36,276 nucleotides of DNA. Origin: a virus. The first letter of the stretch is position 1; every line of letters starts with the position of its first letter. Under the pieces are notes generated by a model, which saw only the letters and a list, made by a program, of their open reading frames with translations, was not told where the DNA came from and searched no databases. Where the stretch lies: the IMG/VR virus record IMGVR_UViG_3300042696_000147, positions 1 to 36,276 of that record; one strand, given 5' to 3'. Positions 1 through 36,276 of this stretch are shown one piece after another. Both the position numbers and the translations under genes were made by a program.

Positions 1-376
1 CGACCGGAGCAGCAACGTCGGTAATGATGTCGTCGAGTTGAAGCTTAGCGGAGAGCTTAGCCAATTCCGAATCGTCAGATACGATTTGCGGAGAACCCCA
101 ATGGACCTGTGGTAAATCCGGATGACCGGAAGGGACGAATTCCCACGGCGACTTCTCCAATCCTTCCATGAGACGCCTTGCCATGGTTTCATTATTCTCT
201 CCACGGGGCGTAGTGACCAGGATTTTCATCGGGACAGACTTACCCAACATGTGACCCTTTTGAATGAGTTGGAGTGCTTCTGGGCTATTGAAGATTTTCT
301 GCGCTTCTTCGGACGTAATGTCGTACTCGTCCTTAACATTGTGGTCGGTCGTCAAGCGGTTACGCTCTTGGGTCAT
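1..376 (-). CDS. Hypothetical protein, N-terminal part (runs off left edge)
   Basis: The minus strand is open from an ATG at 376 to the window edge (125 codons read), beginning MTQERNRLTTDHNVKDEY and containing MLGKSVPMKILVTTPRG. An AGAAGGA ribosome site lies about 8 bases upstream of the ATG, which supports this start. The visible part is soluble and mixed in charge, with no signal peptide or membrane segment. I recognise no family. The C-terminus lies outside the window, so length and function cannot be judged. Overlapping plus-strand frames have no ribosome site and look like shadows. Confidence 0.7.
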   Translation of the reverse strand, partial: MTQERNRLTTDHNVKDEYDITSEEAQKIFNSPEALQLIQKGHMLGKSVPMKILVTTPRGENNETMARRLMEGLEKSPWEFVPSGHPDLPQVHWGSPQIVSDDSELAKLSAKLQLDDIITDVAAPV

Positions 377-506
377 GGTGAGTGTCCTTCTGGGAAAAGT
401 TGTCACTGGATGTGCGTTCTCAGTAAGAAACTGTCAAATCACCTCAAGTGTTATCATTTTGAAAATACAAAACCCCCTTTCCCCCAAGCGTTTTTCGCTT
501 ATAATG

Positions 507-531
507 AGGGAGCCCCCTTCGAGGGCTCCCT
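507..531. terminator. Hairpin, possible terminator
   Basis: AGGGAGCCC (507-515) pairs perfectly with GGGCTCCCT (523-531) around a 7-base loop. Neither flank has a good T-tract, so this may be a transcript-end or processing hairpin rather than a canonical intrinsic terminator. It is bracketed by two near-identical C-rich direct repeats (473-487 and 542-556). Confidence 0.45.
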
Positions 532-668
532 ATCATTGAGGCCCCCTATCCCCCAAAACCTATCTATTATTACTATTGGCGGAGCCGATGTTCTGGTCTC
601 TACAAACCATGGATAACACCAGTATTTTTTTACTTCAGTATTTCTTATATTATTAGTCAACATTTAAC

Positions 669-689
669 GCAGGCCCTTTAGAGGCCTGC
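669..689 (+). terminator. Hairpin terminator followed by TTATG
   Basis: GCAGGCC (669-675) pairs with GGCCTGC (683-689) around CTTTAGA, followed by TTATG and then a T-rich stretch. It resembles the other gene-end hairpins of this window, although no plus-strand gene is visible directly upstream. Confidence 0.45.
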
Positions 690-838
690 TTATGTGATGA
701 TATCTTCTTTGTTCTTTTTAAAGAAGAAAAAATTTGAGAAGAGATCAAAAAAAGGAGGCGAAGCCCAAGCAGCAAAGCTTGAATAGTTAAAAGAATCACC
801 CGATGGGTGAAAAAAAAAACCGAGATAAAGAAAGATAC

Positions 839-898
839 GGGCGGCGGCGGGCGCGGTCCTCGGCGGCGGCGGGCGGCGGGGAGGCGGCCAGGACCGCG
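839..898. repeat. CGG-rich island enclosed by a 9-bp inverted repeat
   Basis: The island consists almost only of G and C, mostly repeated CGG/CGGG units; the 12-mer CGGCGGCGGGCG occurs at 842-853 and again at 864-875. CGCGGTCCT (852-860) is the exact inverse of AGGACCGCG (890-898), so the segment can fold into a hairpin with a 29-base GC-only loop. The surrounding intergenic DNA is A/T-rich, making this a sharp compositional outlier. Function unknown. Confidence 0.6.
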
Positions 899-1053
899 TT
901 AGAGCCTTTCTGAGCCGTTTTCTTGATGAGTTCGATACTTTCCCTACCCAACATTAATAACGTCTCTATGGGCCTAATATAAAAAAGCATCTTCCTACTT
1001 ACCTATCATGTGGAACTCTGGTTCTTTCCCCTAACTACCAATGAGGTACTATG

Positions 1054-1575
1054 ATGAAGATGCTCCGACGGGCTCTGGAGGATGCAAATGCCTCCGATCA
1101 AACCGGCGCGGAACAAACCATCGTGATGAAAGGTCCTCTGGCCGAAGTGTATGGCCGGGCCCTGGACGTCGCTTACGCGAAGAATGATCCGAATGCAGAT
1201 GAGCCTGCTCCGGAAGATATCGCAGCGATGGAAAGTCAGCAGATGGATGTCGCCGAATTGCAGAAACTGGCCAGCTCGATTGCTGCTGCCGATGCTGCAC
1301 CGACCAACAACTTCCAAACCGTCTACGGCGTGGCCCGCGATGATCTGAACGAAGACGTCATCGTGGACGTGACCACGCAATTGGCGGACCAGCCAGACCA
1401 ATCGGAATTCGTGCTCGTGATTGATGCGACCAATCCGGGTGCGAATGGTGACGCGTCCAGTGCCCCGCAAGAACGCCTCGAGGAACTCTCATCTGCGCTC
1501 GAATGCATGGTGATGGCTCACAAAGGCAAAGTCTTTACGTCGCTGAAGTCCTACGCTGCATCCCGCCGTAAATAA
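1054..1575 (+). CDS. Hypothetical protein, first of two tandem paralogs
   Basis: A 173-residue acidic soluble protein beginning MKMLRRALEDANASDQ and ending ALECMVMAHKGKVFTSLKSY plus a short basic tail. Two ATGs lie side by side at 1051 and 1054. I choose 1054 because the GAGG ribosome site (1043-1046) is then 7 bases away and the start matches the paralog. It shares with the next gene the start (MKMLRRALE), an I/VxKGP motif near residue 30 and the C-terminal block ALECxVxAHxGKVxxSLxxY, so the pair arose by duplication. This copy is longer because of an inserted acidic segment after KGPLAEVYGRALDVAY. I recognise no family; an abundant phage-specific protein is possible but not shown. Confidence 0.85.
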   Translation: MKMLRRALEDANASDQTGAEQTIVMKGPLAEVYGRALDVAYAKNDPNADEPAPEDIAAMESQQMDVAELQKLASSIAAADAAPTNNFQTVYGVARDDLNEDVIVDVTTQLADQPDQSEFVLVIDATNPGANGDASSAPQERLEELSSALECMVMAHKGKVFTSLKSYAASRRK

Positions 1576-1585
1576 GCGGCATACG

Positions 1586-1605
1586 GACCGGGGGTGTCCC
1601 CGGTC
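1586..1605 (+). terminator. Hairpin terminator between the paralogs
   Basis: GACCGGGG (1586-1593) pairs with CCCCGGTC (1598-1605) around a GTGT loop, followed by TTTATGAC. The upstream flank has CATA in inverted register, so the element is palindromic beyond the GC stem. It lies between two co-directional genes and may attenuate rather than fully stop transcription. Confidence 0.65.
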
Positions 1606-1629
1606 TTTATGACTGAAAGGTGAAGTTAA

Positions 1630-2097
1630 ATGAAGATGTTACGACGCGCATTAGAAAGTGCGATTCCCAAACGGGTCATCATCAAAGGACCGGTGGCGCG
1701 GGCTTTGTCGATGGAAAGCCAAGAAATGGACATGGTCAAGATGCAGCAATTTGCCGTGGCCCATTCTCAGCGTGGGGAAATGAACACCACCAATCCAGAA
1801 TTGAGTTCGCTCATGCGGCGTTATGCTGAACAAGACATCACGCCCATGGTAGGTACGGCGGGTCCTGCGAATGTGCTCTATGCACTCAATGCAGAAGACG
1901 CTAACGACGACACGTTGGTGGATGTGGGTAACGTGTTGGCAGGATTGGACAAAGATGCCAAGTTCAGCATGCTCATGAAAGACCATCCTTCGTACGATGA
2001 TCAAATGAAACAATTGCTCGCTGCCCTCGAATGCATTGTGGCAGCCCATGGCGGTAAAGTCTATCATTCGCTCGAAGCATATTTCGAGTCCCTCTGA
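1630..2097 (+). CDS. Hypothetical protein, second of two tandem paralogs
   Basis: A 155-residue protein starting MKMLRRALESAIPKRV, with VIIKGPVARAL near residue 21 and the C-terminal block ALECIVAAHGGKVYHSLEAY. It is clearly homologous to the preceding gene, most strongly at the two ends; the middle has diverged. An AAGGTGAAG ribosome site lies just upstream. The protein is soluble, with no signal peptide or transmembrane segment, and its function is unknown. It is followed by a strong hairpin shared with the convergent gene on the other strand. Confidence 0.85.
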   Translation: MKMLRRALESAIPKRVIIKGPVARALSMESQEMDMVKMQQFAVAHSQRGEMNTTNPELSSLMRRYAEQDITPMVGTAGPANVLYALNAEDANDDTLVDVGNVLAGLDKDAKFSMLMKDHPSYDDQMKQLLAALECIVAAHGGKVYHSLEAYFESL

Positions 2098-2110
2098 TGA
2101 GGGCATAGAA

Positions 2111-2129
2111 GCCGGGGCTGGTCCCCGGC
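2111..2129. terminator. Bidirectional hairpin terminator
   Basis: GCCGGGG (2111-2117) pairs with CCCCGGC (2123-2129), loop CTGGT. The plus-strand flank is CATTATGAC and the minus-strand flank TTCTATGCC, so TATG follows the stem in both directions. It sits between convergent genes and can serve both. Confidence 0.65.
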
Positions 2130-2149
2130 CATTATGACATCACGATGCC

Positions 2150-2443
2150 TTAGAAGTAGGTTACGATTCCGCGTGGAGTGTGGATACGTCCGCTTCGCCA
2201 ACACATCAACTGCATGTTACCAGCTTTCACGGGGAAGCAAGCGTCTTGCATGAGGAAGTCTTGGCGGGGATTGGGACGCAGGGCTGGACCGAAGAGTTCG
2301 CGCGCAACATCCGCGATCTCATCCACCACATCGTACACTTCTGCTGGCAAGTTAGCAGCATTGGACCCCAAGTCAGTATCGGGGATTGATTCAAACTCCA
2401 TGGTCATGAGCTTTTGGAGTTTGTTGATCAGTCGATAAGGCAT
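2150..2443 (-). CDS. Hypothetical protein, 97 aa
   Basis: The protein starts MPYRLINKLQKLMTMEFESI. It has an acidic middle (AEVYDVVDEIADVARELF) likely to be helical, and two cysteines in the C-terminal half (MQDACFPVK and MQLMCWRSG). A strong AGGAGAAGG ribosome site precedes the ATG, which supports a real gene. It is convergent with the paralog pair and divergent from the 410-aa gene. I recognise no family. Confidence 0.75.
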   Translation of the reverse strand: MPYRLINKLQKLMTMEFESIPDTDLGSNAANLPAEVYDVVDEIADVARELFGPALRPNPRQDFLMQDACFPVKAGNMQLMCWRSGRIHTPRGIVTYF

Positions 2444-2599
2444 TGCCTTCTCCTAGAAACTCAACATAATAAAAAAAGATGTATTCAGTACACACCCGTT
2501 GCCTTATGGCAATAAATGATGTGTCATACCTATTCGTGTTTTTTCCTATAAAAAACAACTTTAATCCTGTGTGTAGTATCTCACCTTTAAAGGCTACCT
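2444..2599. promoter_or_regulatory. Divergent intergenic region, presumed promoters
   Basis: An A/T-rich spacer between divergent genes. It holds a small hairpin TTGCC-TTAT-GGCAA (2499-2512), whose loop and 3' arm contain TTATGG, and a perfect A/T hairpin GTTTTTT/AAAAAAC (2538-2556). TATG-type late promoters are expected in phiKZ relatives, but no single site can be assigned here. Confidence 0.4.
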
Positions 2600-3832
2600 A
2601 TGGATAAGAATATTCAAAGTGTGTTTGCGGACGAATGCGGGCATCTGGAAATCGATGCTAAATTCGTCAAACGCCTGCATGCTTATCAGGTCAGCTTTGT
2701 CAACAAGAACGATGACCACATCAAGTTCTTTGGCGGTAATTTGCTCGGTGTGGAAACCGTGCGTTTTCTCGACCAAGACCGTGATCGTTGGTTTGACGAA
2801 ATTCTTGAAGTGGACGATGGTCCGCTGGAAGAGCGTTTGTTGGCATTGCCCATGGTGAATTCGGAATTCCACGTTTCGAGTGACACCATGAACCTGTCGT
2901 GTGTTTGGCTGGCCCATGCCATTTTCACCAGCAAGAAATTGTCTGATGAACAGCGACACGAGGCACTCATTGACGTGATGCTCGTGTTGCAGTACAAGTT
3001 TTTCACCAGCCGATATTATCGTCACTTCCGTTATCCCGCAGATCGGGCAACCGCGGAAGCGACTTATGCGCAACTGTCCTATAAGTTCGATATCAAGACG
3101 TACGGCAGTTGGTCGGCACTGTTCCGTGCGCGTGCTGAAGATATCGTCGCCAAGACGAGTATTCATTACCGCACGATCACACACATGGACGATGATCGCA
3201 AAGTCATCTACATGCTCAACGATACCCAAGGCCGTATTCGGGATATGTTGAAAAATATCTATGACGTTTTTCTGCGTGTCCACCAGCAAGGCATTCGTAT
3301 TTCGTCAACCAGCTCCGTGATCGAACACGATGGCGTGGAAGTGTTGAAGGACAAGAGTCGCAATTTGTTGGCGTATGGTCGGTACATCAATTCGATCATT
3401 TCGGATCGCAATTCGTTCATGCGTGAAGAATTGATGGTGATCGTTGAGAAACTCATGCACACGATGCCGCCCAAGCTGTTCCGGGAGACACTCGAGTGGA
3501 TGTCCCACAACTACCGGCAGCGCGGCGCCAATGACATTGAGGAAACCCTCAATGAAACCTTGGTGCACAGCTTTGATTACTTCAGTGACAATCGCGAGGC
3601 TGTCCGTGATACGCATGACTTGCCAGGACTCTTGGCTCGTTTGCGTGGGGTGTACATGTCGTCCCGGTCGACTGACCCAGTGCTCTTTGCATTGCGTGAA
3701 AAGGTGGAAGGCATTGTGAAGAAAGCCACTGGGAATAAAAACACCTCTGTGATCGCCAGTGTGCGCACCGGTGTGTTGTTGTATGTCGTGCTCCGCGCCA
3801 TGACCATGACACACTACACCAAGGGCGCTTAG
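2600..3832 (+). CDS. Conserved jumbo-phage protein of unknown function, 410 aa
   Basis: The start (MDKNIQSVFADECGHLEI) follows a long divergent spacer. The protein is soluble and mostly helical by composition, with many charged pairs, and has no membrane segment. Visible landmarks are SWSALFRARAEDIVAKTSIH in the middle, FMREELMVIVEKLMHTMPP near residue 275, and a hydrophobic C-terminal helix (SVIASVRTGVLLYVVLRAM). I see no catalytic motif. Its size and its location beside the packaging and structural genes fit a phage virion or assembly protein, but this is inferred from context only. Confidence 0.85.
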   Translation: MDKNIQSVFADECGHLEIDAKFVKRLHAYQVSFVNKNDDHIKFFGGNLLGVETVRFLDQDRDRWFDEILEVDDGPLEERLLALPMVNSEFHVSSDTMNLSCVWLAHAIFTSKKLSDEQRHEALIDVMLVLQYKFFTSRYYRHFRYPADRATAEATYAQLSYKFDIKTYGSWSALFRARAEDIVAKTSIHYRTITHMDDDRKVIYMLNDTQGRIRDMLKNIYDVFLRVHQQGIRISSTSSVIEHDGVEVLKDKSRNLLAYGRYINSIISDRNSFMREELMVIVEKLMHTMPPKLFRETLEWMSHNYRQRGANDIEETLNETLVHSFDYFSDNREAVRDTHDLPGLLARLRGVYMSSRSTDPVLFALREKVEGIVKKATGNKNTSVIASVRTGVLLYVVLRAMTMTHYTKGA

Positions 3833-3862
3833 TTAGGCCCGTCACTTTTATGGGTTCTTCAA

Positions 3863-4297
3863 ATGACCAACGTCATCCCTAGGTTGCTTAGTTGGTTTCT
3901 TTTGTTTCTTCGTAAGTTGAAAGGGCAGTACAGCATTGAAGAAATCAAGCATCCCAAGAATGTTTTGGGGAGCTTGACTGGCTATTCGGTCTCGGGCTAC
4001 ACCATCGAGATCTTTTGCCAGCGAAGGCACTATCGTCGGTATTATGATCATTGGTTTGTTCCGAACGAAGACCATGTAGCTTACCATGTGTTTAGTACTG
4101 TATCGTCGGACGCCCCAGATATCCTCAAGAAAGCCTGTGAACTAGACCTTGACATCCCTGCACTGTTACCGTCTTTTGTGCCAGATGAAGGTCAGCGTGA
4201 AGAGGTGGTAAGGGCGTATCTCGACTTGCTCATTCAGCGTCTCGGTCAACACCGCGACATGGCGGATGAAAAGAACTTGGTCGTCACTTACAAGTAA
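3863..4297 (+). CDS. Hypothetical protein with N-terminal hydrophobic helix, 144 aa
   Basis: The N-terminus MTNVIPRLLSWFLLFLRKLK is a short hydrophobic segment ending in basic residues, so it could be a membrane anchor or amphipathic helix. The rest is soluble, with HYRRYYDHWFVPNEDH near residue 56 and an acidic C-terminal half. It begins 30 bases after the 410-aa gene, so they are probably co-transcribed, but there is no clear ribosome site, suggesting weak or coupled translation. No family recognised. Confidence 0.75.
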   Translation: MTNVIPRLLSWFLLFLRKLKGQYSIEEIKHPKNVLGSLTGYSVSGYTIEIFCQRRHYRRYYDHWFVPNEDHVAYHVFSTVSSDAPDILKKACELDLDIPALLPSFVPDEGQREEVVRAYLDLLIQRLGQHRDMADEKNLVVTYK

Positions 4298-4312
4298 CAA
4301 CGCAGCATAAAT

Positions 4313-4336
4313 GCCCTCCCCAGTTACGGGGAGGGC
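4313..4336. terminator. Bidirectional hairpin terminator
   Basis: GCCCTCCCC (4313-4321) pairs perfectly with GGGGAGGGC (4328-4336). The flanks GCATAA...TTATGC are also complementary, extending the palindrome past a two-base bulge. It lies between the 144-aa gene and the convergent terminase gene and gives TTATG (plus) or ATTTATG (minus) tails. Confidence 0.75.
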
Positions 4337-4346
4337 TTATGCCGCC

Positions 4347-6593
4347 TTAGCGATACATACCGTACATTTCACTTGCCGAGAGTGGACGATCAGCAAACGC
4401 ACCTTGGTTGTACTGGGCTGCACCGGCTTGACCGGCGACAGCGTTATACTGGTCATTTTGCTGATACATCGACACTTGGTTGCGACGACGCCCTTTACGG
4501 GTTTCCGACGCTTGACGAATGAGTTCATCCACACTGTAGACTTCATCCGCTTCCAAGATAATCTGGTGATCCAGTGCCAAGAGTTCATGCTCCAGACGTT
4601 GACACACAAAGTCATCTTGCTCGTTCGTGAGTCGGTCATAGATCTCTTCGATCCGTTGACGAATGCGTTGTTGTTCCACCCGTTGCAAGGCGCCCATCGG
4701 TGTGATCTCTTCCTTGTGTTCGATGCAATCTGCACCGATCATCTTGGAATCAATCCCGTAGAACGAGAGATTCTTACCCAGGCGCAGTAACCACATCCCC
4801 ATCAGCCACCCGATCACCAAGTCATCGTGCGAACCATCTTCGTGGTCGATCCGGCCATTCTTCGTCGTCAAGCCCGTGATCTGGTCGATCAAGTTCTTGT
4901 CGTGGATCTTGTCAGCCGCTTGCTTGGCTGCATTCTTCAGGGTAGACGAGTACAGTTCAGTTCGGCTAAACATCCCGCTGCCACTGGTCACGAAACCAAA
5001 GAGTTTCTTGTGACGTACGTAGATGTCCGAGGAGCGACGGTTCATCGGGAGTTGCACTTCCCGGAAGCGTTCGCGCTTTTCATCCGCTTCATGCACCACC
5101 AGATTGAACAGACGTTTGAAGGGATCGATCCCGTATTCCGGCAACATGATAAGCAGGTAATCCAGAATCATGGCACCCGAGGAACGACGTTCGATGTTGG
5201 CCACGAAATTCTCATAACGCACGAACATGTTCGCAAGCCAGCGCGAAAAGAGAATGAGATTGGTTTCATTTACTTGCAACGCTGCAACGACTTCCATGGT
5301 GCGGATATCGGTCAAGACAAAACCGATATCGTCACCACCGCCAGCATCGGATGGGTCACCACCCAAGACGTAGAAGCTGTCGGCCATCCTCCATTCGATC
5401 TCGTCTTCCTCGATGTACCAGCGAACGATGTAGCCTTCTTTGGTGATCTCGGTGTACTTGACGTCTTGTTGGCTGCGCACGATGCGTTCAAGCAAGTCGA
5501 TGCTCAGTGGGTGTGTGGCATTACCCGAGGTCCACAGGTTAAAGTAGTCTCGGTCTGCATCTTCACCTTCTGCCACGGAGTTATCGAGTTTCTCTTTGAG
5601 CCACTCGTCCGTCTTCCCAAGTTGACGGTGGTTAAAGGTGGCATTCACACGGACCACACCAGCCGGCGAGTTGCGACGAATCATCGCATAGAGTTCGTCA
5701 ATGTTGGCGCAATCGAAGAAATGTTCCGTCCAGACCGCAGCGTCGTTCAATAGCTTGTAGACGTATTTGCCATCCCTGTCATCCTTCTTACCCGCGGTGG
5801 TCGTCAAGATGGTACCGTAAGGCGTGCCTTGTGCTTTCGCACGGTCCACTGCAGCACCGGTGGCTGCCAGAGCAGCAGGCAATGCAATTGAGATATGCGA
5901 TTGGAAAGGTGGTTCGTCGATGTGGAAGATGGGTGATGTCAGACCGCGTCCCATGTTGTACGCACGCTTTGGCGACGATTGCGGAACGTGAGTCGTGTAA
6001 CTGTTACCCAGCGAGCGGATCGTGATCTCTTCACCGTTGTTCGCATCTTCCCGGCTCCGTTGTTGCAAGTAGCGTGGCATGATCTCGGCGATCTCTTTCA
6101 ATCGCTCGATGTTCTTACGCCGCAGCGTATCGTCCTTTGTCAACAAGTTGATTGCCGTGTTCTGACAGAGGATGTTCATCAGGTAGGTCATCAAGATGTC
6201 CGTCGAGAACGATTTACCGGTCTGACGAATCTGGATCAAGATGATCATGACGTGATTAAAGAAACACCAGAACAGCGCGATGTTACCGCGGTTCGCTTCC
6301 AGCATCACGGTCTCGTTACCCGCAATAGCAGGTGCGCGTGCAATCTCGCGGAAGAAGAACCACGGATTGATACTGCACTCCAGTGCAATCTTCGCCATCA
6401 TTTCCATGGACAAATTCGGATCGAACGGATCGACACCGACGAGATCTTGATCCACAAGAGCCAGAATGAATGCGTGGTTCTTAATCCCCATCGACCGGTA
6501 TTTGGCGGCGAGTTGGACAAAACTTTGGTTGGTGGTTTTGATGTTGGGTTTCGCAGTCGGATAACGACGCCAGTCGTCGGAAAAGAGTATCAT
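4347..6593 (-). CDS. terL: Terminase large subunit (DNA-packaging ATPase/nuclease)
   Basis: This 748-aa protein is the packaging motor that pumps DNA into the prohead and cuts the concatemer. ATPase signs: Walker A RQTGKS at 123-128, Walker B PIFHIDEPPF at 221-230 (D226, E227), and a coupling motif TTTAGK at 264-269. The nuclease half has a RNase H-like first acid in VLGGDPSDAG (D413) and the late acid pair in GSHDDLVIGW (D590-D591). The C-terminal tail is Gln-rich. The start follows an AAGGAAG ribosome site. Its neighbours upstream are two large structural genes, as in the phiKZ gp25-gp27 order (from memory). A short segment (DRDYFNLW, near 348) is mimicked by a tiny gene at 15345. Confidence 0.95.
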   Translation of the reverse strand: MILFSDDWRRYPTAKPNIKTTNQSFVQLAAKYRSMGIKNHAFILALVDQDLVGVDPFDPNLSMEMMAKIALECSINPWFFFREIARAPAIAGNETVMLEANRGNIALFWCFFNHVMIILIQIRQTGKSFSTDILMTYLMNILCQNTAINLLTKDDTLRRKNIERLKEIAEIMPRYLQQRSREDANNGEEITIRSLGNSYTTHVPQSSPKRAYNMGRGLTSPIFHIDEPPFQSHISIALPAALAATGAAVDRAKAQGTPYGTILTTTAGKKDDRDGKYVYKLLNDAAVWTEHFFDCANIDELYAMIRRNSPAGVVRVNATFNHRQLGKTDEWLKEKLDNSVAEGEDADRDYFNLWTSGNATHPLSIDLLERIVRSQQDVKYTEITKEGYIVRWYIEEDEIEWRMADSFYVLGGDPSDAGGGDDIGFVLTDIRTMEVVAALQVNETNLILFSRWLANMFVRYENFVANIERRSSGAMILDYLLIMLPEYGIDPFKRLFNLVVHEADEKRERFREVQLPMNRRSSDIYVRHKKLFGFVTSGSGMFSRTELYSSTLKNAAKQAADKIHDKNLIDQITGLTTKNGRIDHEDGSHDDLVIGWLMGMWLLRLGKNLSFYGIDSKMIGADCIEHKEEITPMGALQRVEQQRIRQRIEEIYDRLTNEQDDFVCQRLEHELLALDHQIILEADEVYSVDELIRQASETRKGRRRNQVSMYQQNDQYNAVAGQAGAAQYNQGAFADRPLSASEMYGMYR

Positions 6594-6615
6594 GATACTT
6601 CCTTAGTAACTGAAA

Positions 6616-6653
6616 CTGTCACCATTCCTAGCCGAAACTGGGAATGGTGACAG
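6616..6653 (-). terminator. 13-bp hairpin upstream of terminase
   Basis: CTGTCACCATTCC (6616-6628) pairs perfectly with GGAATGGTGACAG (6641-6653), loop 12 bases. It sits in the 68-base gap between the 562-aa structural gene and terL on the same strand. There is no T-run, so it may be a processing or attenuation structure that lowers terL expression relative to the structural genes. Confidence 0.55.
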
Positions 6654-6661
6654 TGCAGTTA

Positions 6662-8350
6662 TCAATTGGTCTGATAGACAGGCAAGCCTGCGATAGCGAG
6701 TTGGAGGTCGCCATCGGCAGTGCGCTTGAAGAACTTCACGAAGGCTGTCGAAGCATTCGTCAACACTTGGTTGATCGTCAGATCGGCATTCCACTGCGAG
6801 ATCGGGAACTGGACTTCCGTCGAGCCCACGATGATCGAGAAGAAATCCGGGTCCGGTGCCTGCGATTCACGGCTCGGATCAACCAGCGGTTTAGTGCGGC
6901 GGTACATGCGGTCCAGCCACTCGTCACGGTTCTTGGCATCGCTCGTTAAGTTCACCTTCATCAAGTTTTGGTTGATGAAGGTGGTCAAGGCGTAGTTACC
7001 CGTACCGAACATCGGATCTTGCGCGGGCTCGAAGCCAATGGTCCAGTTGGTACTCTGAACCGTACCTGGTGCGATGAGCACGAAGTCGATCAGCTGAATG
7101 TGTTTATACGACTTATAGATGCCATTGACATCCTTGAGGTCGATTGCCACACTGATTTGCTGATGGACGCCGTAGAGCGTCGGATTGAACGCCGGACCAG
7201 CCCCACTTGGCTTCACGTAGGGCGTCACGTTATACATGACGTTACGGTCGAGGTTATACAAGAACCATTCGATGCGGTAGCCCACGGCTGTGCTGACCCA
7301 GACTGGATAGCCAAACAGTTTGACCGAATACGCGCCTTCCGCTTTCGTGGTGGTGACTTGGTAAGTCTCAGTCACAAAGCCATCCCCCGCATTTTCACCA
7401 TACGCCACTTCATTGTCAGCGAGGTTGTACTTCAGGATCATGCCGAACTGTTGTCCAACCACCGTGGCCACATAACCTTGCCAACCGAATGCGATGAAGC
7501 GCGTGCCGTCCACCGGCAGCTCGAGCGTATCGCCGTTGCTGTAATGGACCACACCAATGAGATCCAGACCCACCGTCGGGACGTTGATCGGGTACTGGAT
7601 GAGCTTCGGATCGCTCTTGGAGAGGAACGGGCTCTTGATCGTGATGGCTTTGACATACTTCGTACCGATGTCCACACCACGGATAAAACCGGTATTTTCC
7701 GCCATCAACTGACGCTGGTAGACAACGTGTCCATCTGCCGAGAATGCCAGCAGAGTGATCACTTCACCATCCAGAATGTTTTCCGTCGTGTAGCACGTCG
7801 GCACAGTCTTGATGGTGTGGTTATCGATCTGGTTGATCGCAGCCAGTTTCAGCGGAATATCTTGACCAAGCAGCGTGCCGGATTGGTCGTAGAACGACGA
7901 GATTACTTTGAAGTTACCCGTCAGCTTACTACCGCGGTACAAACGCGCCACGGTAGCATCCACATTCGGAACAACCACACGACCATCGACCGCCAGCGTG
8001 TACGGCATGACGTGTTTGTCGACATAGACGCGGAAGATCTCCGAACCAGCGCCTGGCCCCACGCCGAGGGCGAGTTCCATTTCGTTGAACTCACCTTCGT
8101 CAATCGTTGTCACCGGGGCCAGCGTCGCTACCATGGTGGTGGGGTCGATCGAGACGACCTTACGCATGAAGTTCGTATCGGGATCGATGACGTAATCGTC
8201 AATATTCGGGACGAAACGGTTCTTACCTTGTTGGCCGGTATAGATTTCCTTGATGCTCCATTGCCGCCAGTTCCCGTTGGGGTCCCAGACGGGTTTGATC
8301 CCATCCACGCTCCCCGCGATGCCGTCCAATGTCAATTCAGTAGACATCAA
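6662..8350 (-). CDS. Virion structural protein, 562 aa (phiKZ gp26-like by position)
   Basis: A beta-strand-rich protein with many alternating hydrophobic stretches, Gly and Thr, and no enzyme motif. It starts MMSTELTLDGIAGSVDGIKP; AGGAGA precedes the start and overlaps the region just after the upstream stop codon, so it is translationally linked to the 855-aa gene. It lies directly upstream of terL and next to the sheath block. Assignment as a virion (probably tail or baseplate) component comes from composition and position, not from a recognised domain. Confidence 0.8.
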   Translation of the reverse strand: MMSTELTLDGIAGSVDGIKPVWDPNGNWRQWSIKEIYTGQQGKNRFVPNIDDYVIDPDTNFMRKVVSIDPTTMVATLAPVTTIDEGEFNEMELALGVGPGAGSEIFRVYVDKHVMPYTLAVDGRVVVPNVDATVARLYRGSKLTGNFKVISSFYDQSGTLLGQDIPLKLAAINQIDNHTIKTVPTCYTTENILDGEVITLLAFSADGHVVYQRQLMAENTGFIRGVDIGTKYVKAITIKSPFLSKSDPKLIQYPINVPTVGLDLIGVVHYSNGDTLELPVDGTRFIAFGWQGYVATVVGQQFGMILKYNLADNEVAYGENAGDGFVTETYQVTTTKAEGAYSVKLFGYPVWVSTAVGYRIEWFLYNLDRNVMYNVTPYVKPSGAGPAFNPTLYGVHQQISVAIDLKDVNGIYKSYKHIQLIDFVLIAPGTVQSTNWTIGFEPAQDPMFGTGNYALTTFINQNLMKVNLTSDAKNRDEWLDRMYRRTKPLVDPSRESQAPDPDFFSIIVGSTEVQFPISQWNADLTINQVLTNASTAFVKFFKRTADGDLQLAIAGLPVYQTN

Positions 8351-8361
8351 TTTTTCTCCTG

Positions 8362-10929
8362 TTACGTCGAGAGGGTCAGGAAGTGAGAAACTTCAATCCC
8401 TGCATCTCGCATGTAGATGTTGATCACCCGCAAAATGAACCGGTATTGGAAGACAGTCACGTCCAACACCGTGTACAGATTGTGCGGATGGATAATTACG
8501 TAATCCTTGTTTGGCTCAAGGCCCGGTTGCGTCGGGTCAAACTTGAGCAGTGACTCATACGGTGAGCACATGTCCATCACCGTATTGTCATCGAAGTCCG
8601 TCGTCAAGCGTGGGTCATTGAAGGCGCCCGAACGCAAATCGTGAATGATCTTCGATAAGAACGGCGAGTACACTTCGTAGAGCGACTGAATCACATTGGG
8701 TGTCGTTTGCACGGGTTCCGGCATGAACGCAGTCATGTAATCCGAAATGGTTTTGTCCACCCCCTGCGCTTCTGCCCGCAAGTCGTACGTATCGGACACG
8801 GCATTACCGCGCAGCGGCACGACGATATCGCGCAACATGTACGGTACACCATTCATCGCATTGGGTACCGTGACGGCCGCGTTGTCTTCACTGAATTGCA
8901 ACGCACTGCGATCCATCGTTGCACCACCGACCACGATCCGCATCACTTTGTCATCCCGGATGTCGAAGCGATTGTTGTGCGAAAGCAAACCGTATTCGAT
9001 AAAGCCCACATCCTTCGCTTTGTTGCGATTGAAGTTGGCATCAGCAAAACCCATCCCACGAATCGTCAGCTTCTGCTCATCCGTTTCCGGATTGATAAAG
9101 TACTTCTTGCTGATAACCACGACTTCCGGGAAGTTCATGACGTAGTCAATTCCTTCAATGAGGCTGTGGCCGTTTAAGAAGATGTCGTACTCACCTTGCG
9201 GGATCTGTCCCACCCATAACGCTGTGACGCCATTGCGGGTTTGATAATGGTCGATGCTGAACTTCAAGAGACCGTCGGTCATCTTGAGGTGCACATCGTA
9301 CGCCAAGAAGCGCGCATTGCTGCGAACCAGCGTGTAGTATTGCGTCGGATCAAGAAGCCAAGTGAGTTGGTTATTGATCACGGCATACATGCTACTACCC
9401 GTCACGTCTTCCCAATGGTTGTTGGGCAAACCGCCTTCGATCCGGCAACGGTACATGCGGTAGTCGAGTGTCGGGTCCAGCACTTGCGTGCTTTGCCCAT
9501 ACGTTTCATCCAGCGATGCGTCACCCAAGCCTGCGATTTGTTCCACCAACGTGCACCGGCGTGTATAGGTGAAGTACACTGTGCCCACGAGATGTTGATT
9601 CCAATTGATCAAGAGGCCGTTGGCGTCATATTCAAACGCCGTCGAATTCATGAAGAGACCGTGCGGCACCTTCACGGCATTTTCACCATTGATCATTCCC
9701 ACGATTTTGGGTGTGTCCGAGATTAGCTTACTGATGGCGTTGTAGCCGTACGCATCTTCCACCATCTGTTTAGTGACGTCGATGATCTCCGAACGCATGA
9801 TCTTCGTGTACGCAGCGTTTTCCAAATTTGCTGCCGTCCACTCCGGCACCACGGCGTCAAGGCCGACCAAGGCATTCATGATCTTCGGTTGCGGGAGCTT
9901 GTACAACTCCTTGATCCGGTTAGCTTCGTTCACGATATCGCGTTGGTAACCCGACTTACGAATATGCAACCGTACCGTCAATTCCGACACTTGTTGCCAG
10001 CCCAGGCCACTTTGCAAGTACGCTGCAACATATGCAACTGGAATCGAATAGTCTTTGTGCGTGAGCATGCGCACCGCATCTGGTGCATTGCGGTGGTAAT
10101 AAAAGCCTTGATGGCGACCATTCTCGACCTTCACGACAAACATGTCGATATCGTCAAAATAATCGATTGTGTGGTTGTTGTCTGCCACGTAATGCAGCAA
10201 GTACTTGTGCTTGTTGTCCAAGATGCTGACAAAGCTTGCCAAATCTTTGACAGGAAAATCCACCACGAGATAAATCGAACTGTCGTAGATAAATTCCACT
10301 TGGTCTTCAGGTTTGACGGTCACGAGATCGATCGTCGAGACTTTCAAGCCATTGACAAACGCATACGTCACACCGGGTTTCGCAGCAAAGCTTTGGTACT
10401 GCTTTTGTAGCGCCAGAATCTCTGTCGAGTTACGCGGCGACGCACTGACCACTTGGATGTAGTCGTTGAGTGGGTCCGAACGCGAGCTACCGAAGTAGGC
10501 GTTGCTGTAGACGCGGAAGAACAGGTCTTGGGTATTGAGGTCGACTGGAATCTTATCCGGCACTTTCACTGCCATGATCAAGTCCTTTTCAGGCGTGACC
10601 ATGTACCAGCATTGCGACAACATCAAGCGATGACCGGCATTGACGTAGACGTCAGCGATCAAATCCGATTGGTTACAAGCATCTGCCAGCGTCGTCCAGA
10701 CACGGTCCGATTGCAGCAGACCTAAAAGCAAAGGGTGCAAACCGCCGATTTGATAGACATGGAACCGTGGCCCCGCTTCCGGCATGGCGATCGTCCGACG
10801 AAGTACTTTCATCGAATTCCACGCACCACCATACCCGGTCAAGCGAGCCAGTTGAATCCGTGCCTGCATGTCCTGATTCGGCGTGCACCACACATTTTTC
10901 AATGCATGGTCAACAAGGTAATCGTTCAT
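8362..10929 (-). CDS. Virion structural protein, 855 aa (phiKZ gp27-like by position)
   Basis: A large soluble protein starting MNDYLVDHALKNVWCTPNQD, rich in Tyr, Asn, Asp and beta-strand pattern, with no catalytic motif. Its C-terminal part includes SLYEVYSPFLSKIIHDL and a predicted strand-rich end. The gap to the next gene is only 11 bases, so the two are an operon. The ribosome site is weak (AGG about 12 bases before the ATG). Size and location between the sheath cluster and terminase suggest a tail or baseplate structural protein of the phiKZ group; this is inferred. Confidence 0.8.
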   Translation of the reverse strand: MNDYLVDHALKNVWCTPNQDMQARIQLARLTGYGGAWNSMKVLRRTIAMPEAGPRFHVYQIGGLHPLLLGLLQSDRVWTTLADACNQSDLIADVYVNAGHRLMLSQCWYMVTPEKDLIMAVKVPDKIPVDLNTQDLFFRVYSNAYFGSSRSDPLNDYIQVVSASPRNSTEILALQKQYQSFAAKPGVTYAFVNGLKVSTIDLVTVKPEDQVEFIYDSSIYLVVDFPVKDLASFVSILDNKHKYLLHYVADNNHTIDYFDDIDMFVVKVENGRHQGFYYHRNAPDAVRMLTHKDYSIPVAYVAAYLQSGLGWQQVSELTVRLHIRKSGYQRDIVNEANRIKELYKLPQPKIMNALVGLDAVVPEWTAANLENAAYTKIMRSEIIDVTKQMVEDAYGYNAISKLISDTPKIVGMINGENAVKVPHGLFMNSTAFEYDANGLLINWNQHLVGTVYFTYTRRCTLVEQIAGLGDASLDETYGQSTQVLDPTLDYRMYRCRIEGGLPNNHWEDVTGSSMYAVINNQLTWLLDPTQYYTLVRSNARFLAYDVHLKMTDGLLKFSIDHYQTRNGVTALWVGQIPQGEYDIFLNGHSLIEGIDYVMNFPEVVVISKKYFINPETDEQKLTIRGMGFADANFNRNKAKDVGFIEYGLLSHNNRFDIRDDKVMRIVVGGATMDRSALQFSEDNAAVTVPNAMNGVPYMLRDIVVPLRGNAVSDTYDLRAEAQGVDKTISDYMTAFMPEPVQTTPNVIQSLYEVYSPFLSKIIHDLRSGAFNDPRLTTDFDDNTVMDMCSPYESLLKFDPTQPGLEPNKDYVIIHPHNLYTVLDVTVFQYRFILRVINIYMRDAGIEVSHFLTLST

Positions 10930-10952
10930 GAGGAAAAAACCTAGGAAGAAAA

Positions 10953-10983
10953 ACCACCACCCTCCAAGAAGGAGAGCGGTGGT
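10953..10983 (-). terminator. Intrinsic terminator on the minus strand
   Basis: On the minus strand a 13-bp stem forms between 10983-10971 and 10965-10953 with two G-U wobbles, loop TTCTT, followed by TTTTTC. The wobbles pair only in the minus-strand RNA, which fixes the direction. It ends the 306-aa gene just before the 855-aa gene. Confidence 0.75.
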
Positions 10984-10990
10984 CGAGGGA

Positions 10991-11911
10991 TTAACGAACG
11001 GTCAGGGTGTCAGCCATTTTCGTCACAGCGCGAACGAACGTCTGACCTTCATTGCGGAACGAGGAACGTTCGGTGATCTTCGTGACCACCGTATGCTTGT
11101 AGGTACGTTCCGTGACAGCCAGTGCGCACAGGGCGATCCAGGTCGGCGGATGTTCCAGCGCCACCGCCACCATTTCACGCCAGTCGCTGCGAGCGAACGA
11201 CGAACCGAGAATGGCGTACATCAGACCGGTATTCAATTCATCGAGACGGACCGATTGCGTCACTTGCCGGGCCAGTTCGCAGAAGTGGCCGATGGAAACC
11301 ACCACCGGCACGGTGTCCAGCATCTCCATCGTGACTTCTGGCGACACCCGCATCGAGCGCTGCAGCGCCGTAGCCAAGGCCATCTTCTCTCGCTCACTGA
11401 AGGCGGTTTCGGTCACGAACTGCGAGTTGTACCAGATCGCCGACAGGATGGCCAGATTCAGCTGTTCTTGCGGGTCCAAAGCAAAGCGCCGCGCAATGGC
11501 TTCGCTGACCCAGGTAGCAAACACCGCCATCGGCATCGGCGAGATATCGCGCAAGATGGTCGGCGCGTTGTCCAGGAACACGTAGTTCAGCTTGGCACGC
11601 AACTGGGCGAACTTATAATCGATCAGGTTACGCACATGGAAGGTGCCCTGATGCAAGTCAAACTTACCGAAGGACCGTACATCGATGACAATCTTGACAT
11701 GGTCTTGGCCGTCTTGCATGCCGATCGGGTGCGCAAAGGCCGGTACGGCATCGGACACTGACGCACCCCCTTGGACTTCGTAAATACCGCTCGTCCCTTC
11801 GACGAGGCGAAGTTGACCATTGATGTGTGCTTGATCGATCGCTTCCTCGGTCTTCTTCATGAGGTAGTCTTTGCATGCCGTCGTGTCGTAGGCAGTTTTA
11901 AGAACAGTCAT
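10991..11911 (-). CDS. Structural-block protein, 306 aa (phiKZ gp28-like by position)
   Basis: Begins MTVLKTAYDTTACKDYLMKK; the ATG follows AGGATTCAAA. The protein is mostly helical by composition, with RAKLNYVFLDNAPTILRDI and a C-terminal region rich in Arg and Thr. There is no enzyme motif, signal peptide or membrane helix. It is divergent from the sheath gene and followed by a strong terminator, so it is probably its own transcript. Its place between the sheath and the big structural genes fits a virion protein. Codon choice here is richer in C/G endings than in the 855-aa gene, suggesting higher expression. Confidence 0.8.
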   Translation of the reverse strand: MTVLKTAYDTTACKDYLMKKTEEAIDQAHINGQLRLVEGTSGIYEVQGGASVSDAVPAFAHPIGMQDGQDHVKIVIDVRSFGKFDLHQGTFHVRNLIDYKFAQLRAKLNYVFLDNAPTILRDISPMPMAVFATWVSEAIARRFALDPQEQLNLAILSAIWYNSQFVTETAFSEREKMALATALQRSMRVSPEVTMEMLDTVPVVVSIGHFCELARQVTQSVRLDELNTGLMYAILGSSFARSDWREMVAVALEHPPTWIALCALAVTERTYKHTVVTKITERSSFRNEGQTFVRAVTKMADTLTVR

Positions 11912-12128
11912 TTTGAATCCTAATTAATGTGCCTAACGGCATGAAGTTTTCAAACTAGATTGGAGGAAATATCCAATCATCCTATGTTAAATATATACTG
12001 CGTTTTCTGTATTTTTTTAACGAAGAGGTACGCTCGAGGGCCTTGCTGCAAAATATCTTTTTACATGAATATGATGCAGGGCATCGTCTTCGAAACCATA
12101 CCATTCATCATTAGTGACAGGAACAAAC
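11912..12128. promoter_or_regulatory. Divergent promoter region of the sheath gene
   Basis: A/T-rich spacer between the 306-aa gene and the sheath. It contains a perfect hairpin GATTGGA/TCCAATC (11958-11978), followed by CCTATG and AAATATATACTG, and a second TATG near 12068. TATG is the reported core of phiKZ late promoters, so either could drive the sheath; not provable here. Confidence 0.45.
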
Positions 12129-14192
12129 ATGACGGCCACGATTCTCAACGCCGCTCCGATGACCCGACTGCTGGGTACTCAAGACATGAGTACGCGGCCG
12201 CCAGTCGCGGAAGCCGAGGCGCTCCCGCAGCACCTCCCCAAGATTTACATTTACGCCGAAAAAGGTCCGACCACGCCCCAGTTGGTCGTCGGTGCTTCGC
12301 GTTCCGCCATGTATGGCGACAACTCGTTCGACCTGCGCCTGCCGTACGCAACGCACCAAACGGTGTTGGCGAACCAAGTCAACGCACAGGGCAACGCTGC
12401 CATGTACGAGCGTCTGCAACCGACCGACGCCAACCCGCCGGCGACCATTCGCCTGATGCTCGATCTGCTGGCTTGCAAAGTGCCGGTCTTCCAGCGTAAC
12501 GACGACGGTTCCATTATCCTGGACGACGTGGGTAACCCGGTCACCACCGGCGAAACCATCGACGGCTACAAGGCCAAGTGGGTGGCCGTGGGTATCGAGA
12601 ACGACTTCGGCGCTGCAACCCAAGAACCGGGCGACCAAGTCTACAACAGCGAACAGTCGGTCCGCTACCCGATCGGCGATTTCGAAATCAGCTCGTTCGG
12701 CAAGCACGGCAACAACAAGGGTCTGCGCCTGTGGGCACCGACCACCAAGTCGTCGATCCCGATGGATACGCGTCTGCTGGGTCAAGCGAAAACCTTCCCG
12801 ATCCGTATGGCCTGCGTGCAACGCACCAACGAAAACACCACTGCCAAGGTCGTCGAGACCCTGGCCGGTGAGCAATATGTCGACGTCGTCCTGAAACCGG
12901 ACACGATCAACATGGCCACCGACAAGCTGGCCTATGTCGGCGATGTGTTCCTGCAGAGCTATCAGAACGTGTCCGACCCGGCTTTCCCGCCGGTCTACGG
13001 TCCGTTCGGCCGCATGCACATCTACGACGACGTTGTGGCCACCGTGCTGGGCCTGGTGCACGCTGCTGAACTGCCGTACATCGATTCGTTCTCGGACTTC
13101 ACCGGCGCCGACGACGAAGCCTACCTGGTCAATCTGCTGGGTGGCCAATCGTCCGCTGGCGTGCCGTACCATGCTTACCAGCTGGTCAGCAGCGGCACCG
13201 ATGTGGTGCGCCTGTCGGAAAACTCGACCATCTACGCCCGTGGCGGTTCGGATGGCACGATGAATGAAGACCTGTTCGCCCAACTCGTGGCGGAAAAGGT
13301 CGTCGAGTACGCTGATGAAAACAGCTACCTGATGGACACCGCGAAGTATCCGGAATCGATCATCTACGATTCGGGCTATCCGCTCGAAACGAAGAAAGCC
13401 CTGTGCTCGTTCATCGCGCAGCGCAAGGACACCTTCGTCGTGCTGTCGACCCACACCGTCGGCCAACCGGCACTGTCGGCGTCCGAACAATCGTCGCTGG
13501 CCATCGCTCTGCGGACCCGTCTGCAGATGTACCCGGAATCCGAGTACTTCGGCACCCCGGTGATGCGTGGGATGATCGTCGGCCGTTCGGGTCTGCTGAC
13601 CGGCAGCCAGTACCGCAAGCGCCTGCCGCTGACCGTCGAAATCGCTTCCAAAGCGGCCGCCTACATGGGCGCTTCGAACGGCATGTGGGCCAAGAATGCA
13701 GGTTTCGACGCTGCACCGCTGAATCAAGTCTCGATGTTCACCGACATCGACGTGACCTTCACCCCGGTGTCGGTCCGTAACAAGGACTGGGCCAATGGCC
13801 TGGTCTGGGTCGAATCGTACGACCGCCGCAGCGTCTACTTCCCGGCACTGCACACCGTGTACGAAGACGACAGCTCTGTCCTGACCGGCTTCTTCACTGC
13901 CATGGCGTGTGTCGAGCTGCAAAAGGTGGGCGATCGTTCGCGGCGCGAGTTCTCGGGTCGTTCGGACCTGACCAACGCTCAACTCATCGAGCGCGTCAAC
14001 AAGTTCATCGAGGACAAAACCCAGGGCCGTTTCGACGGTCGTTTCATCATCAAGCCGAACACTTACATGACCTCCGCTGACGTTCAGCGTGGATTCTCGT
14101 GGACCACCGCGATCCAGATCTACGCACCGAACATGAAGACGGTGGGCACGCTGAGTGTCGAGGCTTTCCGCATTGAGGATCTCCAGCAATGA
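12129..14192 (+). CDS. Contractile tail sheath protein
   Basis: This 687-aa protein forms the contractile sheath around the tail tube. I place the start at the ATG at 12129 (MTATILNAAPMTRLLG), preceded by ACAGGAAC with good spacing, rather than at an upstream GTG. The C-terminal 150 residues have the conserved sheath pattern: FFTAMACVELQKVGDRSRRE, then a helix LIERVNKFIEDKTQGRFDG and a strand-rich end with IQIYAPNMKTVGTLSVEAFRI. The tube gene overlaps by 4 bases, the usual sheath-tube arrangement. Codons are strongly biased to C/G endings (Leu mostly CTG), as expected of a very abundant protein. A 708-codon antisense frame here is a by-product of that bias. Confidence 0.92.
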   Translation: MTATILNAAPMTRLLGTQDMSTRPPVAEAEALPQHLPKIYIYAEKGPTTPQLVVGASRSAMYGDNSFDLRLPYATHQTVLANQVNAQGNAAMYERLQPTDANPPATIRLMLDLLACKVPVFQRNDDGSIILDDVGNPVTTGETIDGYKAKWVAVGIENDFGAATQEPGDQVYNSEQSVRYPIGDFEISSFGKHGNNKGLRLWAPTTKSSIPMDTRLLGQAKTFPIRMACVQRTNENTTAKVVETLAGEQYVDVVLKPDTINMATDKLAYVGDVFLQSYQNVSDPAFPPVYGPFGRMHIYDDVVATVLGLVHAAELPYIDSFSDFTGADDEAYLVNLLGGQSSAGVPYHAYQLVSSGTDVVRLSENSTIYARGGSDGTMNEDLFAQLVAEKVVEYADENSYLMDTAKYPESIIYDSGYPLETKKALCSFIAQRKDTFVVLSTHTVGQPALSASEQSSLAIALRTRLQMYPESEYFGTPVMRGMIVGRSGLLTGSQYRKRLPLTVEIASKAAAYMGASNGMWAKNAGFDAAPLNQVSMFTDIDVTFTPVSVRNKDWANGLVWVESYDRRSVYFPALHTVYEDDSSVLTGFFTAMACVELQKVGDRSRREFSGRSDLTNAQLIERVNKFIEDKTQGRFDGRFIIKPNTYMTSADVQRGFSWTTAIQIYAPNMKTVGTLSVEAFRIEDLQQ

Positions 14193-15052
14193 GCCGCTTA
14201 GCCGACGCCATCCTTCAATCCGGCACCGCTCCCGCACAAGGCAAGAAGGCAGCCATGCTCAACCCCATCTATGGTGGTCAGCATGGCCTCGCGCCGGACC
14301 TGTCCGAGTGGGTGAGTAACCAAGCGTATGTCCGCCGTAACCTGATTTGCCTGCTGGTGGAAGCCCCGAAGGGTTTCCAGTACTTGCCGAATCCGGATCA
14401 GTGGGTCGCGACGCTGCGTGCCGCGGTTGAACTCCACGCCATCTCGATCGATGGTCTGAACCAGACGCTTGACGTCGAAACCACCGAGACCCCCGTGGGC
14501 GGTGGTGGCGAAGTGCAAGAAGACTTCGTCGACGTCAAGCGTCAACGCAGCCAACCTGTCATCCGTATCCCGGAAAAGGTCGGCATGCCGTTCGCCAACT
14601 TCTTCGGGGGTTGGATTCGCAACCTGATCATGGACCCGGACACCAAGTACCCAGCGATCGCTACGCTGGCCAAGGTGCCGCCGGACATGCTCGCCGACAT
14701 GTATTCGGCCACCATGCTGTTCATCGAGCCGGATGCGCTGCACGACAAAGTCGTGAAGAGCTGGCTCGTGACCAACATGTACCCGAAGAACTCGGGCGAG
14801 ATCACCGGTCGCCGCGATCTGACGGCCGCCCACGAAGCCGTCACGCACGACATCAACTTCACCGGTATCGCTCAATCGGGCGTCGGTGTGGATGACTTCG
14901 CGCAGAAGGTCCTGGACGGCATGAAGATCACCGGCGCGAACCCGTACCTGCGTCCGGCGTTCGTGGACAAGATCTCGGCTGACCTGACCTCGACCCAGAA
15001 GTCGTACAGCCGCGGTGTTGCGGATCTGGCTGCCAACGCTATCAAGCTATAA
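14189..15052 (+). CDS. Tail tube protein
   Basis: A 287-aa protein starting MSRLADAILQSGTAPAQGKK, whose ATG overlaps the sheath stop (ATGA), so it is translationally coupled. Position and size match the tube protein that follows the sheath in phiKZ-like phages (gp29-gp30, from memory). There is a likely flexible Gly-rich loop (TPVGGGGEVQEDF) near residue 106 and a central region FANFFGGWIRNLIMDPDTKY. Codon bias is as strong as in the sheath. No alternative function is suggested by the sequence. Confidence 0.85.
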   Translation: MSRLADAILQSGTAPAQGKKAAMLNPIYGGQHGLAPDLSEWVSNQAYVRRNLICLLVEAPKGFQYLPNPDQWVATLRAAVELHAISIDGLNQTLDVETTETPVGGGGEVQEDFVDVKRQRSQPVIRIPEKVGMPFANFFGGWIRNLIMDPDTKYPAIATLAKVPPDMLADMYSATMLFIEPDALHDKVVKSWLVTNMYPKNSGEITGRRDLTAAHEAVTHDINFTGIAQSGVGVDDFAQKVLDGMKITGANPYLRPAFVDKISADLTSTQKSYSRGVADLAANAIKL

Positions 15053-15115
15053 GCAACCAAAAAAAGAAGGACTCTCAATCCCTTCTTGAAGTGTCGGCGC
15101 AATGTCGTCATAAGA

Positions 15116-15144
15116 GCCCAAGAGAGCTTGACGCTCTCTTGGGC
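15116..15144. terminator. Bidirectional 12-bp hairpin terminator
   Basis: GCCCAAGAGAGC (15116-15127) pairs perfectly with GCTCTCTTGGGC (15133-15144), loop TTGAC, flanked by CATAA on the left and TTATG on the right. It ends the tube transcript and the convergent accessory cluster. A weaker AAGAAGG/CCTTCTT hairpin precedes it at about 15064-15087. Confidence 0.75.
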
Positions 15145-15348
15145 TTATGCCGTGTGTTTCAATTCTTCCAGCTCGCTGCGTTCGTCATGTGGAGATGGGG
15201 CGTAACGTCGTTTAAAGCGGCGTTTCAAATCTTTGGCCAATGCAGCTTGAGGGTTGTAACCGACCAAATTCTTGAAATGTTCTTGAAGCTTCGCATAGGC
15301 TGGCGTTTGCTCCAACTGCTCAGTGACCCATTTGTCTTCGTGACTCAT
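15145..15348 (-). CDS. Hypothetical small protein, 67 aa
   Basis: Starts MSHEDKWVTEQLEQTPAYAK. It is highly charged and helical, with a basic patch AKDLKRRFKRRY followed by an acidic end. Its ATG overlaps the stop of the preceding gene (ATGA), so the two are translated together. No family is recognised; the basic helix could bind nucleic acid, but nothing proves it. Confidence 0.7.
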   Translation of the reverse strand: MSHEDKWVTEQLEQTPAYAKLQEHFKNLVGYNPQAALAKDLKRRFKRRYAPSPHDERSELEELKHTA

Positions 15349-15536
15349 GATTTCGTCCGATGAGTGTCGATTTGCATAACGTGCGACGAGCCTTCCGGTG
15401 CTTTCCAGATGTTAAAATAGTCACGGTCAGGATACTGTTTCGCCAGTTGCTCCAAGCGCTCCATTTGTTCACGCTTTTCTTCGTCCGTGTAGGGTTCACG
15501 ACGAACTTTGATTTCGTAATGCGTTACATCCAGCAT
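15345..15536 (-). CDS. Small protein resembling a terminase segment, 63 aa
   Basis: I choose the ATG at 15536 (MLDVTHYEIKVRREPY) because AGGAG then has 7-base spacing; an in-frame ATG at 15542 lies too close. The C-terminal part, from TDE through DRDYFNIW to a final H...QID, resembles the terminase in this window, where TDE, DRDYFNLW and H...SID occur with almost the same spacing (terminase residues about 328-366). It may be a fragment-derived paralog or a terminase regulator; both are inferences. It is coupled to the downstream 67-aa gene. Confidence 0.65.
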   Translation of the reverse strand: MLDVTHYEIKVRREPYTDEEKREQMERLEQLAKQYPDRDYFNIWKAPEGSSHVMQIDTHRTKS

Positions 15537-15545
15537 TTCCATCTC

Positions 15546-15920
15546 CTATTTTAATTCGCCCATGCGAAGGATTTCATACCCTTGTGGAGTAAAGTATTTC
15601 TCAACCTCGTTCACGAGCAAATGCCGGTGACAAAACTTTCCTTCTGGACAGTAGCAAGCAAAAGCGATTTGCGGGCGCTTGACAATCGACTGCCATTTTA
15701 GTGGAAACAGTCGTTGAGATAATGCCATGCGTTCGATATAAATGCGCGTGTACTCTTCTTCCGACATCTCACCGCGCTTATACGCCATGACGTCACTGAA
15801 GTTGGGAGCGAACGCGAGCACGCCACTTTTGGCGGTGGTATCCAGAAAGTAAATGTTCTTATCTCTCGCCACTCGCCACTTGGCGATCTGGATCGTCCAC
15901 ACTTGGATTTGTTGACCCAT
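15546..15920 (-). CDS. DUF488-like protein, 124 aa
   Basis: Begins MGQQIQVWTIQIAKWRVARD after a strong AAAGGAG site. The C-terminal half has ACYCPEGKFCHRHLL (around residue 90-105), the cysteine-rich C.C....CHR pattern typical of DUF488 proteins, preceded by MALSQRLFPLKWQSIV. DUF488 proteins are small and of uncertain biochemical role. The gene sits in the accessory cluster beside dihydrofolate reductase. Family membership is based on the motif only. Confidence 0.7.
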   Translation of the reverse strand: MGQQIQVWTIQIAKWRVARDKNIYFLDTTAKSGVLAFAPNFSDVMAYKRGEMSEEEYTRIYIERMALSQRLFPLKWQSIVKRPQIAFACYCPEGKFCHRHLLVNEVEKYFTPQGYEILRMGELK

Positions 15921-16056
15921 GTGTCTCCTTTAAAACGTGGAAAGATAAAGTCGAGGAAGGAGTAACAGGATCGTTACTTCGCATAGCGACTTCAAACAAC
16001 AGGGTAGGGTTCGCGGGATCATCACGAAAGACGATGTCGCGCGTAAGCTTAGACAT
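15859..16056 (-). CDS. Hypothetical protein, 65 aa, overlapping the next gene
   Basis: Starts MSKLTRDIVFRDDPANPTLL after AAAGGATGCATC. The last 21 codons overlap the start of the DUF488-like gene by 62 bases in another frame. The N-terminal 45 residues look like ordinary protein, while the overlapped tail (NPSVDDPDRQVASGER) is low in hydrophobic residues. The good ribosome site supports translation. Function unknown. Confidence 0.55.
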   Translation of the reverse strand: MSKLTRDIVFRDDPANPTLLFEVAMRSNDPVTPSSTLSFHVLKETHGSTNPSVDDPDRQVASGER

Positions 16057-16076
16057 GATGCATCCTTTAAGAAAAA

Positions 16077-16093
16077 GAGGAAGCTATTTCCTC
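16077..16093 (-). terminator. Intrinsic terminator after dihydrofolate reductase
   Basis: On the minus strand GAGGAA (16093-16088) pairs with TTCCTC (16082-16077), loop ATAGC, followed by TTTTTC. It lies just downstream of the dihydrofolate reductase stop and just before the 65-aa gene. Confidence 0.65.
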
Positions 16094-16108
16094 AAAGGAT
16101 GAAAGTAA

Positions 16109-16768
16109 TTATTTATTCCGCAGCGTGGTGTAAGTGTGGGAAAGATCACGACTCAACAATCTGCGTGTCCCCATGGGCGCACCCAAGTCAAAGACTGCGT
16201 CATGATCTTGATGAAGTTCATCGTAGACTTCTTCCGGATGTCCCACGACTTCGAACTTGTCCAGCAAGTGGAAGTTCGCAATCTTCGTGTCGTACCACGG
16301 CGTATGGGGTTTTTTGTAGACAGTTGTCAAGTGCACCGTCAAGTCACACAACCCTTCACTGGCAAATTCAAGCATTTCTTCATACAGTCTCGCACCCCCT
16401 GCGATAAAGATCTTCTTGTCCAATGCATCTCCATCGCACCCAAAGAGTCCGATGTCCAGGAAAGCTTCTGGCAAACTGCCGACATAGTGCGGCCGGATGG
16501 CGCGCTCGACGATATGCATACCTTCTTGTTCGCGCTGGCAGGCATTGCGTGGATTGGATAAAGTCTTGGACACCACAATCACATTGCGGCCCGGCAAGCC
16601 ACTAGGAAGCGAATTGAGCGTGTTTCGACCGATGATGACGTAGTTTCCCATCGTCAATCGTTTAAAGCGCTGGAGGTCCCCTTTGAGCTTCCAAGGGATC
16701 GTATTTTTGTAACCGATGTCACCATCCGGTGTCGCAGCCACAATCATTTCAATCGGGACTTTCTTCAT
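16109..16768 (-). CDS. Dihydrofolate reductase
   Basis: A 219-aa enzyme that reduces dihydrofolate to tetrahydrofolate with NADPH, keeping thymidylate synthesis running during phage DNA replication. Visible family features: MIVAATPDGDIGYKNTIPWK at 8-27 (the Met20-loop region and conserved Trp26), acidic Asp31 in KLKGDLQRF, the NADPH-binding GRNTLNSLP at 48-56, and IFIAGGARLYEEML at 120-133. The frame is open further upstream, but that would run through a terminator hairpin; the ATG at 16768 follows GAAAGAG and matches the family start. The C-terminus is longer than in bacterial enzymes (about 160 aa). Confidence 0.93.
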   Translation of the reverse strand: MKKVPIEMIVAATPDGDIGYKNTIPWKLKGDLQRFKRLTMGNYVIIGRNTLNSLPSGLPGRNVIVVSKTLSNPRNACQREQEGMHIVERAIRPHYVGSLPEAFLDIGLFGCDGDALDKKIFIAGGARLYEEMLEFASEGLCDLTVHLTTVYKKPHTPWYDTKIANFHLLDKFEVVGHPEEVYDELHQDHDAVFDLGAPMGTRRLLSRDLSHTYTTLRNK

Positions 16769-16790
16769 GTTCTCTTTCAAGATAAAAAAA

Positions 16791-16808
16791 GAAGGGGTTG
16801 CCCCCTTC
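16791..16808 (-). terminator. Intrinsic terminator on the minus strand
   Basis: GAAGGGG (16791-16797) pairs with CCCCTTC (16802-16808). On the minus strand the stem encloses GCAA, a GNRA loop, and is followed by seven T residues. It ends the 161-aa gene, in front of dihydrofolate reductase. Confidence 0.85.
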
Positions 16809-16812
16809 AGGA

Positions 16813-17298
16813 TTACATCTCCAGACGCGTCATTGCCACCTTGACCATGTGTTCGGGAGCACGTTCGAGGATGATCACGTCGCTCGGGTCCCAAGAACTC
16901 CAGCGCATATCGGCTTCGTAGGACACCATCACGAATGGATCGACAGAAACGACGATGGCGCCAGGATAGACTTCCGAACCGGAGCGCAGCGGATTGCCTT
17001 GCGGATCACGCGAGCGAACCATGACACCGACTTGCAGCGGGAGTTCGAGCGGTTGGGTCAGAAGATCGATGACTTCGTCTTCCGAGATCAGCATGCCGTC
17101 AGCGATCTCGCGCACTTCCATCCCATTGCGTTGCGCTTGCAGTACGAGGGCGTGACGCGTCTTACGAAAGAGGCGGAACGTTTCATTGTTCGCTTGCACC
17201 CAGCCATCGGTGATCTTCAGGGATTCCATGGCGTTCACATCGTCAATGATGCCTTGCAGTTTGTTTTGGATCGAGGTGGTGCTCAAAGGGAGATTCAT
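16813..17298 (-). CDS. Hypothetical protein, 161 aa
   Basis: I start at MNLPLSTTSIQNKLQGIIDD (ATG 17298), which follows an AAGGA; a longer start at 17334 would overlap the preceding terminator. The N-terminal half includes RKTRHALVLQAQRNGMEVRE and MLISEDEVIDLLTQP, which could be a helix-turn-helix-like pair of helices. The C-terminal half is strand-rich (VGVMVRSRDPQGNPLRSGSE, AIVVSVDPFVMVSYEADMRW). No firm family; DNA-binding is a weak possibility. Confidence 0.75.
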   Translation of the reverse strand: MNLPLSTTSIQNKLQGIIDDVNAMESLKITDGWVQANNETFRLFRKTRHALVLQAQRNGMEVREIADGMLISEDEVIDLLTQPLELPLQVGVMVRSRDPQGNPLRSGSEVYPGAIVVSVDPFVMVSYEADMRWSSWDPSDVIILERAPEHMVKVAMTRLEM

Positions 17299-17336
17299 AA
17301 TCCTTGTCTCTTCTAGAAAAAAATAATAGAGCATAA

Positions 17337-17362
17337 AGAGAGGACCCGAAGGTCCCCTCTCT
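17337..17362 (-). terminator. Hairpin terminator with UUCG loop
   Basis: On the minus strand GGACC-TTCG-GGTCC forms a stable UUCG hairpin, extended past a GG bulge by AGAGA/TCTCT and followed by TTATGC. It ends the 165-aa gene. Confidence 0.75.
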
Positions 17363-17383
17363 ACGTATTACGCCGGCGCCGAA

Positions 17384-17881
17384 TTACTTCTTGCCGAAGG
17401 CAGCCATCGCCATTTCCGACAGCTCGGACTTGACGTTGGCCAGCTCGCCGCGGTTCTTGGTGCCGTAGGTCACGACGTCGACGGTCAGCGAACCGTACTT
17501 GGTCTTGGTGCCGGTGGTGCCGTCTTCGTTGCGGTTCGGAACCTGGCGCTCGCGATCGAACGCGTAGCCGATGTAGTTCTTGCCGTTGTCGCTGGTCGGG
17601 ATCGTCAGGGTCGCGCGTTCCAGTTCCGGGTTCTCCGCCATGACCGGCGTTGCCAGTTCGCCCAGGGCCAGGCCGCCAGCCTTGATCAGGGTGTCGCGGT
17701 AGCCTTCGTACAGGCTGACGTGGTCCATCGTCAGGCCTTCCGGCAGGTTGTCCTTGAAGAAGGTCTTCGGCGTCGGCGTGGTGCCGGTCTTGGCGTCGAC
17801 GGTGATCTCGGCTTTCAGGCGATCGGCCAGCGAACGGGTGGCTTCGGTGATCTTGGATTTGGTTTCGGTTGCGGTCGTCAT
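17384..17881 (-). CDS. Highly expressed small protein, 165 aa
   Basis: Starts MTTATETKSKITEATRSLAD after AAGGAAG. It has a helical N-terminus, a middle rich in Thr, Gly and Pro (DAKTGTTPTPKTFF), strand-like TLTIPTSDNGKNYIGYAF, and a C-terminal helix LANVKSELSEMAMAAFGKK. Nearly all codons end in C or G, a stronger bias than in any neighbour, implying very high expression; an abundant virion or nucleic-acid-coating protein is possible. No family is recognised. It has its own terminator. Confidence 0.8.
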   Translation of the reverse strand: MTTATETKSKITEATRSLADRLKAEITVDAKTGTTPTPKTFFKDNLPEGLTMDHVSLYEGYRDTLIKAGGLALGELATPVMAENPELERATLTIPTSDNGKNYIGYAFDRERQVPNRNEDGTTGTKTKYGSLTVDVVTYGTKNRGELANVKSELSEMAMAAFGKK

Positions 17882-17938
17882 GATACTTTTCTTCCTTGAT
17901 TTAAAGTGCTAATAGTAATGACCTTACGGTCTCGTGGT

Positions 17939-17957
17939 TATCTGTGAACTACAGATA
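17939..17957 (-). terminator. Hairpin after the 218-aa gene
   Basis: TATCTGT (17939-17945) pairs with ACAGATA (17951-17957). A second small hairpin GACC-TTAC-GGTC follows at 17920-17931. There is no T-tract, so the role as terminator is tentative. Confidence 0.4.
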
Positions 17958-17961
17958 GTCG

Positions 17962-18618
17962 TTACGCGGTAGCGGTTTGTGCGCCACCGAAGATGCGGCC
18001 GAACTTGCCGGAGCTGGGTGCCGCGGCTTTCGGTTCCTTCTTGGGCGGCTGGAACAGCGCCGCCACATTGTCGCCGATCGGACGGGAGTCCGATTTTATC
18101 TTGACTGCGATGCCGGTGGTTTCGCTCACCTGCTGCAGCGATGCTTTCAGTTCGTCGCCGTCGAGCTTTCTGCCGAAGTGTTCGCAGGGGTTCAGGTGCT
18201 TCCAGGAAGCCAGACGGGCTTTCAGAACCGGCATCTTGAGCAGCTCGCTGACTTTCTTGCCAGCGTTCTCGGGCTTTTCGCCGAGAGCCCTGTACGCTTT
18301 CTTGTAGTCGAAGATCGCGGCGATGATCTTGTTCTTGCCCGAGATGACTTCGTAGAACTCGGGCCGCACACGTACGATGCGGATGATACCGTCGTCGACT
18401 GGATTGGTGTCCATGTTGACGATGTCGCTTTGCATGACGTCGCGGAAGATCGAAATCTGTTCCAGTGGGGTATCGATCAGCGGGGCATGCAGCGTCGCCG
18501 TGCGGACCTTGTCGTAATCGAAGTCGCGCTTTCCGATCTTCACGACGATGCCGGTGATATTGGACTGCGTCTCTTTCGGCACACGCGGACGACGAGTGGG
18601 CTTGCTCTTATTGTTCAT
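17962..18618 (-). CDS. Unknown protein with a weak ParB-like signature, 218 aa
   Basis: Starts MNNKSKPTRRPRVPKETQSN with a basic, disordered N-terminus after GGAG. Around residue 90 the stretch EFYEVISGKNKIIAAIFDY resembles the ParB/sulfiredoxin-fold motif (YEVIxGxxRxxAa), preceded by DDGIIRIVRVRP. A second landmark is PVLKARLASWKHLNPCEHFG. The tail is Pro/Lys/Ala-rich and ends GKFGRIFGG. The next gene upstream has a similar layout. ParB-like function is only a hint; the key Arg of the box is Lys here. Confidence 0.75.
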   Translation of the reverse strand: MNNKSKPTRRPRVPKETQSNITGIVVKIGKRDFDYDKVRTATLHAPLIDTPLEQISIFRDVMQSDIVNMDTNPVDDGIIRIVRVRPEFYEVISGKNKIIAAIFDYKKAYRALGEKPENAGKKVSELLKMPVLKARLASWKHLNPCEHFGRKLDGDELKASLQQVSETTGIAVKIKSDSRPIGDNVAALFQPPKKEPKAAAPSSGKFGRIFGGAQTATA

Positions 18619-18642
18619 GGTAGCTCCATTAAGGGATAAGAA

Positions 18643-19173
18643 TCAACGACCCCGCGAACCGAAGCGCTGGGTCGTCTGGGGACGGGTGATAGTGTTGCTC
18701 GGGCGGCGGTCCGAAAACGTTTTGTTCGGTGCCGGGAAGTTTTGCTGAGCCGATGCTGCAGAGCCCGCATAGCGCAGCGGCGTCAAGCCTTGACGGGCGC
18801 GCATGGTGTTGCAAGTTTCCAGCAGTTCCTTCGGCACGAAAGCCGGCACTTGATTCTCGCCCAAGCGGGCGTTCTTCAGACTCACGGACGAGATGACGAA
18901 ACCTTCGATGTCGCCTTTGGTGTCGATATTGATCTTGTCGGCATTGGTAAGCATGAAGTACTTGTCACCATTCTTGACCAGAATCGTCGGCGTGCCTTCC
19001 GGTAGCGATTTCTCCGGCAACGTCTGGACCATCGCGCGGTGCGACTCGCGGAAATCGTAGAGTTGGTTGATACCGACCGTGGTCTGGTAATTCGTGGCTT
19101 TGGCCGAATCGATGACGGCTTTAAGGCGGTGCAAGTTACCGTTATAGTACAGGACCGCATCCTTGTCAATCAT
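18643..19173 (-). CDS. Unknown protein, possible partner of the 218-aa protein, 176 aa
   Basis: Starts MIDKDAVLYYNGNLHRLKAV after AAGGGG. The motif PTILVKNGDKYFMLTNADKI (about residues 62-81) has the same YxxxxxxxKI pattern as YEVISGKNKI in the downstream gene. The C-terminal 50 residues are low-complexity and basic (SDRRPSNTITRPQTTQRFG). The two genes are 24 bases apart and co-transcribed. No confident family assignment. Confidence 0.75.
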   Translation of the reverse strand: MIDKDAVLYYNGNLHRLKAVIDSAKATNYQTTVGINQLYDFRESHRAMVQTLPEKSLPEGTPTILVKNGDKYFMLTNADKINIDTKGDIEGFVISSVSLKNARLGENQVPAFVPKELLETCNTMRARQGLTPLRYAGSAASAQQNFPAPNKTFSDRRPSNTITRPQTTQRFGSRGR

Positions 19174-19310
19174 GAGATTGTTTCCCCTTGTTAATTTGGA
19201 ATGAGCTGTTTCGCATACAAAGCAGTCAACGCGTTATTTTTTAACTCATTGATACTGCTATCTCAACATTGTGATATAGGTCTGAAAGTTTTTTGAACAG
19301 ACGACATAAA
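19174..19310. promoter_or_regulatory. Intergenic leader upstream of the 176-aa gene
   Basis: An A/T-rich spacer between two minus-strand genes, after the protease terminator. It holds T- and A-runs but no clear motif beyond the ribosome site. A promoter for the 218/176-aa pair is expected here. Confidence 0.35.
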
Positions 19311-19330
19311 GGCTAGGGTTGCCCCTAGCC
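19311..19330 (-). terminator. Hairpin terminator after the prohead protease
   Basis: GGCTAGGG (19311-19318) pairs perfectly with CCCTAGCC (19323-19330). On the minus strand the loop is GCAA (GNRA) and the tail TTTATG. The plus-strand flank is CCTATG, so the element is palindromic like others in this window. Confidence 0.8.
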
Positions 19331-19339
19331 CCTATGCCC

Positions 19340-20110
19340 TTACCAGGTCATGTACGCCGGTCGGCTGTTCCGGGTCGAGCTGGTGTCTTTCCAGCCACAG
19401 CTCGTGAACAACTCATCTGCAGTCAGCAGTGCCGACTCAGTGGCCACACCCATGGTGGTGGCAACTTTCAGACCGCGCTCGAGTTCACCCCGCGAGAACG
19501 AGGTTTCCGACATCGATTCCAGCGACGGCGAGCAGAACTTCTCTGCCACTGCGATACCCGGCTCGTTGACATAATCCCAGGTCACGATGGTTTTGAGCAC
19601 GCGCTTCGTGACACCGCCTTCGCGGAAGTCGTCGGTGAACGCACGGATCGAGAAACAGACGTTCTCGTTCGGATTGTCCAGCGAGGCTTGCAGAGCAGCA
19701 GCATTGGGACCGGCTGGTTTGACCCAAGCGACGATGGCAATGACAGGCTTACCTTGAGCATCCTTCACGCGATTGAAGTCGATGGTGATGTCGCGGAAGT
19801 GGCAGCACACATTTTCTTCGTAGATCGACATGACACGGTTGGCGAACTGGTCATTCGTCATGCCCGGCAAGAACTTGGGATGGCCGTATTCGCCACGCAG
19901 TGCACCTTTCGATACACGACGCATCAGTTGCGATGAGCCTTCGAACAGCTTCTTGGCCTGTTCGTAGACATAGAACTGGCCTGCCGAATTGAAGACGTTC
20001 AGAGCCCCCACGACAACTTCGTAGTAGCCCTGCTCATCTTTTTTCAGCAGACCAGCCTTATTGACCCCGGCCAGCGAGGTACAGGCGAACCTGATGGAAT
20101 TGAGAGACAT
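19340..20110 (-). CDS. Prohead maturation protease (S21-like)
   Basis: A 256-aa serine protease that cleaves scaffold and head proteins during capsid maturation. The family's catalytic His lies in ALRGEYGHPKF (H77) and the nucleophile Ser in ENVCFSIRAF (S154), with the usual spacing and a Pro/Gly/Asn segment KPAGPNAAAL before the Ser strand, as in T4 gp21-type enzymes and phiKZ gp175. I use the ATG at 20110 (MSLNSIRFAC) because AGGTAA, which contains the upstream stop codon, serves as its ribosome site; the longer start would overlap that gene. The short intergenic distance links it to the 241-aa gene. Confidence 0.85.
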   Translation of the reverse strand: MSLNSIRFACTSLAGVNKAGLLKKDEQGYYEVVVGALNVFNSAGQFYVYEQAKKLFEGSSQLMRRVSKGALRGEYGHPKFLPGMTNDQFANRVMSIYEENVCCHFRDITIDFNRVKDAQGKPVIAIVAWVKPAGPNAAALQASLDNPNENVCFSIRAFTDDFREGGVTKRVLKTIVTWDYVNEPGIAVAEKFCSPSLESMSETSFSRGELERGLKVATTMGVATESALLTADELFTSCGWKDTSSTRNSRPAYMTW

Positions 20111-20117
20111 AATTTCT

Positions 20118-20843
20118 TTACCTGCGGAGAAGGTCTTCGATACGCTCAACACGGTCGGTTGGCGTCACCAATGCACTGACCAAGCCCTCGTGGAAGTAAG
20201 AGCCCGCCAGCTTGTTGGTGGTATTGGTGGCCGCGTAGACGACGCTACGCAGTGCGATGAAAGCCGGCGGTGTCTTTTCGATGTCGGCAAGTGCCTTCAC
20301 GAACTTCCGGTAATACTCATGCCGGTCTTTCGGGTTGCGAGCGATCATGGAAACGATCAGCTCAGTCACTTCATGGTTCTTACCGATGTTTGCACCAGCG
20401 TGATACGATGCCGTATCAAAGATTTCACTGAGCTTGATGTAGCTCAGATACCAGGGGACACGACCTTTGGAAATGATCTCGTCATAAATGCGGTACACCA
20501 GCGTGTCCGTTTTCACAAGAGACGTACTGGAGATGACCGTACTGCCAGGCGGGAAAACGAATTCAAAATATTCTTCGTCTTCGATCATGATCCGCACTGT
20601 CGAGACTGGTTCGATGCGCGTCATGGCGTTGACCATCATGACGCCATAAAACTTATCGTCGGTGACCACCGCGGCAATCCCGACGATTTGGGTTTCAATC
20701 CCGATGTAGGCCAAACCACGCTCCGCATACCGCGAAGGGATGTAAATGCGACACCCTTTCGTGGTCACAAGTCTGCCGTCTGGTAACTCTTTGAGTACAG
20801 CATGAACCTTGGGTGCATCCAGTATCAGATTCTTGGGGTTCAT
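20118..20843 (-). CDS. Virion-block protein of unknown function, 241 aa
   Basis: Starts MNPKNLILDAPKVHAVLKEL. The N-terminal half is strand-rich (RLVTTKGCRIYIPSRY, GIETQIVGIAAVV), the C-terminal half helical (EVTELIVSMIARNPKD, ADIEKTPPAFIALRSVVY). No enzyme motif is visible. It lies 12 bases downstream of the 481-aa gene and 7 bases before the protease, so the three form an operon and are probably made together for head assembly. The function is not known to me. Confidence 0.8.
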   Translation of the reverse strand: MNPKNLILDAPKVHAVLKELPDGRLVTTKGCRIYIPSRYAERGLAYIGIETQIVGIAAVVTDDKFYGVMMVNAMTRIEPVSTVRIMIEDEEYFEFVFPPGSTVISSTSLVKTDTLVYRIYDEIISKGRVPWYLSYIKLSEIFDTASYHAGANIGKNHEVTELIVSMIARNPKDRHEYYRKFVKALADIEKTPPAFIALRSVVYAATNTTNKLAGSYFHEGLVSALVTPTDRVERIEDLLRR

Positions 20844-20855
20844 GCTTGTCCCGCT

Positions 20856-22301
20856 TTAGACCGAGACGATCTTGAACTGGGACGACACCCAGTGGCCGAC
20901 GTACTCGATGATCGATACGGCTGCTGCTTCACGCACGTCGATGGTCGGGTTCTCGCGCTTGACGCGTTCGATACCGGCCAGGATGCGGTGCGCATCGGTG
21001 CGCGCGAAACGGGCTGCGCACACCAGACGCAGGGCCAGGGACCACAAGTCCTTGACATCTTCGGCGTTGACTTCCGCCACCAGTTCACGGAACTTCTGGA
21101 TGACCGTTTCCCGGTTGCCCAGCGTCGCTTCTTCGAAGAACTCGTCGCCTGCTTCACGGATCTGGCGTTCGAAGTTGTAGGCCAGCGCTTCTTTCGTGCG
21201 CAAGAACTTCTTGTTCGATTCGATCGTGGCGGTGATGGCGGCATGACGGGTCCACTTCGCTTTCAGCATTTCTGCCTTGGCGTTGAGGTTTTCCACCGTC
21301 GAGATGTATGGCAGGTCCAGCATGTTACCGAACAAGATTTCATTGCTGCCGCCGGCCTTGAGCCATTCGTCGTACACGAAACCGTAGACGGTGGTCTTGG
21401 TGCCTTGGACCGACTTGACGAGGGTCTTGGCTTTGGCGATCTTGTCCAGCTCCATCAGCGCACGACACAGACGCGCACCGGCTTGGTTGCGGTAGTTCGC
21501 CATGACTTCGGCGTACTGGCGTTGGTCCATTTCGGTTTCCGGCAGCGGATCGTCCAGCAGGCGCCGTGCCAGCAGGAAGATGATCAGGGCATTGTCCACG
21601 CCACATTCGCGGTCTTCGATGAAGTCACGGAAGGTGTAGACGGTGCGGTCGTTCAGGCCCGCCGGGGTTTGTTGGAAGACGTTTTCCCACACTTTGAGGA
21701 TGCAGGATTCGCCCAAGCCGGCCGCCCAGCTTTCGATGTCGGTATCGATCGATGACGAACCCGTCTTCATCAGTTCGAGCAGATCCGATACCGCCACGTT
21801 CGGGCAACGCGCAGCCAAGGCCGGGTTGTCGTACGGGGTGTTGTCGAACATTTCGACCAGACGTGCGAAACCGCTGTTCATCACCGGTGCCGGTGGGTTG
21901 AACGTGATCACCTCCATGCCCAGCAGGGTGGACACGTTTTGGCCTTCGATTTGTTCCAGCACACGGTTGACCAGATCTTCGACAGTCGGTGCCACCACGT
22001 TCTTGGCAAAGCGCATGTGTTCTTGCACTGCCCTCACGCACGGGTCGACGATGTTGTCGAAGGCCATATCGTGCGGCGAACCGCCAAAGACCTCATCCTT
22101 GGCGTTGGCGATGTATTCGATGTCCGACAGGCTCGGGGTGACCGAACCATCCGGGCCGACGGTGACGAACTTGTCGTCCGAACGCGTCGCACTGACCAGG
22201 ATTTCCAGCGGCGTACCGGTGACCGGCATGAGCATCAGGTTGTTCGAATCCAGAACATCCGTCAGCGGCATTGCACTGTTGAGTGCTTCATTGGACAGCA
22301 T
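20856..22301 (-). CDS. Virion-block protein, 481 aa
   Basis: Starts MLSNEALNSAMPLTDVLDSN; its ATG overlaps the preceding stop by one base (TAATG), so it is coupled to the 65-aa gene. It is acidic and mostly helical, with a strongly helical middle (EEATLGNRETVIQKFRELVA) and several single cysteines. Codons are biased to C/G endings, suggesting abundance. Position between the RNA polymerase beta gene and the protease suggests a head or inner-body protein of the phiKZ gp176-gp177 region; inferred from order only. Confidence 0.8.
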   Translation of the reverse strand: MLSNEALNSAMPLTDVLDSNNLMLMPVTGTPLEILVSATRSDDKFVTVGPDGSVTPSLSDIEYIANAKDEVFGGSPHDMAFDNIVDPCVRAVQEHMRFAKNVVAPTVEDLVNRVLEQIEGQNVSTLLGMEVITFNPPAPVMNSGFARLVEMFDNTPYDNPALAARCPNVAVSDLLELMKTGSSSIDTDIESWAAGLGESCILKVWENVFQQTPAGLNDRTVYTFRDFIEDRECGVDNALIIFLLARRLLDDPLPETEMDQRQYAEVMANYRNQAGARLCRALMELDKIAKAKTLVKSVQGTKTTVYGFVYDEWLKAGGSNEILFGNMLDLPYISTVENLNAKAEMLKAKWTRHAAITATIESNKKFLRTKEALAYNFERQIREAGDEFFEEATLGNRETVIQKFRELVAEVNAEDVKDLWSLALRLVCAARFARTDAHRILAGIERVKRENPTIDVREAAAVSIIEYVGHWVSSQFKIVSV

Positions 22302-22498
22302 TATTGCGCTCCCGTGTGTTTGGCGACCTTTGCCTGGAATTGGGTCTGGGCCAGTTGATAGACAACACCGCGCGAGAGCGGCGAACCGTTGAAGGTGTCG
22401 GCAACTTCGTTACCGATCACGCCTTGCACGATGGCGTTGACGAGTTCGCCAGCATTGGCCAGCGTCGTCAGCGTTTGTTGCGACTTTGCGTGTTTCAT
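22301..22498 (-). CDS. Small hypothetical protein, 65 aa
   Basis: Starts MKHAKSQQTLTTLANAGELV after AGGAAATTCC. A small helical protein with Gly/Ala-rich middle (IVQGVIGNEVADTFNGSPLS). It is the first gene after the beta terminator and is coupled (TAATG) to the 481-aa gene, so it may set the expression of that protein. No family recognised. Confidence 0.7.
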   Translation of the reverse strand: MKHAKSQQTLTTLANAGELVNAIVQGVIGNEVADTFNGSPLSRGVVYQLAQTQFQAKVAKHTGAQ

Positions 22499-22547
22499 GG
22501 AATTTCCTATTACGAACTTAAAGAGGGTGGGTGCCGCGCTATTGGAA

Positions 22548-22567
22548 GGGCTCCCCGAGAGGAGCCC
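22548..22567 (-). terminator. Hairpin terminator after RNA polymerase beta
   Basis: GGGCTCC (22548-22554) pairs with GGAGCCC (22561-22567), loop CCGAGA. The minus-strand tail is TTCCAAT; the plus-strand flank is TATGCC. Confidence 0.6.
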
Positions 22568-22573
22568 TATGCC

Positions 22574-25159
22574 TTACGACCGGTAGGCCGCTAGTGCTTT
22601 CTTTCCAATCACGTCCAGAAGCGTTGCGGTGGTGCCAATGGTGTCTGGAGAGGTCACGATACGATCGTCGATGGACTTCTTGCCGAAGACAGCATCGATG
22701 ACTTTGCCAGTTTCGGTTTTCATTTCACCAGTCATGACTTCAGAGAACACCGTCTTCATCTGGTTACAGAACACGCCTTTATCGCCCACACCAGCCGCCA
22801 CATCGGCAGTGATGTAAATGCGGATCGCGGCCGTATCCAATTGAAGCGGATCACCATCGACACGGAAGCCTTCGTCGACGCTACCAGTAAAGGCCTTCTT
22901 ACCAGCAGCCTTGTTGCGACGTGCCATCTCACGGTCCGACGCTGAAGCCAGTGCTCGCAAGGAGTCCGACATGTCTTCTTTGTCACCGTGGTAGAATACT
23001 TCAATGCGTTCGATGACGCCCTTGGCTTTGGCTTGCGGCGATTGACCACCCATCACACGCAGTGTGTCGAGCGATTCCTCGTCAAACAGACCAGAGTTGG
23101 CGGTGACGGCATCTTCAATTATGCATAAAATATCCTCGGGCTCCACGTTCTGACCGATCTTGGCCAGTTTGCGAACCGATTGATCGAAGTTCACCACAAT
23201 GGTTTTCACCTTCGTGGCTTTCGTCGACAAGAGTTCAGCCACACGCGGGGAAATGCTCGACGCGTCTTCCAGCGTTTGCGTCGATTCCAGCAGCACAGTT
23301 TTCACCATGATACCGGCTTTCCAGATCACGTTGCTCGGGTTCAGGATGTCTTTCTCGAAGAAGCCATCGTTGTAGCAAATGACATCGCCTTCCTTGAACT
23401 TTTGACCGACCCGCATTTCGGACACGACATTGTGCGGAATCGTCAGACCCGCTGCGTTGCCGAAACGACGACCCAGTTCAAAGCCCTTGGTTTCGCCATC
23501 ATCGTACTGAACAACAATCCCTTCTTCACTGACTGACACGACTTTACCCGGCTTCTTGGCCGTCATGGCAAACAGATCGCTCGTACGGTGCGGAACGACT
23601 TGCTCGTAACCAGTGCGCACAGGCGACTGCCGGTAACCCTTGCAGGCAATCCCGTGACCATGTTGAATACCCACGAAGTTCACACGTTTCGGGTCATCGC
23701 GGTCCGAACCCACCGAGATCAGCGCCGAAGTCGAGAGCAAAGCTGTCGCGCCCGTCTCACCGGTCTTGTAACGCTTACTGATGCCGCGCAGCGAGGTGAA
23801 CTGCGGGTCCGCACTCGTGTAGGTATTGATGGCCACGTCCGAGGAGTCCACAGTCGATTCGGAAATCGTTCCCATGTCATTCGGATGGTACAGTCGCGTA
23901 TGTTTGACCATGCTGCGGCTGCTACGACCGCCCGTGCCGTTATACGTCACGGCTTCCATTTCCTTCAGGTTTTGGATCGGGTTGATTTCGTTGACAATCG
24001 CAATCGACGGATCTTGGGCGATGTTCTTCCAGACCGCGTATGGATGCAAATCGATCGGCAGTTTGGATTTGCCAGCACGGCCTGCGTGCGCGCGCACCGA
24101 GCGCACCATCTCCGAATACACAGCACCTGCCATCCGCTCGTAACCCTTAATCCGCATGTAAGCCGGATCGAGTTCATGCGGGTGGTCATCCGTCATCAAC
24201 ATCGTGCACGAACGCATTAAGAGGCCCCGGAAGTCCGTCGGTTCTTTCATTTCCACCAGCAGGTCACGGGTGATCGGGTCCACGAAGAGGTTGTACAGAT
24301 GTTCGATCTCGCGCAGATAACGCACACCTGCACCACCAGACTCCAGCACGTTCAGGTACACAGCCCGTTTATCGAACTCGTACACACTGTAATTGCGGAT
24401 CGAGCGATGGTATTCGTTAAAGCCAGCCATGACAAGCGCGGCCAAACGATCTTCGCGATTGAAGACAAGCGTCTCATCGCTGAACACCACTTCGTATTCG
24501 TGCGGAGCCAGGTTCACACGCGTACCGGCTTGCACCCGACGCGGCGAGACGCCAAGAAGCGTCATGAGCTTTTCCAAGCCCAGCTCGTAACCCAACACGA
24601 CACCGATCGGGATGTTGACACCCAACACCTTCAGTTCGGCAAAGTCCACCGGGGCTTTTTCCGACGGCAAGTTCAAGATGCTTTCCAGCGTCCCGAAGTC
24701 TACCAGCGCATCCAGGTTCGAGACGTAAAGCGTACCGTCTTGATCCATGACGAGATAACGCTGACTGTGCACATCGTGACCGATGATGATTGCACCGTCT
24801 TTCTCGTACTTGGCCATCGCTTCTGCACCGAAGAGCGCTACGCGTTTGGTGTGGTCGAACGAGCAGTCGAACGCAATGTTCTTCATGTTCGCCGGCGTGA
24901 CGGTTGGTTTCAGCGTGAAACCACGGAACCCCATGGCAATTGCCGAGTACAGACGCGGCACCTTTTCCATGTTATCGAACACATCCGACGGTTGCAGATT
25001 GGTGATCGTCGTATTGACGTCGTCCAATCCCATGGCCATGATGTTGTTGCGCAGCCAGAGGCCGTAGTCGTTCACCCGCTTGGTCGAACGGGACACGAAC
25101 ACCTTGCCGTAATAACTCGTCAGAGCCACGCGGTCCGGTGCAATCTTACGGATGGGAAG
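22574..25159 (-). CDS. Virion RNA polymerase beta subunit, exon 2 (C-terminal 861 residues)
   Basis: This exon encodes the C-terminal part of the beta chain of the phage multisubunit RNA polymerase carried in the virion to transcribe early genes. Beta landmarks: RLYHPNDMGTISESTVDSSD (fork-loop region, cf. bacterial HPTHYGRVCPIETPEG), GIQHGHGIACKGYRQSPVRT (cf. ANMQRQAVPLL), and near the end AAGVGDKGVFCNQMKTVF (cf. the KLAGRHGNKG block). The open frame could start with TTG at 25171, but no strong ribosome site precedes it and the conserved protein begins before this point. I join it to exon 1 at 27110 by intron splicing (phase 0, GAT|CTT), giving 1,461 residues and the junction RKQRGD-LPIRKI. 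Confidence 0.85.
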   Translation of the reverse strand, partial: LPIRKIAPDRVALTSYYGKVFVSRSTKRVNDYGLWLRNNIMAMGLDDVNTTITNLQPSDVFDNMEKVPRLYSAIAMGFRGFTLKPTVTPANMKNIAFDCSFDHTKRVALFGAEAMAKYEKDGAIIIGHDVHSQRYLVMDQDGTLYVSNLDALVDFGTLESILNLPSEKAPVDFAELKVLGVNIPIGVVLGYELGLEKLMTLLGVSPRRVQAGTRVNLAPHEYEVVFSDETLVFNREDRLAALVMAGFNEYHRSIRNYSVYEFDKRAVYLNVLESGGAGVRYLREIEHLYNLFVDPITRDLLVEMKEPTDFRGLLMRSCTMLMTDDHPHELDPAYMRIKGYERMAGAVYSEMVRSVRAHAGRAGKSKLPIDLHPYAVWKNIAQDPSIAIVNEINPIQNLKEMEAVTYNGTGGRSSRSMVKHTRLYHPNDMGTISESTVDSSDVAINTYTSADPQFTSLRGISKRYKTGETGATALLSTSALISVGSDRDDPKRVNFVGIQHGHGIACKGYRQSPVRTGYEQVVPHRTSDLFAMTAKKPGKVVSVSEEGIVVQYDDGETKGFELGRRFGNAAGLTIPHNVVSEMRVGQKFKEGDVICYNDGFFEKDILNPSNVIWKAGIMVKTVLLESTQTLEDASSISPRVAELLSTKATKVKTIVVNFDQSVRKLAKIGQNVEPEDILCIIEDAVTANSGLFDEESLDTLRVMGGQSPQAKAKGVIERIEVFYHGDKEDMSDSLRALASASDREMARRNKAAGKKAFTGSVDEGFRVDGDPLQLDTAAIRIYITADVAAGVGDKGVFCNQMKTVFSEVMTGEMKTETGKVIDAVFGKKSIDDRIVTSPDTIGTTATLLDVIGKKALAAYRS

Positions 25160-25169
25160 CACTCCCATC
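25151..25169 (-). promoter_or_regulatory. Hairpin presenting the 3' splice site
   Basis: On the minus strand GATGGGA and TCCCATC form a 7-bp stem with a 5-base loop GTGCT. The proposed 3' splice site (after G25160, before C25159) lies in the loop, half in intron and half in exon 2. It could expose the splice site or compete with the P10 pairing. Confidence 0.5.
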
Positions 25170-25583
25170 AAAAGTGGACCATATCTTCATCCTTTCCGTT
25201 TCTCGGAGTTAGGATGCCTATCGTTTCGGTCGAAGTCTAACATCTTCGAGATCTATCGATCACGCACAAACTTCGTACGTCCTACTCTACTCGCTTTAAT
25301 CATCTCAATTGATGACCACTTGACTTTATACAAGTGTGACTCTACATTTCTGTAATAGCTTTCGATGGCCTCTGAGCCCACTCCATACATCTTAGATGCT
25401 TAGGAGCTTTGCTGCGTCGGTTATGTCTTTCAACAACGTTTTAACCATGCCTGATTGGATCATTACCCTACAGGTATTGTGCTGCGTTTCCACGCACAAG
25501 TGGTAGAAGTTGAAATTATAGACGTTTTCCCGCAATTAGATAGGTTTTACAACGACTGTATTTCCTACAGTCTGGTGACCTTG

Positions 25584-25612
25584 ATGAATAAAGAATACTT
25601 CTTACAAAATCT
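25584..25612. repeat. Right arm of a 29-base inverted repeat flanking the endonuclease gene
   Basis: This arm is complementary in RNA to the start of the endonuclease gene (27040-27068): one A-A mismatch and two G-U wobbles in 29 positions. It lies directly next to the intron guide sequence (25573-25579), so pairing would bring guide and 5' splice site together across about 1.5 kb. Confidence 0.85.
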
Positions 25613-27068
25613 AAAACAAAGTTTTGATATTGGTGTATTTCTGAGTCAAAAATAACTCAAGATTGCGGACTAGAATGTCTAATGGAATATCGAACCTTTT
25701 GTAGACGTCCATCGCTGTTTTGCATGTGATGATTTTATCATCAACAAGAAACCAATACCTATAAACTTTTCTTAGTCTTCTAATCAATTCATTTTCGACA
25801 GAACCGTCTCGAAGATTGAGATAATTCAAGACAATCAAATTACCGCCAGCTTCAGCGACAAGTGATCTCTTAATCTCATCTCTTTCCTTGGTTCCCTGAT
25901 GACCTTCATCTCCGCCGAAGAGTTCCACCGGCATGTAGTGCTGGTGACCATGAAATTCAATATAAATGTTGAATTCTGGTAAGAAGAAATCAAAACGATA
26001 TCGGTGAGGGAATAGTTGATATTCCCGGACATGTTTGATACCATATTTCTTCAAAACTACTTCGATGGCTTTTTCACCTTTCGATTCAAAGCAAAGTCTA
26101 CATCCATTTTTAGAACTAACGTGGCTATTTGGTTTTTGCCAAAAAGAACCATGCTGGTGACAGATAATTTCAACAGGTTCTTTATTGCCACAATACTTAA
26201 CTTTGCTATAGTCGTAGGTGTCGCCATGTGCCTCTCTAGCGTTTTTGATGAAGTCCTCTGTCGACAACGTGTTTTCTTCCCTGAAACATTTTTTACACTT
26301 AGATCCGTCCAAATGTGACGCTGCTCGTTGTTTAAAATCACCATGTTTCTTGCAAGTGATTGTAACTAACGATGCGGTTGTTTCTAATACCACTTTCCCA
26401 TATTCGTATTTTTCGCCATGTATCTTCTTAGACTTCTTAATAAAATCATCTAAGGTCAGCCTGCTGTTGTCTTTAACACATTTCGGACAATCAGTTTTTT
26501 TGACAGCATGCGAATAAGGGTTTTGCCAAAAAGAACCATGAGTGCGGCAGATAATTTCTACATCTTCATTGGCGTTGATGTAATTGACCTTGCTATAGTC
26601 GTATTTATCACCATGTACTCTTCTGGCTTTTTCGAGCATTTCAGATTTCCTAATAGCTCGTGGTATTTCGTTGTCACATTGTTGACATCCGTGTATAGAA
26701 CGGTAGTGTTGATCTGGAGTGATTAGAAACTCACCATGATCTGGACATGTTAGTGTCACAACCGTGTCTTTTCGAATGTAATGAACTTTTGAGTAATCGA
26801 ATTTTTCACCAAATCTCTTTTTTGATTTGGTGATGAAACGTTCGCTATTAAGCGCTCGATTATTATCGCACTTGATTCTTCCACAAACTCGACATCCAGC
26901 TCCAGATAGATGCTGATGTGCTTTCTGGTGAAATAATCCATGATGAATGCAAGTTATTGCTATCTTGTCGTGCGATAGAAAAGTTTCAGGAAGAAGATCG
27001 TAATTGTACTCTTCTGGAATTGATCCTCTCTTTTCAGAGAGTTTTTGTAAGAAGTATCCCTTATTCAT
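25611..27068 (-). CDS. Intron-encoded homing endonuclease, Vsr/EDxHD type, 485 aa
   Basis: The enzyme presumably cuts intronless beta genes to spread the intron. Residues 30-326 hold five repeats of about 65 residues, each with C-x2-H ... C-x2-C zinc ligands (C40/H43/C59/C62; C108/H111/C128/C131; C174/H177/C194/C197; C239/H242/C258/C261; C303/H306/C323/C326); repeats 2-5 also share HGxxYDYSKV. A nuclease domain follows: E332, D360 in YRFDFFLPEFN, H377 in EFHGHQHY and D397 in KERDEIKRS, the EDxHD pattern. The last 60 residues could be an extra DNA-binding helix pair. Its ribosome site is poor and its start lies in a long RNA helix, so translation should be low. A/T-rich codons set it apart from all neighbours, a sign of transfer. 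Confidence 0.88.
   Translation of the reverse strand: MNKGYFLQKLSEKRGSIPEEYNYDLLPETFLSHDKIAITCIHHGLFHQKAHQHLSGAGCRVCGRIKCDNNRALNSERFITKSKKRFGEKFDYSKVHYIRKDTVVTLTCPDHGEFLITPDQHYRSIHGCQQCDNEIPRAIRKSEMLEKARRVHGDKYDYSKVNYINANEDVEIICRTHGSFWQNPYSHAVKKTDCPKCVKDNSRLTLDDFIKKSKKIHGEKYEYGKVVLETTASLVTITCKKHGDFKQRAASHLDGSKCKKCFREENTLSTEDFIKNAREAHGDTYDYSKVKYCGNKEPVEIICHQHGSFWQKPNSHVSSKNGCRLCFESKGEKAIEVVLKKYGIKHVREYQLFPHRYRFDFFLPEFNIYIEFHGHQHYMPVELFGGDEGHQGTKERDEIKRSLVAEAGGNLIVLNYLNLRDGSVENELIRRLRKVYRYWFLVDDKIITCKTAMDVYKRFDIPLDILVRNLELFLTQKYTNIKTLF
27040..27068. repeat. Left arm of the inverted repeat, covering the endonuclease start codon
   Basis: Pairs with 25584-25612. The arm begins at the ATG of the endonuclease gene and covers its first ten codons. 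A second small inverted repeat (CTCATT/AATGAG, 27061-27103 region) lies between it and the 5' splice site. Confidence 0.8.
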
Positions 27069-27109
27069 TTCTCATTATGCGTTTGTTAGATCACACAATG
27101 AGACTGTTA

Positions 27110-28909
27110 ATCACCACGCTGCTTACGCATGCGGTACTTGATGCCGTTGGCCATGTACGTACCGTCTTCTTCCAACGCCGGCAGTTTGAAGCGGAACGTC
27201 GACGCCGCACCTTCCACTGGCGTGCAGCGGATCGTGTAGTCGTCGTACGCACCCATCACGTCTTCGACGCGTTCTTTCTCGTAACCGGTGATGGCGATAC
27301 CTGCATTTTGCAGATTCAGTACCATGCCCGATACGTCGCGATCCATCACCTTCTTGATGTAATGGGTATCGAATGCATGCAGGCTCGACTTGAGCATCGT
27401 CTTATCGATGACGGTCTTGATGTCTTTGATGGCGGGGGACGATTCGATCTTGAGCAGATGCGGCTCGATCGTGGCGAATTCTCCCAGATGCGACTTGCCA
27501 TCTGGCGCCGTGATCGTCTTGTACGACTGGGACAGCTGTTGATAGTGACGATACTGCGCAGCCGACAGCAGACCTTGGTCAGCCAACCGGTCACACACTT
27601 TCATCACACCTGACTCAGGCGTCCGGGCATCTTCGATGACGATCTCTTGCTTTTCGCCTTCGTGCGGACCGACGTGGTTCTTGGAGATGGTTTCCAGCTC
27701 AGCCAGATCTTTCGTCAGCTGAGCTTCGAATTCGTCGTCATGCTTGATATCGTCCGCAGTATCGTCCGGCGTATCCAGGTCGTGACCCTTCATGGCTTCC
27801 GTCGGCAACTTCGTTGTGGTTGATGGTGTCGAGATCACACCACTACCATTGTCCTTCGGAATCACTGGATCTTGCTTGACAACTTGTACGGTGTTTTCCA
27901 CCAGCTTCTTCGCGTCTTCCACGCCCTTCTTGCCATCGATGGCGGCTTCCACTTCAGGCGCGGCCACCGTACGCACTTGGAAGAGTGACATGGTCATGCG
28001 AAGGAACCGGCGTTGGAATTGACGCGCATCCAAACCCTTGGTATTCGCCTTCGGGTTGGCTGCCAGTTCTTCTTCCGTGGCTTGACGCCAGCTATTGAGC
28101 AGGCCCAGGTTCATGACGAACCAGCGACCCGACTCTTGGAAGATGATGTTGACTTTGTTCAGCTGATCTTCTGCCACATGGTTAATGACCGAGTCTTTAC
28201 GTTGCGCACCAAACCATTTCCACAGTTCGAGAATCATCAAGGATTCCGGCGTATTGAAAATCTTGATGACCTTTTGCGAAATCGCACCCGAACCAATGTT
28301 CAAGTCCGACACACTCGGCAATACCGTCGGCAATTTGCAGACGATGAAGTGCTGACGGTCGTTTTGCTTGGCCACGTCACCGATGGTTTTCCACACCGAC
28401 GATTGGATGTTCCACCACTTGTAGTACTCGCTGTAAAACGAGCGGGCATAATGGTACAGCTGCGGGATGAAGCCGTAGTTATACACCAAGAGCGTGTTCT
28501 GGTCACGGGTGGCCATTTCCAGATTGCGCATCGGTTTATAGCGGCGGTGCTTGATGTGGTACTGACGAATCAACGTATCGACCGCCACGGTCAAGCGACG
28601 CGGCACACCTTTGCTGTCCCCATTCGTCGTGATGTGCGCCATCTGGATCGGACGATTGATGTGTCGAAACATGAATTCGTCGGACGCCGGACCCGAGTCG
28701 AGCGGACTCATCGATACGTGGTGATAAATCGACTTGCGCGGTAGATCGAGGTCTTCCAAATTCGGCATGATTGGCGTCGTCAGGTGCTGCGCCTTACGAA
28801 TGCCAAACCGCTTGTAGAAGAAATCGTAGAAGAACATGGACTCAAGCGAGATGTCGCCTTGCGCCATGATCTGCGATTCCAATGCAAGATTAATAGGGCC
28901 TTGATACAT
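27110..28909 (-). CDS. Virion RNA polymerase beta subunit, exon 1 (N-terminal 600 residues)
   Basis: Starts MYQGPINLALESQIMAQGDI, 12 bases after the beta' stop. Its last residues, KLPALEEDGTYMANGIKYRM then RKQRGD, match the beta N-terminal signature (bacterial GxFVINGxERVIVSQ), so the chain is cut in the middle of a conserved beta region and continues in exon 2. That signature lies near residue 140 in bacterial beta but near 585 here, so there is a long phage-specific N-terminal extension, including a Lys/Asp/Thr-rich linker around residues 330-400. GAT at 27112-27110 is the last exon codon; the following TAA belongs to the intron. Without splicing only a 600-residue fragment would be made. 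Confidence 0.88.
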
Positions 28910-28921
28910 GTTGGTCTTTCG

Positions 28922-30550
28922 TTAATCGTCAGTGAGGTTATACAGGACGAGTTCCACCGTGGAGACAGCCACCGAAGAAACAAACTTGCCGTCCGTGCCG
29001 ACGTAAGCTTTCTTCTGTTGGAAGTAGTCGTCGATTTCCTTAATCGATTCGTCCGAATACGTTGCGTTACCCGAAGCCGTGTCGCCATCAAAGTCTGCGG
29101 TCAAGCCGTCGAGCTTTGCCGAATGCGGCACCAAGGAATTCACAAACGCAGCCCCGGTAATGGGGAAGGAGTGCGCTGTGTGCGCATCATCGATGGGTTC
29201 CCACGCATCCGACAGCTCTTTACGCACTTCGGATTTGATGGTCGTCTTGACATACATCTTACTCGGGTAGATCGAACCCACGCCAGTGATCGGGTAACGC
29301 GTCACGAACATTGGGTACTTATTTAGCTGGGTGTAGCACGACAGGTACAGCAATTCACAGAACGTCAGCGGATAGACATCCAGCTTACTGCGCGTTCCAG
29401 GCACTTCGTTGATGTCCTGGATAATCTTGAAGGTGCCGTCCGGCCCCTTGTAAATGAGGCCGAGATAATGGCCTTCGATCTCCAAAGGTTTGTGTCGCAT
29501 CTCTTCTTCGCCAAAGGCGGTGATGACTTTCTCGATCCCTTCGTCCGTCATGAAGCGGTCGAAGTACTGGGATTTCAATTTCACTTCTACCATGGTGCGG
29601 GTTTTCTTGTCGACGAGCTTGGCCGGGGCATCCACGGTCGTAAAGACTTTGGACAGGAAACCATTGCGCAGCAAATAGCGCGCCACCGGCAATACGGTCT
29701 TTAAACCTTGGTATAGACCGACCACCGTGTTGTTAAATTTGACCGAGCCTTCCGAACCCAAATACGCCGTACTCGTGTCCATGGCGGTAATCACGTTACG
29801 TGTACCGTTCCAGATCTTACGTGACGCCCACTTACCCATCAGGAGCTTCTTCTTACCCTCGATCATCTTTTCGATGTATTCAAAGAGTTCGTTGAAGGTC
29901 CGCTGCAGAGAGTAACGGGCATTGTTAAGCATCTCTGGATTGGTCTTGACCGACACTTCGGAAATCGTATTCGACACCGACAAGAGTCGCATGTAGAAGT
30001 CATTGATCTCGTCTTTCTCGACGCGACCATCGCTACCGATTTCCACATCCCGCAGCCCCGCCGGCATCACGACGATTTTGTTCGTCATGGCGAGATCTTT
30101 GTACTTGGCGATCATCAAGATGTTTTGTTGACGCGCATCGCTCTTGGTTTCTTCGAACTTGATCGCCTTCCAGTATTGCAAGAAGTAAGCGAAACCCGTT
30201 TTACCGTTGACCGGGTCCGAACGCTCGAAGTCATTGATGGCGTCATTCCAGAGAGCATATTCAGTGCCTGCCATGATGCCGCCATACAGCCGCTTCAATT
30301 GGAGCAGGGCATTGTAAATCACCGGGTGAAAGACCGGGACCTTGATGTCGATGTAGGAAAAACGCTGGCTGCGCTTCTCATCGCCGACCCGACCGAAGAT
30401 GCTCACGCTGAACAAACCATCATCGTGAAATTGAGTACTACCAGCACCTTCGAAGATGTCGAGCGATCGAACCGGTCGCAACCCTTGCAAAACGTTGGCG
30501 TTCAAATCGAGAACGCTCACGTTAAAGGGGATTTCAGAACGGGCTACCAT
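28922..30550 (-). CDS. Virion RNA polymerase beta' subunit, N-terminal part
   Basis: A 542-aa chain starting MVARSEIPFNVSVLDLNANV after AAGGAA. Conserved beta' landmarks in order: DGLFSVSIFGRVGDEKRSQR (where bacteria carry the zinc ribbon, here without cysteines), PAGLRDVEIGSDGRVEKDEI (cf. PPDLRP...SDLN), the LLMGKWASRKIWNGTRNVIT block (cf. LLGKRVDYSGRSVI), and the catalytic ADFDGD with D486, D488 and D490 that bind Mg2+. The chain ends about 50 residues later, so the rest of beta' must be another gene outside the window, as in phiKZ (gp180 with other beta' pieces, from memory). It is the first gene of the minus-strand polymerase operon. Confidence 0.92.
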   Translation of the reverse strand: MVARSEIPFNVSVLDLNANVLQGLRPVRSLDIFEGAGSTQFHDDGLFSVSIFGRVGDEKRSQRFSYIDIKVPVFHPVIYNALLQLKRLYGGIMAGTEYALWNDAINDFERSDPVNGKTGFAYFLQYWKAIKFEETKSDARQQNILMIAKYKDLAMTNKIVVMPAGLRDVEIGSDGRVEKDEINDFYMRLLSVSNTISEVSVKTNPEMLNNARYSLQRTFNELFEYIEKMIEGKKKLLMGKWASRKIWNGTRNVITAMDTSTAYLGSEGSVKFNNTVVGLYQGLKTVLPVARYLLRNGFLSKVFTTVDAPAKLVDKKTRTMVEVKLKSQYFDRFMTDEGIEKVITAFGEEEMRHKPLEIEGHYLGLIYKGPDGTFKIIQDINEVPGTRSKLDVYPLTFCELLYLSCYTQLNKYPMFVTRYPITGVGSIYPSKMYVKTTIKSEVRKELSDAWEPIDDAHTAHSFPITGAAFVNSLVPHSAKLDGLTADFDGDTASGNATYSDESIKEIDDYFQQKKAYVGTDGKFVSSVAVSTVELVLYNLTDD

Positions 30551-30623
30551 TTATCTTATTCCTTGAAGAAACGTAAAACTATGAAGGGGTCACTATTGAC
30601 CCATCCACTAGGAGTGTATTGTC
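30551..30623. promoter_or_regulatory. Divergent promoter gap, polymerase versus giant tail gene
   Basis: A 73-base gap with a TATG at 30580-30583 on the plus strand and a hairpin GGGTCA-CTAT-TGACCC (30587-30602) just before the AGGAG ribosome site of the giant gene. The hairpin would lie in the mRNA leader. Confidence 0.45.
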
Positions 30624-33600
30624 ATGGCAAAAAAGAAGCAAAACTTCGAACTCGATGATGACTTCGGGTTCAGTGCCGACTTGGACATTCCGGATTTTGA
30701 CTTTGACCCCGCAGAAATCAAGGACGACAGGAGCGCTGTCACCAAAGTTGTCTCGGGTGTCAAAGACGGTGTGAAGGATACGGTCATGAGTCCGTCCTTT
30801 ATCCGTAAAATGATCAAAAAGTCTTTGCCACAAGGGTACGGCTCGGCCATGGACATGGCAGATGAAACAGCTGATACCTTTAAGAATCTATACAATGACG
30901 CAGCCAAAGAGATCAAGCCTGTCGTCAAGGACATGAAGCGTGTAACGAAACGACTGATGCCCGCAGCGGAAGCAGTCCTCCCACGCAAGATGGCCGAAAA
31001 GATTAAGAAGTGGACGGAGACTGATCCGGATAAGCCAGGTAGTTTCGGCATGTCGGCAGACCAAATGCGTGAAGCATCGCTGCAGGCCCAGATGGGAGAA
31101 ATCTTCCAGTATCAATCCCAGCAACAAGTGCAGGACAAAGCAGAAAATGAAGCAAAGCAAACAATTCGTGACAGTATTGAGCATGATCGCCATCGCGACA
31201 TGCTGGGTCAACTTGATGCCATGCGCGTCAGCCTTCAACAGCTGGCCGGGTATCAGGACAAGGTGGACACTGCCTACAAGCGAAAGAGTTTAGAACTCCA
31301 GTTCCGCCACTACTTTGTGGCGGTGGATTCGCTGGAAGAACAAAAGAAGTTCAACACGCAAGCCAGGGAAAACCTGGAAGCGATCATGAAGAATACCGGC
31401 TTGCCGGACTTCGTGAAGCTGCGTGGGACAGAGCGTTTGCATGAAGTGCTCCGTAACAAGTTTATCGATGGCGTCAACGACAACATCTTCTCAAAGCGCC
31501 GCGCCATGATTGGCAACATTGGCAAGAAGATGGGAGTGGCGTTCAAAGATAAGTTCTCCGGTTTCTTGGACAATGTCAAAGACGGCATCGGGGCGGCAGA
31601 CGGTATTGCTGACTTGCACGACATGCAGCAAGACTTTGGTGGTGCTGCGCCCGGCTCTGTGGAACTGGGTGGTAACATTGTCGGTAGTATGGCGGCCGAC
31701 ACCATGGGTGGTCGATTGGGTAAGTGGATTCGCAAGAATACCAACAAGATCGATCCTGAAGGTCGTGTGGATAAGATTGGCAATAAGCTGCAATACGGTG
31801 TGGAAAATGCGCCGCAGCTGTTGGTCGATTATGCCCGTAGCGATAAGCATGAAACGGGCGGGATGTTTGACGGCTTGGTTCGGACCCTGAAGGACGCCAT
31901 TCTGTCGTCCAACAGTGTGGATAATACTATTCAAAGTGACAACTTGCGTGGTATGCAAGACCCGATGACGTACAACCGGGCTGCCAACAAGTCCATCGTC
32001 GAAATCATTCCAGGTTATCTCGCCCGTATCTACCGCGAATTGCAAATCACCCGCACCGGCAATGAGAACATCGAACTCGTGAGTTATGACTTCATGACGA
32101 ACAAGTTCAGTGAGAAATCCAAAGCCGTCAAGTCAGTGCTCGGTAGCATTGTCAAAGAGTCCGATAAATCGACCACGAAAGATCAGTTTGACAAACTGAT
32201 CAAAGAGATCGATCCGGAAAATACGCTGGACGAGAATAAGCGCAAAGAGTTGGGTAAGTTCCTCCTGCGGGAAAACCTGCGCAATGGTTCGGGTACGGCC
32301 AGCCGGTTGAAAGATTACGACACGTACACGGGTAAGCTCGGTCGTTATGCGGACAAGTTCTCGACTCTCTTTACGAATTACTTCGAGGACGATAAACACG
32401 GCGAGAAGCAGCTCAAGATGTCCAGGATGTACAACCAACTGGGCTCGAGCATCAGCGATTCGCGCGCGGTGATCCAAGATCATGTCAATGCGGGTAACCG
32501 CCAAGCCTTGGAAGAATTGGGTCTGCTCAAACCCGGTAGCGATGCGATCGACATGAATCGCTTGTACGACTATGTCTACGGAGATGAAGAACAGCCAGCG
32601 CCTACCCCGGCACCGGGTCAACCGGCAGCACCGCAGCAACGTCGCCGTGTTATTAACCAGCGTCGCGCAAGTCAGCGTCCGCAACCGCAACCGCGTCCTG
32701 TGCGTCAACCGAGCCCAACCTTGGGTCCGGCACCGCAACCAGCTCAGGTAGCGTCCCCTGCGTCGCTGCCAGCGTCCCAACCCATCAATCTCGATGTCCC
32801 AGCCCAGCCGACGCATTCGGTGAATCTGGAGATCACCAAGCTTGTCGATGCCATGAAAGGCTCGTCGTCCGACATCGTCAAAGCTGTTAAGGATGAGAGT
32901 GCGAAGTCCATTTCGCAAACCATCAGCGACATCTTGGCCCGTATCGAAGAGAAGTTGAACAAGGGCATCACGATCAACTTGGGTGGTGGTGAAGCAGGTA
33001 CAGCTGGTATGGCGGGTGGTCCGAGTAGCCGACGTTGGCATCAGCGTTCCTTGAGCGAATTGGGTTCGGGTCTTTGGGGCTTGGGTGGTCGCATGCTGGG
33101 TAAAGGCAAAGACAAGCTGCAACAAGGGAAAGACAAACTGACCGATTGGGGTGGTGTGGCAAAGGACTACCTTAAAGACCAGTGGACGAACATCCGGGAA
33201 CAGACCGATGTGTTTGTGAAAGGTGAGATCGAACCACGCTTGCTCAAAGCCAAGCTCGAAGCGGGTGTGTACCGCGATGCCATCAGTGGCGATGTGATCC
33301 GTCGCTACAAAGACATCAAGGGCGCCGTGATCGATTCGGAAACCGGAGAGTTCGTCCTGAAGAAGGAAGATTTGAAGAACATGTTCGTCAAATCCAAACT
33401 CGGTAAGAAGATTGTGAACGCCACGTCGTGGTTGGGCGGGAAGCTTTTGGGTGTTGGACAAGGTGCCTACGGTGCCATGCCGGGTATCAAAGACACCGCC
33501 ATCAGCTGGGGCAAGAAAGGCATTGGGTTTGTCAAAGACTTGCTTGATCAACCGCAAGACGTCTACGTGGAAGGTCGAGAAGATCCAGTTCTCTACGCCA

Positions 33601-36276
33601 GTGTTATGCGGGAAGGTTGGTATCGGTCCAAGAAGACCGGTAAAGTCATCACGCGTCCCAGTGAGATCGATGGTCCCATCCTCGATGAGAATGGCGACAT
33701 TGTCCTGACGAATGAACAGTTTGGTAAGGGCATCTTCGATAAACACGGCAAACCGATTCGTACGGGTGTGGCCAAGATCACCGGTGCCATTAAGGATGCA
33801 TTTGCATTCGGTACGGGCTTGGTGACGAGCCTCTTCGGAAAAGGGATGGAAAAGCTCTCTGGTCTGAAGGGGAAATTCGGTGGGATTGGAAAGTGGTTCG
33901 GTGATCTGTTCAGCAAAGGCGGGATCTTCTTCGGTGGCGGTAAGACCGTGGTAGACCGCTTGACGGAAATCCGTAACTTGCTCAATGACCGACTCCCTGC
34001 GAAGAAAAAGCATGTGGTGGGCGATGTCGATGGTGACGGTATCCGTGAGGGCAGTTACCAAGACATGCTTAAGCATAAGTCCAAGTCGGAGAAGAGTAAA
34101 GCAGAAGCGCAAGCGGCTGCGGCTGGCCAACCTGCAGGTCCTGCAGGCAAAGGCAAGAGTCTTTTCGGCACGGTCGGTTCGGGGATCAAAGGTCTTTACG
34201 ATCGGCTGCGTGGCAAAAAGAAAAAAGGTGAAGACGAAGACGAGGATGGCAACCCCATCACCGACATCGCGGAAGATGTTGCCCGCGACAAGATTGAAGA
34301 TGGTCTTGAAGGGCGGGGTCGTCGTCGCGCGGCTCGTGCCGCGAAGGGTAAAGGTCGTTTCGGCAAACTTGCTGGAAAGATCGGCCTCAAAGGTGTGGGC
34401 AAGATGCTCGGTCTCGCCGGGGCTGCGTATGGTGGGTATAGCGCGTACGAGAATCTGAAGGAAGGGAACTATGGCGAAGCGGCCATGGATGCGGGCTTAA
34501 CTGCCGTGTCCTTGGGGGCGTCCACTGCAGGCATTGGTGCCACCGCCAGTGCGATCGGTGCGGGTGCGGCTACCATTGGTGGTGCGCTCCTCAGCGGCGC
34601 TGGTGCGCTTATCAGTTCACCTGTCCTTCTGCCTGCGCTTGCCATTGCTGCCATTGGTGCGGGTGCCTACATGGGCTACAAGTACCTGAGCAAGAAAAAG
34701 CTCGATGCATTCTCCAAGCTGCGTTATGCGCAGTACGGTTTCCTCCCCACAGATGAAGACCATCTTCAACAAGTGCTCGGTCTGGAAGACGACCTCAAGA
34801 AGGGTGTGGTGTTTAATAGTGGTGTGGCCAATCTGGATGAAAAGAAAATCGACTTCAAAGACGTGGTCAAGAAGTTCGGAATCGATCTGAAAGATAAGAA
34901 TGCAGTACAGAACTGGCTGCGTTGGTTCCTTGCTCGCTTCAAACCCGTGTACCTCGTCCATATGTCGGCGATGAACAAAATCGCTCCCCAAAAGGGACTC
35001 GATGATGTCTCGTCGCTCAAGCCGGAAGAGCAAAAGCAATACCTCGAGATTGCCAAGTACCCGACCGGTCCGTACGATGAACGGACGTCGCCCTTCCCTG
35101 ACATGCAATCCCTCAAGGCTGGTTCTGACGAGGTGAAGAACATGGCTGACTTGGCCGATGCTGAAGTCAAGAAGGGTCTCGGTTCCAAAGTCGAGGACAA
35201 AGGCACGGGCCTCGATGCTGCGAAAGCGGCTGCGCCATCTGTAGCAGCTGCAACAGCGGCAGGTGGTGTATCAAAACCACAAGCGGCGACAGTCAGTAAC
35301 GAAATGCTGAGTCAAGTCAAGTCTGATGCAGGTGCCGATACAGGCATGACCGATTCGCGGGGTGTCATCACAGCAATGGGTGTGCCAATTGCAGCCAACC
35401 AATTCGCCACTGGTAAAGTCGGAGGTCTGCCTGCCGTCCGTTACAAGACGTATGGCTTGAAGGAATTGGTGCTCGATAAAGTCCGCGCACTGGACTCGCT
35501 GGAAACCTACGTCCTCAAAGAAGTCAAGTGGGGCAAAGGCAATGTGGCAAAGTGGGAAGGCTCGGTCGAGAAGGCCTTGCAGACCATGGGTCCCGTGTTC
35601 GGTGTCCAAGTGGGGACAAACGATGACTCGTCGAATTGGATGACGTGGTTCAGCCAACGTTTCCTGCCGACGTTCATGAATTACCTCACTGCGATTGCTG
35701 CTGCTACGGATAAGACAGACCCCAAGATCGCTTACGTGATGCTGAAACCTCAGCAACTCGTGGATGTGGCAATGGCGGTCTACACCAGCAATGGTCGTTA
35801 CAGTGGCTCGAACGTGAGTGTGTGGCAAATTCCTGCCTCCCCGTGGCCGAACTACGAACTGAACAACGATGTGAAGTCCGTGGAAACGAACGTCAATGGC
35901 TTGAAGGAAGATGCCAAGCGCACCGTGCTCGACGAGCAAAAGGGCAAGACAGCATTGGGGAAAGATGCCCAAGGAAATCCCGCCAAACCAGAAGGCTTCT
36001 TTGCGAAAGCAACGTCGTCGGTTGGGAAAGCCCTCACCTCGGCATGGAATACCGTGAAGGATTCGGTAACGGGTCTCTTCGGTGGTCCGAAACCGCCTGA
36101 CACCAATGGAGGCCGGGAGGTGCTCCAGCCAGGCAGTGGAACAGGTGGTGACATCAATTCCATTCCCAAACCCACAGGGAACAAATCTTGGGCGGCATTG
36201 AAGGATACCATTTTGGCTGCGGCGAAGATGGTGGGTGTCGATGAAAAGATGATGGCAACCTTTGCTGCCATCGAGT
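30624..36276 (+). CDS. Giant tail-associated murein transglycosylase (phiKZ gp181-like), N-terminal 1,884 residues
   Basis: The frame is open from ATG 30624 (after TAGGAG) to the right edge. Order: acidic start (MAKKKQNFELDDDFG), a helical region, a Pro/Gln/Arg-rich linker (about 654-725), a basic Gly/Lys segment, then a duplicated module of about 55 residues (DVFVKGEIEP... from 862 and DVYVEGREDP... from 979, both containing YR...GxVI and a D-x-G/E...VLxxE end). Near 1252-1357 is a Gly/Ala-rich, membrane-like stretch (e.g. AAIGAGAYMGYKYLSKK). The last residues, VDEKMMATFAAIE, match the start of a lytic transglycosylase SLT domain, with E1884 as the presumed catalytic acid. It likely acts at the tail tip, opening peptidoglycan during DNA entry; next to beta' as in phiKZ gp180-gp181. 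Confidence 0.88.
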   Translation, partial: MAKKKQNFELDDDFGFSADLDIPDFDFDPAEIKDDRSAVTKVVSGVKDGVKDTVMSPSFIRKMIKKSLPQGYGSAMDMADETADTFKNLYNDAAKEIKPVVKDMKRVTKRLMPAAEAVLPRKMAEKIKKWTETDPDKPGSFGMSADQMREASLQAQMGEIFQYQSQQQVQDKAENEAKQTIRDSIEHDRHRDMLGQLDAMRVSLQQLAGYQDKVDTAYKRKSLELQFRHYFVAVDSLEEQKKFNTQARENLEAIMKNTGLPDFVKLRGTERLHEVLRNKFIDGVNDNIFSKRRAMIGNIGKKMGVAFKDKFSGFLDNVKDGIGAADGIADLHDMQQDFGGAAPGSVELGGNIVGSMAADTMGGRLGKWIRKNTNKIDPEGRVDKIGNKLQYGVENAPQLLVDYARSDKHETGGMFDGLVRTLKDAILSSNSVDNTIQSDNLRGMQDPMTYNRAANKSIVEIIPGYLARIYRELQITRTGNENIELVSYDFMTNKFSEKSKAVKSVLGSIVKESDKSTTKDQFDKLIKEIDPENTLDENKRKELGKFLLRENLRNGSGTASRLKDYDTYTGKLGRYADKFSTLFTNYFEDDKHGEKQLKMSRMYNQLGSSISDSRAVIQDHVNAGNRQALEELGLLKPGSDAIDMNRLYDYVYGDEEQPAPTPAPGQPAAPQQRRRVINQRRASQRPQPQPRPVRQPSPTLGPAPQPAQVASPASLPASQPINLDVPAQPTHSVNLEITKLVDAMKGSSSDIVKAVKDESAKSISQTISDILARIEEKLNKGITINLGGGEAGTAGMAGGPSSRRWHQRSLSELGSGLWGLGGRMLGKGKDKLQQGKDKLTDWGGVAKDYLKDQWTNIREQTDVFVKGEIEPRLLKAKLEAGVYRDAISGDVIRRYKDIKGAVIDSETGEFVLKKEDLKNMFVKSKLGKKIVNATSWLGGKLLGVGQGAYGAMPGIKDTAISWGKKGIGFVKDLLDQPQDVYVEGREDPVLYASVMREGWYRSKKTGKVITRPSEIDGPILDENGDIVLTNEQFGKGIFDKHGKPIRTGVAKITGAIKDAFAFGTGLVTSLFGKGMEKLSGLKGKFGGIGKWFGDLFSKGGIFFGGGKTVVDRLTEIRNLLNDRLPAKKKHVVGDVDGDGIREGSYQDMLKHKSKSEKSKAEAQAAAAGQPAGPAGKGKSLFGTVGSGIKGLYDRLRGKKKKGEDEDEDGNPITDIAEDVARDKIEDGLEGRGRRRAARAAKGKGRFGKLAGKIGLKGVGKMLGLAGAAYGGYSAYENLKEGNYGEAAMDAGLTAVSLGASTAGIGATASAIGAGAATIGGALLSGAGALISSPVLLPALAIAAIGAGAYMGYKYLSKKKLDAFSKLRYAQYGFLPTDEDHLQQVLGLEDDLKKGVVFNSGVANLDEKKIDFKDVVKKFGIDLKDKNAVQNWLRWFLARFKPVYLVHMSAMNKIAPQKGLDDVSSLKPEEQKQYLEIAKYPTGPYDERTSPFPDMQSLKAGSDEVKNMADLADAEVKKGLGSKVEDKGTGLDAAKAAAPSVAAATAAGGVSKPQAATVSNEMLSQVKSDAGADTGMTDSRGVITAMGVPIAANQFATGKVGGLPAVRYKTYGLKELVLDKVRALDSLETYVLKEVKWGKGNVAKWEGSVEKALQTMGPVFGVQVGTNDDSSNWMTWFSQRFLPTFMNYLTAIAAATDKTDPKIAYVMLKPQQLVDVAMAVYTSNGRYSGSNVSVWQIPASPWPNYELNNDVKSVETNVNGLKEDAKRTVLDEQKGKTALGKDAQGNPAKPEGFFAKATSSVGKALTSAWNTVKDSVTGLFGGPKPPDTNGGREVLQPGSGTGGDINSIPKPTGNKSWAALKDTILAAAKMVGVDEKMMATFAAIE

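Follow-up and report, generated by a model that had tools for sequence, protein, structure and literature searches.

The group I introns of the T4 genes td, nrdB and nrdD carry their open reading frames in P6a or P9 loops, and in the Tetrahymena intron a short, non-coding helix lengthens P1 and reportedly, in the work of Guo and Cech of 2002 as cited in PMC3984707, matters for self-splicing in cells. The T4 introns, with their enzymes I-TevI, I-TevIII and I-TevII (PMC2988022), are phage group I introns whose endonuclease gene lies in a loop and whose ribosome-binding site is hidden by a hairpin; in td, breaking the hairpin over the I-TevI ribosome site reduces splicing (PMC2988022). In the nuclear rDNA introns S1389 of Trichia and Brefeldia, according to the accessible part of the source (PMC8395846), the endonuclease gene extends P1; these introns reside in eukaryotic rRNA and encode His-Cys box enzymes, and that part of the article does not mention a start-codon clamp. 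For gp210 of phage PhiPA3, whose intron lies in the vRNAP beta gene, the accessible part of PMC11620839 describes the endonuclease and does not mention an RNA structure that closes P1.

The intron analysed here combines such elements. Like the Tetrahymena helix and the S1389 arrangement it has a lengthened P1, with the endonuclease gene inside it. The T4 introns use a local hairpin upstream of the gene, to which the present intron adds a pairing of the first codons over 1.4 kb that extends P1. With the gp210 intron (PMC11620839) and other introns at about codon 493 it shares the host gene family, the phage group, the placement of the endonuclease in P1 and the closure of P1 by a helix, whereas these differ in insertion site, in their HNH/NUMOD enzyme and in being closed by the first intron bases. 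Taken singly, none of the components is new: P1 loops that hold an endonuclease gene (PMC8395846) and ribosome sites that are hidden (PMC2988022) have been described, and so have helices that extend P1; in the open-access literature we found no report of a start codon acting as a strand of a P1 clamp. To the question of how a kilobase gene is tolerated exactly where the splice site must meet the guide, this intron family would give an answer with a long helix made from the gene's own first codons, and its natural covariation can guide the choice of mutants.

The intron and its endonuclease gene

The window (the whole stretch of DNA analysed, 36,276 nucleotides) is a 36-kb phage fragment. On its minus strand lies an RNA polymerase beta gene of the phiKZ type, an orthologue of PHIKZ178, with the following features.

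27110-28909, minus strand: 5' exon of the RNA polymerase beta gene, ending ...KQRGD (open spliced frame, junction as in intronless relatives)
22577-25159, minus strand: 3' exon of the same gene, starting LPIRK...
25160-27109, minus strand: group I intron of 1950 nt, beginning UAA, last base G (RF00028 match and junction)
25154-25636, minus strand: Rfam group I intron match, catalytic core (RF00028, 57.8 bits, cut-off 50)
27110-27116, minus strand: 5' strand of P1, exon UGGUGAU, pairing with the guide 25579-25573
25573-25579, minus strand: internal guide sequence GUCACCA, 3' strand of P1
25554-25572, minus strand: P2 hairpin, GACUGUA-GGAAA-UACAGUC
25151-25169, minus strand: hairpin spanning the 3' splice site, in which GAUGGGA of the intron pairs with UCCCAUC of the exon (covarying in most same-site introns)
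25611-27068, minus strand: homing endonuclease gene, 485 aa, zinc-ribbon (DUF723-like) repeats and C-terminal Vsr/EDxHD-like nuclease domain (Pfam DUF723; PHROG 559/681; fold)
25809-26081, minus strand: predicted nuclease domain, approximately residues 330-420, with invariant E349, D360, E371 and QH376-377 (alignment and fold search)

Joining the exons at the splice sites 27110|27109 and 25160|25159 (minus strand), the 5' exon ending in GAU, yields a stop-free frame of 1461 amino acids whose junction KQRGD|LPIRK is identical in an intronless relative (L016, 84% identical). A splice site after GAUU was considered and ruled out, as the intronless relatives and the last intron G demand GAU|U. In 13 of the 17 same-site introns, among them that of the window (27112-27107), an in-frame stop (GAU UAA or GAU UGA) lies at the 5' splice site; L013, L177, L178 and L183 are without it. 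The conserved P3-P8 core (by covariance model), the U-G wobble of the splice site in which P1 terminates (U27110-G25579), the last G and the in-frame exons are all present in the window, whose intron is a predicted self-splicing group I intron. Flanked by the exon strand (27110) on one side and the guide (25579) on the other, which are the two strands of P1, the endonuclease gene (27068-25611) is situated in the P1 loop, as the initial annotation had read it.

The 3' splice site is itself placed in a hairpin loop, the 3' end of the intron pairing with the codons that open the 3' exon. A hairpin occupies the same place in L040, L070, L050, L003, L008, L061, L011, L010, L036, L038, L183 and L178, and its intron strand varies along with the exon codons (GAUGGGA/UCCCAUC, GAAUUGG/CCAAUUC, GAAUCGG/CCGAUUC).

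The encoded protein is a predicted Vsr/EDxHD-like homing endonuclease: the best PDB matches to a model of its C-terminal domain were Vsr (1cw0) and I-Bth0305I (3r3p), with a probability of 1.00 and E-values of only 0.003-0.009. It shares the fold of this domain with I-Bth0305I and the Vsr nucleases and, unlike them, has tandem zinc-ribbon repeats as its DNA-binding part. Of the loci of related endonucleases L137-L176, only L165 gave a hit to a core of the window's intron family, and this hit was weak and partial; a scan of 19 related-endonuclease loci found no Rfam intron. Most of the endonucleases of L137-L176 thus look free-standing. L136 is a second copy of L070 and has an intron core of the window's family.

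The clamp helix in the window and in same-site introns

Three further features, all on the minus strand, lie in the P1 loop; we call the long helix formed by the last two the clamp.

27070-27103, minus strand: leader hairpin of 12 bp (27103-27092/27081-27070), over the ribosome-binding region, between the 5' splice site and the start codon
27040-27068, minus strand: 5' arm of the clamp, comprising the start codon and approximately the first 10 codons of the endonuclease (inverted repeat, duplex energy)
25584-25612, minus strand: 3' arm of the clamp, which starts at the endonuclease stop codon, ends 4 nt short of the guide and is almost entirely non-coding (inverted repeat; covaries with the 5' arm in homologues)

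The two arms of 29 nt (27068-27040/25612-25584) form 26 Watson-Crick pairs, two G-U pairs and one mismatch, exactly the pairing first noticed, and both are intronic, the helix lying entirely within the intron. Nowhere else in the 36-kb window are two 29-nt arms complementary at 26 or more of their 29 positions. The duplex has an energy of -39.7 kcal/mol, which corresponds to a z-score of -9.8 against 300 shuffles of the 3' arm (mononucleotide shuffles, as for all z-scores given here), none of them as good, and none of 265 other positions in the P1 loop pairs as well. In an unconstrained minimum free energy (MFE) fold of the whole 2-kb region, the clamp, P1 and the 12-bp leader hairpin appear together; the leader hairpin (z -4.7) had escaped the initial annotation.

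Same-site introns were found in phage contigs and in the Vibrio phage vB_pir03 by means of the exon protein and of DNA motifs of the intron core; the endonuclease protein, used as a query against viral contigs, returned no loci. Besides the window, 11 of them have a gene or a remnant in P1 (L040, L070, L050, L003, L008, L061, L013, L001, L011, L177 and L183), the gene being broken in L050 and decayed in L011. Introns without a gene at this site are L010 and L038, with loops of about a dozen nucleotides, and L036, L045 and L178. The homologous introns were checked for missing complementarity between the arms, and every gene-bearing intron at this site keeps the pairing of the start-codon region with the segment directly before the guide, as with CAAGGCUACUUAUUUAAA/UUUAAAUAAGUAGCCUUG in L040 and ACAAAAGGUAUUUCAUAGA/UCUAUGAAAUACCUUUUGU in L177. 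The latter intron and the full region of L183 were found only after the hypothesis had been framed, and both fit: the L183 clamp is modest, and that of L177 (-41.5 kcal/mol, z -9.2, best of its row and column) is stronger than the window's. Weak clamps occur in L050 (z -2.4, equalled by 15 of 145 other loop windows) and in L001 (z -2.2, 17 of 188).

When the P1 domains were condensed with an artificial A20 linker and folded, the same junction was obtained in 12/12 introns, namely P1 (7-10 bp), leader hairpin, clamp and then P2, L001 having no clear P2. The distance from the end of the clamp to the guide is 0-4 nt in 11 of the 12, in agreement with the earlier suggestion that the helix adjoins the splice site and the guide. 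The leader hairpin is present in all 12 introns with differing sequence (z -3.2 to -5.2).

Complementarity of the arms is specific to each intron. In an arm-swap matrix of the 12 introns, the total of the cognate energies is -336.3, compared with a permutation mean of -172.8 (sd 19.4); none of 300,000 permutations is as low, and the off-diagonal energies average -13.2. The longest uninterrupted cognate helices have 26, 19 and 18 bp, compared with a maximum of 13 among the 132 non-cognate pairs. Changes on both sides were counted at 15 of 27 helix positions (gene nt 0-26; window, L040, L070 and L050), a count which leans to pairing because the pairs were taken from each sequence's own best duplex, a lean from which the arm-swap test is free. 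Long (485 aa) and short (approximately 370 aa) endonucleases start at non-homologous protein positions, and in each family it is the gene's own start that pairs with its own pre-guide segment. The arm sequences vary, and complementarity is good only within one intron. Since eleven related introns keep it with different letters, we take it as almost certain that the clamp is a genuine RNA structure under selection; selection on the RNA, first suspected from the wobble pairs, is borne out by arms that compensate across the 12 same-site introns.

Two of these loci deserve separate description. In L011 (1022-1201), the endonuclease gene is reduced to approximately 120 nt, and leader hairpin and clamp are both kept. 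L001 corresponds to MT811961 (vB_pir03) 2388-3935, from a cultured Vibrio phage, whose record shows the polymerase gene as split and otherwise lists hypothetical proteins only.

Possible roles of the clamp

Judging from these comparisons and folds, the clamp is probably a conserved P1 extension that holds the 5' splice site at the guide over a loop of more than 1 kb and that, together with the leader hairpin, silences translation of the endonuclease. P1, leader hairpin and clamp make up one predicted junction in the RNA that runs from the 5' splice site to the guide, and all 12 introns keep it with compensating sequences; by closing the coding loop of more than 1 kb, the clamp would present the 5' splice site to the guide, so that the RNA could be spliced despite the inserted gene. 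Because the start of the gene is one strand of the clamp, the complete intron RNA, spliced or unspliced, would be poorly translated. The endonuclease would be kept low and made mainly from RNA without a clamp (3'-incomplete, cut or partly opened), and the in-frame stop at the splice site would stop exon ribosomes from entering the clamp. The comparison suggests that the clamp is kept in the first place for splicing and not for gene regulation, because its adjacency to P1 is constant and its coverage of the start codon is not, and because in L011, where the loss of the gene may be recent, it outlives the gene. Silencing of the endonuclease is likely a second effect. For catalysis as such the clamp appears dispensable, since the gene-less introns with minimal loops (L010 and L038) need none.

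Conversely, clamp and leader hairpin might be primarily a translational off-switch that keeps the enzyme low and late, the effect on splicing being secondary. Such a role would suit the leader hairpin, which covers the ribosome-binding region upstream of the start in 12/12 introns (the Shine-Dalgarno match being weak in several), the predicted openness of the window's start codon, which drops from 0.59 without the 3' arm to 0.07 with it, and the use of hairpins over the ribosome-binding site by T4 intron endonucleases (PMC2988022). However, the leader hairpin alone is predicted to close the ribosome site already, whether or not the clamp is present; the clamp always abuts the guide and outlasts the decay of the gene in L011; and the codon-493 introns shut P1 without the start of the gene. 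We therefore regard an off-switch as the primary function as unlikely. Since loss of the I-TevI hairpin lowers splicing in T4, a phage that does not keep transcription apart from translation, both pressures, on splicing and on translation, are plausible.

The window belongs to a giant phage, probably a nucleus-forming one (Chimalliviridae). The nuclear-shell protein (chimallin) is not encoded in the 36-kb fragment; it is encoded by the closest relative, G001, and also by G002, G003, G008, G012, G013, vB_pir03 and PhiPA3. In nucleus-forming phages, transcription and translation are separated (PMC12908238), and as the relatives encode the shell protein, ribosomes probably meet the intron RNA only once it is complete, splicing preceding translation. 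Co-transcriptional translation before the 3' arm exists, possible in an ordinary phage, is unlikely if a nucleus forms. A more far-reaching proposal, that the endonuclease gene's start was recruited as a strand of the ribozyme's substrate domain, a single helix thereby both enabling splicing in the phage nucleus and silencing the endonuclease on each finished intron RNA, which is then released by specific cutting or unwinding of the RNA in the cytoplasm, seems doubtful to us.

We give little credence to a strict switch, in which the helix lets a given precursor be spliced or be translated, never both, as the initial annotation had it. What stands of this reading is that the helix is real and shares its bases with the start codon in 9 of the 12 introns (the codon being wholly or mostly inside the clamp), where an initiating ribosome must open the helix. 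The three others have their start codon elsewhere: in L003 and L001 it takes part in local pairing, and in L177 it is free, just outside the clamp. The exclusion itself does not follow, because the clamp is all-intronic and remains in the excised intron, so that excision does not free the start codon; furthermore, relatives encode the nuclear-shell protein, in a group where transcription and translation are apart (PMC12908238). Freeing of the start codon by splicing is ruled out on the same ground. An internal late promoter, from which transcripts would start past the hairpin, was also considered as a release route and appears unlikely: its TATG motif is found in the leader of 7 of the 12 introns, is not conserved, and is missing from the window.

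That the arms are terminal inverted repeats or a DNA palindrome, kept for gene mobility or by templated repair with no selection on the RNA, is very improbable. Several introns do have near-perfect arms, with unbroken runs of 19 pairs in L177 and 18 in L040; this, and a share of G-U pairs of 8% in the cognate as against 14% in the non-cognate duplexes, speaks for DNA repeats. But terminal repeats would be common to the elements, and these arms are not; their register is set by guide and start codon; two of the window's pairs are G-U, and in L070 single bases bulge out on one side; and in the same introns the leader and 3'-splice-site hairpins are also kept with changing sequence. Chance complementarity, for which nothing speaks beyond the A+T-rich sequence, has a next to negligible probability given a pairing that is unique in the window (z -9.8), recurs in eleven homologues and withstands the arm-swap test.

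For the reading we prefer, a P1 extension with silencing of the endonuclease as a second effect, the position of the 3' arm matters: as it is not part of the coding sequence, mutations in it leave the protein intact, and splicing and endonuclease synthesis thereby become cleanly separable. Moreover, nucleus-forming phages, where transcription and translation are apart, offer a test of whether the classical conflict between ribosome and splicing applies at all.

Introns at other sites of the polymerase gene

Introns with endonuclease genes in P1 also occur at a site near codon 493 (L034, L036, L037, L039 and PhiPA3 gp210, the intron of the latter being L130) and at a third site (L032), the enzymes being of the HNH/NUMOD type where scanned. 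Their P1 loop is shut by a helix that starts directly past the 5' splice site, several of these helices being weak (z -0.6 to -5.3), and the start of the gene is not the main clamp strand, either in the codon-493 introns or in L032. Because introns at other sites of the same gene also close P1, the closing of a coding P1 loop by a helix looks like a general rule, of which the use of the gene's own start would be the special solution of the window's family. Finally, the 209-kb contig of L045 (G012) has ten group I intron matches, several of them paired a few hundred bases apart.
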